Below, piece after piece: positions 1 through 64,000 of a stretch of DNA of 64,000 nt. The notes under the pieces were generated by a model, which saw nothing but the letters and a program-made list of their open reading frames with translations, ran no database searches and was not told the DNA's origin. Position numbers and translations under genes: made by a program. The DNA is taken from the NCBI RefSeq assembly GCF_026162645.1, contig NZ_JAOTBE010000009.1:1-64000 (forward strand), written 5' to 3'. The stretch comes from Paracoccus rhizosphaerae. Lineage in GTDB: Bacteria; Pseudomonadota; Alphaproteobacteria; Rhodobacterales; Rhodobacteraceae. Numbering within the stretch: the first letter of the stretch is position 1; each line of letters opens with the position of its first letter.

Positions 1-215
1 CGGACCTCATGCCCCAGTGCTGCCAGCGTCCGTCCCATGTGATGAGCGCCGCAACACGCCTCCATAGCCATGATGCAGGCCGGCAGCTTCGCCGCGAAGG
101 CGATGACGCCGTCACGACGCATTCGCCGTCACACTGTCACAATCCCCATGCCGTCAAGACCGGCGATGCTGCAGCTGTCCTTGCCCAGGTCGATGCCAAC
201 GATCACAAGGCTCAT
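1..215 (-). pseudogene. IS110-family transposase, N-terminal fragment with in-frame stop
   Basis: Reading the minus strand from the ATG at 215 gives a start typical of IS110-family DEDD transposases: MSLVIVGIDLGKDSC, with the first catalytic Asp at residue 9. After an in-frame TGA at 131-129 (codon 29) the same frame continues with RRMRRDGVIAFAAKLPAC and MEACCGAHHMGRTL, the usual continuation of that family. The TGA replaces what is probably an arginine CGA, a single C-to-T change. The gene runs off the left edge, so the rest is unseen. Purine-rich AGGAAGGAG lies just upstream of the ATG. I infer a dead or decaying insertion-sequence copy; family assignment is by remembered motif and is quite secure. 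Confidence 0.8.
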
Positions 216-284
216 GATCCGCTCCTTCCTCCATCGAACACCGACATCCTGCACAAAGACCGCCGGCAGGGATGGGCCATCCAT

Positions 285-305
285 GAAGGGGGCGTGGCCC
301 CCTTC
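285..305 (-). terminator. Hairpin downstream of the cyclophilin operon
   Basis: GAAGGGGGC and GCCCCCTTC form a perfect 9-bp stem with a 3-nt loop, 22 nt beyond the stop codon of the periplasmic cyclophilin gene. There is no following U-tract on the minus strand, so it may act as an mRNA 3' stabiliser or a weak terminator. Confidence 0.5.
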
Positions 306-326
306 TTCAGGTTCGGTTGCGGAGCT

Positions 327-944
327 TCAGGCGCCTTCGTCCTCGGCGTTCTGGATGGTGACGTCCAGCATGTAGTCCGGTTCCTCGACCGCGCCATTGG
401 CGGCGGCGTCGCCCTTCTTGATGCTGTCCAGAACCTCCCATCCCTCGATCAACTGGCCGACGACAGTGTACTGGCCGTCCAGGAACTGCGCCGGGGCCAG
501 GTCGATGAAGAACTGGCTGTTGGCGCTGTTCGGATCGGCAGCGCGGGCCATGCCGACGGTGCCGCGGTCGAAGGTCGCGTCACTGAACTCGGCCTCGAGG
601 TCGGGCAGATCCGACCCGCCCATGCCGGCCATCGAGGTGTCGCCACCCTGCTGGCCGTTCGCGACGTCGCCGGTCTGCGCCATGAAGCCGTCGATGACGC
701 GGTGGAACACCACGCCGTCATAGGCGCCCTGTTCCGTCAGCTCGACCAGGCGGGCGACGTGGTTCGGGGCCAAGTCTTCGCGCAGATCGAGGACCATCGT
801 GCCCTTGGAATTACCCTCGGCGTCAGCGACCTCGATGACCATGTTCGGGCCTTCGGTGTCCTCGACCTCGGGGTTGGTGCCCTGAGCCAGAGCGGCAGAG
901 GTGCCAAGCGCCAGGACGGCGGGGATCAGGACAAACTTATGCAT
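327..944 (-). CDS. Periplasmic cyclophilin-type peptidyl-prolyl cis-trans isomerase
   Basis: A 205-residue cyclophilin. Residues 1-20 form a signal peptide ending in ALA before Q, so the enzyme should act in the periplasm, isomerising Xaa-Pro bonds of exported proteins. The cyclophilin core runs from about residue 35 to 200 and carries VFHRVIDGFMAQTGDV (active-site Arg in FHR) and NSANSQFFIDL. A family-typical insertion rich in Gly/Asp follows the first motif. Its ATG at 944 lies inside the 3' end of the upstream cyclophilin gene (8-nt overlap), so the two are almost certainly co-transcribed and translationally coupled. Closely related to its neighbour, suggesting an old tandem duplication with different localisation. 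Function is secure; substrates are unknown. Confidence 0.93.
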   Translation of the reverse strand: MHKFVLIPAVLALGTSAALAQGTNPEVEDTEGPNMVIEVADAEGNSKGTMVLDLREDLAPNHVARLVELTEQGAYDGVVFHRVIDGFMAQTGDVANGQQGGDTSMAGMGGSDLPDLEAEFSDATFDRGTVGMARAADPNSANSQFFIDLAPAQFLDGQYTVVGQLIEGWEVLDSIKKGDAAANGAVEEPDYMLDVTIQNAEDEGA

Positions 945-1443
945 CGGCGGCCACCTTCACGCTGATCATACGGTCGGGCTGCGCGGGCGGCTCGCCGCGG
1001 GCGATCTTGTCGACATGCTCCATCCCCTCGATGACGCGGCCATAGACGGTGTACTGGCCGTTCAGGAAGTGGTTGTCGCTGAAGTTGATGAAGAACTGGC
1101 TGTTCGCGCTGTTGGGGTTCTGCGAACGCGCCGCGCCAAGCGTCCCGCGGTCATGCGGCAGCTTCGAGAATTCGGCCGGCAGGTCCGGCTTGTCCGAACC
1201 GCCCGTACCGGCGCGGCCGGGGTTGTAGCCTTTTTCCATGTTGGCATGGGCCACGTCGCCGGTCTGGGCCATGAAGCCGTCGATCACGCGGTGAAAGGCG
1301 ACGTTGTCGTAGGCGCCGGCGCGGGCCAGTTCCTTCATGCGCTCGGCATGCTTGGGGGCGACATCGTTCAGCAGCTCGATGACGACGGGGCCGTCCTTCA
1401 GCTCGATGATGATGGTGTTCTCGGGGTCTTTGATATCGGCCAT
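937..1443 (-). CDS. Cytoplasmic cyclophilin-type peptidyl-prolyl cis-trans isomerase
   Basis: A 168-residue cyclophilin without a signal peptide, hence cytoplasmic. The open frame extends upstream, but the ATG at 1443 (MADIKDPEN) is preceded by AAAGGAGG at good spacing and matches the normal start of the family. Motifs: FHRVIDGFMAQTGDVA around residue 50, the GTGGSDKPDL loop, and NSANSQFFINF around residue 105. The gene is the first of a two-gene operon with the secreted paralogue and is divergent from pgk across about 170 bp, which must contain promoters for both directions. It corresponds to PpiB-type enzymes; I leave the symbol blank because two paralogues are present. Confidence 0.93.
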   Translation of the reverse strand: MADIKDPENTIIIELKDGPVVIELLNDVAPKHAERMKELARAGAYDNVAFHRVIDGFMAQTGDVAHANMEKGYNPGRAGTGGSDKPDLPAEFSKLPHDRGTLGAARSQNPNSANSQFFINFSDNHFLNGQYTVYGRVIEGMEHVDKIARGEPPAQPDRMISVKVAADA

Positions 1444-1615
1444 GAGGCCCTCCTTTGACAGGTTCTCCCCTTGATCTAGGGGCTTGCCCGGCGAAGGGCA
1501 ACGCGCGAAACCGTGACGCCGCCCGACCGGCAAGATCGTGCGAGGTCGGGCGCAGTTGACGGCGGCCGCCCCATGCGGGACAACCCTGCCAACCTCAGAC
1601 CGGAAGGAAGCAAGG

Positions 1616-2818
1616 ATGACCAGGTTCCACACGATCGACGACATGGACCTTGACGGAAAGGTGGTGCTGACCCGCGTCGACGTGAACGTGCCCGTCGAGG
1701 CCGGCCGCGTGACCGACACCACGCGCATCGACAAGATCGTGCCCACGGTCAAGGATATCCAGGCCAAGGGCGGCATCCCTGTCCTGCTGGCGCATTTCGA
1801 CCGTCCCAAGGGCAGGCGCGTCGAAAGCATGAGCCTGAAGCAGATCATCCCCGCGCTGGAGGCGGCGCTTGGCCAGCCGGTGGTGTTTGCCGAGGATTGC
1901 ATCGGCGGCCCCGCCAAGCGCGCCGTCGCTGCGCTGGAGCCGGGGCAGGTCGCGCTGCTGGAGAATACCCGCTTCCACGGAGGCGAAGAGGCCAACGACG
2001 CCACCTTCGCGGCCTCGCTGGCCGCCCTGGGTGGCGCCTATGTCAACGATGCCTTCTCGGCGGCGCACCGGGCTCATGCCTCGACCGAGGGGCTGGCCCG
2101 GCTGCTGAACGCGGGCGCGGGCAGGCTCATGGAGGCCGAGCTGAAGGCGCTGGACGCAGCCCTGGGCAATCCGCAGCGGCCGGTGATGGCCGTGGTGGGC
2201 GGGGCCAAGGTTTCGACCAAGCTGGAGCTGCTGGAGAACCTGGTCGAGAAGGTTGATCACCTGGTGATCGGCGGCGGCATGGCCAACACCTTCCTGGTCG
2301 CGCAAGGAATCGAGGTCGGCAAGTCGCTGGCCGAACGCGACATGGCCGACACCGCCCGCGCGATCATCGACAAGGCCGCGGCGACGGGCTGTCGGATTCA
2401 CCTGCCGGGCGACATCGTCGTGGCGCGCGAATTCAAGGCCGGTGCCGCGTCCGAGACGCTGCCGGTCGATCAGTGCCCGGTCGACGCGATGATCCTGGAC
2501 GCGGGTCCCGAAACTGTCGAGGCGCTGCGCCAGGCGATGACCGCCTGCCGGACGCTGATCTGGAATGGCCCGCTCGGTGCCTTCGAGATCGAGCCGTTCG
2601 ACCGCGCCACCAATGCGGCGGCGCAGGCTGCGGCGGAGCTGACGCGCAATGGCGGCCTGATCTCGGTCGCCGGCGGCGGCGACACCGTGGCGGCGCTGAA
2701 CAAGGCGGGCGTCGCCAGTGATTTCACCTTCATCTCGACCGCAGGCGGCGCCTTCCTCGAGTGGATGGAAGGCAAGGAGCTGCCGGGCGTGGCGGCGCTG
2801 GAAAGTTCGAAGCGCTAG
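1616..2818 (+). CDS. pgk: Phosphoglycerate kinase
   Basis: A 400-residue phosphoglycerate kinase, the ATP-forming step of glycolysis between 1,3-bisphosphoglycerate and 3-phosphoglycerate; cytoplasmic. Full family length. Visible motifs: RVDVNVP near the N terminus (substrate-binding arginine and aspartate), GGAKVSTK about residue 200, WNGPLGAFE about residue 320 and the nucleotide-binding GGGDTVAAL near residue 360. The frame is open further upstream, but the ATG at 1616 has GGAAGGAAG 5 nt before it and gives the usual [12 protein letters not shown] start. Aldolase fba lies 460 bp downstream in the same direction, with a small opposed gene between, so the two glycolytic genes are neighbours but probably not one operon. 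Confidence 0.97.
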
Positions 2819-3069
2819 AGTTCCGTCCGGCCGGGGACGGCGTCCCCGGCCGATGGTGCGTTCGGGGCAAGCTGCGCGCCTGCCTCGTATCCCGTCAGCA
2901 GCTTCAGCCACTGCTTGTAGGCCATTGGCGGCAGAACCCGCTCGGGCGTGTCGGCGGCCATCTGGGGTGCGGTTTCAGTTAGTGATTGGCCGCCGGGCAC
3001 GGCCGGGCGGACCGGCAGGACATCGGTCCGGGGCAGCTGGTAATGCGCAAGGCTGGTCGTCAGCCGCAT
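2815..3069 (-). CDS. Small conserved-looking hypothetical protein
   Basis: An 84-residue protein of unknown function. I chose the ATG at 3069 ([13 protein letters not shown]) because CAGAGGAGAGGG lies just upstream; an in-frame ATG at 3096 would add nine residues. No signal peptide, membrane span or recognised motif is visible; the middle has [16 protein letters not shown]. It faces pgk and their stop codons share the palindrome CTAG (2815-2818). Its last 12 or so codons coincide with a strong hairpin that could serve as the pgk terminator, so the C-terminus is constrained by RNA structure. Position between pgk and fba suggests, weakly, a link to carbon metabolism. Confidence 0.55.
2828..2852 (+). 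terminator. GC-rich hairpin after pgk
   Basis: CGGCCGGGGAC and GTCCCCGGCCG form an 11-bp perfect stem with loop GGC, starting 10 nt after the pgk stop. No U-tract follows. It lies within the 3' coding end of the opposed small gene. Confidence 0.5.
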
Positions 3070-3211
3070 GGTTTCCCTCTCCTCTGGACGGTTCACAAGA
3101 CCAGATATGCTGAAAACTTCTGTCGTAATCGACTTCTGTTTTCATAGAATTTTACCGGCTCCGTCGAAGGCGATTGACGCGGTGGAGCGTCATTTCTCAG
3201 GTGACGGACAT

Positions 3212-3225
3212 TGTTAGCGTAACCA
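3212..3225 (+). promoter_or_regulatory. TGTTAGCG-type imperfect palindrome upstream of fba
   Basis: TGTTAGCGTAACCA, 57 nt before the aldolase ATG, contains GTTA-GCG-TAAC, one base shorter than the GTTAGCGCTAAC palindrome that LacI-family regulators often recognise in alphaproteobacteria. A similar half site occurs before atpH at 10424. The assignment as an operator is an inference. Confidence 0.3.
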
Positions 3226-3281
3226 GCATTGATGCGGGTCCGACGCATGCTATCCAACGGCCACACCAAAGGAGAAGACAC

Positions 3282-4208
3282 ATGCAGATGACCGATACGG
3301 TGCGCCGCATCCTGGCCAACTACGAAGGCGAGACGCCGGGCGTAAAGGCGCAGCTGGCGCGGATGCTGATGACGGGCCAGCTGGCCGGCACCGGCAAGAT
3401 GATCATCCTGCCCGTGGACCAGGGGTTCGAACACGGCCCGGCGCGGTCATTCGCGCCGAACCCGGCCGGCTATGACCCGCACTATCACTACCAGCTGGCG
3501 ATCGACGCCGGGCTGAACGCCTATGCCGCGCCCCTTGGCATGATCGAGGCGGGGGCCGACACATTCGCGGGTCAGATCCCGACCATCCTGAAGGTCAACA
3601 GCGCCAACAGCCTGATGTCGAACACGGCGGGCAAGAATCAGGCTCTCACCGCATCGGTGGACGACGCGCTGCGGCTTGGTTGCGCGGCGATCGGCTTCAC
3701 GATCTATCCGGGCTCGGACATGGCGCTCGACATGTTCGAGGAGATCGTCGAGATGCGCAAGGAGGCCGCCGCGAAGGGCGTGGCCACCGTCATCTGGTCC
3801 TATCCGCGGGGCGAGGCGATCACGAAGGATGGCGAGACGGCCATCGACGTCGCCGCCTATGCCGCCCAGATCGCGGCGCTGATCGGCGCCCATATCATCA
3901 AGATCAAGCTGTCGACCGACCACCTGATGCTCCCCGAGGCCAAGAAGGTCTATGAGGAGAAGGGCATTGATATCGCCACCCAGGCAGCCCGCGTCCGACA
4001 CTGCATGGAGGCAAGCTTCGGCGGGCGCCGGATCGTCGTCTTCTCGGGCGGCGCGGCCAAGGGCGCCGATGCCGTTTTCGACGACGCCCGCGCGATCCGC
4101 GACGGCGGCGGCAACGGGTCGATCATCGGTCGCAACAGCTTCCAACGCTCGCGCACCGACGCGCTTGAGATGCTGCAGAAGCTGGTCGATATCTACAAGG
4201 GCGCCTGA
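3282..4208 (+). CDS. Class I fructose-bisphosphate aldolase (DhnA/FbaB type)
   Basis: A 308-residue archaeal/DhnA-type class I aldolase that cleaves fructose 1,6-bisphosphate to two triose phosphates through a Schiff base. Motifs: GKMIILPVDQGFEHGP near residue 40, IGFTIYPGSD, TVIWSYPRG, and HIIKIKLSTDH near residue 205, which should contain the Schiff-base lysine; the phosphate-binding FSGGAAKG and IIGRNSFQR follow. The ATG at 3282 has AAAGGAGAAG 4 nt upstream. The frame continues upstream but without a ribosome site. It is the last intact gene before two kilobases of mobile-element debris. Belongs with pgk in glycolysis/gluconeogenesis. Confidence 0.95.
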   Translation: MQMTDTVRRILANYEGETPGVKAQLARMLMTGQLAGTGKMIILPVDQGFEHGPARSFAPNPAGYDPHYHYQLAIDAGLNAYAAPLGMIEAGADTFAGQIPTILKVNSANSLMSNTAGKNQALTASVDDALRLGCAAIGFTIYPGSDMALDMFEEIVEMRKEAAAKGVATVIWSYPRGEAITKDGETAIDVAAYAAQIAALIGAHIIKIKLSTDHLMLPEAKKVYEEKGIDIATQAARVRHCMEASFGGRRIVVFSGGAAKGADAVFDDARAIRDGGGNGSIIGRNSFQRSRTDALEMLQKLVDIYKGA

Positions 4209-4789
4209 ACCCGTCCTCTGGTCGCGCGTCGCACGTTTGGCGGGGCGCGGCCAGATCGAAGCGTGCCGGTCAAGCAGCGCCCGCCGCTGGACCATCCGGG
4301 CGCTGCATGCGGAGGCATCAGAACAGCAACAGTCCCCTGCCGGTGACGCAATATCTCTAACTTCATCAGGCTTATCGCTGGTGTAGCGGCGATGGTTGAT
4401 ACACGGGTAAAAGCAGAGGGTGATAGGCTGCGATGCGCCATAGCGTTGAGCCGTGTATGGAGCTCGCCGCGCTCTCGCCCATGATGGGCCTGATGATCCG
4501 CGCAGGGCTTACCACTTAGCACATTGATGGCTTTTTCGAGTGAGAGCTTTCCCGCTGAGTCTCCGTCACGATAGGATCCGATGTATCCTACCAGCAGAAG
4601 CTTTCCTGGTGGTGGGCAGAATGGCCTGCGCATAGCACAGTTGTTACCGCTGCGAGGCCGGTATCTCATGCCGCGACAACGGCATCAGTCACGAAGCCGA
4701 ACTGGAATGCGGTGGCATAAGTAGCACTTTGGCTAAATGAACACTCTGCACGTTCGGCAGCACAGCAAAACCTGCACGACGTGTATCGT
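4209..4789. other. Non-coding or decayed DNA, nothing recognised
   Basis: About 580 bp after fba. The base composition drops toward AT compared with the flanks, and the open frames (the longest on the minus strand, 4193-4669) show no codon-usage fit to the host and no motif I recognise. A short inverted repeat AGGAT/ATCCT sits near 4573-4589. It leads into a series of transposase remnants, so it is probably part of an old insertion. Confidence 0.5.
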
Positions 4790-5150
4790 TCTACTCAGAC
4801 CAGTCGCATGCAGGGCATGTGCGGCTGTCGACAACGTCGCGTACGAGGCTGACGCCAACAAGACACGCATCGTCAGCGTCTTCTAGCGGACTACGACAGC
4901 AGGCGATCGGCTCGCGGGATCCCGTTGCATCGACGTCGAAGACACTGCACGACCTGGGCAGCGGCGGCGAGGGGTGCGGCATCTTGCTTTGGCCTGCCGC
5001 ATGCAAGAACCCGCCCCACGAGACCGGGTCTGCGCAGATTCCACTCCGCCGAAGCGCGGCTCATCGAAATGATCGAGGATAGGATCGACGCGTCGTATCG
5101 ATAGAATGGCGGAGGAAATCTGTTGTCGTCACCGGCTCGGCCTGACGACG
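4790..5150 (+). pseudogene. Possible decayed IS5-family transposase 3' part
   Basis: Weak and scattered likeness to the C-terminal half of IS5-type DDE transposases on the plus strand: VAYEADANK near 4836-4862 resembles the AYDAD motif, and the stretch near 5060-5105 (LIEMIEDR then a TCGTATCGATAG-like run) resembles the LIEMFFGRIKDWRRIATRYDR region with deletions. Stops and frameshifts interrupt all frames. This is a tentative call. Confidence 0.3.
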
Positions 5151-5162
5151 TGACCTGCCCCA

Positions 5163-5513
5163 CTAAAGTGGTCCGGTGTCAGTCTTAGCCATGAGACGAC
5201 TGGGAGCTATGGTCGGGATGGCCGGCGAAGCGGCTTTGGATGGCGAAGCCGGCCATTGCACGACCTCCGGAGCTGGCGGCCGATAAGCCGGTGATGAGTG
5301 CGGGCGTCTGGTATGCAATACTTGTGCCATTCCTCGATGACGATCCGCGCTTCGGTTGAGCTGTAGAAGATTTCCTCGTTCAGCAACTCGCCCCTAGGCT
5401 TCGCGTTGAAGCTTTGACAAAAGCTGTTCTTCCAAGGCGATCACCAGGTCAACATAGACCTTTGCACCGACCGCGGCCATCCCGTCCCGAACCGCCATGG
5501 CAAAGCACTCCGG
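5163..5513 (-). pseudogene. IS3-family transposase (OrfB) C-terminal remnant
   Basis: Minus-strand fragments in sequence order: GPECFAMAVRDGMAAVGAK (after the DNG of the DDE motif), PWKNSFCQSFNA, GELLNEEIFYSSTEARIVIEEW, containing the final catalytic Glu of the DDE triad in the usual ENGYxESFNARLRDELLN context, then in another frame RPHSSPAYRPPAPEVVQWP, the standard IS3 C-terminus, ending at a TAG at 5165-5163. At least two frameshifts separate the pieces, and the part upstream of DNG is missing. The element is dead. The assignment to IS3 rests on well-known motifs. Confidence 0.8.
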
Positions 5514-5517
5514 ACCA

Positions 5518-5626
5518 TAGCATGTTGGGAACGAAGCGCTGAAGCAGGCTATGGCCGCGTGCGTAGCCCTCAAGTTGCGCAGCAGACCGCCATGACCTTC
5601 TCCGGCGTGTTCTCCCCAACATGCTA
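5518..5626. repeat. 109-bp segment bounded by a 12-bp perfect inverted repeat
   Basis: TAGCATGTTGGG at 5518-5529 is exactly inverted at 5615-5626 (CCCAACATGCTA). The two arms lie at the broken ends of the opposed IS3 and IS481 transposase fragments, both truncated just before the DNG of their DDE domains. The 85 bp between them are not recognised. It may be a small terminal-inverted-repeat element or the scar of a recombination event. Confidence 0.6.
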
Positions 5627-6003
5627 CGGAGTCCACTTCACAAATCGAAACTGCGATGCAAGCGCCTTCGAGCACATCTTTGACCGCGTATGCCGGGAAC
5701 AGGAGATCGAGCACAGGCTGAGAGAAGTGAAGGATCCTTGGACAAATGGTCAGGTAGAGCTAGTGAACCGCACGATCAAGCAAGCAACCGTCTAGCGCTT
5801 CCATTACGCCCGTCATAACCAGTTCCACACCCACCTGCGGACTTCATATCCGCCTATAACTTTGCGCGCCGGCTCAAGACCCTCGGGAGCCATAGTCCTT
5901 AAACCCATGGCGGATCAGGGCTGGCCCTTACGCCCTTTGGATACATCTGCAAGATCTGGACATGCGAGCCAGACAGATTCATCCTAAACTCAATCCAGCA
6001 GAT
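5627..6003 (+). pseudogene. IS481-family transposase C-terminal remnant
   Basis: The plus strand reads GVHFTNRN, HIFDRVCREQEIEHRL, DPWTNGQVELVNRTIKQATV, then a TAG where a lysine is expected, then in the same frame RFHYARHNQFHTHL, then after a frameshift ISAYNFARRLKTL and finally PFGYICKIWTCEPDRFI up to about 6003. This is the second half of an IS481-type integrase core, with the last catalytic Glu in NGQVE. A stop, at least one frameshift and loss of the 5' half make it non-functional. It points towards clpA, whose 3' end is 230 bp further on. Confidence 0.82.
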
Positions 6004-6234
6004 GCCGCGACGGAACACCTGGTTTCGTGTATTGTCGATTGCGTAAGGATGCTGCCTCGGCCGCGGCTAGAGGTCTAGCAGCGCCTTGCATATCGGCTTC
6101 TCTGTGCTTGTTACACTCGATCAGACCTGAATACCCGCACGGGAAGAGCCTGCGAAAGCGTCCACCCCGATGTGGGGCAGACGCAGCTTTTTTGTCGGTA
6201 GCAGGGTTGGACGGGCGGATGAAGCCGTACCGCC

Positions 6235-8556
6235 CTATTCGGCCGTCAGCAGCGGCGTCTTGGACCTGCCGATACGGGGAGCGTCGGGGCCGGTGATGTC
6301 GAAGACGGGCTTGTCATCCTCGATCTTGACCACGACAACGCCACCCTTGGTCAGGCGACCGAAGAGCAACTCCTCGGCCAGAGGCTTCTTGATGCTCTCT
6401 TGAATGACGCGCCCCAGCGGGCGGGCGCCCATGCGGTCGTCGTAACCCTTCTCAGCCAGCCAGTTCGCGGCTTCCGGGGTCAGTTCAATGTGGACATTCC
6501 GGTCCATCAGCTGAGCCTCGAGCTGCAGCACGAACTTTTCGACCACATGGATCACCACGTCACGCGACAGCGGCGCAAAGCTGATGATCGCGTCCAGGCG
6601 GTTACGGAACTCTGGCGTGAAGGTCCGCTCAATCGCGGCGGTATCCTCGCCCTCGCGACGGTCGCGGCCAAAGCCGATGGCCGCCTTGGCCTGATCCGCA
6701 GCCCCAGCGTTCGAGGTCATGATCAGCACCACGTTTCGGAAATCGACCGTCCGGCCGTTATGGTCGGTCAGGCGCCCGGCATCCATGATCTGCAGCAGGA
6801 TGTTGAAGACGTCGGGATGCGCCTTCTCGATCTCATCCAGCAGCAGGACGCAGTGCGGGTGCTGGTCCACGCCGTCCGTCAGCAGACCGCCCTGATCGAA
6901 ACCGACATAGCCTGGAGGCGCGCCGATCAGGCGGCTGACGGCGTGCTTCTCCATGTATTCAGACATGTCGAAGCGGATCAGTTCGACGCCCAGGCTGGCG
7001 GCCAGCTGCTTGGCAACTTCGGTCTTGCCGACGCCGGTCGGGCCCGCAAACAGATAGTTGCCGATGGGCTTCTCCGGCTCCCGCAGACCGGCCCGCGCCA
7101 GCTTGATCGCGCTGGACAGCGCATCGATGGCGTTGTCCTGGCCGAAAACCACCCGCTTCAGCGCCGCGTCCAGATCCCGCAGAACCTCGGCATCGTTCTT
7201 GCTGACGTTTTTGGGCGGGATGCGGGCAATCTTGGCCACCACGGCCTCGATCTCCTTAGGGCTGATGGTCTTGCGGCGCTTGCTTTCGGCCACTAGGTGC
7301 TGGGCCGCACCTGCCTCATCGATAACATCGATGGCGCTGTCGGGCAGCTTGCGGTCGTTGATGTAGCGGCTGGCCAGTTCGACCGCCGACTTGATCGCAT
7401 CATTCGTGTAGCGCAGGTCGTGATGTGCCTCGAAATGCGGCTTCAAGCCCATGAGGATCTTAATCGTGTCGGGCACAGAGGGCTCATTCACGTCGATCTT
7501 CTGGAACCGCCGCGACAGGGCGCGGTCCTTCTCGAAGTGCTGGCGATATTCCTTATAGGTGGTCGAGCCCATGCAGCGCAGCTTGCCACCCGCCAGCGCG
7601 GGCTTCAGCAGGTTCGAGGCATCCATGGCACCGCCAGACGTCGCGCCCGCGCCGATTACCGTGTGGATCTCGTCGATGAACAGGATCGCGTCGGGATGCG
7701 CCTCGAGTTCCTTGACTACGGCCTTCAGCCGCTCCTCGAAGTCGCCGCGATACCGGGTTCCCGCCAGAAGCGCACCCATGTCCAGCGAGAAGATCGTGGC
7801 CCCGGCCAGCACGTCCGGCGTCTCGCCACGAGTGATCTTTAGCGCCAGCCCCTCGGCGATGGCTGTCTTGCCGACACCAGGGTCGCCCACCAGAAGCGGG
7901 TTGTTCTTGCGACGGCGGCAAAGAACCTGGATCGCGCGCTCGACCTCGGCCTCGCGGCCGATCAGCGGGTCCACGTCGCCCTTTTTGGATTTCGCGTTCA
8001 AATCGACGCAGTATTTGCCAAGGGCCGTCTCGTCCTTCTGCTCCTGCGCGGTCTCCTGCTTCTGCTCGATGGGTTCATCGGAGCCCGCGACTTTCCGGGG
8101 TTCGTTGAAGCTGGGGTTCTTGGCGACGCCATGCGCGATGAAGTTGACCGCGTCATAGCGGGTCATGTCCATCTCCTGAAGGAAATACGCAGCGTTCGAT
8201 TCGCGTTCGGCAAAGATGGCGACCAGCACGTTGGCGCCCGTGACCTCTTGCCGGCCCGAGCTTTGTACATGGATCGCGGCACGCTGGATCACGCGCTGGA
8301 AGGCCGCCGTCGGCACGGCCTCCGAGCCGTCGACGTCGGTGATGAGGGTGGAAAGGTCATCTTCGATGAAATCGCTGATGGTCTTGCGCAGCTCTTCCAG
8401 GTCCACGTTGCAGGCGCGCATGACCTTGACCGCATCGGGTTCCTCGGTCAGGGCCAGCAGCAGGTGTTCCAGCGTCGCAAGCTCGTGTCGATGTTCGTTC
8501 GCCAGCGCGAGCGCCTGGTGAATGGCCTGTTCCAGAGAGGTCGAGAAACTTGGCAC
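6235..8556 (-). CDS. clpA: ATP-dependent Clp protease ATP-binding subunit ClpA
   Basis: A 773-residue class I AAA+ unfoldase that delivers substrates to ClpP. Order of parts: N-terminal Clp repeat domain (1-145, adaptor docking), first AAA module with GDPGVGKTA at about 224 and Walker [10 protein letters not shown] at about 292, second AAA module with GPTGVGKTE at about 505 and [15 protein letters not shown] at about 573, then the IGFGRD loop near 640, where ClpA/ClpX proteins carry the ClpP-docking IGF/L tripeptide. Lack of a long middle coiled-coil separates it from ClpB. A clpS gene, often next to clpA, is not adjacent on either side here. The gene ends against the mobile-element debris. 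Confidence 0.97.
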
Positions 8557-8705
8557 GGTCGTCTCCTGTCAGTCGGCTGGCGGTATGGGCCTGACGTTGC
8601 CCACCTGCCCAGACTGTCACGATGCATTTAAGATTTGGTGGATTTCGCCCGGCATCAAGTGGTTTTTCCGTCAGATGCCACGTTTTTCCCACGGTTGAGG
8701 CAGAT

Positions 8706-8732
8706 GTGATGTCGCATAGCCCTCATTTCAAG
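8706..8732 (-). promoter_or_regulatory. Candidate RpoH-type promoter for clpA
   Basis: On the minus strand a perfect CTTGAAA (8732-8726) is followed after 12 nt by GACATCAC (8713-8706), which shares the CAT core of the heat-shock -10 (CCCATNTA). It lies about 150 nt before the clpA start. The -10 match is partial, so this is tentative. Confidence 0.3.
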
Positions 8733-8777
8733 CGGCAAGTGAACGGGGCCGCGACGGCCGGTCGCAGCGGGCGATTT

Positions 8778-9524
8778 TCAGAACTCGTCCTTCATCCGGC
8801 GAAGTCGCGCGAACACCTGCGAGTCGGTCGCACCGTGCATTCCCAAAGCCTCGCACAGCGCCTCTGTCCGAAGGAACGGGTTGGTGGCCGCTTCGGTTTC
8901 CAAGGTGGCTGGCGCGCAGGGTTCGCGTGCCTCGGCGATGGCCGCCAGACGGTCCTGAAGCGCCTGGTTGTCCTTGTCGACGGACATGGCGAAGGCGCCG
9001 TTGCCAGTGCAATAGTCATGGCCAGAGCAAATCAGCGTATCCGGGGGCAGCGCGTTCAGCCGCATCAGGCTGGCCCACATCATCTCGGGATCGCCCTCGA
9101 AGAGGCGGCCGCACCCAAGCGCCATGAGGCTGTCCCCGGTAAAGGCCATGCCGCTGTCGGGGAAATGAAACGCCACGTGGCCCACGGTGTGTCCGGACAC
9201 GTCGATCACGGCCACCTGTTCGCCAAGAACCTCCAGCGGCTCTCCGGGCCGGACGCGCAGGTCCAGCGGAGGCAGGCGATGGGCATCGGCATCCGCGCCG
9301 ATGACCCGCGCCCCGGTTTCCGCCACGATCTGCGGCACGGCCTGGACGTGGTCGTCGTGATGGTGCGTCAGCAGGATCGCGTCCAGCCGCCAGCCGCGCG
9401 CGTTCAGCTCGGTCAGGATGGGCAATGCCTCGGGGGCATCGATCAGCACGGTGCCGGCCTCGCCGTGCAGAAGATAGGCGTAGTTGTCCTGAAGACAGCG
9501 CAGCGTGACAAGGTCCAGCGGCAT
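8778..9524 (-). CDS. gloB: Hydroxyacylglutathione hydrolase (glyoxalase II)
   Basis: A 248-residue metallo-beta-lactamase-fold hydrolase that splits S-lactoylglutathione to D-lactate and glutathione, completing methylglyoxal detoxification. The metal-binding signature THHHDDH is at residues 53-59, with further ligands in SGHTVGH, FTGDSL and SGHDYC. The start at 9524 has GGAAGG 8 nt upstream; the in-frame ATG at 9542 has none, and the long open frame further upstream is antisense to the methyltransferase. Divergent from the methyltransferase with 57 bp between. Close family match in length and motifs. Confidence 0.95.
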   Translation of the reverse strand: MPLDLVTLRCLQDNYAYLLHGEAGTVLIDAPEALPILTELNARGWRLDAILLTHHHDDHVQAVPQIVAETGARVIGADADAHRLPPLDLRVRPGEPLEVLGEQVAVIDVSGHTVGHVAFHFPDSGMAFTGDSLMALGCGRLFEGDPEMMWASLMRLNALPPDTLICSGHDYCTGNGAFAMSVDKDNQALQDRLAAIAEAREPCAPATLETEAATNPFLRTEALCEALGMHGATDSQVFARLRRMKDEF

Positions 9525-9581
9525 TGGCAAATCCTTCCCCATGTGGTCACCTGAGCCTGTCAAAACCGGGACCCGCACGCA

Positions 9582-10373
9582 ATGCATCACGACATCGACC
9601 AGCTGCGTCGCTTCTATTACCAGCGGGCGCTTGGGCGGGTGGTGCAGCGGATCCTGCGCGACCGGCTGACGGGGCGGTGGTCGGCGCAGTCCTGCGCGGG
9701 GATGACCGTGGCCGGTTTCGGCTTTGCGGCGCCGATGCTGCGGCCGTATCTTCCGCACGCGCGGCGGGTGACGGCGCTGATGCCGGGCCCGCAGGGGGTG
9801 ATGGGCTGGCCGGCGGGCCTTCCGAACCACTCGGTCCTCTGCGACGAGACCGCCTGGCCGATCGAGACCGGAAGCATCGACCGCCTTGTGATGCTGCACG
9901 GGCTGGAGACCAGCGACCACCCGCGCGAGCTGCTGGCCGAGGCCTGGCGCTGCCTGGGCCCCGGAGGAAGGATGATGGTGATGGTGCCGAACCGGGCAGG
10001 GCTCTGGGCCGCGACGGACCGCACGCCCTTCGGCTTTGGCCGGTCCTACACGACGACGCAGATCACGATGCAAATCCGCCGCACGGGGTTCCAGCCCGAA
10101 TGGCAAGGCTCGGCCATCTATATCCCGCCCTCGGACCGCCGGTTCTGGCTGCGCAGCGCGCAGTTCTGGGAACGGACCGGCGCGCGGATCAGCCGCGTCC
10201 TGATCGCCGGCGTGATCCTGGTCGAGATGTCGAAGCAGAGCAGGGCGCCCATCGGCCCCGGCATCAAGATCCACGTCCCCAGCCCGCTGGAGATCCTGGA
10301 CGGGGTCGCGCGGCCACGGCCGGTGCGTTCCCCGCAGAGCACAGGCCGGCTGGGCCGACTGCCGCCCGCATAA
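9582..10373 (+). CDS. Class I SAM-dependent methyltransferase (Methyltransf_11-like)
   Basis: A 263-residue protein with a Rossmann-type methyltransferase fold. After a helical N-terminus, GFGFAAPMLRPYLP (about 47-60) occupies the SAM-loop position, and RLVMLHGLETSDHPRELLAEAWRCLGPGGRM (given here only as its landmarks RLVMLHGLE and CLGPGGRM, about 100-130) matches the motif II/III region. The substrate is not evident. The gene is divergent from gloB, an arrangement I recall as common in Rhodobacteraceae. The ribosome site before 9582 is weak, so the start is less certain. The arginine-rich C-terminus may be dispensable. Confidence 0.8.
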   Translation: MHHDIDQLRRFYYQRALGRVVQRILRDRLTGRWSAQSCAGMTVAGFGFAAPMLRPYLPHARRVTALMPGPQGVMGWPAGLPNHSVLCDETAWPIETGSIDRLVMLHGLETSDHPRELLAEAWRCLGPGGRMMVMVPNRAGLWAATDRTPFGFGRSYTTTQITMQIRRTGFQPEWQGSAIYIPPSDRRFWLRSAQFWERTGARISRVLIAGVILVEMSKQSRAPIGPGIKIHVPSPLEILDGVARPRPVRSPQSTGRLGRLPPA

Positions 10374-10423
10374 GCAGCGATGCGACATCCTGCCACAGGT
10401 GCGGAACCGTGGTTTTCGAACGC

Positions 10424-10437
10424 TGTTAGCGCTGGCC
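10424..10437 (+). promoter_or_regulatory. TGTTAGCGCT half-palindrome upstream of the ATP synthase operon
   Basis: TGTTAGCGCTGGCC, about 200 nt before atpH, matches the left half and centre of a TGTTAGCGCTAACA-type LacI-family operator and resembles the site before fba. The 266-bp spacer 10374-10639 otherwise holds no gene and must contain the atp promoter, which I could not place with confidence. Confidence 0.3.
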
Positions 10438-10639
10438 GTGGCCCGATTTCCTCAATCGCGCCCAAAGGTCGCAAAGGCTGCCCTTTCCGTGCCCTAGAAG
10501 GTTGCCGGGGGTGAAATCACCTGCTAGAGACGCCGCAGATTTGCACGACCCTCCATCAGCCGTGCGACCGCGACCCGCGCCCCGCGACAGACCAGGCAGC
10601 AGCCCGGCCCGCCAGCGGGGTTTGCGCAAACCGTAAAGG

Positions 10640-11205
10640 ATGACCGTGGCCAACTCTGTTTCCATGTCCCAGAGCATCGCCGGACGCTATGCGCAGGCCG
10701 TCTTCGACATCACGAAGGAAGATGGGGGGCTTGACGCCCTTGCCCAGCAGACCGCCGATCTGGATGCCGCGCTGAAGGACAGCGCGGACCTGCGCGACCT
10801 GATTGCCAGCCCGATCTATTCGCGCGACCAGCAGTCGCGCGCCGTCGGTGCGCTGGCCGCGAAGATGAAGCTGTCGCCGGTCCTGTCGAACACGCTGCAG
10901 CTGATGGCGAAGAACCGCCGTCTGTTCGTGCTGCCGCAGCTGACTTCCCGCCTGGCTGACCTGATCGCGGTCGAGCGAGGCGAGGTCACGGCCGACGTCA
11001 CCAGCGCCGTCGCCCTGACCGACGCGCAGCAGGAGCGGCTGAAGGCGACACTCTCCGAGAAGTCGGGCAAGAAGGTCAAGCTGAACACGCGCGTCGATGA
11101 GACCCTCATCGGCGGCATGATTGTCAAGTTGGGCTCGAAGATGATCGACAGTTCGGTCCGCTCGAAGCTCGCTTCCCTGCAGAATGTCATGAAAGAGGTC
11201 GGATA

Positions 11206-11206
<1 letters not shown>
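10640..11206 (+). CDS. atpH: F1Fo ATP synthase delta subunit
   Basis: A delta (OSCP-type) subunit of up to 188 residues that joins the F1 head to the peripheral stalk. The pattern [13 protein letters not shown] at the start and the C-terminal [23 protein letters not shown]-like region (landmarks RVDETLIGG and DSSVRSKL) are diagnostic. The ATG at 10640 is fused to its own AAAGG; a GTG at 10646 has the better Shine-Dalgarno spacing and may be the true start (186 residues). First gene of atpHAGDC; its stop overlaps the atpA ATG in TAATG, showing tight coupling. As usual in alphaproteobacteria, the Fo genes are not here. Confidence 0.96.
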
Positions 11207-12741
<1,535 letters not shown>

Positions 12742-12753
12742 GAGGGGGAATAG

Positions 12754-15071
<2,318 letters not shown>

Positions 15072-15080
15072 GGGGGCAGG

Positions 15081-15530
15081 ATGGCCGATACCATGCAGTT
15101 CGACCTCGTGTCGCCGGAACGGAGCCTCGCCTCCGTTCCCGTGCGCGAGGTGCGCCTGCCGGGCAATGACGGCGACCTGACCGCCATGCCCGGCCATGCG
15201 CCCACGATCGTGACTCTGCGTCCCGGCATGGTGATCCTTGTGGGGGCCGACGGCACCCAGAAGGAATTCGCCGTGACCGGCGGCTTTGCCGAGATCAACG
15301 CCGACAGCGTCAGTTTGCTGGCCGAGCGCGGCCACCCGCGCGAGGAGATCACGCAGGACGTCTTCAACGACATGATGAAGGACGCCCATCGCGCCCATCG
15401 CAATGCGACCGACCGTCGTGACACTGTCGGAGAAGAGTTCGTGACCGCCACCGCCAAGCTGCTTGGCGACATGCAGGCCATGGGGACACATATCGGGCTG
15501 GACCCGAACCAGTCGACCGTTCCCGACTGA
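15081..15530 (+). CDS. atpC: F1Fo ATP synthase epsilon subunit
   Basis: A 149-residue epsilon subunit, longer than the usual 130-140 through an extended C-terminal tail (from about residue 115). The beta-sandwich N-terminal domain has DLVSPERSL, LPGNDGDL and MPGHAP, the conserved core. It couples gamma rotation and can restrain ATP hydrolysis. AAGGGGGCAGG precedes the ATG. Last gene before a strong terminator. Confidence 0.96.
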   Translation: MADTMQFDLVSPERSLASVPVREVRLPGNDGDLTAMPGHAPTIVTLRPGMVILVGADGTQKEFAVTGGFAEINADSVSLLAERGHPREEITQDVFNDMMKDAHRAHRNATDRRDTVGEEFVTATAKLLGDMQAMGTHIGLDPNQSTVPD

Positions 15531-15554
15531 GCCAACGCATTCGGCATACAGGAC

Positions 15555-15584
15555 AGCCCCGGTCGCAACCGGGGCTTTTCTTTT
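15555..15584 (+). terminator. Rho-independent terminator of the atp operon
   Basis: AGCCCCGGT and ACCGGGGCT form a 9-bp stem with loop CGCA, followed by TTTTCTTTT. It begins 25 nt after the atpC stop. Confidence 0.9.
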
Positions 15585-15626
15585 GCCTGACTGTTCCTCA
15601 GACTGGGCCGCGCACAGGAGATTGCC

Positions 15627-15974
15627 ATGCTGCGATTTGCCAGCAATGAGATTGGGATCGTCCAGGGCGAAAGCTTGATCGTGTCAGACTATGACGTCCA
15701 GGGGCCGATGTGGATGGGTGATGGCGCGCGCATGACACGCCAGCACGTCACGTTCCAGGAGAGGTTCCTGACGTCACCCATTGTGCATCTGGGCATCGGC
15801 ATGTGGGACCTGGACAGCGAACGCAACCAGCGCGGTGACCTGAGGGTCGAGAACGTGACGCCCTCAGGCTTCGACCTTGTCTTCAGCACCTGGGGCGACA
15901 CGCGCGTCGCACGCCTGCGGGTCCAGTGGATCGCCATCGGCAGGCTGCCCGACGAACAGGACTTCGTCCTCTAG
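15627..15974 (+). CDS. H-type lectin domain protein
   Basis: A 115-residue protein. From about residue 40 it follows the H_lectin (PF09458) pattern: VTFQERFLTSPIVHLGI, a WD pair, NQRGDLRVENVT, then SGFDLVFSTWGDTRV and VQWIAIG. In eukaryotes this fold binds N-acetylgalactosamine as hexamers; the bacterial role is unknown to me. No signal peptide is present, so secretion would need another route. CACAGGAGATTGCC gives a good ribosome site. It follows the atp terminator and its stop shares CTAG with the opposed hydrolase gene. Confidence 0.75.
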   Translation: MLRFASNEIGIVQGESLIVSDYDVQGPMWMGDGARMTRQHVTFQERFLTSPIVHLGIGMWDLDSERNQRGDLRVENVTPSGFDLVFSTWGDTRVARLRVQWIAIGRLPDEQDFVL

Positions 15975-16747
15975 GCGCGGTCCAGGTTCACCGCGATGAG
16001 GCCCGCCACCTCGTGCGGGTGCGTCACGGGCAGCATGTGCCCCGCCGCCGGAACATTGGCGCGACCCACGTCCGGCAGGCGCGCCGCCAAGGCATCGGCA
16101 ATATTGCGGATCACCGGCGGGCTGTCGGCGCCCGAGATGATCAGCACCGGCGCGTCGATGGCTTCGAGGCCGCCCTCCCTCAGGATCCTGCCGCTGTCGC
16201 CGTGCAGTGCGTCCTGCGTCTGGACGACCATGCCGATGCGTCGGGTCATCTGCTCCATGACGGCCGGGGGCAGGGTCGTCGGATCCTCGGCCCCCCAGAC
16301 CGACAGGAAGGCGCGGGCCGCACCCTCGTCGTCACCCGCCCGGACCGCTTCGGCCATGCGATCGTCAAGCGCATCCTGCGCGGCATCGGGCGCCGCGGCG
16401 AACAGTACCGGCTCGATCAGGGTCAGGCTGCGGATCGCATCGGGGGCGGCCACGGCGATGCGCAGCGCGACCGTCGCGCCGAAGCTGTGGCCGATCAGGT
16501 CCAGCGGCCGCTGGATGAAGCTGGCGGCGATCCGGGTGACGGCCGTGTGCAGGTCCGGGTCGTCGGCGGCCGGATCCCAGTCGTCGCTGCGGCCATGTCC
16601 TGGCATGTCGAAGCCGCGCAGGTCGATGCGTCCGTCCAAGTGCCGGGCGATCGGACCCCAATAGGACCCGCTTCCCAGCATGCAGTGCAGCGCGAGCGCA
16701 GGCCGGTCGGGGTCGCCGGGCCAATGGTGGAGGTGGATCCCGCTCAT
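15971..16747 (-). CDS. Alpha/beta hydrolase
   Basis: A 258-residue alpha/beta hydrolase. Nucleophile elbow GHSFGA near residue 105, acid region VLIISGADS near 205, and catalytic histidine in AAGHMLPVTHP near 235; the oxyanion-hole loop reads HCMLGSGSYWG instead of the usual HGFP. The substrate is unknown. Its ATG overlaps the stop of the upstream isomerase gene (ATGA), so the two are one transcript, perhaps acting on aromatic breakdown products. Confidence 0.88.
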   Translation of the reverse strand: MSGIHLHHWPGDPDRPALALHCMLGSGSYWGPIARHLDGRIDLRGFDMPGHGRSDDWDPAADDPDLHTAVTRIAASFIQRPLDLIGHSFGATVALRIAVAAPDAIRSLTLIEPVLFAAAPDAAQDALDDRMAEAVRAGDDEGAARAFLSVWGAEDPTTLPPAVMEQMTRRIGMVVQTQDALHGDSGRILREGGLEAIDAPVLIISGADSPPVIRNIADALAARLPDVGRANVPAAGHMLPVTHPHEVAGLIAVNLDRA

Positions 16748-17337
16748 CCGGCGAGGTGCCGGTCGAGGAAGTCCAGCCGGTCCTGACCCCAGAAGCGCTG
16801 CCCGGTTTCGCGCACGACATAGAACGGCGCACCGAAAGCCCCGGCCTCGACCGCCTGTTCAAGATTGCGGCCATAGATCTCGGCGCCGACGAACAGGCCC
16901 TTGTCGGCCAGCGCCGGGTCGAAGCCGTAGGCCTCCAGGAGGTCGCGGATGACCGTATCATCGCTGATGTCGCGCTCCTCGGCCCAGACCGCCCGCAGGA
17001 AGCCCTGAACCAGACCACCGACATTCCCGCCGGCCTCTTGCGCGGCGATGATGGCATAGGACGAAGGCGCCATGTTCACCGGCCAATGCGCCGGTTTCAG
17101 GTTCAGGGCCATACCAAGGTGGTCCGCCCACCTGGGCAGTTCCTGCGCGCGGTACTCCATCCGGCTGGCATGGCGGTCGGCCGGGCGAACCCCCCCGGTG
17201 CGGTCGAACAACTGCAGCAGGTCCAGCGGCTTGTAGGTGACCTGCGCCCCGTGGCGGGCTGCGATCTTTTCAAGCCTGTCGCCCGCCAGATAGCACCACG
17301 GGCTGATCGTCCCGAGGTAATAGTCGATATGTGCCAT
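16744..17337 (-). CDS. 2-hydroxychromene-2-carboxylate isomerase-like (DsbA/kappa-GST family)
   Basis: A 197-residue thioredoxin-fold protein of the HCCA isomerase group, glutathione-dependent enzymes related to kappa-class GST. IDYYLGTISPWCYLAG at the N-terminus has the SPW motif where the glutathione-activating Ser sits; GAFGAPFYVV near 165 carries the cis-Pro loop and RFWGQDRLDFL ends the protein, all typical. The ATG at 17337 has AAGAAGGA at good spacing; the ATG two codons earlier is too close to it. Overlaps the downstream hydrolase by ATGA. The exact substrate is uncertain, since naphthalene genes are not nearby. Confidence 0.87.
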   Translation of the reverse strand: MAHIDYYLGTISPWCYLAGDRLEKIAARHGAQVTYKPLDLLQLFDRTGGVRPADRHASRMEYRAQELPRWADHLGMALNLKPAHWPVNMAPSSYAIIAAQEAGGNVGGLVQGFLRAVWAEERDISDDTVIRDLLEAYGFDPALADKGLFVGAEIYGRNLEQAVEAGAFGAPFYVVRETGQRFWGQDRLDFLDRHLAG

Positions 17338-17421
17338 CGCCATGTCCTTCTTAGTTTGCCCAGAGGCTAACCCGGTGCTAAGGCAACCGCAATCTGACCG
17401 AACCCGCCAAAGGCCCGTCCC

Positions 17422-18441
17422 ATGCCCGTCATGACCGAACCCAAGCTGATTTCCGGAAACGCGAACCGCCCGCTGGCGCAGTCGATCGCGCGGCGCATGT
17501 CGATGCACCGCGGGATGAGCGTCAGCCTGCTGGACGCCCGGGTCGAGCGGTTCAACGACCAGGAAATCTTTGTCGAAGTCTATGAGAATGTCCGCGGCGA
17601 GGACATGTACGTCATCCAGCCGACGTCGAACCCGGCCAACGACAACCTGATGGAGCTTCTGATCATGACCGACGCGCTGCGCCGGTCCTCGGCCTCTCGC
17701 ATCACGGCGGTAATTCCCTATTTCGGCTATGCCAGGCAGGACCGGCGCGCCAAGGCACGCACGCCGATCAGCGCCAAGCTTGTGGCGAACCTGCTGACCG
17801 AGGCGGGTGTCGACCGAGTGCTGACGCTGGACCTGCACGCGGCGCAGATCCAGGGCTTCTTCGACGTCCCCGTGGACAACCTCTATGCGGCGCCGGTCTT
17901 CGCGCTAGACGTGCAGCACCACTTCAAGGGGCGTATGGATGACCTGATGGTCGTGTCCCCGGACGTTGGTGGCGTGGCGCGAGCGCGCGAGTTGGCGACC
18001 CGGATCGGTGCGCCACTGTCGATCGTGGACAAGCGACGCGAAAAGGCCGGAGAGGTGGCCGAAATGACCGTGATCGGCGACGTCGCGGGCAAGGCCTGCA
18101 TCATCGTCGATGACATCTGCGACACGGCCGGAACGCTCTGCAAGGCGGCGCAGGTGCTGACCGACAATGGCGCCACCGAGGTTCATGCCTATATCACCCA
18201 CGGCGTCCTGTCCGGTCCCGCGGTCGAGCGTGTGTCGAAATCGGTCATGAAATCCCTGGTCATCACCGATTCGATCCAGCCAACCGAGGCGGTGAAGAAC
18301 GCGCCGAACATCCGCATCGTGCCCACCGCACCGATGTTCACGCAAGCGATCCTGAACATCTGGAACGGCACCTCGGTCAGCAGCCTGTTCGAGACCGACA
18401 CGCTTCTGCCGATCTACGAAGGTCTTTACACCACCGCCTGA
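17422..18441 (+). CDS. prs: Ribose-phosphate pyrophosphokinase
   Basis: A 339-residue PRPP synthetase making 5-phosphoribosyl diphosphate for purine, pyrimidine, histidine and NAD synthesis. Motifs: [18 protein letters not shown] (about 75), [12 protein letters not shown] (about 97), [11 protein letters not shown], and the PRPP loop [11 protein letters not shown] near residue 232. AAAGG lies 6 nt before the ATG at 17422; an internal ATG at 17431 is possible. Followed by a clear terminator. Confidence 0.98.
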
Positions 18442-18464
18442 GAACCTCTGGCACCTTTCAAGAT

Positions 18465-18490
18465 AGCCGCGCCCTTTGGCGCGGCTTTTG
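18465..18490. terminator. Terminator between convergent prs and purD
   Basis: AGCCGCGCC and GGCGCGGCT form a 9-bp stem with loop CTTT, followed by TTTTG on the plus strand. It starts 24 nt after prs and also lies just after the purD stop on the other strand. Confidence 0.82.
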
Positions 18491-18493
18491 TCG

Positions 18494-19750
18494 TCAGAGC
18501 GCTCGCCATCCGATGTCGCGGCGGCAGAACCCCTCGGGCCAGTCGATGGCCTCGACCAGCGCATAGGCGCGCTGATGCGCCTCGGCCAAGGTAGCTCCGC
18601 GTCCCGTGCAGGCCAGGACGCGGCCGCCGGTGGCGGTGATCGCGCCGTCGCGGTCTGCCGTGCCGGCGTGGAAGGTCATCTGGAAGCTGCTCTCGGGCAG
18701 CTTATCAAGGCCACGGATCACGCTGCCCTTTCCATAGCTGCCGGGATAGCCGCTGGCGGCCAGCACCACCGTCAGGGCGTGATCGTCCGCCCAGGTCACC
18801 GAGGCTTCGGCCAAGCGACCCTCGGCGCAGGCCTGCAGCAGGTCCAGCGCCTGCGCACCAAGGCGCATCATCAGCACCTGGCATTCAGGGTCGCCGAAGC
18901 GGACGTTGTATTCGACCAGCCGCGCCTCGCCGTCGCTGATCATCAGCCCGGCGTAGAGGACACCTTGGAAGGGCGTTCCCCGGCGCGCCATTTCGGCGAT
19001 GGTGGGGCGGACGATACGCTCCATCACCTGGTCCTGCAGGTCAGGCGTCAGGACCGGGGCAGGGCTATAGGCGCCCATGCCGCCAGTGTTCGGCCCGGTG
19101 TCGCCATCACCCACGCGCTTGTGGTCTTGGGCGGTGCCGACGGCCAGGCAATCCGTGCCGTCCGACAGGATGAAGAAGCTGGCCTCCTCGCCCGCCATGA
19201 ACTCCTCGATCATCACCGACATGTCGCCGAACTCGCCGTCGAAGATAGCGTCGATCGCGGCATGGGCGTCCTCGACCGTTTCCGCCACGGTGACGCCCTT
19301 GCCGGCGGCCAGCCCGTCGGCCTTGACGACGATCGGAGCGCCTTGCGCGCTGACATGGTCGCGGGCAGCAACGGCGTCGGTAAACCGTGCCCAAGCGGCA
19401 GTCGGGGCGCCGCAGGCATCGCAGACCTCCTTGGTGAAGGTCTTCGACGCCTCCAGCTGCGCCGCAGCCTGCGACGGGCCGAAGACCAGGAAGCCGGCGT
19501 CGCGCAACGCGTCAGAAACCCCGGCGGCCAGCGGCGCCTCGGGGCCGACGATCACGAAGTCAATGGCGTTTTCCTGCGCGAACTCCAGCACCTCGGCCCG
19601 CGACTGGATGTCCAGTCGGGCGCATTCCGCGACGCCTGCGATGCCTGCATTGCCCGGCGCGACGATCAGGCGGTCGCATTTCGGGTTCTGCCGGATCGCC
19701 CAGGCCAGCGCATGTTCGCGCCCGCCGCCGCCGAGGATCAGGATATTCAT
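18494..19750 (-). CDS. purD: Phosphoribosylamine-glycine ligase
   Basis: A 418-residue ATP-grasp enzyme making glycinamide ribonucleotide, the second step of purine synthesis. MNILILGGGGREHALAW is the standard start at 19750 (AAGGG upstream); the frame is open for 19 further codons without a ribosome site. ATP-grasp motifs: VVKADGLAAGKGV near 145, NTGGMGAYSP near 215, VEYNVRFGDPE near 290. Divergent from xseA by 62 bp. Convergent with prs, which supplies the PRPP for this pathway. Confidence 0.97.
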   Translation of the reverse strand: MNILILGGGGREHALAWAIRQNPKCDRLIVAPGNAGIAGVAECARLDIQSRAEVLEFAQENAIDFVIVGPEAPLAAGVSDALRDAGFLVFGPSQAAAQLEASKTFTKEVCDACGAPTAAWARFTDAVAARDHVSAQGAPIVVKADGLAAGKGVTVAETVEDAHAAIDAIFDGEFGDMSVMIEEFMAGEEASFFILSDGTDCLAVGTAQDHKRVGDGDTGPNTGGMGAYSPAPVLTPDLQDQVMERIVRPTIAEMARRGTPFQGVLYAGLMISDGEARLVEYNVRFGDPECQVLMMRLGAQALDLLQACAEGRLAEASVTWADDHALTVVLAASGYPGSYGKGSVIRGLDKLPESSFQMTFHAGTADRDGAITATGGRVLACTGRGATLAEAHQRAYALVEAIDWPEGFCRRDIGWRAL

Positions 19751-19812
19751 CTGCCGCCCTTTCGCTTGGTCTGGCGGCGTTCTAGTCTGGGCCGCGAAAG
19801 GGAACAAGCCGC

Positions 19813-21381
19813 ATGGACCTTCTGGAAGACGACCCGCAGCCGGGCAGCAACGCCCACGAATTCACCGTCTCGGAATTGTCCGGCGCGGTGAAGCGCAGCA
19901 TCGAGGACCAGTTCGGCCGCGTCCGCGTTCGGGCCGAGGTCGGACGCGTGTCGCGGCCGGGATCGGGGCATCTCTACTTCGACCTCAAGGACGACCGCGC
20001 CTGCCTGGCCGCCGTTACGTGGAAAGGGCAGGCGGCACGGCTTGCGCAGCGCCCCGAGGAGGGGATGGAGGTCATCGCCACCGGACGCCTGACGACCTTT
20101 CCGGGCCAGTCCAAGTACCAGATGATCGTGGACCAGATCGAGCCGGCGGGTGCCGGCGCGCTGATGGCGATGCTGGAAAAACGCCGCAAGGCGCTGGCAG
20201 CCGAGGGGCTATTTGACGAAGGCCGCAAGCGCCCGCTGCCCTTTCTTCCGCGCGTGATCGGCGTCGTGACCTCACCTTCGGGGGCGGTGATCCGCGACAT
20301 CCTGCACCGGCTTCGCGACCGCTTTCCGACCCGTGTGCTGATCTGGCCCGTGGTCGTTCAAGGCGAGGCCTGCGCGCCGCAGGTCAGTGCCGCCATCCGC
20401 GGCTTCAACCAGCTGCCGCAGGACGGGCCCATCCCGCGCCCAGACCTGATCATCGTCGCCCGCGGCGGTGGCAGCCTGGAAGACTTGTGGGGCTTCAACG
20501 AGGAGGTCGTCGTCCGCGCAGCCGCCGACAGCTCCATTCCCTTGATCTCGGCCGTCGGGCACGAGACCGACACGACGCTGATCGATTTCGCCTCTGACCG
20601 CCGTGCGCCGACACCCACCGCCGCGGCCGAGATGGCCGTCCCGGTGCGGGCCGACCTGACTGCCCGCCTGGCCGACCTGGGCGCGCGGATGGCGCGCAGC
20701 AACGCGCAGGCGATCCAGCGTCCGCGCCAACGGCTGCGCGACCTCGCCCGCGCGATGGGCCGCCCCGCTGCGCTGACCGATGGTGCGCGCCAGCGGCTGG
20801 ACCTGCAGGGCGCCCGTCTGGAACCTACGTTGCGCCAACTGGTGCGCAACCGGCGGCACCGGCTGGACGCGCGGCCGGTCCCCGCGGCCACCCTGCGGCA
20901 GTTCACGCAAGCCAAGTCACACAGGCTGGACCGCATGGCTTCGCGGCTGGACACGGCCCGCAGCCGCCGCCTGGAACGGCCGAAAGATCGCCTTGCGCAT
21001 CTGCAGGAACGGCTGGAAAGTTCGCTCCGCCGGGTCGGTGCCACCACGCGCCGCACCATCGACCAGCAGCAGGCGCGACTGACGGACCTGGCTCAACGTC
21101 TTGATGCCGCCCTGCACCGAGGCCAGACGCAGCGCCGCGACGCGCTCGTCCGCCTGGATCGGATGCGCCAGTCGCTCGGACCCGAGGAGACGCTGCAGCG
21201 CGGCTTCGTCATCGTGCGCGGATCGGGCGACAGCGTCGTGACCTCACCTGACGCCGCCGCCGAAATGCCGCGGCTGGAGCTTCAGTTCGCCGGCAGCAGG
21301 CGTGTCGCCGTGCGCCCCGAAGGGTCCGAGAAGCCCAAGCGCCGCAGATCGCCACCGTCGGATCAGAAAACCCTCCTCTGA
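19813..21381 (+). CDS. xseA: Exodeoxyribonuclease VII large subunit
   Basis: A 522-residue catalytic subunit of the single-strand-specific exonuclease VII. N-terminal OB fold (20-115: ISRPGSGH-like VSRPGSGHLYFDLKDD and TTFPGQSKYQMIV), catalytic core with VITSPSGAVIRDI-type VVTSPSGAVIRDI (about 153), DLIIVARGGGSLEDLW (about 217), and SAVGHETDTTLIDFASD. A long arginine-rich coiled coil follows (about 290-470), where XseB subunits bind in the characterised enzyme. About 65 residues longer than the E. coli protein, mainly in that region. The xseB gene is not adjacent. Confidence 0.97.
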   Translation: MDLLEDDPQPGSNAHEFTVSELSGAVKRSIEDQFGRVRVRAEVGRVSRPGSGHLYFDLKDDRACLAAVTWKGQAARLAQRPEEGMEVIATGRLTTFPGQSKYQMIVDQIEPAGAGALMAMLEKRRKALAAEGLFDEGRKRPLPFLPRVIGVVTSPSGAVIRDILHRLRDRFPTRVLIWPVVVQGEACAPQVSAAIRGFNQLPQDGPIPRPDLIIVARGGGSLEDLWGFNEEVVVRAAADSSIPLISAVGHETDTTLIDFASDRRAPTPTAAAEMAVPVRADLTARLADLGARMARSNAQAIQRPRQRLRDLARAMGRPAALTDGARQRLDLQGARLEPTLRQLVRNRRHRLDARPVPAATLRQFTQAKSHRLDRMASRLDTARSRRLERPKDRLAHLQERLESSLRRVGATTRRTIDQQQARLTDLAQRLDAALHRGQTQRRDALVRLDRMRQSLGPEETLQRGFVIVRGSGDSVVTSPDAAAEMPRLELQFAGSRRVAVRPEGSEKPKRRRSPPSDQKTLL

Positions 21382-21413
21382 CCTGCATTGGTCACCAGAT
21401 GTCCCACGGGGGT

Positions 21414-21434
21414 CCGGGGGCGTGAAGCCCCCGG
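21414..21434. terminator. Hairpin between convergent xseA and MFS genes
   Basis: CCGGGGGC and GCCCCCGG form an 8-bp stem with loop GTGAA in the 65-bp convergent spacer. No U-tract; likely shared 3' end element. Confidence 0.5.
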
Positions 21435-21446
21435 CCGCCACGGCTC

Positions 21447-22667
21447 TCAGGCCGGTTTCGGTCGCATCACCAACCAGATCAGCGCTCCGCCAGCCAGGAC
21501 CAGGAAGGGCAGCATCGCCAGGTTCACGGCGCTCCACCCGGCCTGCACCGACCCGCCGGAACAGTTCATCAGCCCCCCCGACGACAGCGATGCCAGGAAT
21601 ACACCGCCAAAGACGACGAAGTCGTTCATGCCCTGGACGCGGCCTCTTTCTTCTGGGGCGTGGGCGCGGGCCAGCATGGCGGTCGCGCCGATGAAGCCGA
21701 AGTTCCAGCCCAGTCCCAGCAGCACCAGGGCCAGGAAGAACTGCTCCAGCTCGACCCCCGACAGCGCCACCGCCCCCGCCGCGCCCAGGATGGTCAGCCC
21801 CAACCCGACGATCGCCGGGGCTCCAAAGCGCGCGATCAGGTGCCCGGTGAAAAAGCTTGGCGCGAACATGGCCAGCACATGCGCGCTGACGATGTTGGCC
21901 GCATCCCGGGTCTCGTATCCGCAGCCCACGACCGCCAGCGGGGTCGAGGTCATCACCAGGTTCATCAGCGCATAGGACACCATCCCGCAGATCATCGCGA
22001 CCAGGATCGGGGGTGTCCGCAGGATCTGTCCCATCGGCCGCCCCGTGGCCGCGCCCGGCATGGGTGCTGGCGGCCGCGGGATGTCCAGGAAGGCGAACAG
22101 GAACGGCCCAGCAAGGTTCAGCGCGATCACGGCCAGGTATGTCGCCAGAAACGGCACCGCCGTCATGTCGCTGGTGAGACGGACGATCGACGGGCCGATG
22201 ATCGCGGCGGCCAGCCCCCCCGCCATGACCCAGCTAATCGCCCGAGGAGCATAATCCGCGGGTGCCATGTCGGTCGCGGCGAAGCGATAGAAGCCTTGTG
22301 CCGACATGTAGACGCCCGTCAGCGCCGACCCTGCCATGAAAAGGCCGAAAGACCCCTGCCACAGCCCCGTGGCCGCGATGGCCGCGCCAAGGGCGCCTGC
22401 CGCCACGGCCAAAAGGAAGCCCGCCTGCCGCCCGCGCTGCTGCATGAACCTGGCCAGCGGCCGGGCCGATAGGGTCGAGCCGAGGATGATCATCGACAGC
22501 GGCAGCGTCACCAAGCAGGGATGCGGCGACAGGATGCGCCCGGCCAGCCCGCCCACGATGAAGATCACCGACATCTGCGCGCCCAGGATCGCCTGCGCCA
22601 GCACGAGGATGACCACGTTCCGCCGCGCACGCGGCAGGTCCGACGCGATGTCCGTGGTCATGTCCAC
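21447..22667 (-). CDS. MFS transporter
   Basis: A 406-residue inner-membrane permease with about 12 hydrophobic segments in two halves separated near residue 205 by a short proline-rich loop. LARFMQQRGRQAG near 75 is a degenerate form of the MFS loop 2-3 motif, and the C-half has HAPEERGRVQGMNDFVVFGG, as in uncharacterised YcaD/YfkF-like MFS proteins. The substrate cannot be deduced. The start is 5 bp beyond the eda stop, so it is co-transcribed with eda, which hints at a sugar-acid related substrate; that is inference. Confidence 0.87.
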   Translation of the reverse strand: MDMTTDIASDLPRARRNVVILVLAQAILGAQMSVIFIVGGLAGRILSPHPCLVTLPLSMIILGSTLSARPLARFMQQRGRQAGFLLAVAAGALGAAIAATGLWQGSFGLFMAGSALTGVYMSAQGFYRFAATDMAPADYAPRAISWVMAGGLAAAIIGPSIVRLTSDMTAVPFLATYLAVIALNLAGPFLFAFLDIPRPPAPMPGAATGRPMGQILRTPPILVAMICGMVSYALMNLVMTSTPLAVVGCGYETRDAANIVSAHVLAMFAPSFFTGHLIARFGAPAIVGLGLTILGAAGAVALSGVELEQFFLALVLLGLGWNFGFIGATAMLARAHAPEERGRVQGMNDFVVFGGVFLASLSSGGLMNCSGGSVQAGWSAVNLAMLPFLVLAGGALIWLVMRPKPA

Positions 22668-22672
22668 GGATC

Positions 22673-23317
22673 TTAGCCTCGGGGAAGGGCTGCGGCGGTG
22701 CGGGCGCGGTCCTCGATGGTTGCCCAGTTTCCGGCCGCGACATCCGCGTCCGTCACGATCCAGCTGCCGCCGACGCAGATCACGTTCGGCAGCGACAGAT
22801 AGCTTGCGGCATTCTGAACCGACACGCCGCCAGTCGGGCAGAAGCTGACCCTCGGCAGCGGACCGGCCAGCGACTTCAGCGCCGGTGCGCCGCCGACAGC
22901 CTCGGCCGGAAAGAACTTCAGCATGTCGAAACCGGCATCGGCGGCGCGCATCACCTCGGAGGCCGTCACGGCGCCCGGCAGCAGAGGCAGCTCAATCTCC
23001 TCACAGGCGGCGATCAGGCGATCGGTCAGGCCCGGAGAGACCGCGAACTTGGCCCCGGCATCCTTGGCGCGTTTCGCGTCGTCCGGCGTCAGGACGGTCC
23101 CTGCGCCGACATGGCCGCCCTCAATCCCGCTCATGGCGCGGATGGCGTCCAGCGCCGCGTCCGAGCGCAACGTCACCTCCAGCACCGGCAACCCGCCAGA
23201 CACCAGCGCACGCGCCAGGTCCGCGGCGGCGCCCGCGTCCTTGATGACGATGACCGGGATGACGGGGGCCAGCTGGCACAGGGCTTTCGTCTGCTGGGAC
23301 TGGATCTGCGGGGTCAT
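22673..23317 (-). CDS. eda: 2-dehydro-3-deoxyphosphogluconate aldolase
   Basis: A 214-residue KDPG/KHG aldolase of the Entner-Doudoroff pathway, cleaving KDPG to pyruvate and glyceraldehyde 3-phosphate. Active-site landmarks: VLEVTLRS (catalytic Glu, about 47), GAGTVL, and DMLKFFPAE (Schiff-base Lys, about 135), then CPTGGV. The ATG at 23317 with GAAGGTG upstream gives the usual length. The edd partner is not in this window; an MFS gene follows immediately. Confidence 0.95.
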
Positions 23318-23565
23318 GGCGCACCTTCGGTCAGGAAAATTCGCCCCGACCTGACCCCAAAGCCGCAAGCGATGCAAGGGAAAGCAATGCCCCCCGCTAT
23401 CGCTATCACCACGAATCCGCTTGCGCCGGGGCGCGTTCGAGGCTATGGCGCGCACACTTCACAGGCAGGGGCGGGCCCTTGCGGGAGACATCCGCAAGAC
23501 GTCCACCGGTTGGGGCATTCGCCCTGAGATCCCCTGCCAAGGCGCAAACCGGAAAGGAACACGTT
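23318..23565 (+). promoter_or_regulatory. Long rpsB upstream region with hairpin
   Basis: The 248-bp divergent spacer between eda and rpsB. CTTGCGG (23477-23483) and CCGCAAG (23491-23497) form a 7-bp stem with a 7-nt loop about 70 nt before the rpsB ATG. Ribosomal protein S2 represses its own operon through the mRNA leader in E. coli; whether this hairpin does so here is inference. I could not place a promoter. Confidence 0.3.
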
Positions 23566-24345
23566 ATGGCGCTTCCCGACTTCTCGCTGCGTCAGCTTCT
23601 TGAAGCTGGCGTCCACTACGGCCACCAGACGCAGCGCTGGAACCCCCGCATGGGCGAGTTCATCTATGGCGATCGCAATGGCATCCACATCCTCGACCTG
23701 ACGCAGACCGTCCCGATGCTGGACGCGGCCCTGCAGGTCGTTCGCGACACCGTCGCCAAGGGCGGCCGCGTGCTGTTCGTCGGCACCAAGCGGCAGGCCC
23801 AGAAGGCCATCGCCGAAGCCGCCGAAAAGTCGGCCCAGTTCTACATGAACCACCGCTGGCTGGGCGGCACGCTGACCAACTGGAAGACCGTCAGCCAGTC
23901 GATCAACCGCCTGAAGGCGATCGACGAGACGATGGCCGGCGGCGCCGAGGGCCTCACCAAGAAAGAGCGTCTTCAGCTTGAGCGCGAGCAGGCGAAACTG
24001 CAGGCTTCGCTTGGCGGCATCCGCGACATGGGCGGCCTGCCGGACCTGCTGTTCGTCATCGACGTGAACAAGGAAGACCTGGCCATCCTGGAAGCCAAGA
24101 AGCTGGGCATTCCGGTCGTCGCCGTGGTCGACACGAACTGCTCGCCCGAAGGCGTGGACTACATCATTCCGGGCAACGATGACGCCGCCCGCGCCATCGC
24201 GCTCTATTGCGACCTGGCCAGCCGCGCCGCGCTGGACGGCATGTCGGCACAGATGGGCGCCGCCGGCGTTGACCTGGGTTCGCTGTCGGACGCGCCCGAG
24301 GAGATGCTGGACGAAGCCGCCGAGGACGCGCCGGCCGAGGCCTGA
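23566..24345 (+). CDS. rpsB: 30S ribosomal protein S2
   Basis: A 259-residue S2 protein of the small ribosomal subunit. Landmarks: [17 protein letters not shown] near residue 10, FVGTKRQAQ near 68, [12 protein letters not shown] near 90, and [20 protein letters not shown] near 190. The acidic alanine-rich tail after residue 235 is typical for alphaproteobacteria. GGAAAGGAAC lies 5 nt before the ATG; the open frame starting earlier has no support. Followed by tsf with an 84-nt spacer containing a strong hairpin. Confidence 0.99.
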
Positions 24346-24377
24346 TCCCTCCACGGATCGCAGATTCATCGAATTGT

Positions 24378-24406
24378 CGTCAGGCGGGGATATGCCCCGC
24401 CTGACG
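24378..24406 (+). promoter_or_regulatory. Perfect 12-bp hairpin in the rpsB-tsf spacer
   Basis: CGTCAGGCGGGG and CCCCGCCTGACG with loop ATATG, without a U-run. It ends 23 nt before the tsf ATG. It could act as a processing site, partial terminator or mRNA stabiliser that sets the S2:EF-Ts ratio. Confidence 0.6.
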
Positions 24407-24429
24407 TGTTGAACACAGAGGAGACGGAT

Positions 24430-25308
24430 ATGGCAATCACCGCAGCGATGGTGAAGGAACTGCGCGAAACGACCGGCGCAGGCATGATGGACGCCAAAAA
24501 GGCCCTGACCGAAACCGACGGTGACATGGAAGCGGCGGTCGACTGGCTGCGCACCAAGGGCCTTGCGAAAGCCGCCAAGAAATCCGGCCGTGTGGCTGCC
24601 GAGGGTCTGGTTGCCGTGGCTGTGAAGGCCGGCAAGGGCGTCGCGGTCGAGGTGAACTCGGAAACCGACTTCGTGGGCAAGAACGAAGAGTTCCAGGCCA
24701 TGGTCCGCAAGATCGCCCAGGCTGCGCTGAACGTCGACGACATCGAGGCGCTGAAGAACGAGCAGGTCGACGGCAAGGCCGTGTCCGAAGTGCTGACCGA
24801 CGCCATCGCCAAGATCGGCGAGAACATGACTCTGCGCCGCATGGTCGTCGTCACCGCGCCGACCGTCGTGCACTATGTCCACAACGCCGCTGCAGAAGGC
24901 ATGGGCAAGATCGGCGTGCTGGTCGGCCTGGAAGGCGGCAACGAGGAGATCGGCCGCCAGATCGCCATGCATATCGCCGCGACCTCGCCCGCCTCGCTTG
25001 GCGAGGCCGACCTCGACCCGGCGCTGGTCGAGCGCGAAAAGCAGGTCCTGACCGAGCAGGCGCGTGAATCGGGCAAGCCCGAGGCCGTCATCGAGAAGAT
25101 GATCGAAGGCCGCATGAAGAAGTTCTTCGAGGAGGTCACCCTGACCGGCCAGAAGTTCGTCATCAACCCGGACCTCACCGTGGCCGAGGCCGCCAAGGAA
25201 CAGGGCGCGACCGTCACCGGCTTTGCCCGCGTCGCCGTCGGCGAAGGTATCGAGAAGAAGGAAGAGGATTTCGCAGCCGAGGTTGCCAAGACCCTCAGCG
25301 GCGCCTGA
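24430..25308 (+). CDS. tsf: Elongation factor Ts
   Basis: A 292-residue nucleotide-exchange factor for EF-Tu. The UBA-like N-terminus with [19 protein letters not shown] and the core [13 protein letters not shown] (about 77-90), which contains the TDFV motif contacting EF-Tu, are unmistakable. ACAGAGGAGACGG gives the ribosome site for the ATG at 24430. Second gene of rpsB-tsf and followed by a terminator. Confidence 0.99.
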
Positions 25309-25333
25309 TTTCCTTTCGACTCCGATCTTGCAG

Positions 25334-25363
25334 ATGCCGGCCCCTTGGGCCGGCATTTTGCTT
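25334..25363 (+). terminator. Rho-independent terminator after tsf
   Basis: ATGCCGGCC and GGCCGGCAT, 9-bp stem with loop CCTTG, followed by TTTGCTT. It starts 26 nt after the tsf stop. Confidence 0.83.
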
Positions 25364-25792
25364 CTCGGCCAGCAGAGCGATGCTGTTTGTTCTTGTACGA
25401 ATGGGGATCGACACAAGGACCAATTGTCTGGCAGCGGCATTCCGTGATGATGCGAGCTTCCCCATGTTCAACCACACGGCGACGTTCCGGGAATCTAATT
25501 CGCCGACAGCGACTGCAACAGTGCCGCCGCACCAAGCCAGCGATACGCACAGGTACCAGCACTGCTGACCGTGCTGCACATGCTCAACGGCCATGCCAAG
25601 GGGTGGAAATGGCTGGTCTTACAAGTGCTAACTGCAGGTAGTCCACAGGATGCAAGCGGGACATGAGCCGGTGGCGGCGTGCAGCCAAGGCAACAAGGTC
25701 GCACGCCGCCTGTTCCTGACACTTGCGTGTCACCACTCACGGAACTGCTCAATCTGACGTCAATTGCGCGGCCGAGGAAACGGGGGAAACCC
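25364..25792. other. Gene-free spacer with a TGACAC palindrome
   Basis: About 430 bp with no frame that fits host codon usage and no motif I recognise. TGACAC-TTGC-GTGTCA (25717-25732) is a perfect inverted repeat that could be an operator or a weak hairpin at the 3' side of the LuxR-type gene. The composition is less GC-rich than the flanking genes. Confidence 0.4.
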
Positions 25793-26563
25793 TTACCCCT
25801 CCAGGTCCGGCGCGCGCCGCGCCAGCGGCAGGCCCGGAGCGCCCGGCTGGAACAGCTGGTTCGTGACATGCGCCTTGAGAACCGCCTGAGGCGTCGTTTC
25901 GACCCCCAAAGCCTCTCTTGCCAGGCGCATGTGCTTTTCGACCGTCGCCGGCGTGATCCCAAGGATCGTCGCCACTTCGCTGACCGTCTTGCCGGCCGAA
26001 CGCCAGCCCAGAACCTCGCGTTGTCGGGCGGTCAGCGTGGCCGAGCTGGGCTTGCGGTGCATCGTCGCCATCCGCATGTGCATCACCCAGCACAGCACCC
26101 GCAACTCGCGGCCGGTGCGATTCCAAAGGCTGCCGACGTGATCGCGATCCATGCCTTGCCCGGCCATCAGGACGACCCCACCGGCACTGTGCAGAACCTT
26201 GTCTCGCAGGCTGAGGATATGCGTGGCGCCGAACCCCCGACTGGCCGCCAGTTCCAGCGAGGGCGATCCCCCCAGCCGCATCAGCTCATCCCCCGAGATG
26301 TCGCCGTCGTGATCCAGCACCCATTGCACCCAGCCGTCCCGCTCAAAGGGACCAAGCTGGCGTGCATCATCCACCAGCGCATCAGGCAGGTTCGTCAGGA
26401 TCACCGGACGCTCTCGGACAAGGGCGCGCGGCACGGTCAGCATGAAATAGGCCGCATAGAATGCGTAGTCGAAGCCGAGATCATTCACCGCCTCGATGAA
26501 GATCTTTCGGATTTCTTGTGTATTACGTGCGTCCAGAAGGCGCTCGATGCAACGTGTCAACAT
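25793..26563 (-). CDS. LuxR-family transcriptional regulator (solo)
   Basis: A regulator of about 256 residues from the ATG at 26563; a GTG at 26641 would add 26 residues and neither has a strong ribosome site. The N-terminal 160 residues resemble the autoinducer-binding fold (RLLDARNTQEIRKIF, DLGFDYAFYA), but the Trp/Tyr/Asp-Pro ligand contacts expected in acyl-homoserine-lactone receptors are not evident. The C-terminal LuxR helix-turn-helix is clear: LTARQREVLGWRSAGKTV, then ILGITPATVEKHM. No luxI-type synthase occurs in the window, so it may sense an outside or non-AHL signal. Flanked by non-coding stretches. Confidence 0.85.
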   Translation of the reverse strand: MLTRCIERLLDARNTQEIRKIFIEAVNDLGFDYAFYAAYFMLTVPRALVRERPVILTNLPDALVDDARQLGPFERDGWVQWVLDHDGDISGDELMRLGGSPSLELAASRGFGATHILSLRDKVLHSAGGVVLMAGQGMDRDHVGSLWNRTGRELRVLCWVMHMRMATMHRKPSSATLTARQREVLGWRSAGKTVSEVATILGITPATVEKHMRLAREALGVETTPQAVLKAHVTNQLFQPGAPGLPLARRAPDLEG

Positions 26564-26856
26564 AAATGCAAAATGCTCAAATGCGGTCGTCAAAATCGTA
26601 TTGGACCGTGCGGGGCGAAGTTTGCCAAGTGCAAATCGCACACACGTTTAGTGGATCGATCAGCCGCTTGCCCCAAACTTGCCTCGCTGGCCGCACGATC
26701 TCGCCCTTTAAAGCCATATGCCTTTATCATGGCTCCGCTACAAGGTTTGGCATCTCCGTACAGTGGAGGCCCGGCGGGCAGGGCGCTGGACCTGTGGTGC
26801 CGCCCTGTGCGAAGGGTGCATGACCACGCACCAAACACAGGTCTTCATCGTCTGAC

Positions 26857-27447
26857 ATGCCCTTCATCATCGCCATCGACGGACCGGCGGCATCTGGCAA
26901 GGGCACCATCGCCCGCGCACTGTCCCAGCATTTCGGCTTTCATCACCTGGATACCGGGCTTCTCTATCGCGCGACCGGCGCCAAGGGCGGCGATCCGGTC
27001 GCTGCCGCGCGGGGCCTGACGCCCGCGGATCTGGCGCGGCCCGATTTGCGCAGTGCCGAGGCCGGGCAGGCCGCCAGCCGCATAGCCGCCATCCCCGAGG
27101 TCCGGGCGGCGCTGGTTGCCTTTCAGCACCGCTTTGCTGCGCAGGACCCCGGCGCAGTTCTGGATGGACGCGACATCGGCACCGTGATCTGCCCGGACGC
27201 CGAAGTGAAGCTCTATGTCGTCGCCTCGGACGAGGTGCGGGCGGCGCGGAGGGCCGCCGAGCTGGGGGCCGATCCGGCGCAGATGCTGGTCGAACTACGC
27301 GAGCGGGACCAACGCGACAGCCAGCGGGCGACGGCGCCGCTGCGACCCGCGGATGACGCGGTGGTTCTGGACACCAGCGACCTGAGCATCGCTGACGCGA
27401 TCTCGCGGGCGATCACGGCGGTGGATCTGGCGCGGCAGGGGCGCTGA
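26857..27447 (+). CDS. cmk: (d)CMP kinase
   Basis: A 196-residue cytidylate kinase phosphorylating CMP/dCMP. P-loop [13 protein letters not shown] at residues 7-19, [13 protein letters not shown] at about 31, [13 protein letters not shown] near 105 and the LID with [16 protein letters not shown] near 155. It is shorter than the E. coli enzyme (227), mainly between the LYRA segment and the DGRDIG loop. Placed between the LuxR-type gene and the convergent adenine deaminase, 7 bp from the latter's stop. The usual rpsA neighbour does not follow. Confidence 0.93.
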
Positions 27448-27454
27448 GCGGCCC

Positions 27455-29146
27455 TTACGGAATGATCTCGAACCGGGCGACGTCGACCATGCCGCAGTCG
27501 GTGATCTTCAGCGCGGGGATCACCGGCAGCGCCAGGAATGCCAGCTGCAGGAACGGCTCTTCCAGGGTGGTGCCAAGACTGCGCGCGGCCCGGCGCAGGT
27601 CTGACAGCCGGTCGCGCACCTTTTCGAACGGATCGAGGCTCATGAGGCCGGCGACCGGCAGGGGCAGTTCGGCGATGATGCGGCCGTTCTGGGCGACGAC
27701 GAAGCCGCCTTCGATCTGCGACAGGCGGTTGGCGGCCAGGGCCATGTCGTCATAGTCCATGCCGACCGCGGCGATGTTGTGGTGGTCGTGGCAGACGGTC
27801 GAGGCGATGGCCCCCGACGTCAGCCCGAAGCCGCGCACGAAGCCGGTGGCGATGTTGCCGTTCCGGCCGTGGCGTTCGATCACTGCGATGCGCGTCAGGT
27901 CGCGGGCCGGGTCGGGGCGCTTGTCGCCGTCCTGCGGGGCGATGTCGACCGTCAGGTGTTCGGTGATGATCTTGCCTTCCAGGATGCCGATGACCGGTGT
28001 TTCCGTCCGATTGCCCGAACAGCGGAAATGCTGCGGCGTCAGGGCGGGCGCCTTGACCGAGGCGCGGCCCACCGGCTCGACATGGCTGCGCGACGCGAAG
28101 GCGGCGTCGTCGACAATGCGCCCGCGGGTCAGCACCAGCTGGGCGCGGCAGCTGTCCAGGCTGTCCAGCGCCACGATGTCGGCGCGCAGCCCCGGCGAGA
28201 TCAGGCCCCGATCTTTCAGCCCGAACGCCTCGGCCGCCGACAGGCTGGCGGCGCGATAAGCGGCCAGGGGTGAAGTGCCGAGGGCGATCAGCCGGCGGAT
28301 CATGTAGTCCAGGTGCCCGTGTTCACCGATGTCCAAAGGGTTCCTGTCGTCGGTGCACAGGCACATGTAGGCGCTGGTGATGTCGGTCAGCACCGGCTGC
28401 AGCGCGTCCATGTCCTTGCTGACCGAACCTTCCCGGATCAGGACGCGCATGCCCTTGCGCAGCTTCTCCAATGCTTCCTCGGCGGTGGTGGCCTCGTGTT
28501 CCGTGCGGATGCCGGCGGCGACATAGGCGTTCAAATCGAGTGCTGTCAGCTGTGGGCAGTGGCCGTCGATATGGCCGCCTGCAAACAGGCGCAGCTTGGC
28601 CATGGCGGCCGGGTCGCGGTGGATGACGCCGGGATAGTTCATGAACTCGGCCAGGCCGATGGCCGAAGGATGACCCATCACCTGCGCCAGGTCATGGACC
28701 TCGATCCGTGCGCCCGAGGTCTCCATCTCGGTCGAGGGCACGCAGGACGACAGCTGCACGCGCAGGTCCATCAGCAGGTGTTCGGATGCCTGCTGGAAAT
28801 AGCGGATGCCCTCCAGTCCAATCACGTTCGCGATCTCGTGCGGGTCGCAGATGGCTGTGGTGACGCCGCGGGGCGTGACGCAGCGATCGAATTCGAAGGG
28901 CGTGACGAGGCTGCTTTCGACATGCAGGTGCGTGTCGATGAAGCCCGGCACCAGTGTCAGGCCTGCGACGTCGATCACCTGCCGGCCGTCGTAGTCGCCG
29001 ATGCCTGCGATCCGGTCGCCGCAGATGGCGACGTCGCCGCGGGTCATTGCGCCGGTCACCAGGTCGAAGACCCGCCCGCCGCGCAGGACAAGATCGGCGG
29101 GCTCGTCGCCCCGTGCCTGCGCGATGCGGCGCTCCAGATCGTCCAT
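27455..29146 (-). CDS. ade: Adenine deaminase
   Basis: A 563-residue amidohydrolase converting adenine to hypoxanthine for purine salvage. [13 protein letters not shown] (metal-binding HxH, about 67) starts the barrel; [36 protein letters not shown] and later [10 protein letters not shown] complete the Ade-type metal and active-site pattern. The ATG at 29146 has GAAGGAG at good spacing; the upstream open frame has none. Length agrees with bacterial AdeC enzymes. It stands alone, 430 bp downstream of hisH. Confidence 0.95.
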
Positions 29147-29577
29147 GTCGTTCTCCTTCGTCTTTGCGACGACAGAACCTGATCCGCCGCGCAGCGTCCA
29201 GAGCGACTTGCCCTTGTGATTAGGTGGGCCTGTCCCGGATCGAGACGAAGGCGATGGCTGCCACCAAAGCAGTGCTCGTGACAATTGCAACGACCGTGTG
29301 CTGGTTCATCTGACGGCGAACTGGCATCGTGCGACCGGACGGTGGTGTCAATCTTTGGTGCAGGTGATGCGGCTGTGGTGGGAGGCTTTCCGCGCAAGCG
29401 ACTTCACGCTGGTGCGTCACCTTTTGCCACTGGCACACTGGGCGGGATCATTCCAAGGGCCAGGATCGGCGGTCCAGTGGTTCAGCGTGTGGCAGAGCCG
29501 AGGCATCATGTCGGAGGGTAGGGGCCAAGCCACCTGTGAGGGCCGGTCCACCTCTCAAGAGCCTTCGGAAACAAAAA
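29147..29577. other. Spacer between hisH and ade; possible tiny membrane peptide
   Basis: No convincing gene. On the minus strand 29309-29220 could encode a 29-residue peptide with one hydrophobic segment ([20 protein letters not shown]) ending in RDRPT, but there is no Shine-Dalgarno sequence and the frame is open upstream, so I do not list it as a gene. No terminator was found. Confidence 0.35.
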
Positions 29578-30207
29578 TCAGGGATGCCAGCGCAGAAAGT
29601 TCGTGATCAGGCGAAGGCCGACCGCTTGGGATTTCTCGGGGTGGAACTGCGTGCCGATGATATTGTCGCGACCCACCACGGCCGTGACGGACCCGCCGTA
29701 ATCCACATGCGCCAGCAGATGCTCGGGATCGGCCACCCGGAACTGCCAACTGTGCACGAAATAGGCGTGATCGCCCGTCGAGATACCTTCGAGCACGGGG
29801 TGTGGGGTGTCGATCACCAGGTCGTTCCAGCCCATGTGCGGCACCTTGAGGCCGGGCGCGGCGATAGCCTGAACCTCTCCTCCAATCCAGTCGAGGCCGG
29901 GGGTCTGTCGGTATTCGTGGCCGGTGGTGGCCAGCATTTGCATACCGACGCAGATGCCCATGAAGGGCACGCCTCGGTTGATCACGGCATCCTGGATCGC
30001 CTCGGCCATGCCGTCCACTTGGCCGAGCGCAGTGCGGCAGGCGGGAAACGCGCCGTCGCCCGGCAGGACGATCCGATCGGCGCGGGCGGCCAGATCGGGG
30101 TCCGACGTGACGACGACCTCGGCGCCCACGTCGCGGCCCATCAGCTGGAACGCCTTTTCCGCCGAATGCAGGTTTCCGCTGTCGTAATCGACCAGGGCGA
30201 CCCGCAT
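29578..30207 (-). CDS. hisH: Imidazole glycerol phosphate synthase, glutaminase subunit
   Basis: A 209-residue class I glutamine amidotransferase that feeds ammonia to HisF in histidine synthesis. VDYDSGNLHS at the start, the nucleophile Cys in MGICVGMQML (about 83), YFVHSW, and the His-Glu pair in TQFHPEKSQ (about 190). The ATG at 30207 overlaps the hisB stop (TGATG), so translation is coupled. hisA and hisF are not next to it here. Confidence 0.97.
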   Translation of the reverse strand: MRVALVDYDSGNLHSAEKAFQLMGRDVGAEVVVTSDPDLAARADRIVLPGDGAFPACRTALGQVDGMAEAIQDAVINRGVPFMGICVGMQMLATTGHEYRQTPGLDWIGGEVQAIAAPGLKVPHMGWNDLVIDTPHPVLEGISTGDHAYFVHSWQFRVADPEHLLAHVDYGGSVTAVVGRDNIIGTQFHPEKSQAVGLRLITNFLRWHP

Positions 30208-30794
30208 CACAACGCCCCCTTGGTGGAGGGCAGGACACCCGCCATGCGCGGGTCGGGCTCGACCGCTTCGCGCAGAGCGCGGGCGACGGCCTTGAAGGCG
30301 GCCTCGGCGATATGGTGGCTGTTCAGCCCGTGGATGCGGTCGATGTGCAGGGTGATGCCGCCATGCGTCGACAGCGCTTGGAAGAATTCGCGCACCAGTT
30401 CGGTGTCGAAGGTGCCGATGGACGATGACGGGAAGTCGACGTTCCAGACCAGATAGGGCCGCGCCGACAGGTCCAGCGCCGCACGGACCAGCGAATCGTC
30501 CATCGCCAGCAGGAAGCTGCCATAGCGGCGGATGCCCTTCTTGTCGCCAAGCGCCTGCACCAGCGCCTGGCCGATGGCGATGCCGGTATCCTCGACCGTG
30601 TGGTGGTCGTCGATATGCAGGTCGCCCTCGGCGCGGATGGTGATGTCGATCAGCGAATGCCGCGACAGCTGGTCCAGCATGTGGTCGAAAAAGCCCACGC
30701 CGGTCTGGTTGTCATAGACCCCGGTGCCGTCCAGGTTCAGCGTGACCTGAACCTGCGTTTCCGAGGTGTTGCGGGTGATCGTGGCCTGGCGCAT
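30207..30794 (-). CDS. hisB: Imidazoleglycerol-phosphate dehydratase
   Basis: A 195-residue monofunctional IGPD, removing water from IGP in histidine synthesis. The Mn-binding repeats appear as [13 protein letters not shown] with [11 protein letters not shown] (about 40-77) and [14 protein letters not shown] near 165. The phosphatase domain of the enterobacterial HisB fusion is absent, as normal for alphaproteobacteria. First gene of hisBH; 45 bp from the end of the K+ transporter gene upstream. Confidence 0.98.
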
Positions 30795-30839
30795 GGGGTG
30801 TCCTTCGTGTTCGCGGGCCTTATAGGCCGACGGGCGCGA

Positions 30840-32219
30840 TCAGCCAAGATGCACCTGACCTGCGGGATAGCGCACGCGAGGCATCATCCGCGTGGCCAGG
30901 AAGAACCCTAGCGTCAGCGGGCCGACGCGGCCAAGGAACATCACCACCATGATGACGATGCGGCCGAAATCCGACAGCTCGGCCGTGTAGCCGCGCGAGA
31001 GGCCCGTGGTGCCGAAGGCCGATGACACCTCGAACGCAATGTCGATGAATTCGCCGTCATGGCTCAGCGCCATGAGGAAGACCGCTGTGAAGATCACCGC
31101 AGATGCGATTGAAATCAGTGCCATGGCCTTCAGCACGTCGCCAAGCGCGATCGAACGGCCGAAGGCCCAGATTTCGGTCCGGCGGCGCAGGAAGGCGATC
31201 GTCGCCAGGACCATCACCACGATGGTCGTCACCTTCAGACCGCCCGCCGTCGATGTCGGGCCGCCGCCGATGATCATCAGCGCCATGTAGAGAAGCGAGG
31301 TCGAATCGTGCAGCCCGCCGATGTCCGTGCTGTTGAAGCCGGCGGTCCGCGTGGTGACGCCCTGGAACCAGGCGACGGTCATCCGCGCGACCCAGCTGTC
31401 GTATTGGCCCAGGGTGCGCGGATTTGACCACTCCAGCGCGGCGGTCAGGCCGACGCCCAGCACGATCAGCACCGCCGTTCCGATGATCATCAGGCGGGTG
31501 TGCAGGCTCCACCCCCGCCAGAACACGCGCGTCCACATGTCCGAGACGACGACATAGCCGATGCCTCCGACGATGAACAGCGCGGGGATCACCACGTTCA
31601 CGATGGGGTCCAGCGCATAGCCGGTCAACCCCGGAGAAAACGTCGAGAAGCCCGCGTTGTTGAAGGCCGACACTGAATGGAAGACGGCATGCCACAGCCC
31701 CTGCGCCAGTCCGTGGTTCGGCATGAAGGACAGGCACAGCAGCATGGCGCCCGCGATCTCGGCCACGATGACCACGCGGAAGATCGTCCAGACCAGTCGC
31801 GTCAGGCGTACGTATGACGTCTGATTCAGGTCCTCGCGCAGGTAGGTGCCCTGGGTGATGCCGACCGGCAGGCCGAGCGCCGACCAGACCAGGACCGCGA
31901 TGGTCATCAGGCCAAGGCCGCCCAACTGGATCAGCACCGCCACGACCAGCTGCCCCCAGAAGGTCAGCACCAGTTCCGTGTCGATCACCGCCAGCCCGGT
32001 CACCGTCACCGCCGAGGTCGAGGTGAACAGTGCGTCCATCAGCGTGATCGGCTGGCGCGTCATCGGCGGCAGCAGCAGCAGGACCGCCCCCAGCACGACC
32101 AGCGCCAGATAGCCCGATGCCAGGACGGCAGGCGGCGGCGTCCGGGACAGCCAGCGGGCCAGCGCCCGGCGCAACCCCAGCAGGCCGGGCCGCTGCCGGC
32201 CCCTGGGCGTCCGGGTCAC
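30840..32219 (-). CDS. TrkH/KtrB-family potassium uptake membrane subunit
   Basis: A 459-residue inner-membrane protein with four repeated M1-P-M2 units. Selectivity-filter regions are visible as STSAVTVTGLAV (about 68-79), SAFNNAGFS (about 185), GVTTRTAGFNS and SAFGTTGLSRG. The arginine-rich N-terminus is cytoplasmic. Length fits KtrB rather than E. coli TrkH. The GTG start at 32219 forms a GTGA overlap with the regulatory subunit gene, so both are made together. K+ is the likely substrate; Na+ coupling is inference from the family. Confidence 0.93.
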   Translation of the reverse strand: MTRTPRGRQRPGLLGLRRALARWLSRTPPPAVLASGYLALVVLGAVLLLLPPMTRQPITLMDALFTSTSAVTVTGLAVIDTELVLTFWGQLVVAVLIQLGGLGLMTIAVLVWSALGLPVGITQGTYLREDLNQTSYVRLTRLVWTIFRVVIVAEIAGAMLLCLSFMPNHGLAQGLWHAVFHSVSAFNNAGFSTFSPGLTGYALDPIVNVVIPALFIVGGIGYVVVSDMWTRVFWRGWSLHTRLMIIGTAVLIVLGVGLTAALEWSNPRTLGQYDSWVARMTVAWFQGVTTRTAGFNSTDIGGLHDSTSLLYMALMIIGGGPTSTAGGLKVTTIVVMVLATIAFLRRRTEIWAFGRSIALGDVLKAMALISIASAVIFTAVFLMALSHDGEFIDIAFEVSSAFGTTGLSRGYTAELSDFGRIVIMVVMFLGRVGPLTLGFFLATRMMPRVRYPAGQVHLG

Positions 32220-32872
32220 AGCTGGTCGCCGAAGCGGGTCAGGTCCACCCGCTTGCCCAACAGCAGCAGGCGGTCGTTCGTCTGCAGCACCGGGTCGTCG
32301 TCGCGGGTCTGGCGGAACTCGGTCCCGCGCATCATGCCCAGAACCTCGACGCCGTCGCCGACATGCAGGTCCGACAGCTTGCGGCCCGACAGCCGCTGCG
32401 GGATCATCAGGTTCACGACGGAAAACCCGTTTCCAAGTGCGACATAGTCCTGCACGGCCGGGTTGTTCAGCATCTGCGCGGCGTGGCGCCCCATCTCCAG
32501 CCCCGGCAGGATCACGCGGTCTGCGCCGATCTTGGACAGGATACGGTGATGGGTACGGCTCTCGGCCTTGGCCCAGATCGTGCCGACGCCGATCAGGCGC
32601 AGGTTCATCGCGGCGATGACGCTGTTTTCCAGATCGTTGCCGATCGACACCAGCCCCACGTCATAGCGGTCGACGCCCGCCTCGCGCAGCGCCCCTTCGT
32701 CCGACGCGTCAAGGATGGCCACCGACGGCAGCTGGTCGGCCAGCATCGACACCCGACGCGGGTCCTTGTCGATCCCGAGCACCTGATTGCCGAAACGCGC
32801 AAGCTCGGACGCGACGACGCTGCCGAACGCGCCGAGGCCGATGACGACGAAGCTGCGACTCACCTTTCCCAT
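32216..32872 (-). CDS. KtrA/TrkA-family RCK regulatory subunit
   Basis: A 218-residue cytoplasmic ring-forming subunit gating the adjacent K+ channel. The RCK_N Rossmann domain begins FVVIGLGAFGSVVASEL (NAD/ATP-binding GxGxxG) with the acidic IDKD at the end of beta-2; RCK_C covers about 135-218 (LHVGDGVEVLGMMR). I chose the ATG at 32872 with AAAGAGG upstream over the TTG five codons earlier. A single RCK unit makes it KtrA-like, not the tandem TrkA. Overlaps the permease start. Confidence 0.93.
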   Translation of the reverse strand: MGKVSRSFVVIGLGAFGSVVASELARFGNQVLGIDKDPRRVSMLADQLPSVAILDASDEGALREAGVDRYDVGLVSIGNDLENSVIAAMNLRLIGVGTIWAKAESRTHHRILSKIGADRVILPGLEMGRHAAQMLNNPAVQDYVALGNGFSVVNLMIPQRLSGRKLSDLHVGDGVEVLGMMRGTEFRQTRDDDPVLQTNDRLLLLGKRVDLTRFGDQL

Positions 32873-33074
32873 GAAAGCCTCTTTCAACGGGCAAAACGCG
32901 CGGATGCTTCATCCGGGATATCGCAGAAGTCAAGGCGGAACGCTGCGGCGCCGAATCCGCGGTTGTGGCGTTCTTTGATGAATTGTGAGATAGCGTGATG
33001 TCGCCGACGATATTCGCGCGGCTCGCAGGGTCCGCAGAACGAAGCCGAATTTCAATTCCGATCGAAAGGCACCG

Positions 33075-34859
33075 ATGTCAAAGACACCCACGAACACCCC
33101 CACAGGCAAGGGCGGCCGGCGCACGCCGCAGGAAGAACGCGAGGAGGAGGCCCTTCGCGGCCGTTTCCCCGGCAGGACAAAAAAGACCGCACCGCAGCCA
33201 GAGCCTGAACCCAAACCGGTGCCGGAAATCGACCCTGCCGTTGAACCTCTGCCCGAACCCGAGGGTCCGACCCAGATCATCGAGACCGACTATACGATCG
33301 GGCAGGACAACATCGAAGGTACGGCCCCCTTCGCCTTCGACATCCACAACCCCGTCTTCGGTATCTCGGCAGGTGCGGTCGCCCTTTTCACGGTGATCAC
33401 GCTGCTGTTTCCCACGCAGGTCGAGCCGATCTTCTCGGGGCTGCGTGACGGGCTGACGTCGAACCTCGACTGGTTCTTCATGCTGGCAGGCAATGTCTTC
33501 GTCCTGCTGTGCCTGGCGCTGATCGTGTCGCCGCTGGGTTCGGTCCGCCTTGGCGGTCCCGATGCCACGCCCGATTTCGGCCTGACCGGCTGGTTCGCGA
33601 TGCTGTTTGCGGCAGGCATGGGTATCGGCCTGATGTTCTATGGTGTCAGCGAGCCTCTGGGCCATTTCGAGGCTGCGCTGAGCGGTCAGGTGCTTGAGGG
33701 CGGTCTGCGCACCGACTGGGCGCCGCTCGACGGCGCTGGCGGCGATGCCGAGGCGGCACGCAACCTGGCCATGGCGGCGACGATCTTCCACTGGGGCCTG
33801 CACCCCTGGGCGATCTATGCCGTGGTGGCGCTGGCACTAGGGCTTTTCGCCTATAACAAGGGGCTGCCCCTGACGCTGCGGTCGGTCTTCTACCCGATCT
33901 TCGGCGAACGCATCTGGGGCTGGCCTGGCCACGTCATCGACATCCTTGCGGTTCTGGCGACCATCTTCGGGCTTGCAACGTCGCTTGGCCTGGGTGCCGA
34001 GCAGGCGACTGGTGGTCTGGCCTACCTGTTCGGCATATCGGACGGCAGCCTGACCAAGGTCGTGCTGATCGTCCTGATCACCTGCGTCGCGGGCGCCTCG
34101 GTCGTGCTGGGGGTCGAGAAGGGCGTCAAGCGGCTCTCCGAGCTGAACATGATTCTGGCGGTGCTTCTGCTGGTCTTCGTGATCTTCGTCGGCCCGACCC
34201 TGACGATCCTGTCTGGCTTCTTCACAAACCTTGGCACCTATGCCGCGGATCTCATCCCGCTGTCGAACCCGTTCGGGCGGACTGATGACAACTTCCGCCA
34301 CGGCTGGACGGCCTTCTACTGGGCGTGGTGGATCAGCTGGTCGCCCTTCGTCGGCATGTTCATCGCCCGCGTGTCGCGCGGCCGGACGGTGCGACAGTTC
34401 CTGATCGCGGTGCTGATCGTGCCGTCGCTGATCTCGGTCCTGTGGATGACGGCGCTTGGCGGGACGGCCATCGACATCACCGTCGGCGGCTTCTCGGGCA
34501 TCACCGAGGCCCCGCTGGAGCTGGAATTGTTCGCGATGCTGGGCCAACTGCCCTTGTCGGCCATCACCAGCTTCGTGGGCATCACGCTGGTCATCGTGTT
34601 CTTCGTGACCTCGTCGGACTCGGGGTCGCTGGTCATCGATACCATCGCGGCCGGTGGCAAGATCAATGCGCCCGTCCCGCAGCGGATCTTCTGGGTCAGC
34701 GCCGAGGGGCTGATCGCCATTGCACTGCTGCTGGGCGGCGGTCTTGTCGCGCTGCAGGCGATGGCGGTGTCAACCGGTTTCCCGTTCACCATCGTGCTGC
34801 TGGGCGCCTGCTACGCGCTGGTGCAGGGGCTGATGGCCGAGCGGCGGGAACTTGCCTGA
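33075..34859 (+). CDS. BCCT-family betaine/choline/carnitine transporter
   Basis: A 594-residue secondary transporter with about 12 membrane segments starting near residue 93. Family signatures GMGIGLMFYGVSEPL (about 178-192), FHWGLHPWAIYAV (about 236) and TAFYWAWWISWSPFVGMF are clear, the last including the aromatic substrate-box tryptophans. The first 85 or so residues are hydrophilic and rich in Pro, Glu, Arg and Lys, much longer than in most members, with a basic part followed by a PEPEPKPVPE-type tract. It probably imports compatible solutes; substrate and coupling ion are not certain. AAAGG lies before the ATG. Confidence 0.93.
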   Translation: MSKTPTNTPTGKGGRRTPQEEREEEALRGRFPGRTKKTAPQPEPEPKPVPEIDPAVEPLPEPEGPTQIIETDYTIGQDNIEGTAPFAFDIHNPVFGISAGAVALFTVITLLFPTQVEPIFSGLRDGLTSNLDWFFMLAGNVFVLLCLALIVSPLGSVRLGGPDATPDFGLTGWFAMLFAAGMGIGLMFYGVSEPLGHFEAALSGQVLEGGLRTDWAPLDGAGGDAEAARNLAMAATIFHWGLHPWAIYAVVALALGLFAYNKGLPLTLRSVFYPIFGERIWGWPGHVIDILAVLATIFGLATSLGLGAEQATGGLAYLFGISDGSLTKVVLIVLITCVAGASVVLGVEKGVKRLSELNMILAVLLLVFVIFVGPTLTILSGFFTNLGTYAADLIPLSNPFGRTDDNFRHGWTAFYWAWWISWSPFVGMFIARVSRGRTVRQFLIAVLIVPSLISVLWMTALGGTAIDITVGGFSGITEAPLELELFAMLGQLPLSAITSFVGITLVIVFFVTSSDSGSLVIDTIAAGGKINAPVPQRIFWVSAEGLIAIALLLGGGLVALQAMAVSTGFPFTIVLLGACYALVQGLMAERRELA

Positions 34860-34878
34860 ACGCAGGACAACGACCACG

Positions 34879-34904
34879 GGACGGGCGGCATCGGCCGGCC
34901 GTCC
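34879..34904 (+). terminator. Hairpin after the BCCT gene
   Basis: GGACGGGCGGC and GCCGGCCGTCC pair over 11 positions with one mismatch and loop ATCG, 19 nt after the stop, followed by the weak T-rich TTGTCAT. Confidence 0.5.
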
Positions 34905-34963
34905 TTGTCATATCGCAGCGGGGGTGCGAAAACCCCTGAAACGCTATCGAAGGACCGACGCCG

Positions 34964-35452
34964 ATGAGCGATATCACCGCCAGCGAACGCCGGCTCAGCG
35001 CGGCGCTTGACCGTCTGGACCAGCTGCTCGAGGCTGGGCAGAAGCGGGGCGGCGGCGATCCCGATGCGCTGGCCGACCTGACCCGCCGTCTGGCCGAGGC
35101 TGAAGGCCGCAACGCCGATCTTGAACGGCAGCTGTCCGAGGGTCAGCCCGCCGCGGACATGTCCCAGCTTTCCGATCTGCAGGCACGGCTGGAAACCGCC
35201 ACCGAGCAATCGGCGCGCCTTTCGGCCGCCAACGAGGATCTGATGGCCGCCAACCGCAACCTGATCGACGCCGAAGAGACCGGCGGCGTCGGCGAGGATG
35301 AGCGTCGCGAGGCGCTGGAGGCCGAGATTGGCGCTTTGCGCGCCGCCCGAGAGGCCGAGATGGCGCAGATGAGCGAAATCATGGCCGAGCTGGAGCGTCT
35401 GCTGGCCCAAGATCAGGCCGCGGTGCCCGCTGTCGCAGACAAGGGGGTCTGA
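34964..35452 (+). CDS. Coiled-coil protein upstream of zapA
   Basis: A 162-residue, acidic, almost entirely helical protein with heptad-rich segments at about 5-35, 40-65, 70-105 and 115-150, rich in Ala, Glu, Leu and Arg; no membrane span or signal peptide. It ends one base before the zapA ATG, so the pair is surely co-transcribed. Its make-up and position suggest a partner of ZapA at the division ring, comparable in form to ZapB but unrelated by visible motif. That role is inference. The ATG at 34964 follows a GAAGGACC run. Confidence 0.75.
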   Translation: MSDITASERRLSAALDRLDQLLEAGQKRGGGDPDALADLTRRLAEAEGRNADLERQLSEGQPAADMSQLSDLQARLETATEQSARLSAANEDLMAANRNLIDAEETGGVGEDERREALEAEIGALRAAREAEMAQMSEIMAELERLLAQDQAAVPAVADKGV

Positions 35453-35453
35453 C

Positions 35454-35813
35454 ATGGCCGAGGTCGAATTCACCATCGGACACAAGGAATACCGCGTCGG
35501 CGCCCAGGACGGCGAAGAGCGGCTGCTGCAGCGCGCCGCTCAGATTCTGGACGACGAAGCGCGCCAGATCCTCGAACAGGCGGGCCGGGTGCCGGAGCCT
35601 CGGCTGCTGCTGCTGGCAGGGCTGATGCTGGCCGACCGCTATGCCACGCTCGAGGAGCGTGCCGAGAAGGCCGAACGGCACGTGAACCGCCTGCAGCAGA
35701 ACCCGCCGCGGGTCGAGGTGCCGGTGATCCCTTCGGACCTGCGCGAGGCCATGGCCGAATTGGCCGCGCGCGCCGAGTCCTTGGCCGACCGGCTGGAAGA
35801 ACAGCAGAAGTAA
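35454..35813 (+). CDS. zapA: Cell division protein ZapA
   Basis: A 119-residue ZapA, which bundles FtsZ filaments at mid-cell. VEFTIGHKEYRVGAQDGEE at the N-terminus and the helix with LLLLAGLMLADRY near residue 55 are typical; a C-terminal coiled coil (about 90-119) provides tetramerisation. Starts immediately after the upstream coiled-coil gene. Confidence 0.92.
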   Translation: MAEVEFTIGHKEYRVGAQDGEERLLQRAAQILDDEARQILEQAGRVPEPRLLLLAGLMLADRYATLEERAEKAERHVNRLQQNPPRVEVPVIPSDLREAMAELAARAESLADRLEEQQK

Positions 35814-35847
35814 CCGTTCGTTAAGCTTTCGGCCTCATCCTCTGAGT

Positions 35848-36156
35848 ATGATGCGGATGATCTCACTTTTGGCCTTGGCGCTGACAAGCGCCTGCGCGAC
35901 ACCGTCGCCGGGTTTCCTGTCAGTGCCGCGCCAGGATGTCGTCGTCGGCGGAACCCGCTTCGCCGTCTTCCGCCGCGGCAACGAAGCCGAGGTGATTCGC
36001 CTGGACACCCTGCCGCGGGCGGAACTGGCGGCGATTCCTGACCGGATGGTGCGAGCCGCCGAACAGGCGACGGGCTGCACCCCCATCGCCCACAGCTTTC
36101 GTGCGGTGGGCGGATCGAACTCGGCCGTGGCGCGTGTGAACCTGCGCTGCGGCTGA
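35848..36156 (+). CDS. Putative lipoprotein of unknown function
   Basis: A 102-residue protein with a short signal peptide and lipobox LTSAC (Cys at residue 16), so it is probably anchored to a membrane from the periplasmic side. The mature part has VGGTRFAVFRRGNEAEVIRLD and two further cysteines (TGC near 75 and LRC at the end) that could form a disulphide. I recognise no family. It is 34 bp beyond zapA and convergent with an esterase gene. Confidence 0.75.
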   Translation: MMRMISLLALALTSACATPSPGFLSVPRQDVVVGGTRFAVFRRGNEAEVIRLDTLPRAELAAIPDRMVRAAEQATGCTPIAHSFRAVGGSNSAVARVNLRCG

Positions 36157-36170
36157 TGGATGCCAGTCCG

Positions 36171-36956
36171 TCAGGCCGGGTCCCGGCCGTCGCCCAGAAA
36201 GGGCGCCAAGGTCTCGGCCACGGCTTCGGGGGCGTCGGCATGCAACCAATGGCCGGCGCCCTTCAGCGTGACAATGCGGACCTGCGGGAAGAATTCGCGC
36301 AGCGCGGCCTCTCCTGCCTCGCCCACGTAGTCCGAGCTGGAGCCGCGCAGTGCCATCGTCTTGCCGGTGAAGCTGCCGCGCGGCAAATCGCCGGGCCACC
36401 CTACGATCTGCGGCATCTGCTGTCGCAAGGCGGCCAGGTTCAGCCGCCAGACCGGCGGGCTGGACTTCAAATCGAGGCTCTGCAGCAGGAAGGCGCGGAC
36501 GCCTCGATCCTCGACGCGCATTGCAAGCGCCCGGTCAGCCTCGCTGCGCCGCGTGATGCCGGTCAGGTCCAGCGACTCTATCGCGTCGATATGGGTCGTC
36601 TGGTCGTGGCCATAGGCCAGCGGCGCGATGTCCATGACCACCAGGCGCCGCACCAGCGACGGCTGCGTCAGTGCCAGCACCATCGCCGCCTTGCCACCCA
36701 TCGAGTGACCGACCAGGTCGACCCGCCCGCCCAGATCGTCGATCAGTCCGGCCAGATCGCCCGCCAGCGCCGCATAGGTGGCGTCGGCGTCATGCGGGCT
36801 TTCGCCGTGGTTGCGCAGGTCGACGGTGACGACGGGCCGCGTCTCCGCCAGCCTGCGCGCCTGTGCGCCAAGATTGCGGCCCTGACCAAACAAGCCGTGG
36901 ACCAGAAGGACGGGCAGGCCCTGCTGCGGGCCGGACATGACATGATGAAGCTTCAT
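36171..36956 (-). CDS. Alpha/beta-fold esterase (YbfF-like)
   Basis: A 261-residue hydrolase. HGLFGQGRNLGAQAR near residue 20 (oxyanion loop), DLRNHGESPHD near 46, nucleophile elbow GHSMGGKAAM near 83 and catalytic histidine in GAGHWLHADAPE near 238. This exact set matches the YbfF/ABHD11 group of acyl-ester hydrolases. The physiological substrate is unknown. Stands alone, convergent with the lipoprotein gene and divergent from the next short gene by 54 bp. Confidence 0.92.
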   Translation of the reverse strand: MKLHHVMSGPQQGLPVLLVHGLFGQGRNLGAQARRLAETRPVVTVDLRNHGESPHDADATYAALAGDLAGLIDDLGGRVDLVGHSMGGKAAMVLALTQPSLVRRLVVMDIAPLAYGHDQTTHIDAIESLDLTGITRRSEADRALAMRVEDRGVRAFLLQSLDLKSSPPVWRLNLAALRQQMPQIVGWPGDLPRGSFTGKTMALRGSSSDYVGEAGEAALREFFPQVRIVTLKGAGHWLHADAPEAVAETLAPFLGDGRDPA

Positions 36957-37010
36957 GCGCGCAGCTTACGGTGTCTGGCGCCGGTGTTCCATCCCGTCTA
37001 ACCTGCGGCC

Positions 37011-37409
37011 ATGACCCGTACTGTTCCCACTTTCGAGGACATTCCGCGCATGGCCGACCAGATCGCCGCGCTGATCGCGTCGCGCTTCGGCGGTGCCCGG
37101 CGCGGAGAGCGTCCGCCGCTGCACGTCATGCTGCGGCGCCGGGGGGGGGCCTTGCCGCCGCGGCTGCGTCGTCGCGCCGCGCGTCTGGCGCAGGCCGACC
37201 TGCGGGCCGCCCAGCCCCGCGTCGCGCGGCAGTTGCCGGTCGCCGAACTGGCCCGCGACCACGCCGCCCTTCTGGCGCATCTGCAGCCACTGGGAGAGAT
37301 TGCCCGCTGGCAGGGGCGGGCGGTCAGCTTCGCGGCCTCGGTCGCTTTCGGGCTGATCGTGCTCGCGGCGATCGGCGTCTGGATCGCGGTTCAGCGCGGT
37401 CTCCTGTGA
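37011..37409 (+). CDS. Hypothetical protein with C-terminal membrane anchor
   Basis: A 132-residue arginine-rich protein of unknown function with one hydrophobic segment at the end (about 108-128, FAASVAFGLIVLAAIGVWIAV), suggesting a tail-anchored inner-membrane protein. A run of nine G (37141-37149) lies in the middle of the gene and any change in its length would shift the frame. Coding frame and codon use fit the host. No motif recognised. Confidence 0.65.
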   Translation: MTRTVPTFEDIPRMADQIAALIASRFGGARRGERPPLHVMLRRRGGALPPRLRRRAARLAQADLRAAQPRVARQLPVAELARDHAALLAHLQPLGEIARWQGRAVSFAASVAFGLIVLAAIGVWIAVQRGLL

Positions 37410-37505
37410 CCGGCTTGCACGGGCTGCAACCCTGACACCCGGTCGCGGGCCTTGCCAAAGTATCCGCAAGCTGGTGTGAGGGCTAACAGCCACGCAGGAG
37501 CGATC

Positions 37506-38693
37506 ATGACCCAGACCCCCGATCTTCGCGCCGCGATCCTGGCGCTGGCGCTTGGCGCCTTCGCCATCGGCACATCGGAATTCGCGGCGATGGGCCTGCT
37601 GCCCTATTTCGCCGCCGACCTGTCTCTGACCGAGCCGCAGGCCGGGCATGTCATCAGCGCCTATGCGCTTGGGGTGGTCGTCGGCGCGCCGCTGACGTCG
37701 ATGCTGGGGGCTAGGCTGCCGCGGCGGCGTTACCTGGCGGCGCTGATGGCGTTCTATGGTGTTGTGAACCTGGCTGCAGCGGTGATGCCGGGGTTGTCAT
37801 CGCTGACTGGGATGCGGTTCCTGGCGGGCCTGCCGCATGGGGGATTCCTGGGAGTTTCGATGCTCTATGCCGCCGATGCGTTGCCGGCGGGGCAGCGGGC
37901 GCGCGGTGCGGCGCGGGTGCTGTTGGGACTGACGGTTGCGAACATCGTGGGTGTTCCCCTGGCCGGCTGGATGGGGCAGAGCATCGGCTGGCGGTGGGGT
38001 TTCGCCTTGCCGGGTCTGCTGGCGCTGGCATCGGCCTGGCTGATCCTGAAGGTCGCGCCGCGCGTCGGCGGCAACCCCGACGCCCGCCCCTGGGACGAGC
38101 TTCACGCCCTGAAGAACCCGCGCGTGCTGTGGGTGCTGGCCGTGGGGGCCATCGGCTTCGGCGGGCTGTTCGCCGTCTATGCGTTCCTGACGGCCGGGAT
38201 CTTGGCCACCACCGATGCGCCGGGATGGGTCATCCCGCTGACACTGGCGGTCTTCGGCGTCGGCGGCACGCTTGGCACCTGGGGCGCCGGCCGCGTGACC
38301 GAGATCGTGGGCATCGACCGCGCCGCCTTCCTGTCGCTGGCGGCCATGGCCGCGACGCAAGGCTTTGCGGCGCTGGTCGTGGGCAACTGGCCGCTGATGG
38401 TCCTGTCGTCCTTCCTGATCGCGGCGGGGGCAGGGCTGGTCATCCCGTTGCAGACGCGGCTGATGGACGTGGCGGGCCCCGCGCAGAACATGGCGGCGGC
38501 GATGAACCACGCGGCCTTCAATGCGGCCAATGCCTTGGGGCCGTTCCTAGCCGGGATGGCGCTGGCGGCGGGCTGGGGCTGGCGGGCGCCGGGGCTGGTC
38601 GGCGTGGCGCTTACGGCTGCGGGCGCCGTGGTGCTGGCGCTGGCGGTGCGACGCGATCGGAAAGCAGGGGCGGCGGTAGCGACCGCAGGATGA
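37506..38693 (+). CDS. MFS transporter (DHA1, AraJ/YdhP-like)
   Basis: A 395-residue permease with about 12 membrane segments. The start LALALGAFAIGTSEFAAMGLLP and the loop motif GARLPRRRYLAALM (about 68) are those of sugar-efflux/AraJ-YdhP type exporters, which usually expel drugs or sugars. The ATG at 37506 with GCAGGAGCG upstream is preferred over the longer frame. Its last 83 bp overlap the 3' end of the opposed DUF599 gene. Confidence 0.9.
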   Translation: MTQTPDLRAAILALALGAFAIGTSEFAAMGLLPYFAADLSLTEPQAGHVISAYALGVVVGAPLTSMLGARLPRRRYLAALMAFYGVVNLAAAVMPGLSSLTGMRFLAGLPHGGFLGVSMLYAADALPAGQRARGAARVLLGLTVANIVGVPLAGWMGQSIGWRWGFALPGLLALASAWLILKVAPRVGGNPDARPWDELHALKNPRVLWVLAVGAIGFGGLFAVYAFLTAGILATTDAPGWVIPLTLAVFGVGGTLGTWGAGRVTEIVGIDRAAFLSLAAMAATQGFAALVVGNWPLMVLSSFLIAAGAGLVIPLQTRLMDVAGPAQNMAAAMNHAAFNAANALGPFLAGMALAAGWGWRAPGLVGVALTAAGAVVLALAVRRDRKAGAAVATAG

Positions 38694-39375
38694 CCTGCCG
38701 CGAAGTCGAGGCGAATTCCCGCCGCCACGTCACCCACAACACGATCGCGGTGCCGATCAGCAGCGTCCAGGACCCCATCAGCCAGCCGAGCGAACCGAGC
38801 GCGAAGTAGACGCTGCGCAACCCCGCGTTGAAGCTGCGCGCCGCGGTGATGTTCAGGTCGGCCGCCTGCATCGCCCGCTCCATCGCGTCGGGGTGGTCCT
38901 TGTCGTTGGGGACCGAGGCCATCATCACCGCGCAATATCCGAACAGCCGGTGCGCCCAGACGAATTTCAGGAAGGCGTTGACGACAAAGAACATCGTCAC
39001 CAGCAGCCGCAGCTCCCACTCGGCGTCGGCGGCGGGGGACAGCTCTAACCCGCTGGCGATGCTGCGCAGCCGCTCGCCGTTGCCGATCAGCGCCAGAAGG
39101 CCGCCAGTGGCGATCATGCACGCGCTGGCGAAGAAGGCGGTCCCCTCGCGCAGGCTGGCCAGGATGTTGCCGTCGAAGATGCGCGGATCCCGTTCGACGA
39201 ACTGGCGCATCCACTCGCGTCGGAACCGTGTCATCAGGACCGACACCGAAGGCCGCCCCGCGGGCGGACGTTCCGTGAACCAGCCGATGCCTAGCCAGGC
39301 GGCGAAGAGGCAGGCCAGCGCGATCGCATCGCCGGATGAGATGGGGAAGGTGGCAAGGAGGTCAGGAAGGCTCAT
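38611..39375 (-). CDS. DUF599 family membrane protein
   Basis: A 254-residue protein with about four hydrophobic segments (near 14-34, 78-100, 122-140, 195-220). WMRQFVERDPRIFDGNILASL, FASACMIATGGLLALIG and NITAARSFNAGLRSVYFAL-type stretches (landmarks FNAGLRSVYF) are family features of DUF599; no biochemical function is known. The C-terminal tail, rich in Pro and Arg, lies in the 83-bp convergent overlap with the MFS gene and looks like a late extension. Confidence 0.85.
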   Translation of the reverse strand: MSLPDLLATFPISSGDAIALACLFAAWLGIGWFTERPPAGRPSVSVLMTRFRREWMRQFVERDPRIFDGNILASLREGTAFFASACMIATGGLLALIGNGERLRSIASGLELSPAADAEWELRLLVTMFFVVNAFLKFVWAHRLFGYCAVMMASVPNDKDHPDAMERAMQAADLNITAARSFNAGLRSVYFALGSLGWLMGSWTLLIGTAIVLWVTWRREFASTSRQVILRSLPPPLLSDRVAPPAPAPRRPQP

Positions 39376-39454
39376 GACGCGACATTAGGCCCGCGTCCCG
39401 CGCCTTGAAAGCCCCCCTGCACCGGCCTATCGTCTTGGGAGGAGGAGACCGGCC

Positions 39455-40915
39455 ATGATCCAGATGCCCCCACCCGATGCGTCCGTGCTGGCGCAGCGGC
39501 AGGCCATCGTCCAGGCGCTGCGGGACGCGCTGCCCGGGGCCGTCATCGACGACGCGGCCGAGACCCGCGCCTATGAATGCGACGCGCTGTCGGCCTATCG
39601 CTGCGCCCCCCTGGCGGTGGTGCTTCCTTCGACCACTGAGGAGGTGTCGCGGCTGATGCGGCTCTGCCACGATCTGCGGGTACCTGTGGTGCCCCGGGGG
39701 GCGGGGACGAGCTTGGCCGGCGGGTCCATGCCGACCGAGGATGCCGTGATCATCGGCCTGTCGCGCATGACCGAGGTGCTCGAGATCGCGCCGGGCGACC
39801 GGCTGATCCGCGTGCAGGCCGGGCGCACCAACCTGTCGGTATCCGGCGCCGTGGACGGGCTGGGGTTCTTCTACGCGCCCGACCCCTCCAGCCAGCTGGC
39901 CTGCGCCATCGGCGGCAACATCGCCATGAACTCGGGCGGGGCGCATTGCCTGAAATACGGGGTGACGACCAACAACCTGCTGGGCGTCACGCTGGTCCTG
40001 ATGGACGGGTCGGTCGTCGAACTCGGCGGCCCGATGGGCGAAGGGTCGGGGCTGGACCTGCTGGGCGTCGTCTGCGGCTCCGAGGGCCAGTTGGGCATCG
40101 TGACCGAGGCGACCTTGCGCATCCTGCCCAAGCCCGCAGGCGCGCGCCCGGTGCTGATCGGCTTCGACAGCAGCGAAACGGCAGGTGCCTGCGTCGCCGC
40201 CATCATCCGTGCGGGCATCATCCCCGTCGCGATCGAGTTCATGGACAGCCCCTGCATCCGCGCCACCGAAGCCCATGCCGGCGCCGGCTATCCCGACTGC
40301 GGGGCGCTGCTGATCGTCGAGGTCGAAGGCACCGCCGCCGAGATCGGCGAGCAGCTGACCCTGATCCGCGACATCGCCACGCGCTTCGACCCTATCGAGT
40401 TCCGCGAGAGCCGGTCCGAGGACGAATCCCGCCGTATCTGGTTGGGCCGCAAGTCGGCCTTTGGCGCGATGGGGCAGATGGGCGACTATATCTGCCTAGA
40501 CGGCACCATTCCCGTCACCGCGCTGCCGCAGGTGCTGGCGGGCATCGGCCGGCTGTCGCGCGACTATGGCCTGTCGGTCGCCAATGTCTTTCATGCAGGC
40601 GACGGCAACATGCACCCGCTGATCATCTATGACGCCAACAAGCCCGGTGATCTCGACCGGGCCGAGGCCTTTGGCGCCGACATTCTGCGGCTCTGCGTCC
40701 AGGCGGGCGGCTGCCTGACCGGAGAGCATGGCGTTGGCATCGAAAAGCGCGACCTGATGTCCGAACAGTTCGCCCCCGCCGACATGGAGGCGCAGATGCG
40801 CGTCAAGGACGCCTTCGATCCCGACTGGCTGCTGAACCCGGCCAAGGTCTTTCCGTTGGAGGTCAGCGCCTCCCGCCGCGAACGCCGCCTGAACCGGCCC
40901 GCCGATGCGGCCTGA
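39455..40915 (+). CDS. glcD: Glycolate oxidase subunit GlcD
   Basis: A 486-residue FAD-linked oxidase subunit oxidising glycolate to glyoxylate with GlcE and GlcF. The FAD-binding PCMH domain has VPRGAGTSLAGG (about 82-93) and the N-terminal Cys-free CDALSAYR; the C-terminal cap has VFHAGDGNMHPL (about 378) and LTGEHGVGIEKRDLM (about 430), the latter diagnostic. GGAGGAG precedes the ATG. It overlaps glcE by 11 bp. The complex sits at the inner membrane and passes electrons to quinone. Confidence 0.96.
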   Translation: MIQMPPPDASVLAQRQAIVQALRDALPGAVIDDAAETRAYECDALSAYRCAPLAVVLPSTTEEVSRLMRLCHDLRVPVVPRGAGTSLAGGSMPTEDAVIIGLSRMTEVLEIAPGDRLIRVQAGRTNLSVSGAVDGLGFFYAPDPSSQLACAIGGNIAMNSGGAHCLKYGVTTNNLLGVTLVLMDGSVVELGGPMGEGSGLDLLGVVCGSEGQLGIVTEATLRILPKPAGARPVLIGFDSSETAGACVAAIIRAGIIPVAIEFMDSPCIRATEAHAGAGYPDCGALLIVEVEGTAAEIGEQLTLIRDIATRFDPIEFRESRSEDESRRIWLGRKSAFGAMGQMGDYICLDGTIPVTALPQVLAGIGRLSRDYGLSVANVFHAGDGNMHPLIIYDANKPGDLDRAEAFGADILRLCVQAGGCLTGEHGVGIEKRDLMSEQFAPADMEAQMRVKDAFDPDWLLNPAKVFPLEVSASRRERRLNRPADAA

Positions 40916-41939
40916 GACTGAGGGCCAACTGGCCGAACTGGTCCGCGATGCCGCCGCGCCCCTGTCGATCATCGGTGGCGGCACACGCCTCTGGCCCGGC
41001 GAAGGGCAGGGCGAGCGTCTGGACATGACCGGCCTGGCCGGTGTCACGCTCTACGAGCCCGAGGCGCTGACCCTTGTCGTTCGCGCCGGCACGGCGCTGG
41101 AAGATGTCCGGCAGGTCCTGGCCGCGGAAGGCCAGATGCTGGCGTTCGAGCCGTGGGGCAGGCAGGGGTCGACCATCGGCGGCGTGGCGGCCGCCAATGC
41201 CTCGGGGCCGCGTCGGGTGCAGGCTGGGGCGGCGCGCGACGCGCTGATCGGGGTGCGCTTCGTGAACGGTCAGGGCGACGTGGTGCGGAACGGCGGCCGG
41301 GTCATGAAGAACGTCACGGGCTATGACCTGGTCAAGCTGATGGCCGGCAGCCGCGGACAATTAGGCGCCTTGACCGAGGTCAGCCTGCGCACCGCCCCGA
41401 TCCCGCCGGTTGCGGCGACCCTGGCGCTGGCGGATCTGGACGCCGCCGCGGCCATTCCGGCGCTTGCCAGTGCCCTTGGTGGCCCATTCGACGTCTCTGG
41501 CGCGGCCTGGCTTCCGGGCCATGGCGCGCTGATCCGGCTTGAGGGGCTTGCGGCTTCGGTCAAGGCGCGGGTCGCCGATCTGACCGCGCGGCTCTCGGTC
41601 TTTGGAACCGTTAGCGAAGGCGATCCCGATGCCTGGTCGCTGCTTCGGCCTGCGGCCCTGTCGCACGAGACCTGGCGCATCGTCTGCCGGCCGGGCGAGG
41701 CTGCGACGCTGCTGGCCCATCTTCCCGCGCCGTCGTCACTGGACTGGGGCGGGGCGCTGATCCATGTCGATCTGCCGGTGGACTGCTTTCCCGAACTGCC
41801 GCCATTCTCGGGCCACGCCCGCCGGATTTCGGGCGCCGAGCCGTTGGTCGTTCCCGCCCCGGATCCAATCACCGCCCGTCTGGAACGTGACGTGAAGTCG
41901 CGCCTCGACCCGCGCGGCATCTTCGCAGGGGCTGCCTGA
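40905..41939 (+). CDS. glcE: Glycolate oxidase subunit GlcE
   Basis: A 344-residue FAD-binding subunit related to the N-terminal half of GlcD. SIIGGGTRLWPGEG (about 22), the FEPWGRQGSTIGGVAAAN stretch (about 87) and GRVMKNVTGYDLVKLMAGS (about 130) are typical. Middle operon position, starting inside glcD and ending in TGATG with glcF, shows full translational coupling. Confidence 0.95.
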   Translation: MRPETEGQLAELVRDAAAPLSIIGGGTRLWPGEGQGERLDMTGLAGVTLYEPEALTLVVRAGTALEDVRQVLAAEGQMLAFEPWGRQGSTIGGVAAANASGPRRVQAGAARDALIGVRFVNGQGDVVRNGGRVMKNVTGYDLVKLMAGSRGQLGALTEVSLRTAPIPPVAATLALADLDAAAAIPALASALGGPFDVSGAAWLPGHGALIRLEGLAASVKARVADLTARLSVFGTVSEGDPDAWSLLRPAALSHETWRIVCRPGEAATLLAHLPAPSSLDWGGALIHVDLPVDCFPELPPFSGHARRISGAEPLVVPAPDPITARLERDVKSRLDPRGIFAGAA

Positions 41940-43237
41940 TGCAAACGCATTTCACGCCGGAACAGCTGTCGGACCCCTTGACCGCCAGGTCGAACAAGAT
42001 CCTGCGCACCTGCGTCCACTGCGGGTTCTGCACCGCGACCTGTCCGACCTACAAGGTCCTGGGCGACGAACTCGACAGCCCGCGCGGCCGAATCTACCTG
42101 ATGAAGGAGATGTTGGAATCCGGTCGTCCCGCCGATGCGAAGACGGTCAAGCATATCGACCGCTGCCTGGGTTGCCTGTCCTGCATGACGACCTGCCCGT
42201 CGGGCGTCCACTATGCCCACCTGCTGGAACACGGGCGTGAGCATATCGAGGCGACCTATCGCCGCCCGTGGCGCGACCGCACCCTGCGTTGGGTGTTGCG
42301 GCAGGTGCTGCCCTATCCCAGCCGGTTCCGGCTGGCGCTGCTGGGGGCGAAGGTGGCAAAGCCCTTCGCGCAGTTGATGCCGGACAAGCGCCTTCGGGCG
42401 ATGATTGGCATGGCGCCGGCGACCATCCCCCCGGTCAGCCGCAACGACGAAGGCCAGACGCTCCCTGCGATCGGTGAGCGCCGTGCCCGGGTGGCGCTGA
42501 TGATCGGCTGCGCGCAAAGGGCGCTGAACACCGACATCAACGACGCCACGATCCGCCTGCTGCGTCGGGCGGGCTGCGAAGTGGTCATCCCGCAGGACTT
42601 CGGCTGCTGCGGCGCGCTGACGCTGCACATGGGGCTTGAAGCTGACGGCAAGGCCCGCGCCAGGGACAGCATCGCCCGGCTGCTGGCCGCCGAGGCGGAT
42701 GGGCCGCTGGATGCGATCATCATCAACACCTCGGGCTGCGGGACGACGATCAAGGACTATGGCCACCTCTTCGCGGGCGATGCCGTCGAAGCCGATGCCC
42801 GCCGCGTCAGTGCGCTGGCGCGCGACGTGACCGAGTTCATGGCGCAGCTCGGCCTGCCGGCCATCGCCGACCAGCCGAAACAGAAGATGCGGGTGGCCTA
42901 TCACTCCGCCTGCTCCCTGCAGCATGGTCAGCAGATCCGGTCGGCGCCCAAGGACCTGCTGACGGCCGCCGGTTTTCAGGTGGTCGAGCCTGCCGACGCG
43001 CATCTCTGCTGCGGGTCAGCGGGGACCTACAACCTGCTGCAGCCCGAGCTGTCGGCCGAGCTGAAATCCCGCAAGGTCAGCACGCTCGAGGCATTGGCGC
43101 CGCAGGTGATCGCGGCCGGAAACATCGGCTGCATGATGCAGATTGGCGGCGGCACGAACGTGCCGGTGGTCCATACGGTCGAGCTGCTGGATTGGGCCAC
43201 CGGCGGGCCGCAGCCGCGGGCGCTGATTTCTGCATGA
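41939..43237 (+). CDS. glcF: Glycolate oxidase iron-sulfur subunit GlcF
   Basis: A 432-residue subunit. Two 4Fe-4S motifs, CVHCGFCTATCP (about 25) and CLGCLSCMTTCP (about 75), are followed by two CCG domains with DFGCCGAL and HLCCGSAG, the heterodisulfide-reductase-like cysteine-rich pattern. It carries electrons from the flavin subunits towards the quinone pool. Last gene of glcDEF; the heat-shock promoter of the next gene begins right after its stop. Confidence 0.96.
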   Translation: MQTHFTPEQLSDPLTARSNKILRTCVHCGFCTATCPTYKVLGDELDSPRGRIYLMKEMLESGRPADAKTVKHIDRCLGCLSCMTTCPSGVHYAHLLEHGREHIEATYRRPWRDRTLRWVLRQVLPYPSRFRLALLGAKVAKPFAQLMPDKRLRAMIGMAPATIPPVSRNDEGQTLPAIGERRARVALMIGCAQRALNTDINDATIRLLRRAGCEVVIPQDFGCCGALTLHMGLEADGKARARDSIARLLAAEADGPLDAIIINTSGCGTTIKDYGHLFAGDAVEADARRVSALARDVTEFMAQLGLPAIADQPKQKMRVAYHSACSLQHGQQIRSAPKDLLTAAGFQVVEPADAHLCCGSAGTYNLLQPELSAELKSRKVSTLEALAPQVIAAGNIGCMMQIGGGTNVPVVHTVELLDWATGGPQPRALISA

Positions 43238-43243
43238 CTGGGT

Positions 43244-43272
43244 CTTGAAACCGGTTTTTCCCATCCCAGATC
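43244..43272 (+). promoter_or_regulatory. Candidate RpoH (heat-shock) promoter of the sHsp gene
   Basis: A perfect CTTGAAA -35 (43244-43250) followed at 14 nt by CCCAGATC (43265-43272), close to the heat-shock -10 CCCATNTA; a better-looking CCCATCCC at 43260 is too near. The predicted start point near 43278 would give an mRNA leader of about 85 nt. Confidence 0.6.
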
Positions 43273-43278
43273 ATGGGG

Positions 43279-43363
43279 ACCGGCGGCCATAACGGCGTCG
43301 GTGGACAGCCCGCCCGGTCTCCGGGGGGCGCCCATGACATCGCTTTTCTGAGGATGTGACCAA
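43279..43363 (+). ncRNA. ROSE-like RNA thermometer in the sHsp leader
   Basis: Three hairpins fill the leader. I: 43279-43302, ACCGGCG with CGTCGGT (one G-U). II: about 43313-43325, CCCGG with CCGGG, extendable. III: 43337-43357, ACATC-[G]-CT with AG-GATGT and loop TTTCTG. In III the UCGCU sequence pairs with AGGA of the Shine-Dalgarno site leaving one G (43342) unpaired, the hallmark of ROSE elements, which mask the ribosome site at low temperature and open on heating. Folding was done by eye; the class is inferred from this signature and from the downstream sHsp gene. Confidence 0.65.
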
Positions 43364-43816
43364 ATGCGTAACTTCGATCTGACCCCGCTCTATCGTGCGT
43401 CTGTGGGCTTCGACCGCCTGGCCGACGTGATGGACCGCGCCATGACCGCCGACGTGTCGGCCTCGACCTATCCGCCCTACAATATCGAGAAGACTGGCGA
43501 CGATGCCTATCGCATCTCGATCGCGGTGGCAGGCTTTGCCGCCGATGACCTGAACGTCGAGGTTCGTGACGGTGCGGTCATCGTCTCGGCCCGCAAGGCG
43601 GATGAGGATGACGGCCGGATCTACCTGCACCGCGGTATCGCGACCCGCGCGTTCGAGCGCAAGTTCACCCTTGCCGACCACGTCCGTGTCGACGGCGCCA
43701 GCCATGCCGACGGTATGCTGCACATCGACCTGGTGCGCGAGATCCCCGAGGCGCTGAAGCCGCGCCGCATCGAGATCGCCAAGACCACCCCGAAGGTCGA
43801 GAAGCTGGACGCCTGA
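43364..43816 (+). CDS. Small heat shock protein, Hsp20/IbpA family
   Basis: A 150-residue holdase chaperone. The start MRNFDLTPLYRASVGFDRL is that of IbpA-type class A proteins; the alpha-crystallin domain covers about 36-130 (YNIEKTGDDAYRISIAVAGF, HRGIATRAFERKFTLADHV), and the short C-terminal extension contains RRIEIA, in the place of the oligomer-forming IxI motif. It binds unfolding proteins in the cytoplasm during heat stress. Regulation by heat is indicated twice: a CTTGAAA promoter and a ROSE-like leader directly upstream. Confidence 0.95.
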   Translation: MRNFDLTPLYRASVGFDRLADVMDRAMTADVSASTYPPYNIEKTGDDAYRISIAVAGFAADDLNVEVRDGAVIVSARKADEDDGRIYLHRGIATRAFERKFTLADHVRVDGASHADGMLHIDLVREIPEALKPRRIEIAKTTPKVEKLDA

Positions 43817-43832
43817 CCGCGTCTCGCGACCC

Positions 43833-43855
43833 CCGGGGGATCGTGCATCCCCCGG
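43833..43855 (+). terminator. Hairpin after the sHsp gene
   Basis: CCGGGGGAT and ATCCCCCGG, 9-bp perfect stem with loop CGTGC, 16 nt after the stop. No U-tract; serves at least as a 3' end structure between convergent sHsp and recR. Confidence 0.55.
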
Positions 43856-43912
43856 ACCGGGTCGATGAATGACAGGAAGAACGGGCTGCGCCGTGCGCGG
43901 CCCTTTCGCATA

Positions 43913-44512
43913 TCAGAGACTTCGCCGCGCGCGAAGGGCGGCGCTGATCGTGCCGTCGTCCAGATAGTCCAGTTCACCCCCGATGGGCACGCCCTGCGCA
44001 AGGCCGGTCACCTTGACCGCCGCCCCTTCCAGCGCGTCGGCGATGTAATGGGCAGTCGTCTGCCCATCCACCGTGGCGTTCAGCGCAAGGATCACCTCCG
44101 AAATACGCTCGTCGCCGACGCGCGTCAGCAGCGCCGGGATCCCCAGATCATCAGGCCCGATGTCGTCCAGGGCCGAGAGGGTTCCCCCCAGCACGTGATA
44201 CCGCCCGCGAAACGCCTGCCCCCGTTCCAGCGCCCACAAGTCCGCGACGTCCTGCACGACGCAGATCTCTCCGGTCGCCCGTTCAGGGTCCGTGCAGATG
44301 CCGCAGACCTCGCGGTCGGTGATGTTGCCGCAGACGGCGCATTCGCGGGAATTCTGCGCCACCCGGCCCAGAAGCTGCGCCATCTGCGTCATGTTCTGCC
44401 CACGTTTGCGGATCAGCTGCAGGACGATGCGCCTGGCCGACCGCGGGCCAAGGCCGGGCAGCCGCGCCATCATCGCGATCAGCGCCTGGATGTCGTCGCT
44501 GCCTTCGGTCAC
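43913..44512 (-). CDS. recR: Recombination mediator protein RecR
   Basis: A 199-residue RecR, which with RecO loads RecA at gaps. HhH near the N-terminus ([12 protein letters not shown]), zinc finger [16 protein letters not shown] at about 58-73, Toprim domain from [12 protein letters not shown] to [13 protein letters not shown], and the Walker-B-like C-terminal segment. Four bp downstream of ybaB; last gene of dnaX-ybaB-recR. Confidence 0.97.
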
Positions 44513-44516
44513 GATG

Positions 44517-44861
44517 TCAGAACGGCAGCTTCATGCCCGGCGGCAGGCCGAGGCCCTCGGTCATCCGGGCCATTTCCGACTGCATCCTCTCCTCGGCCGT
44601 GCGCTGCGCGTCCTTGATGGCGGCCAGGATCAGGTCCTCGACCACTTCCTTCTCGGACGGCACGAAGATCGACGGGTCGATGTCCAGCGCCGTCAGTTCG
44701 CCCTTGGCGGTGCAGGTGGCCTTGACCAGCCCTGCGCCGGATTCCCCGGTGACGGTGATGCCGGCCAGATCCTCTTGCATCTGGGCCATCTTGTCCTGCA
44801 TTTCCTTGGCGGCCTTCATCATCTTGGCCATGTCGCCAAAGCCGCCCAATCCCTTGATCAT
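44517..44861 (-). CDS. YbaB/EbfC family nucleoid-associated protein
   Basis: A 114-residue DNA-binding dimer of the YbaB family. N-terminal helix [19 protein letters not shown] and the core with [20 protein letters not shown] are typical; C-terminal [15 protein letters not shown] is the common ending. It lies 3 bp from dnaX and 4 bp from recR, the conserved dnaX-ybaB-recR arrangement. Confidence 0.95.
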
Positions 44862-44864
44862 CTG

Positions 44865-46649
44865 TCAGTCCTCATCCTCAAAGGGGTCCCATTCCTCGAC
44901 CTCGGCCACCGGGCCGTCGGTTCCGTCATGCGGGTTAGCCGCGCCTTCGGCCAGGTCCTCGACCTGCACCTGGGGTGCGGCACGGGTGATGCTGGTCAAC
45001 GTCGCGCCGGGAAACGCCGCAAGGACCTGCTGGACGATCGGCAGGGACATGGCCCGCTGCCGTGCCACTTGGGCCTCGGCCTCCCGCGCCTCGGCGATCG
45101 TCGGCGCACCGCCGGCATTCGTCACCGTCACAGCCCACCGCTGACCGCCAGTCCAGCCGCGCAGCCGCTCCGCCAGCCGCTGCGCGAGGTCCGCAGGAGC
45201 ATTTGCGCGCGGTTCGAACTCGATCCGGCCGGGGCTGTAGCGGACCAGCGCCACGTGTCGTTCCACCATCACCAGAAGCGTCATGTCGCGCATCCGGCGG
45301 ATCAGTTCGACAACCGAGCCGAAGTCGGGGAACGTCTCGACCAGCTCTGGTGCGACGGCAAGCGCGGTCGCCGCGTTGGCTTGATGCTGGACCGCCGGTG
45401 CAGGGCGGGCGCGGCGGGCGGCCTGCGGGGCTTCGGTCGCTCCGGCGCCCGCCACCGAAGGTCCACGGGCGAATTCCCCGGCCGCCTGCGCCTGCTGGAC
45501 GCGACGGATCAGCGCCTCCGGGTCGGGCAGGTCAGCGACATGCGTCAGGCGGATGATTGCCATCTCGGCCGCCATCATCGCGTTCGGCGCGGCCGAGACT
45601 TCCTCGAGCGCCTTCAGAAGCAGCTGCCACATCCGCGACATGACCCGCATCGGCAAGCGTTCGGCGAGATCCTTGCCCCGCAGCCGCTCATCCGGCGAAA
45701 TCGTCGGATCGTCCAGCGCATCCGGCGTGATCTTGACGACGGAAATCCAGTGCGTCACCTCGGCCAGGTCGCGCAGGACGGCCACGGGATCCGCGCCATC
45801 GGCATATTGCGACTGCAACTCCGTCAGCGCCGCCGCCGCATCGCCGCGCAGCACCATCTCGAAGAGGTCGAGGACGCGGCCCCGGTCCGCCAAGCCCAGC
45901 ATGGCACGAACCTGATCCGCCGTTGTCTCGCCCGCCCCGTGGCTGATCGCCTGGTCAAGCAAGCTTGTCGCGTCGCGAGCAGATCCTTCGGCCGCCCGCG
46001 TGATCAGCGCCAGCGCGTCACCGCTGATCTGCGCACCCTCGGCCGTGGCGATGCGCGTCAGCAGGGCGATCATCACCTCGGGCTCGATCCGGCGAAGATC
46101 GAAGCGCTGGCAGCGTGACAGGACCGTCACCGGCACCTTCCGAATCTCGGTCGTGGCAAAAATGAATTTTACATGCGGAGGCGGCTCTTCCAGCGTCTTC
46201 AGCAGCGCGTTGAACGCGCTGGTGGACAACATGTGAACCTCGTCGATGATATAGATCTTGTAGCGCGCCGATGCCGCCCGGTAATGCACCGATTCGATGA
46301 TCTCTCGGATGTCGCCGACGCCGGTGCGGGACGCGGCATCCATCTCCATCACGTCGACATGGCGCCCCTCGCTGATGGCGACGCAATGTTCGCAGGTGCC
46401 GCAGGGTTCGGTTGTGGGGCCGCCTGTGCCATCTGGCCCGATGCAGTTCATGCCCTTGGCGATGATGCGGGCGGTCGTCGTCTTCCCTGTGCCGCGGATG
46501 CCGGTCATGATGAAGGCCTGCGCGATCCGGTCGGCGGCAAAAGCGTTCTTCAGCGTGCGGACCATCGCATCCTGCCCGACCAGGTCGGCGAACGTCTCGG
46601 GTCGGTATTTTCGGGCCAGAACCTGATAGGCGGTCGGCGTGTCTGTCAT
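44865..46649 (-). CDS. dnaX: DNA polymerase III subunit gamma/tau
   Basis: A 594-residue clamp-loader ATPase. Start MTDTPTAYQVLARKYRPETF at 46649 (GAGGG upstream; an ATG five codons earlier is possible). P-loop GIRGTGKTTTARI near 50, zinc-binding cysteines including CGTCEHC near 80, Walker B IYIIDEVHMLS near 130 and the sensor SRCQRFDLRR near 175. Domain III follows to about 360, then a proline/alanine linker and the tau-specific C-terminal domain ending in an acidic tail. I see no A-rich slippery site for a gamma product. Directly downstream of the SRP RNA. Confidence 0.97.
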   Translation of the reverse strand: MTDTPTAYQVLARKYRPETFADLVGQDAMVRTLKNAFAADRIAQAFIMTGIRGTGKTTTARIIAKGMNCIGPDGTGGPTTEPCGTCEHCVAISEGRHVDVMEMDAASRTGVGDIREIIESVHYRAASARYKIYIIDEVHMLSTSAFNALLKTLEEPPPHVKFIFATTEIRKVPVTVLSRCQRFDLRRIEPEVMIALLTRIATAEGAQISGDALALITRAAEGSARDATSLLDQAISHGAGETTADQVRAMLGLADRGRVLDLFEMVLRGDAAAALTELQSQYADGADPVAVLRDLAEVTHWISVVKITPDALDDPTISPDERLRGKDLAERLPMRVMSRMWQLLLKALEEVSAAPNAMMAAEMAIIRLTHVADLPDPEALIRRVQQAQAAGEFARGPSVAGAGATEAPQAARRARPAPAVQHQANAATALAVAPELVETFPDFGSVVELIRRMRDMTLLVMVERHVALVRYSPGRIEFEPRANAPADLAQRLAERLRGWTGGQRWAVTVTNAGGAPTIAEAREAEAQVARQRAMSLPIVQQVLAAFPGATLTSITRAAPQVQVEDLAEGAANPHDGTDGPVAEVEEWDPFEDED

Positions 46650-46727
46650 GGGTCCCTCGGGCATCGCGTCACCTTAGCCGTGCCCGCAGGGGGCGACAAC
46701 CGGATTGCCTGAGATTGGAGGAGAGGT

Positions 46728-46821
46728 GAGAGGCTGGACAACGACCCAAACGGGACCCGTTACGGCTGCTTCCTTCCGGACCTGACCGGATTGGCGGGGC
46801 GTCTACCCGCGCCAACCTCTC
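46728..46821 (-). ncRNA. ffs: Signal recognition particle RNA (4.5S, small bacterial type)
   Basis: On the minus strand, the conserved GTCCGGAAGGAAGCAGC with its GGAA tetraloop and asymmetric internal loop for Ffh binding is flanked by long complementary arms: the ends GAGAGGTTGG and CCAGCCTCTC pair over 10 bp with one G-U. Total about 94 nt, the normal size. The gene sits upstream of dnaX-ybaB-recR, as in many proteobacteria. The RNA joins Ffh to target membrane proteins to FtsY. End points are set by the terminal helix and could be off by a few bases. Confidence 0.95.
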
Positions 46822-46883
46822 GCCGCCTGACATAGGGCGGGCCGCCGCGGGATGCAAGCCCCGTCCAGACCGGAAACAGCCGT

Positions 46884-48695
46884 CTAGAGTCGAAGCCTGA
46901 CAAGGGCGAATCCTGCGGACGATGTTCCCGCCGGCTCCAGCCTGTGCTGCGATGGCAGGGGGCGGTTTATCGCATCTGGGGCGGTTTCAAACAACACGCT
47001 GGTGCCAGGCAGGGGGGCGAACCGCCAGTGCGCCATTTCCGGCACCCGCAGCCTGCGCTGCTGGCGGACATAGCGGCGCAGCACATCCAGCGTCATGGCA
47101 TCGCGTCCCAGGACCACCGCGTCCGATGAAACCAGTGGGCTGAAAAGCCCGCAGCTCGCCAGGCGGTAAGAGTTCGTCGCCAAGATGAATTTCTGATCCT
47201 CGGCCACCGGTCGGCCGCGCCAGCGGAGGTCGAAGATCCGGCGGCTTCCGGCTGATGCCGGCCGCCCGTCGGGATGGAACCGCGGGGGCTGCGACAGGTC
47301 GATGCGCCACTCGACCCCCTCGATGACGTCGAAGTTGTAGGCCGGGAACTCGGGGTTCAGCAGGCGCTGGTCGGCCTGGCCCGGCACGACCTGATCGAAC
47401 ATGCTGGCCGATCGCTCCAGCCAGTCGCCCAGCTGCCGCCCGTTCAGCCGGATGGCAGTCACGCGGTTCGGGAAGGAATAGAGGTCGGCCAGGTGCCGCA
47501 GGTCGATTCGGCCCGCCGCGATGTCGGTGAAGTGATCGATACCGCCGCGCCCCCCCGCCCGATAGGGGGCCGAGGCCGAGAGCACGGGAAGATCCGCGAC
47601 CCTTGTTCCGGCCAGCCGCCGCCTGACGTGCCACCGCTGCGCGCGGTTCACCAGGCGCAGGCCAGGATCGTGGCCAATCACCGTGAAATGGCTGCAAAGC
47701 GGGGTCTCGGTCCGACCGATGCCCATGCCAAGCTGCCGCACCGTTTCCCGGTGGGCCTCGTGGAGCGGGCGCAGCACCAGAGGCGAGGCCGGGACATCGG
47801 GCGCGACAGGCTCTGCCCGGACGCGGAAGTCGGCGACGCGCAGCGCGCCGTCCGGATCGGCGGCGAATTGCAGATCGACGATCCCGACATGAGACCCGCC
47901 AAAGCCCGGCATTACCGCCGGCTTTCCGGCCAGCGTTCCGCGCGCGGCATCGATGCCTTGACGGCCGTGCCAGCGGGGCGAGGGGAAGACCTCATGCGTG
48001 TGGCCGGCGATGACGACATCGATGCCGGGCAGTGCGGCCAGTGCCGTCGCCGCATGTTCCATCCTGGGGGACGGATCGGGGGCGCCGATGCCGCTGTGCG
48101 CCAGGGCGATGACTAGGTTCACGCCCATACCTCGCAGGCGCGGCAAAAGTCGGCGCGCGCTGTCGACAATATCCTCGGTCTGCATCTCGGCGCGCAGGTC
48201 CTGGTCCCATTCCTCGGTCTGCGGCGGAAGGAAGCCGATCACGCCGATCCGCAGGTCGTGACTTTGGCCGTCCGGCCCGCTCAGGCGGCGTTCGATCACG
48301 GCATGGCTGGCGAAATCCGGTCCACGCCGCAGCGACAGGTTCGCGGCCAGCATCGGGAACCGGGCCTGTGCGGCCGCGCGTCGCAGAAACGTCAGCCCAT
48401 AATTGAAGTCGTGGTTCCCGATTGCTGCGGCGTCGTAACCGATCGCGTTCATGGCCGCTATTGCGGGATGCGTTTGGCCGGGCTGGATCTGTCGCGCTGC
48501 GACATCCCCCATCGGACCCCCCTGCAGGAAGTCACCGTTGTCCAGCAGGATCGATGCGGCGACCTCGGTCCGCAGCCGCGCAATCAGTGATGCGGCACGC
48601 GCCAGACCCTGCCCAGAGCCAGCGCGGCCCGCAAGATAGTCATAGGGCATCAGGTGCATGTGGACGTCGCTGGTCGCCAGGATCCGCAGTTGCAT
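46884..48695 (-). CDS. 2',3'-cyclic-nucleotide 2'-phosphodiesterase/5'-nucleotidase family protein
   Basis: A 603-residue two-domain metallophosphoesterase from the ATG at 48695; an ATG at 48788 would add 31 residues without clear homology, and neither start has a strong ribosome site. The N-terminal domain has ILATSDVHMHLMPYDY, LLDNGDFLQGGPMGD, IGNHDFNYGL and VVIAGHTHEVF, the dinuclear-metal set; the C-terminal 5'-nucleotidase domain has LYSFPNRVTAIRLNGRQL and FILATNSYRLASCG. The pattern is nearest to CpdB. Unlike CpdB it shows no signal peptide at either start, so its location in the cell is uncertain. Confidence 0.9.
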   Translation of the reverse strand: MQLRILATSDVHMHLMPYDYLAGRAGSGQGLARAASLIARLRTEVAASILLDNGDFLQGGPMGDVAARQIQPGQTHPAIAAMNAIGYDAAAIGNHDFNYGLTFLRRAAAQARFPMLAANLSLRRGPDFASHAVIERRLSGPDGQSHDLRIGVIGFLPPQTEEWDQDLRAEMQTEDIVDSARRLLPRLRGMGVNLVIALAHSGIGAPDPSPRMEHAATALAALPGIDVVIAGHTHEVFPSPRWHGRQGIDAARGTLAGKPAVMPGFGGSHVGIVDLQFAADPDGALRVADFRVRAEPVAPDVPASPLVLRPLHEAHRETVRQLGMGIGRTETPLCSHFTVIGHDPGLRLVNRAQRWHVRRRLAGTRVADLPVLSASAPYRAGGRGGIDHFTDIAAGRIDLRHLADLYSFPNRVTAIRLNGRQLGDWLERSASMFDQVVPGQADQRLLNPEFPAYNFDVIEGVEWRIDLSQPPRFHPDGRPASAGSRRIFDLRWRGRPVAEDQKFILATNSYRLASCGLFSPLVSSDAVVLGRDAMTLDVLRRYVRQQRRLRVPEMAHWRFAPLPGTSVLFETAPDAINRPLPSQHRLEPAGTSSAGFALVRLRL

Positions 48696-49083
48696 GCCAG
48701 ACCCGCGGCAGCCGGAAGAACTGATGCCGGGCGGGCCGTATCTCTGGGCCGGAACAGAAGCAGCATCGGGCTTTGCGTGTAGGGTCATGTCCGTTGATTG
48801 CCCACATACGGCCAATTTGTTCCAGAGTTAGCGTAGCAAGTAAGGAAACAACAACCCAAGATTGCGATTCAGGAAATTTTGCATGGATAGCGGGTGGAAA
48901 TCGAGTTAATCTTAAATAGTATTACAAGACGCCAACGCCGATGTGTCTCATTGATGACCCTGCGGCGAGCGAGGGCTAGGAATGCTGACGACCTGGTTGA
49001 ACACGAATGCAGATTTGGACTATCAGCCCGGAGAGGTTCCCGGACCCCAGGACTCCTCGAGCAAGGTCGGCGGGTTGTTACGA
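48696..49083. other. Divergent spacer, AT-rich in its middle
   Basis: About 390 bp between the phosphodiesterase and the SRPBCC genes. The stretch 48820-48930 is markedly AT-richer than its surroundings (for example TTAATCTTAAATAGTATTAC), as expected for promoters. A start ATG at about 48883 with AGGAAA before it would give only MDSGWKSS before a stop. No RNA gene was recognised. Confidence 0.4.
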
Positions 49084-49542
49084 ATGAAGTTCTCGACACG
49101 CATTGACGGCGACCTTCCGGCTGAAAAGATGTTTCAGGCGATCGGCGATTTCACCGCGCTCGAGCGGCTGCTGATCGGGCGGGGCGCCAGCGTCGCGCGG
49201 ATCGACCCCGCGAGGGAGCCGGGAATTGGCATGGGCTGGAACATCGGCTTCGATTGGCGCGGCCGTGCGCGCAGCCTGCGGCTGGCGGTGACGCGGTTCG
49301 ATCGTCCGGAACTGGTGACGATGGTCGGCCGGTCCGAGGCGATCGACGTCGCCGTGAACGCGACCGTTGTCGCGTTGAGCCGCGCGAAGTCCCGCCTGAT
49401 CTTCGAGACCGAGGTTCGCCCACGGAACATGAAGGCGCGGCTGATGCTGCAGACGGCCAAGTTGGGCAAGGCGCAGCTGGACCGCCGCTATCACCGCCGG
49501 ATCCGCGAATTCGTCGACCAGATGAGCGGAGAGGGCGCCTGA
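49084..49542 (+). CDS. SRPBCC family protein
   Basis: A 152-residue START/polyketide-cyclase-like protein. MKFSTRIDGDLPAEKMFQAIGDFTALERL at the start (landmarks STRIDGDLPAEKMF, GDFTALERLLIGRG) is the usual opening of this superfamily, with a helix-grip ligand pocket built from the following strands (IGMGWNIGFDWRG, ELVTMVGRSEAI) and a long C-terminal helix. The ligand is unknown. The start at 49084 lacks a good ribosome site; an upstream ATG at 49003-49005 frame extension seems unrelated to the fold. Convergent with pheA, 4 bp apart. Confidence 0.8.
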   Translation: MKFSTRIDGDLPAEKMFQAIGDFTALERLLIGRGASVARIDPAREPGIGMGWNIGFDWRGRARSLRLAVTRFDRPELVTMVGRSEAIDVAVNATVVALSRAKSRLIFETEVRPRNMKARLMLQTAKLGKAQLDRRYHRRIREFVDQMSGEGA

Positions 49543-49546
49543 CCCT

Positions 49547-50404
49547 TCAGTTGGGTTCGCCCTGCCGCTGCGTTTCCCTCAGGGGATCGGCGGGATACAC
49601 TCCCAGCACGTTCAGGCTCGAGGTGAAATAGGACAGCTCGTCCATCGCCAGCCGCACGTTGGCGTCCTCGGGATGCCCCTCGATATCGGCATAGAACTGC
49701 GTCGCCGTGAAGACGCCATCGACCATGTAGCTTTCCAGCTTTGTCATGTTGACGCCGTTCGTGGCAAAGCCGCCCATCGCCTTGTAGAGCGCCGCCGGGA
49801 TGTTCCGGACGCGGAAGACGAAACTGGTCAGCATCCGTTCCGACCGACGGCTGAAGTCGGGGTCGCACGACATGATCAGGAACCGCGTCGTGTTGTTCTG
49901 GCGGTCCTCGATCTTGTCCGCCAGGCGGTCGAGGCCATAGATCTCGCCCGCCAGGGGCGCAGCCAGGGCCGCCAGCGACGCTATGCCGCGCTGCGCCACG
50001 TCCTTGGCGGAACCGGCAGTGTCGGCACCTGTCACCGGGTGGATCCCATGGCGGCGCAGGAAGCCGCGGCACTGGCCTAGAAGGACGGTATGGCTCATTG
50101 CCTCGCGCACCTCCTCCAGCCGAGTGCCGGGCACGGCCAGCAGGCTGATATGGACGCGCACGAACGCCTCGTCCACGATGTGCAGGCCAGATTCGGGCAG
50201 CAAATGATGGATATCGGCGACGCGGCCATAGGTCGAATTCTCGACCGGCAGCATCGCCAGATCGGCGTCATGGCTGCGCACGGCCTCGATCACATCCTCG
50301 AAGGTGCGGCAGGGCAGGGGCTCCATGTCGGGGCGCGCCTTGCGACAGGCCTCATGGCTGTAGGCGCCCGGTTCACCTTGGAAGGCAATGCGATTCGTGG
50401 TCAT
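49547..50404 (-). CDS. pheA: Prephenate dehydratase
   Basis: A 285-residue monofunctional enzyme making phenylpyruvate from prephenate. The catalytic domain has IAFQGEPGAYSHEA at the start, LPVENSTYGRV (about 52) and NTTRFLIM (about 172, catalytic Thr-Arg-Phe). The ACT domain follows from about 192 with NIPAALYKAMGGFATNGVNM and LESYMVDG, the phenylalanine-binding ESRP-equivalent region, implying feedback inhibition. No chorismate mutase domain is fused. The gene is divergent from the cytochrome c552 gene. Confidence 0.96.
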   Translation of the reverse strand: MTTNRIAFQGEPGAYSHEACRKARPDMEPLPCRTFEDVIEAVRSHDADLAMLPVENSTYGRVADIHHLLPESGLHIVDEAFVRVHISLLAVPGTRLEEVREAMSHTVLLGQCRGFLRRHGIHPVTGADTAGSAKDVAQRGIASLAALAAPLAGEIYGLDRLADKIEDRQNNTTRFLIMSCDPDFSRRSERMLTSFVFRVRNIPAALYKAMGGFATNGVNMTKLESYMVDGVFTATQFYADIEGHPEDANVRLAMDELSYFTSSLNVLGVYPADPLRETQRQGEPN

Positions 50405-50453
50405 GGCGCGGCCCCGTAAGTTCGAATTTTGAGCGTGCCGGGGTAACTACACC

Positions 50454-50483
50454 TTGATCCTGCAAAGCGAAAGCGGATACATA
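50454..50483 (+). promoter_or_regulatory. Candidate housekeeping promoter for the cytochrome c552 gene
   Basis: TTGATC (50454-50459) and GATACA (50476-50481) with a 16-nt spacer, or TACATA (50478-50483) with 18, about 45 nt before the gene. Moderate match only. Confidence 0.35.
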
Positions 50484-50525
50484 CCGCTCGACTTGACGAG
50501 CTTACCAAGGCGGGAACCGCACGCG

Positions 50526-51068
50526 ATGTTCAACACCATGACCCTGACCAAGGCAGCCGGAGCCTTCATTGGCGCGCTGCTGTTCCTGATGCTGGCCAAC
50601 TGGGGCGCCACCGCGCTGTTCCACGTTGGCCCGACCGGCCACGGCGGGGGTCATGGCGAGGAAGAGATCACGCAGGCCTATACGATCCCGGTGCCCGAAA
50701 CGGCCGAAGGCGGTGCCGAGGAAGCGCCCGAGATCAACTTTGAAGAGCTGATGGCTTCGGCCGACGCCGCAGCGGGCGAACGCGAATGGGCCAAGTGCCG
50801 GTCCTGCCACGCACTGGACGGCAGCGACGGCGTCGGCCCGCATCTGAATGGCGTTGTCGGCCGCGAAGTCGCCAGCGTTGCGGGCTTCGGCTATACCGAC
50901 GCGATGGTCGCACACGCTGCGGAGGCTCCGGTCTGGGATCCCAATGCCATCCAGCACTTCATCGAAAACCCTCGAGGCGTCGTGCCCGGTACCGCGATGA
51001 GCTTTGCAGGCCTCAAGGACCCGCAGGCACGCGCCAACCTCATCGCCTACCTGCAGTCGAACTCCTGA
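50526..51068 (+). CDS. cycM: Membrane-anchored cytochrome c552 (CycM type)
   Basis: A 180-residue cytochrome. An uncleaved N-terminal anchor (about 9-33, [23 protein letters not shown]) is followed by a His/Gly-rich and then acidic hinge (about 34-75) and a class I c-type heme domain with CRSCH at 91-95 and the axial Met in [10 protein letters not shown] near 157. In Paracoccus denitrificans this protein carries electrons from the bc1 complex to aa3 oxidase within a supercomplex. The ATG at 50526 is preferred to the longer open frame because it precedes the anchor directly. Confidence 0.95.
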
Positions 51069-51089
51069 TTGCTGTCCACCGAATGAGAG

Positions 51090-51117
51090 GGCGTCGCCAA
51101 TAGGGCGGCGCCTTTTT
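51090..51117 (+). terminator. Rho-independent terminator after cycM
   Basis: GGCGTCGCC and GGCGGCGCC (one G-U), 9-bp stem, loop AATAG, then TTTTT. Begins 21 nt after the stop. Confidence 0.87.
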
Positions 51118-51220
51118 GCATGGCGCCACCCCGCGAAGATCGCCCGACGCTCACGAAAACGCGGCTTGAGGGGCGGGGGCTGCTGGCCTAGCCTGCGGCA
51201 ACGTCAGAAGGAGCCTGCCC

Positions 51221-53107
51221 ATGCGACACGCCACCCTGTCCGCCGCCATTCTTGCCGCTCTGGCCGTTGCGGGTCAGGCCGCCGCGCAGGATGATCCTGC
51301 CCCCGCCCGCAGCAGCGAGGAAGGCAGTGTCATCACGGCCCATGGCGTCTCGATCTTCGACGAGCTGGCGCTGCCAGCGGATTTCGAACACCTGCCATAC
51401 GTGAATCCTGACGCGCCGAAGGGGGGCGAGATCTCTCAGTCGATCCCGAACTCCAGCGGCTTCGACAATTACAATCCCTTCACCTTCCGCGGCCGGGCGG
51501 CGGCGCTGTCCACGATCATGTTGGAGACGGTGCTGACCGCGCCCGCCAACGAAGTCGGCGCGGCCTATTGCCTGCTCTGCGAGACGATCGAGTACCCGGA
51601 GAGCCGTGACTGGGTGATCTTCAACCTGCGCCCCGAGGCGACGTTCAGCGACGGCACGCCACTGACCGCGCATGACGTGCTGTTCAGCTATGAGACGCTG
51701 CGCGACAAGGGACTGTCCAGCTTTCGCACCGTCATCGGACAGCAGGTCGCCAAGGCCGAGGTGCTGGACGGCCACCGCATCCGCTTCGACTTCACGCCCG
51801 ACTACCCGCGCCGCGACCTCATCCAGTCGGTCGGCAGCCTGCCGGTCTTCAGCCGGGCCGATTTCGAGGCCAACGACCGCGATCTGGAACAGACGATGCA
51901 GGTGCCGTTCGTCGGGTCAGGGCCTTACGTCTTCGACAGCGCCGATTTGAACCGCAACGTCAGCTATCGCCGCGATCCGGACTACTGGGGCGCCGACCTG
52001 CCGATCAATCGCGGGCGGTTCAACTTCGACCGCATCCGCTATGAGTACTTTTCGGACTACGACGCGGCGTTCGAGGCCTTCAAGGCCGGCGAATACACCT
52101 TCCGACGTGAGGTCAGCAGCATCATCTGGGCCACGCGCTATGATTTTCCGGCCGTCCAGAACGGCTGGGTCAAGATGGAAACGCTGCCCGACGGCAACAT
52201 CGCCTCGGGGCAGGGCTGGGTGCTGAACCTGCGCAAGCCCAAGTTCCAGGACCCGCGCGTCCGCGAGGCGATCGGCCTGGCCTTCAATTTCGAATGGTCG
52301 AACGAGTCGCTGTTCTACGGTCTATACGACCGCGTTGACAGCTTCTGGGAAAACAGCGAGCTGGAGGCGTCCGGTCCGCCCTCGGAGGCTGAGCTGGCGC
52401 TTTTGGAACCTTTGGCCGCCGACCTGCCAGAGGGGATCCTGACCGATGAGGTCGTGACCGCGCCCGAAAGTGGTGCCCGCCAGACCGACCGCCAGAACCT
52501 ACGCCGCGCGGCGGCGCTTTTGGAGGAGGCAGGCTGGGTCACCGGCTCTGACGGTCTTCGCCGGAACGAAGCGGGCCAGGTCCTGACGCTCGAGATCCTG
52601 AATGACAGCCAGACTTTCGACCGTGTGATCAACCCCTTCGTCGAAAACCTTCGCGCACTTGGCATCGACGCCCGCAACTCTCGCGTGGACAATGCCGAAT
52701 ACGAGAACCGCCGCCGCAGCTTCGATTTCGACATGATCGGCGACCATCTGGGCCAGTCGGAAATTCCGGGGGCGGGGTTGCAGCAGTATTTCGGCTCGGC
52801 CAATGTCGGCGATGTCTTCAACTCCATGGGCCTGGCCAATCCCGCCGTCGATGCACTGATCACCCAGGTTGAAGAGGCCGAGACGCAGGAGGAACTGACG
52901 ACGCGTGTCCATGCGCTGGATCGCGCGCTGCGCAGCCTGCATTTCTGGGTGCCGCAATGGTACAACGCCAATCACCTCGTCGCTTATTACGACATGTTCG
53001 GCCGCCCCGAGGAACTGCCCCCTTACGCCTTGGGCGAACTGGATTTCTGGTGGTACGACGAGGAAAAGGCCGAGGCCCTGCGCGCGGCTGGCGCCCTGCG
53101 GAACTGA
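51221..53107 (+). CDS. Peptide ABC transporter substrate-binding protein (YejA-like)
   Basis: A 628-residue periplasmic binding protein of SBP family 5. Signal peptide 1-22 ending in GQAAAQ. ALPADFEHLPYVNPDAPKGG near 50 and FNLRPEATFSDGTPLTAHDV near 130 are typical of the YejA subgroup, as is WVPQWYNANHLVAYYD near the end. It likely binds oligopeptides for the transporter encoded downstream. Three genes for the membrane and ATPase parts follow in the same direction. Confidence 0.93.
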   Translation: MRHATLSAAILAALAVAGQAAAQDDPAPARSSEEGSVITAHGVSIFDELALPADFEHLPYVNPDAPKGGEISQSIPNSSGFDNYNPFTFRGRAAALSTIMLETVLTAPANEVGAAYCLLCETIEYPESRDWVIFNLRPEATFSDGTPLTAHDVLFSYETLRDKGLSSFRTVIGQQVAKAEVLDGHRIRFDFTPDYPRRDLIQSVGSLPVFSRADFEANDRDLEQTMQVPFVGSGPYVFDSADLNRNVSYRRDPDYWGADLPINRGRFNFDRIRYEYFSDYDAAFEAFKAGEYTFRREVSSIIWATRYDFPAVQNGWVKMETLPDGNIASGQGWVLNLRKPKFQDPRVREAIGLAFNFEWSNESLFYGLYDRVDSFWENSELEASGPPSEAELALLEPLAADLPEGILTDEVVTAPESGARQTDRQNLRRAAALLEEAGWVTGSDGLRRNEAGQVLTLEILNDSQTFDRVINPFVENLRALGIDARNSRVDNAEYENRRRSFDFDMIGDHLGQSEIPGAGLQQYFGSANVGDVFNSMGLANPAVDALITQVEEAETQEELTTRVHALDRALRSLHFWVPQWYNANHLVAYYDMFGRPEELPPYALGELDFWWYDEEKAEALRAAGALRN

Positions 53108-53204
53108 GCTTGATTTCCGGGCTGGGATTGCCGACAAGGCGCATCAACCAGACGGGGCCGGCAAGGCCCCCGTATTCCCGCCAGGGCGGCAGAGGGGCAG
53201 GCTG

Positions 53205-54284
53205 ATGGGCGCCTATATCCTGCGGCGATTGCTGCTGATCATCCCGACCTTGATCGGCATCATGCTGGTCAACTTCACGCTGACGCAGTTCGTGCCCGGC
53301 GGCCCTATCGAGCAGATCGCCGCGCAGATCCAGGGCGAAGGCGACGCCTTCCGCAACATCTCGGGCGGCGGCGCCGAGGCAGGACAGCAGGCCGCGCCTT
53401 CCGGCTATGAAGGCGCGCAAGGCCTCCCGCCCGAGTTCATCGCCCAGCTGGAAAAGGAGTTCGGCTTCGACAAGCCGCCGGTCGAGCGCTTCCTGACCAT
53501 GCTCTGGAACTATCTGCGGTTCGATTTCGGCACATCGTGGTTCCGGTCCGTCAGCGTCGTCGACCTAGTCATCGAGAAGATGCCCGTGTCGATCACCCTT
53601 GGCCTGTGGTCCACCGTCATCGCCTATGTGATCTCGATCCCGCTCGGCATCCGGAAGGCGACGCGGGACGGGACGCGCTTTGATACCTGGACCTCGGGCG
53701 TAATCATCATGGCTTATGCGATCCCGGCCTTCCTGTTCGCGGTCATGCTGATGGTGCTGTTCGCTGGCGGCAGCTATTGGCAGATCTTCCCTCTGCGCGG
53801 CCTAACCAGCGACAACTTCGCCGACCTCTCCACCTGGGGCAAGATCAAAAACTATGCCTGGCACGCCACCCTTCCGGTTCTGGCGGCCACGATCAGCAGC
53901 TTTGCCACGCTGACGCTGCTGACCAAGAACAGCTTTCTGGACGAGATCAACAAGCAATACGTGATGACCGCCCGCGCCAAGGGCCTGGCGGAACGGCGCG
54001 TTCTTTACGGCCACGTCTTCCGCAACGCCATGCTGATCGTGATCGCGGGCTTTCCGGCGATGTTCCTGGGCGTCTTCTTCGGGTCGTCGATCCTGATCGA
54101 GACGATCTTCTCGCTGGACGGCCTCGGCCGGCTGGGGTTCGAGGCGGCGGTCCAGCGCGACTATCCGGTGATCTTCGGCACGCTCTACGTCTTTGGCCTG
54201 CTGTCGCTGGTGGTCGGCATCCTGTCTGACCTGATGTATGTCTTCGTCGATCCCCGCATCGACTTCGAGAAGAGGGCCGGCTGA
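53205..54284 (+). CDS. Peptide ABC transporter permease (YejB-like)
   Basis: A 359-residue permease. First membrane segment at the N-terminus (RRLLLIIPTLIGIMLVNFTL), then an extended periplasmic loop that has the YejB-type insertion rich in Gly/Ala (about 45-85), then five segments with the EAA loop (YVMTARAKGLAERRVLYGHVF landmarks TARAKGLAERRVL). The ATG at 53205 has AGAGGGG upstream. Ends in TGATG with the next gene. Confidence 0.93.
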   Translation: MGAYILRRLLLIIPTLIGIMLVNFTLTQFVPGGPIEQIAAQIQGEGDAFRNISGGGAEAGQQAAPSGYEGAQGLPPEFIAQLEKEFGFDKPPVERFLTMLWNYLRFDFGTSWFRSVSVVDLVIEKMPVSITLGLWSTVIAYVISIPLGIRKATRDGTRFDTWTSGVIIMAYAIPAFLFAVMLMVLFAGGSYWQIFPLRGLTSDNFADLSTWGKIKNYAWHATLPVLAATISSFATLTLLTKNSFLDEINKQYVMTARAKGLAERRVLYGHVFRNAMLIVIAGFPAMFLGVFFGSSILIETIFSLDGLGRLGFEAAVQRDYPVIFGTLYVFGLLSLVVGILSDLMYVFVDPRIDFEKRAG

Positions 54285-55387
54285 TGGCGATGTCGGAACT
54301 GAACCGCCGCCGCTGGCGCAACTTCCGCCGCAACGGCCGTGCCTTCTGGTCGCTGGTGATCTTCAGCGTGCTGTTCGTCGTCGCCATGTTTGCCGAGGTG
54401 GTTGCCAACGACAAGCCCATTGTCGTCAGCTATCGCGGCGAACTGTACTGGCCCGCCTATAACTTCTACCCCGAAACCGCCTTCGGCGGCGATTTCGGGA
54501 CCGAGGCGATCTATCGCGACCCGGCGGTCCAGTGCCTGATCGTGTCGGGCGGCAGCCAGGACTGCTGGGACGACCCCGAGGGGCTGGTCGAGGCCATTGA
54601 CACCGGCACCAGCGACATTCCAAAGGCCGAGCAGGGCTGGATGATCTGGCCGCCGATCCCCTATCACTACCGCACCATCAACAATGTGGGCACCGCGCCA
54701 AGCGCACCCGATGCGGCGCATTGGCTGGGCACCGACGACACGGCACGGGACGTCCTGGCGCGGGTGATCTACGGGTTCCGTACCTCGATCCTGTTCACGC
54801 TGATCGTGACGGTCATCGCATCCACCATCGGCATCGCGGCGGGGGCGATCCAGGGCTATTTCGGCGGACGCACGGACCTGGTGTTCCAGCGGGTGCTGGA
54901 GATCTGGGCCTCGACCCCTGGCCTCTACGTCATCATCATCCTCTTCGCTATCCTGGGACGCAGCTTCTGGCTGCTGGTCTTCGTGACGATCCTGTTCGGC
55001 TGGCCGGCGTTGGTGGGGGTCGTCAGGGCGGAATTCCTGCGGGCGCGGAACTTCGAATATGTCCGGGCCGCCCGTGCGCTTGGCGTCAGCGACCGCAAGA
55101 TCATGTTCCGCCATATCCTGCCCAACGCGATGGTCGCGACGCTGACCATGCTGCCCTTCGTGGTGACCGGCACGATCAGCGGCCTCGCGGCGCTGGATTA
55201 CCTTGGCTACGGCCTGCCGGCAGGGTCTGCTTCACTTGGGGAGATGGCGTTGCAGGCCAAGCAGAACCTGCAGGCGCCTTGGCTGGCCTTTACGGCCTTC
55301 TTCACCTTTGCGATCATGCTGTCGCTGCTGGTGTTCATCTTCGAGGGCGTGCGCGACGCCTTCGACCCGCGAAAGACCTTCCGATGA
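54284..55387 (+). CDS. Peptide ABC transporter permease (YejE-like)
   Basis: A 367-residue permease. After one N-terminal membrane segment there is the large periplasmic region typical for YejE, with ELYWPAYNFYPETAFGGDF and HWLGTDDTARDVLARVIYGFR (landmarks HWLGTDDTARD). The EAA loop reads EYVRAARALGVSDRKIMFRH. Coupled to yejB at its start and to the ATPase gene at its end (ATGA). Confidence 0.93.
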   Translation: MAMSELNRRRWRNFRRNGRAFWSLVIFSVLFVVAMFAEVVANDKPIVVSYRGELYWPAYNFYPETAFGGDFGTEAIYRDPAVQCLIVSGGSQDCWDDPEGLVEAIDTGTSDIPKAEQGWMIWPPIPYHYRTINNVGTAPSAPDAAHWLGTDDTARDVLARVIYGFRTSILFTLIVTVIASTIGIAAGAIQGYFGGRTDLVFQRVLEIWASTPGLYVIIILFAILGRSFWLLVFVTILFGWPALVGVVRAEFLRARNFEYVRAARALGVSDRKIMFRHILPNAMVATLTMLPFVVTGTISGLAALDYLGYGLPAGSASLGEMALQAKQNLQAPWLAFTAFFTFAIMLSLLVFIFEGVRDAFDPRKTFR

Positions 55388-57111
55388 GTCGCCCTGACGA
55401 CAAGGGTACGCTGCCGCCCACGGTGCTGATGCCCGCCGCCCCAGCCGCCGCGCACGAAGATCATGGCCCCGGCGTGCCGGGCCATCCTGAGGCTCATCCC
55501 GCAGCGGTTCCCGCCCCGCCCGCCGATGCGGTGCTGGACGTGCGCGACCTTCGCATCGGCTTTCGCGCCGAGGGGCGGCTTATCCCCGCCGTCAAGGGCG
55601 TCAGCTTCCATATCAGCCGAGGGGAGACGGTCGCCCTGGTCGGCGAATCCGGGTCCGGCAAGTCGATCACCGCGCTCTCCACTGTGCAGCTTCTGGGCGC
55701 CTCGGCGGTGGTCGAGGGCTCCGTACGCTATGACGGGCAAGAGATGGTAGGCGCCCCGGAGCGCACGCTTCGACGCATCAGGGGCAACGACATCAGCTTC
55801 ATCTTCCAAGAGCCGATGACCTCGCTGAACCCGCTGCACACGCTGGAAAAGCAGCTGTCGGAAAGCCTGGCGCTGCACCAGGGCCTGACCGGCGCCAAGG
55901 CGCGGACGCGGATCGTCGAACTGCTGACCCGCGTCGGCATCCGCGACCCGGAAAGCCGGCTGGCGGATTACCCGCACCAGCTGTCAGGGGGGCAGCGCCA
56001 GCGCGTGATGATCGCCATGGCGCTGGCCAACGGTCCCGACCTGCTGATCGCCGACGAACCCACGACCGCCCTGGATGTCACCATTCAGGCGCAGATCCTG
56101 GAGCTGCTTGCGGAGCTGAAGGCCGCTGAGGGCCTGTCGATGCTGTTCATCAGCCATGACCTGGGCATCGTACGACGCATCGCCGACCGCGTCTGCGTCA
56201 TGAAGGACGGAGCGATCGTTGAGCAGGGGCCTGTCGATCAGATCTTCAGCGATCCGCGCCACCCATATACGCAGAAGCTGCTGCACGCAGAGCCGCAGGG
56301 GCGGGCCGAACCCGTGGCCCCCGACGCGCCGGTGTTGGTCGAGACGCGCGACCTGAAGGTCTGGTTCCCGATTCAGCGCGGACTGCTGCGCCGCACCGTC
56401 GGCCATGTGAAGGCCGTGAACGGGGCGAGCCTGTCGCTGCGCGCGGGTGAAACACTTGGCATCGTGGGCGAATCCGGTAGCGGCAAGACTACGCTGGCAC
56501 TGGCGATCATGCGGCTGATCGACAGCGACGGCCCGATCCTCTTCATGGGGCAGGACATCCAGGGCTGGGGCGGCGCGCAGCTGCGCCGGCTGCGCCGCGA
56601 CATGCAGATCGTGTTCCAGGACCCCTATGGCAGCCTCTCGCCCCGCATGACGGTCGAACAGATCATCACCGAAGGCCTAGGCGTCCACGGCATCGACAAG
56701 TCGCGCGACCGCCGACAGCTGGTCATGGACATCATGTCCGAGGTCGGCCTGAACCCCGACATGATGCACCGCTATCCGCACGAATTCAGCGGCGGCCAGC
56801 GCCAGCGCATCGCGATCGCCCGCGCGATGATCCTGCGCCCCAAGGTCGTCGTTCTGGACGAACCCACCAGCGCACTGGACATGACTGTTCAGGTCCAGAT
56901 TGTGGACCTGCTGCGCGACCTGCAGCGCCGGCACGGTCTGGCCTTCCTGTTCATCAGCCATGACCTGCGAGTTGTCCGAGCGATGGCCCATCACATCATG
57001 GTCATGCGTGCAGGTGAGGTGGTCGAGCAGGGCGGAGTGACGCAGATCTTCCAGACGCCGCAGCAGGACTATACCCGCGCACTTCTTCGGGCGGCCTTTC
57101 CGGACGCGTGA
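55384..57111 (+). CDS. Peptide ABC transporter, fused dual ATPase (YejF-like)
   Basis: A 575-residue protein with two complete ABC domains. Domain 1 (about 50-300): GESGSGKS, signature [14 protein letters not shown], Walker [13 protein letters not shown]. Domain 2 (about 320-575): [36 protein letters not shown]. An unusual N-terminal extension of about 45 residues rich in Pro, Ala and His precedes domain 1. It powers uptake through the two permeases. Stop overlaps the glycosyltransferase start. Confidence 0.95.
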
Positions 57112-58334
57112 TGAAGATCCTTTTCGTGCACCAGAACTTCCCGGGGCAGTTCCCGCACCTGGCCCCGGCGCTGGCGGCCCGCGGGCACGAGGTCCTGGCC
57201 CTGACCGACGAGAACAACCAGCGGCCAAGCCCCGTCACGACGCTGCGGTACAAGGCGCCGGGGACGGTCCAGACGGACAGCGCACTTGGCCGCACCTTCT
57301 CTCAGGTCGCCGAGCGCGGTCTTCTGGCAGCGCGTGGGGCGCGGGCACTGCGGGACCGCCATGGGTTCCACCCCGACGTCATCATCGGCCACCCGGGCTG
57401 GGGCGAGACGCTGTTCCTGAAAGAGATCTGGCCCCAGGCAACGCTGCTGGTCTATGCCGAACTGATGTACCGCACGCGCGGCCACGATGTCGGCTTCGAC
57501 CCCGAGATCAGTCCGGACCGCGACGAATCGCGGTTCATGACCGTCGCTCGATCGGCGCACCTGATCCAAGGGATCGTCCAGGCGGATGCGGCCATCGCGC
57601 CGACCCGCTACCAGGCCGACAGCTTTCCACCCGAGCTGCGCGGCAAGATCACTGTCATCCACGACGGCATCGACACCTCGGCCGTCGCGCCAGATCCGTC
57701 GGCGCGGCTTTCGTTGCCCGACGGGCGTGTTCTTCGGGCGGGGGACGAGGTTCTCAGCTTCGTGTCCCGGTCGTTGGAACCCTATCGCGGCTTTCACGTT
57801 TTCATGCGTGCGCTGCCGCGGGTGCTGGCGGAGCGTCCCGATGCTCAGGTGGTTCTGGTCGGGGCCGAGGGCATCAGCTATGGCAGCAAGCCCAAGGACG
57901 CCGACAGCTGGAAGCAGAAGATGCTGGCTGAGGTTGGGGGCAAGCTGGACCTGTCGCGGGTGCATTTTCTGGGTCGTGTGCCCTATGGCGATTATCTGTC
58001 GCTGCTGCGGGTGGCGCGCGTCCACTGCTATCTGACCTATCCTTTCGTGCTTTCCTGGTCCCTGACCGAGGCGATGGCGGCGGGGGCCTATGTCGTAGGT
58101 TCCGATACGGAGCCCGTGCGCGAACTGATCCGCGATGGCCAGAACGGACGGCTGGTGCCGTTCTTCGACATCCCGGCGCTGTCGTCGGCGCTGGTCCGCG
58201 GACTGGCCGAGGACCCCGACGCGCCGGCTATCAGGGCGGCGGCTCGGCAGACGATCATCTCGGGCTATGATCTGCATGCGACCAGCCTGCCACGGCAGAT
58301 CGCCTGGGTGGAAAGCCGGGGCGCAATGCGCTAA
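57111..58334 (+). CDS. Glycosyltransferase family 4 protein
   Basis: A 407-residue GT-B fold enzyme. [21 protein letters not shown] at the start is common to a set of GT4 proteins; the C-half has [35 protein letters not shown] and [25 protein letters not shown], with the E-x7-E type nucleotide-sugar binding. The acceptor is unknown; cell-surface polysaccharide is likely. The ATG is embedded in the ATPase stop codon (GTGATG), so it is translated with the peptide transporter, an uncommon partner. Confidence 0.9.
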
Positions 58335-58365
58335 ATCCCTGCGACCACACCGAAAGGGGCCCGCG

Positions 58366-59775
58366 ATGGCGCAGATCAGGCTGACCAATACCCGCACCCG
58401 CACTAAGGAGGACTTCGTTCCCATCGATGCCGGTAACGTGCGCTTGTACCTGTGTGGACCTACCGTCTATGACCGCGCACATCTGGGAAATGCCCGCCCG
58501 GTGCTGGTCTTCGATCTTCTGGTTCGGCTTCTGCGCCATGTTTATGGCGAAGATGCAGTGACTTACGTCAGGAACTTCACCGATGTCGACGACAAGATCA
58601 ACGCTGAGGCACAGCGCCGCAAGGCTGCTGGACGGGCCGGTACGCTGGAGGAACTGATCGCCGGGCGCAGCGACGAGACCATCGGCTGGTATCATAAGGA
58701 CATGGACGCGCTCGGGGCGCTGCGTCCCGATCACGAGCCGCGGGCAACTGCCTATATCGGCCAGATGATCGAGATGACGCGTGACCTGATCGCCAAGGGC
58801 CACGCCTACGAGGCCGAGGGGCATGTGCTGTTCGACGTGCGGTCGTTCCCCGACTATGGCAAGCTGTCGGGGCGGTCGGTCGACGACATGATCGCGGGGG
58901 CGCGGGTCGAGGTTGCGCCCTACAAGCGTGATCCGATGGACTTCGTGCTGTGGAAGCCTTCAGACGCGGATCTGCCGGGCTGGGACAGCCCCTGGGGCCG
59001 GGGCCGGCCAGGCTGGCATATAGAGTGCTCGGCCATGTCGGCGGCGCTGCTGGGGCCTAGCTTCGACATCCACGGCGGGGGCATCGACCTGCAGTTTCCA
59101 CACCACGAGAACGAGATCGCGCAAAGCTGCTGTGCCCATCCCGATGCAGGCTTCGCCAGGGTATGGCTGCACAACGAGATGCTGCAGGTCGAGGGCAAGA
59201 AGATGTCCAAGTCGCTTGGCAACTTCTTCACGGTGCGCGACCTGCTGGACCGTGGCGTGCCGGGCGAGGTGATCCGGTTCGTGATGCTGTCGACCCATTA
59301 CCGCAAGCCGATGGATTGGACCGAGGCCAAGGCGCATGAGGCCGAAGCGGTGCTTCGGCGGTGGCACGGGCTTGTCGGGGGCATCGAGCCCGCGGCAAGC
59401 CCGGCGCCCGCCGTCGTCGGCGCGCTCAGCGACGACCTGAACTCTGCGGGCGCGATTGCGGCGTTGCACGAACTTGCGGCCAAGGGGGACGGCGCGTCGC
59501 TGCTGGCGTCGGCGAACATGCTGGGGCTGCTGCTGCCGGGAATGGGATCCTGGGCCGAGGCCGGAGATGCGGCGGCGGATCAGATCGCGGCGCTGCTGGA
59601 GGCGCGGCTCGCGGCGCGGCAGGCCCGGGATTTCGCGACTGCGGACGCAATCCGCGACGGCTTCGCAGCGGCAGGGGTCGAGGTGAAGGACACGCCGCAG
59701 GGGCCCAAGTGGTCGCTGGCCGCAGGCTTCGACGCAGCGCGGTTGGCCGAGCTTGCGAAAGTCTACGGCTCATGA
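58366..59775 (+). CDS. cysS: Cysteinyl-tRNA synthetase
   Basis: A 469-residue class I aminoacyl-tRNA synthetase. [16 protein letters not shown] (HIGH-type HLGN, zinc Cys at the start, about 29-44), [11 protein letters not shown] with the zinc Cys, [11 protein letters not shown] and [11 protein letters not shown] (KMSKS, about 280). CGAAAGGGG-type ribosome site before the ATG at 58366; the open frame upstream is antisense-like and unsupported. Overlaps the next gene by ATGA. Confidence 0.98.
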
Positions 59776-60542
59776 CGTTGGAAGCCTGCACCGAAGCCCT
59801 GCGCCAGCACGATCCCGACAGGTTCGGCGCGGTTCTGGCGGCAGAGGCGCAGGATCGACCCGCGTTGGCAACGCTTTACGCGATTAACCTCGAAATCGCG
59901 CGAACTCCGTTCCAGTCGAACGAGCCGATGCTGAGCGAGATCCGGCTGCAATGGTGGATTGACCGCCTGCAGGAGATGGGCCGCGGTGTGGCGCCGCCGC
60001 TGCATGATGTCCTGACGCCACTGTGGGACGCCTGGGGCGAGGATGCCGGCACCTTGGCGACTTTGGCCGAGGCTCGCCACCGGGATTGCGAGCGTCGGCC
60101 CTTTGCAACGCTTGCCGAGGTGGTGGATTACGTCGATGCCACTGCCGGAACCTTGATGTGGTCCGCCGCGCGCCGCTGCGGGGTGGCCGAGGGTCAGCGC
60201 GACATCGTTGCCCATCAGGCGCGTGGGGCGGGGCTGGCCGCATGGCTTCGGGCACTGCCTCAGTTGCAGGCACTGGGGCTGGGGCTGGGACAACCCGATC
60301 CAGCTGACGCAGCGTCGCTTGCAGTGGCCGCGCGCGACGGGCTCCGGCTTGCCGCGCGCCTGCACCGCAAGGTGCCGCGCCGTGCGGCCGCGGCGCTTTA
60401 TCCCGGCCCGCGCGTGCCCCGCCTGCTGTCCGAGATCATCGCAGGGCGTGTCGATCCGTTCACGGCGACGCCGCAGATCGTGCCGTTCCAGCGCCGGGCA
60501 TCCCTGGCACGGCTGGCGCTGACGGGGCGCTGGTGGCGCTGA
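59772..60542 (+). CDS. Squalene/phytoene synthase-fold protein (NDUFAF6-like)
   Basis: A 256-residue all-helical protein of the SQS/PSY superfamily. [20 protein letters not shown] and [13 protein letters not shown] (about 35-65) match the form seen in the NDUFAF6 (complex I assembly factor) branch. The aspartate-rich DxxxD motifs that bind the diphosphate in true phytoene or squalene synthases are not seen at the expected positions, so prenyl condensation is unlikely. No carotenoid genes are nearby. Translationally coupled to cysS. Confidence 0.8.
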
Positions 60543-60561
60543 GGGAAAAGTTGCTTTTCCC
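60543..60561 (+). terminator. A/T-bearing hairpin after the SQS/PSY-fold gene
   Basis: GGGAAAAG and CTTTTCCC, 8-bp perfect stem with loop TTG, immediately after the stop codon. No U-tract follows, so termination is uncertain. Confidence 0.4.
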
Positions 60562-60620
60562 GCCTGCGCGGCTATGGAAGGAATCGGAAGACCCGGAACG
60601 GGCAGCAGGAAAGGGACCGA

Positions 60621-61487
60621 ATGGCCAAGTTCGACGCAGAGGCTAGGGCAGGCCTGTCGCTGATCGCGCCGCCCTTCCTTTATGCTGCGCTGATCCTTGC
60701 GGCGCCGATCCTGACGATCCTGGCCTACAGCTTCCTTACCGACGGCTATCTGGAGATCATCGGCGACTTCACCTGGGCGAATTATGCCCAGGTCTTCACC
60801 GACCCGATCGTGCGGACCGTCATGCTGCGGTCGCTGATGGTGGCAGCCATCGTGACGCTTGCTACGGTGCTGACGGCGTTTCCGATCGCCTACTATGTCA
60901 GCTTTATGGTCAGGCCCGAACGCAAGGCCATGTGGCTGTTCCTGATCACGATTCCCTTCTGGACCAGCTATCTGATCCGAGTGTTTCTGTGGAAGGTGAT
61001 CCTGGGATATAACGGAGTCGTCAATTCCTCGCTGACCGGGCTTGGCATCATTGACGAGCCGCTGACCTTCATCCTCTATAACGTCAATGCCATCGTCATG
61101 ACGCTGGCCCATGCCTATGCGCCCTTCGCGATCCTGCCGATCTTCGTGGCGCTGGAAAAGATCGACCGGTCGCTGCTGGAGGCCGGGCGCGACCTGGGCG
61201 AAAGCCGGGCGATGACCTTCTGGCGGGTCACGCTGCCTCTGGCGATGCCGGGGGTGATCGCGGCTACGCTGATCGTCTTCATCCCGACCATCGGCGACTA
61301 TGTCACGCCCGAGGTGATCGGCGGCGGCAAGATCCCGATGATCGCGAACCTGATTCAGGTGCAGATGCTGGCACTGGACAACCGGCCGCTCGGGTCTGCG
61401 CTGGCGGTGACGGCAATGGTCATCGTGGCGCTGGTCAGCCTGTTGTTCCTGTTCCTCAACCGACGTTTCCTGAAGGTGCGCCAATGA
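60621..61487 (+). CDS. Spermidine/putrescine-type ABC transporter permease (PotB-like)
   Basis: A 288-residue inner-membrane permease with six hydrophobic segments. IPFWTSYLIRVFLWKVIL and the EAA loop LLEAGRDLGESRAMTFWRVTLP (landmarks EAGRDLGESR) are those of PotB/PotH proteins, and PTIGDYVTPEVIGGG is highly typical. CAGGAAAGGG-type site before the ATG. First of three overlapping genes. Confidence 0.93.
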   Translation: MAKFDAEARAGLSLIAPPFLYAALILAAPILTILAYSFLTDGYLEIIGDFTWANYAQVFTDPIVRTVMLRSLMVAAIVTLATVLTAFPIAYYVSFMVRPERKAMWLFLITIPFWTSYLIRVFLWKVILGYNGVVNSSLTGLGIIDEPLTFILYNVNAIVMTLAHAYAPFAILPIFVALEKIDRSLLEAGRDLGESRAMTFWRVTLPLAMPGVIAATLIVFIPTIGDYVTPEVIGGGKIPMIANLIQVQMLALDNRPLGSALAVTAMVIVALVSLLFLFLNRRFLKVRQ

Positions 61488-62296
61488 ACCGGTCTGGCCG
61501 GGGCCTTCAGGCCTATGCCGTCATCTATCTGCTGTTTCTTTACGCGCCGATCATCCTGCTGCCGCTGTTCGCGTTCAATTCGGGCACGATCATCGCCTTT
61601 CCGCTGCAGGGGTTTTCGACCGAATGGTTCCAGGAGATGTGGGCGAACGCGACGCTGCGCCGGGCACTGACGAATTCGCTGACCATCGCCGTGTCGGCAT
61701 CCGTGCTGGCGACATGCTTCGGCATCTTCGCGGCCCGCGCCTCGACCCGCTTCACGTTCCCCGGCAAGGGCGGCATGATGGGCTTCATCATGCTGCCGAT
61801 GGTCCTGCCGGAAATCATCGTCGCGATGTCGCTGCTGGTCGTACTGCTGGGTATGGGCGTGCAGCTGTCGCTGCTGACGGTGATCGCGGGGCACACGCTG
61901 ATCTGCATGCCCTATGCCATCGCGGTACTGTCCACTGCATTTTCTTCGCTGGACCGCAGTCTGGAAGAGGCCGCCTACGACCTGGGTGAGACGAAGTGGA
62001 GCGCATTTCGCCTGATAACGCTGCCGCTGGTCATGCCGGGCATCATCAGCGCGCTGCTGATCTCGTTCACGATCAGCCTGGACGAGTTCATCATCGCCTT
62101 TTTCCTCGCAGGCAACGAACCGACTCTGCCGACCTATATCTTCAGCCAGCTGCGCTTTCCGCGGGCGATCCCCGTCATCATGGCGCTTGGGACGGTGCTG
62201 GTCCTCATCTCGATCGTCCTTCTGGCGATTGGTGAATATTTCCGTCGCCGGGGCAATGCCCGCATCGGCGGCTCGCCTACCGGAGGGTTGCTGTGA
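61484..62296 (+). CDS. Spermidine/putrescine-type ABC transporter permease (PotC-like)
   Basis: A 270-residue permease with six membrane segments. LYAPIILLPLFAFNSGTII near the start, the EAA loop SLEEAAYDLGETKWSAFR near 160 and ISLDEFIIAFFLAG (PotC-type SLDEFI motif) near 200. Coupled by ATGA to the PotB-like gene and by GTGA to the ATPase gene. Confidence 0.93.
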   Translation: MNRSGRGLQAYAVIYLLFLYAPIILLPLFAFNSGTIIAFPLQGFSTEWFQEMWANATLRRALTNSLTIAVSASVLATCFGIFAARASTRFTFPGKGGMMGFIMLPMVLPEIIVAMSLLVVLLGMGVQLSLLTVIAGHTLICMPYAIAVLSTAFSSLDRSLEEAAYDLGETKWSAFRLITLPLVMPGIISALLISFTISLDEFIIAFFLAGNEPTLPTYIFSQLRFPRAIPVIMALGTVLVLISIVLLAIGEYFRRRGNARIGGSPTGGLL

Positions 62297-63405
62297 CCGA
62301 GGCCATGATCGCCTGCAAGGGCGTGCACAAGTATTACGGCGACTATCACGCGCTGCGCGGCATCGACCTCACCATCCGGGCTGGAGAGTTCTTTTCGCTG
62401 CTGGGCCCGTCCGGCTGTGGCAAGACCACGCTTCTGCGCACCATCGCCGGGTTCGAGGATATCAGCCAGGGCGTCGTCCTGATCGACGGGCGCGACATGG
62501 GCGACGTGCCGGCGAACAAGCGCCCGACCAACATGGTGTTCCAGTCATACGCGATCTTTCCGCACCTGACGGTGGCCCAGAACGTGGCCTTCGGCCTGCG
62601 CCGCGATCCGCGTTCCAAGGCTGACAAGGCCGCTGCGGTCGAGGAGGCACTGACGATGGTCGGCCTGAAGGGATACGGTGCGCGGTCGGCCCACGCCCTG
62701 TCCGGTGGCCAGCGTCAGCGTGTGGCCCTGGCGCGCGCGCTGATCCTCAAGCCCAAGGTGCTGCTGCTGGACGAACCCCTGTCCGCGTTGGACCGCAAGA
62801 TGCGCGAGCAGATGCAGGTGGAATTGATCAAGCTGCAGCGGCAGGTCGGCATCACCTTCGTCCTGGTCACCCACGACCAGGAGGAGGCGCTGGTCATGTC
62901 CGACCGCATCGCCGTCATGTTTGAGGGAGAGATTGCCCAGCTTGACGGTCCCGAGGCGCTGTATGCCCGCCCCGCCACGCGGCGAGTCGCGGATTTCATC
63001 GGCGTGATGAACTTCCTGCCCGCGCGCATCCTGTCCGAAAGCGCCAGCACCGTCACGGTTGAGGTGGCGGGCTTGGGCCAGGTGGAACTGCCCGAACGCC
63101 AGATCAGCCGCGCCGATCCCGACGACGACGGCCCAATGATCGGGTTCCGCCCGGAAACCATGACGCTGCTTGGCCCTGGCGCCACCCACAGCCAGCCGCG
63201 CGAAACCGACGCCACCATCGACGAGGTCGTGTATTACGGCGACATGACCTATTACGACCTGCGGCTGGACGGTGCCGAGGCGCTGGACGGCAAGGCGCGG
63301 CCGGTGCGGATCTCCATGCGCAACGTCTTTGGCCGCGACGTGCAAGAGGTCGGCACCCGCACCCGCCTGGCCTGGTCGCCCGGCTCGCTGGTGCTGTTCC
63401 GGTGA
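62293..63405 (+). CDS. Spermidine/putrescine-type ABC transporter ATPase (PotA-like)
   Basis: A 370-residue ATPase starting at GTG 62293. Walker A LGPSGCGKTTLL (about 38), Q-loop VFQSYAIFPHL, signature [14 protein letters not shown], Walker B LLLDEPLSALD and the switch H in VTHDQEEAL; the C-terminal TOBE part has IGFRPETM. No periplasmic binding protein gene (potD) lies next to these three genes in the window, so the substrate, polyamine or a related amine, is not fixed. Confidence 0.94.
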   Translation: MTEAMIACKGVHKYYGDYHALRGIDLTIRAGEFFSLLGPSGCGKTTLLRTIAGFEDISQGVVLIDGRDMGDVPANKRPTNMVFQSYAIFPHLTVAQNVAFGLRRDPRSKADKAAAVEEALTMVGLKGYGARSAHALSGGQRQRVALARALILKPKVLLLDEPLSALDRKMREQMQVELIKLQRQVGITFVLVTHDQEEALVMSDRIAVMFEGEIAQLDGPEALYARPATRRVADFIGVMNFLPARILSESASTVTVEVAGLGQVELPERQISRADPDDDGPMIGFRPETMTLLGPGATHSQPRETDATIDEVVYYGDMTYYDLRLDGAEALDGKARPVRISMRNVFGRDVQEVGTRTRLAWSPGSLVLFR

Positions 63406-63729
63406 TCTGGCAGGTGTCACGCACCCTTGCGTTGCGCCATGCGGATCAGGCGTTGGGGCTGGTGCGATCCAGAGAGAACATCTGGGCGGCCCGCTGATCA
63501 GCGTGGGTCTTTCCCAGCACGGTTTGAACCCGTCCTTCGCACCTGTGTCTAAGCTGGTTGTGAAGCGTCAAATGCCGGCTTTCCGGCCTCCAGCCTCCGT
63601 AGTGTGCCCGTTCCAAAGCACGCCGGCGCTGACGGCGACGCATGAGAGCTTAGAGGTGATGGCTGGTCCGCAGGCCGTTGCCCATGGCGCCGGCATGGGC
63701 ACGGCGGTAACCGTCTATGCTTTCCCGCA
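63406..63729. other. Spacer with nothing recognised
   Basis: About 320 bp between the PotA-like gene and the P450 gene on the opposite strand. Short open frames on both strands show no recognisable motif, and no U-tailed hairpin was found. GGCTTTCCGGCC-like repeats near 63574 are minor. Confidence 0.4.
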
Positions 63730-64000
63730 TCACCCGTCATTCCGCGGCGTCAGGCGCAGCCAGATGCCGTCGGTGGCGCGGATCGTCAGGCGGGCGACCG
63801 GCATGGGCTGGCGGTCTGTGACCTCGAGCCGCCAGCGACCGACGATGCTGGCCAGCATGATGACGCCTTCGGCCATGGCAAGGCTGGCACCGGGGCAGGC
63901 GCGCGGGCCGGCCGAGAAGGGGATGTAGGCAAGGCGGGCGCTGGCTCTCCCTTCTGGGGTGGCCCATCGGGAAGGGTCGAAGTCGTCCGGGCGGCTCCAC
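63730..64000 (-). CDS. Cytochrome P450, C-terminal part (cut by window edge)
   Basis: The minus strand entering at 63999 reads WSRPDDFDPSRWATPEGR, then YIPFSAGPRACPGASLAMAE, the heme-binding FxxGxRxCxG motif with the thiolate Cys, and ends LTIRATDGIWLRLTPRNDG before TGA at 63732-63730. About 90 residues are visible. The FDPSRW meander is also typical. The rest lies beyond the right edge, so subfamily and substrate cannot be told. Confidence 0.9.
   Translation of the reverse strand, partial: WSRPDDFDPSRWATPEGRASARLAYIPFSAGPRACPGASLAMAEGVIMLASIVGRWRLEVTDRQPMPVARLTIRATDGIWLRLTPRNDG

Follow-up and report, generated by a model that had tools for sequence, protein, structure and literature searches.

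The 85-nt leader of a small heat-shock protein (sHsp) gene in the window, by which we mean the whole analysed stretch of 64,000 nucleotides of Paracoccus rhizosphaerae DNA, is very probably a ROSE-like RNA thermometer, whose opening on heating would follow the precedent of validated relatives. The three successive hairpins that a first-pass annotation of this DNA had described were recovered at 43279-43357, in the free fold of the leader as well as by RNAalifold with RIBOSUM scoring. Its pairing of UCGCU with AGGA around an unpaired G43342 is seen on direct reading, in the fold and in the orthologs. The ROSE-like build that it placed before an sHsp gene also holds, since UYGCU precedes AGGA in all 103 distinct orthologous leaders from Paracoccus and other Rhodobacteraceae, and the downstream product belongs to PF00011. 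The distance to the start codon, given there as 7 nt, is corrected here to 9 nt between AGGA and AUG.

The locus and its promoter

The ORF at 43364-43816 encodes an Hsp20/alpha-crystallin protein (PF00011, E = 1.3e-18), which shares 52% identity with E. coli IbpA in an alignment of eight proteins and finds its closest named relatives in Paracoccus species, with up to 93% protein identity. The preceding ORF ends at 43237, and the promoter and the 85-nt leader lie in the gap to the sHsp start at 43364 (Table 1). The -35-like CTTGAA of this promoter is one that we take to be of the RpoH type, going by the RpoH consensus, and transcription would start near 43279. The suggestion that the gene is also under RpoH transcription agrees with the conservation of this RpoH-like promoter: CTTGA[AC] is found 100-150 nt upstream of the ATG in 89 of the 92 non-redundant leaders for which at least 140 nt of upstream sequence are available, and in 1.5% of mononucleotide shuffles. 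The columns of the -10 region in these 89 leaders show C in 82, followed by C in 60, A at position 25 in 63 and T at position 28 in 65; the window departs from the majority base at the latter two positions, where it has G and C, respectively. Elsewhere in the window, the bacterial small signal recognition particle RNA occupies 46725-46821 on the minus strand, upstream of a same-strand ORF (44865-46664) that is presumably dnaX.

Table 1. Features of the sHsp locus in the window
Feature	Position	Strand	Remarks and basis
-35-like CTTGAA, RpoH-type promoter	43244..43249	+	conserved in ortholog leaders
-10-like CCCAGATC	43265..43272	+	conserved positions 22-28 after the start of the -35 element
Hairpin I	43279..43302	+	bulged G43286; free fold, ortholog changes
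Hairpin II	43308..43329	+	bulged G43312; free fold, ortholog changes
Hairpin III, SD-masking, presumed thermosensing	43337..43357	+	bulged G43342; free fold, orthologs
Anti-Shine-Dalgarno UCGCU	43340..43344	+	read directly; orthologs
Shine-Dalgarno (SD) AGGA	43351..43354	+	read directly; 9 nt between AGGA and ATG
sHsp gene with an IbpA-like product of 150 aa	43364..43816	+	PF00011

Comparative evidence for the structure

The window sequence by itself is not compelling, and the comparison of orthologs is decisive. The free fold yields three hairpins, with G43342 left unpaired within the UCGCU/AGGA helix, and it is only moderately more stable than the folds of dinucleotide shuffles (z = -1.21), with 25 of 200 shuffles folding equally well. 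The pattern TCGCT-N3-9-AGGA-N5-10-ATG is expected 0.29 times per window by chance, and 25 of 100 shuffles contain one. With 23 such sites genome-wide, against 8 in a reversed control, and this chance expectation, motif rarity was dropped as evidence. Identical TCGCT...AGGA...ATG sites also occur on different contigs of the same genome (C11:15354-15377 and C138:1355-1378), perhaps as a repeated gene start. The ROSE-like element is accepted as more than chance because its orthologs agree, and not on the strength of the single sequence.

The leader set derives from 120 parsed loci, of which L001-L010 were removed (L002 being the window's own place again and the rest paralogs or leaders of the RF00435 type), and merging of identical leaders then reduced 110 to 103. 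One leader, L054, was omitted from the alignment set on account of its offset start, and removal of near-identical leaders took the resulting 102 to 93, among which the core reads UCGCU in 90 and UUGCU in 3. The flanks of this core form a mean of 3.14 pairs in the 93 leaders, compared with 2.69 +/- 0.09 when they are swapped between species, the observed value being reached in 0 of 2000 exchanges. For the analysis of covariation, 58 of the 93 leaders were used in a sequence-only alignment (A1), whose structure was put together by letting individual folds of these 58 rows vote.

Related leaders do show compensatory changes, the absence of which had been named beforehand as grounds for rejecting the element: across the stems of A1, 183 both-sided changes were counted, compared with 82.8 +/- 11.6 in shuffled alignments, and none of 500 shuffles reached the observed count. 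The shuffles ignore relatedness, and a safer comparison is the control in which the partner strand is slid, which gives 36-112 both-sided changes on A1 versus the 183 observed. In hairpin I, 9 of the 10 pairs have undergone a both-sided change among the orthologs, and in hairpin II the pairs flanking the bulge alternate between C-G and U-A. The four core pairs of hairpin III are retained in all 58 rows, while the pair just inside the core is C-G in 28, U-A in 17, U-G in 12 and otherwise constituted or unpaired in 1. RNAalifold with RIBOSUM scoring recovers all three hairpins of A1 together with their G bulges; under its default settings the same program recovers hairpin III alone and does not find hairpins I and II, a shortfall that may be caused by gaps placed by MAFFT inside these two hairpins. 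A further alignment, A3, gives 339 both-sided changes against 122.4 +/- 11.4 shuffled, but it was fitted to a covariance model and its counts lean towards the structure, making A1 the fairer test. Three leaders (L078, L079 and L089) carry an insert between hairpins II and III, which resembles an extra hairpin in the alignment. Taken together, covariation and conservation among the compared sequences establish the UCGCU/AGGA pairing.

Relationship to known ROSE families

The imperfect pairing of U(U/C)GCU with the SD in a 3'-proximal hairpin, by which ROSE-like elements are recognised (PMC3669281, in excerpt), is present in the window leader. Its three hairpins ahead of an Hsp20 gene also lie within the two to four that the class displays in sHsp 5' UTRs. 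Homology to a validated member is provided by R1, a covariance model built from the 58 A1 leaders, whose 3' end covers the first two codons (AUGCGU) and thus includes some coding sequence: in a search of 15 kb of sequence, it aligned to the whole of the E. coli ibpA leader with a score of 36.6 bits (E = 9.6e-7).

The comparison with the Rfam ROSE models that the first-pass annotation had proposed supports the assignment in one respect and falls short in another. The rhizobial ROSE family, RF00435, aligns end to end with the window leader, at a score of 25.8 bits that lies under its gathering score of 45. A gathering-threshold Rfam scan of the window reported no ROSE, and the ROSE gathering score was reached at none of the 19 ortholog loci scanned, with the positive control L008 being detected. 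Likewise, genome-wide searches with RF00435 listed an element on contig C180, and the window element was absent from the matches. The RF00435 consensus resembles the window leader in that both its hairpin I and its SD hairpin contain a bulged G, and also in its association with sHsp genes, whereas its middle hairpin lacks the bulged G seen in hairpin II of the window. In the converse search, R1 found 13 of 15 RF00435 places with E values no higher than 0.011, whereas L009 and L010 reached only 0.18-0.19; the place of L008 was searched via L001. The element on C180 is a second ROSE of the same genome (L008 1501-1592; C180:68403-68494, minus strand), which is recognised by Rfam at 52.9 bits and precedes two tandem sHsp genes; its last hairpin is longer than hairpin III of the window and extends over the AUG.

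On the gamma-proteobacterial side, Rfam assigns the E. coli ibpA leader to ROSE_2 (RF01832) at 100.4 bits, and this leader shares with that of the window both the UCGCU/AGGA core and an IbpA-type protein. RF01832, with a gathering score of 65, gives no match to the window leader even at a limit of E = 10, finds none in this genome and exceeds its cut-off in 0 of the 289 genomes sampled from the class. When the E. coli leader was folded at three lengths, hairpins I and II had a 5'-strand bulged G at all three, and that of hairpin III appeared only in the longest. Hairpin II of E. coli ibpA, GACCUGUCC...GGAAGGUC, is almost identical to the GCCUGUCC...GGAAGGC of many leaders of the Roseobacter group, and hairpin III is stronger in the window than in E. 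coli ibpA (-6.7 versus -4.6 kcal/mol). The ROSE-G elements, which precede ABC transporter genes, resemble the window leader in their bulged G opposite the SD, but differ from it in having CUGCU, two opposing bulged Gs and other targets, as against UCGCU, a single bulge and an sHsp (PMC12857270, in excerpt); neither CUGCU nor a further bulged G on the SD side is present in the window leader. By structure and homology the window element is ROSE-like, and by their thresholds it is neither RF00435 nor RF01832. It falls between two curated families of one class and bridges the alpha- and gamma-proteobacterial ROSE families.

Phyletic distribution

R1 matches in 120 of 125 Paracoccus genomes, at one place per genome. 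The genomes that it misses (G029, G034, G075, G124 and G137) are exactly the five without a full ortholog of the sHsp, that is, with a best protein match weaker than 1e-60, and the presence of the RNA therefore tracks that of the gene. Beyond the genus, matches were obtained in at least 58 of 289 alphaproteobacterial genomes sampled from the class and at least 35 of 299 from the phylum, these counts being lower bounds since the large screens ran with the stricter filters of Infernal; among the listed same-family genomes of the phylum screen, 14 of 15 have a match, including the window's own. In the same 289 class genomes, at E up to 0.01, R1 detects 58; RF00435 detects 19, of which 2 exceed its cut-off, and RF01832 detects 2, neither of them above the cut-off.

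All 66 R1 matches whose surrounding DNA was examined directly adjoin an sHsp gene, namely 30 of 30 in the class set (which includes the window itself), 12 of 12 in Paracoccus and 24 of 24 in the phylum set (where L188 is a Paracoccus leader). The 53 examined matches outside the Paracoccus sets, 29 from the class and 24 from the phylum, are identical to none of the 103 leaders. When the last 80 nt are compared, 10 of the 66 coincide fully with one of the 103 leaders, and 4 with an A1 row, namely three Paracoccus leaders and the window. Among the new leaders, L191 (0.96) and L133 (0.85) come closest to the rows used for training; the others listed do not exceed 0.72. The sequence UYGCU...AGGA, which was required for the motif count, is present in 26 of the 29 class leaders besides the window and in 23 of the 24 phylum leaders. 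A weak R1 match elsewhere in the window (57104-57187, minus strand; 17.7 bits, E = 0.074) is probably due to chance.

Bulged Gs of the upstream hairpins and possible autorepression

The bulged column of A1 is G in 56 of 58 rows in hairpin I, 56 of 58 in hairpin II and 58 of 58 in hairpin III, and the neighbouring pairs covary; in the model-fitted alignment A3 the G opposite the SD is invariant in 76 of 76 sequences, E. coli included. The same preference emerges when the region of hairpins I and II is folded without constraints in the 93 leaders: 153 of 170 single-base bulges on the 5' strand are G, and only 7 single-base bulges fall on the 3' strand. Two bulged Gs at 2-4 pairs from the loop occur in 46 of these leaders and one in 37, as compared with 0 and 40 of 1860 shuffles. 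Among the class leaders outside the model, 28 of 29 of which could be parsed for this purpose, two are found in 14 and one in 10 (shuffles, 0 and 3 of 560), and in 23 further phylum leaders G accounts for 28 of 31 single-base 5' bulges. Leaders of the RF00435 type show a bulged G in hairpin I in 11 of 15 cases and in the middle hairpin in 1 of the 12 that fold a separate one; one of them, L168, is a strong R1 match (58.1 bits) with the bulge shown in its alignment to R1. The Rfam consensus lines draw such a bulge for RF00435 in hairpin I and for RF01832 in its equivalent of the middle hairpin. In the excerpts of open-licence literature that were searched for bulges of the upstream hairpins, the bulged G is discussed only for the SD hairpin.

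These conserved bulges bear on a somewhat unlikely alternative, according to which the leader would be chiefly a binding site for its own sHsp, with aggregates titrating the sHsp away and melting being secondary; the two modes of control can coexist. E. coli IbpA supplies the precedent, as it represses its own translation through the 5' UTR in a manner that needs R93 and also Y34, R97 and K98, and R93 and Y34 are reported in alpha-proteobacterial IbpAs too (PMC10474464, in excerpt). The window protein has counterparts of E. coli Y34, R93, R97 and K98 in Y36, R95, R99 and K100. Those of R93 and Y34 are present in all 93 window-type proteins, at the R97 position all 93 carry R or K, and at the K98 position 92 of the 93 do. 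Moreover, hairpins I and II, closed in the thermodynamic model, retain their bulged G at the frequencies given above, as does E. coli. Against this stands the RF00435 type, in which the R93 counterpart occurs in 13 of 15 proteins and the middle-hairpin bulge in 1 of 12 leaders, and arginine does not track the bulge; a proposed coupling of the hairpin II bulge to R93 was dropped for the same 13 arginines. The conserved residues of the window-type proteins would fit an autorepression acting by way of hairpins I and II, but the arginine, shared as it is with most RF00435-type proteins, does not discriminate. We would also put forward as a speculation, itself unlikely, that one 5'-strand bulged G per hairpin, a few pairs below the loop, is ancestral to the leaders of Rhodobacteraceae and of E. 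coli ibpA, and that hairpins I and II, instead of simply assisting the fold, serve as conserved recognition sites, most plausibly for the sHsp.

Proposed temperature sensing by hairpin III

In the favoured interpretation as a thermometer, the transcript would be made from the RpoH-type promoter, and at growth temperature hairpin III would pair UCGCU with AGGA around the bulged G and keep ribosomes away. On heating, this imperfect hairpin would open and permit translation of the sHsp, as in relatives such as E. coli ibpA, with hairpins I and II acting as stable, conserved elements that keep their bulged G.

In the thermodynamic model the SD of the window leader is 2.5% unpaired at 37 C, an occlusion that is not extreme: when the upstream part is shuffled, 23 of 500 versions reach it, and of the ordinary window genes, 1 of 14 is at or below 5%, the median being 34%. 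In ViennaRNA less than 20% of the SD is unpaired up to 60 C and hairpins I and II stay closed, and the SD of the second ROSE leader opens earlier than that of the window in the same model. Taken at face value, these predictions would mean that the stability of hairpin III precludes switching at 42 C. The model is a poor judge of switching because it also mispredicts E. coli ibpA, for which the predicted unpaired fraction of the SD lies at 23-47% over the range of 15-46 C and heating does not open it, and the melting simulation was consequently dropped as uninformative evidence. Nearest-neighbour models do not score a non-canonical G-G pair at such a bulge. A pair of this kind is present by NMR at the bulge position of rhizobial ROSE, according to an excerpt of a review (PMC9450479).

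The predicted absence of opening at 42-50 C, along with the conserved heat-shock-like promoter, would fit a static hairpin that lowers translation at all temperatures and leaves heat control wholly to transcription by RpoH. This we judge very unlikely, given that an invariant unpaired G opposite the SD (in every row of A1 and of A3) is what selection for instability would be expected to produce, and that validated relatives of the same build do switch (Pseudomonas ibpA, PMC3669281; review, PMC9450479; both in excerpt). A thermometer of the fourU type, in which the UUUU at 43344-43347 beside the SD would mask AGGA in place of UCGCU, is scarcely credible: UUUU lies only 3 nt away from AGGA, the partner of AGGA in the fold is UCGCU and not four U, and the orthologs keep and pair UYGCU while the bases that follow it vary.

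Implications

The kind of element described here is itself known, and it is the lineage that is missed by the curated thresholds of Rfam. The expectation in the first-pass annotation that a member in this family would extend the class was overstated: a brief statement in a 2011 paper (PMC3230580, in excerpt) already reports typical ROSE-like motifs before ibpA and hspD of Nautella sp. R11, a sister lineage within Rhodobacterales, and refers to earlier work for the common occurrence of ROSE-like thermometers among alpha- and gamma-proteobacteria. For these two classes, a prediction from 2005 had arrived at more than 40 ROSE-type elements, as recounted in an excerpt of PMC4166951. With reference to open-licence papers, this analysis adds the systematic presence of the element before the core sHsp of Paracoccus, the support from covariation, a link between the Rfam families and a measure of how large the annotation gap is.

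In Paracoccus and its relatives, the core sHsp is preceded by a conserved element that is very probably a ROSE-like switch, at a place where the curated Rfam models are blank. The role of the upstream hairpins of ROSE elements is described as not fully understood (PMC3669281, in excerpt), and the conserved bulged Gs of hairpins I and II offer a concrete handle on it. If the proposal of recognition sites in these hairpins is true, a single leader would respond both to temperature, by means of hairpin III, and to protein aggregation, by means of the two upstream hairpins.
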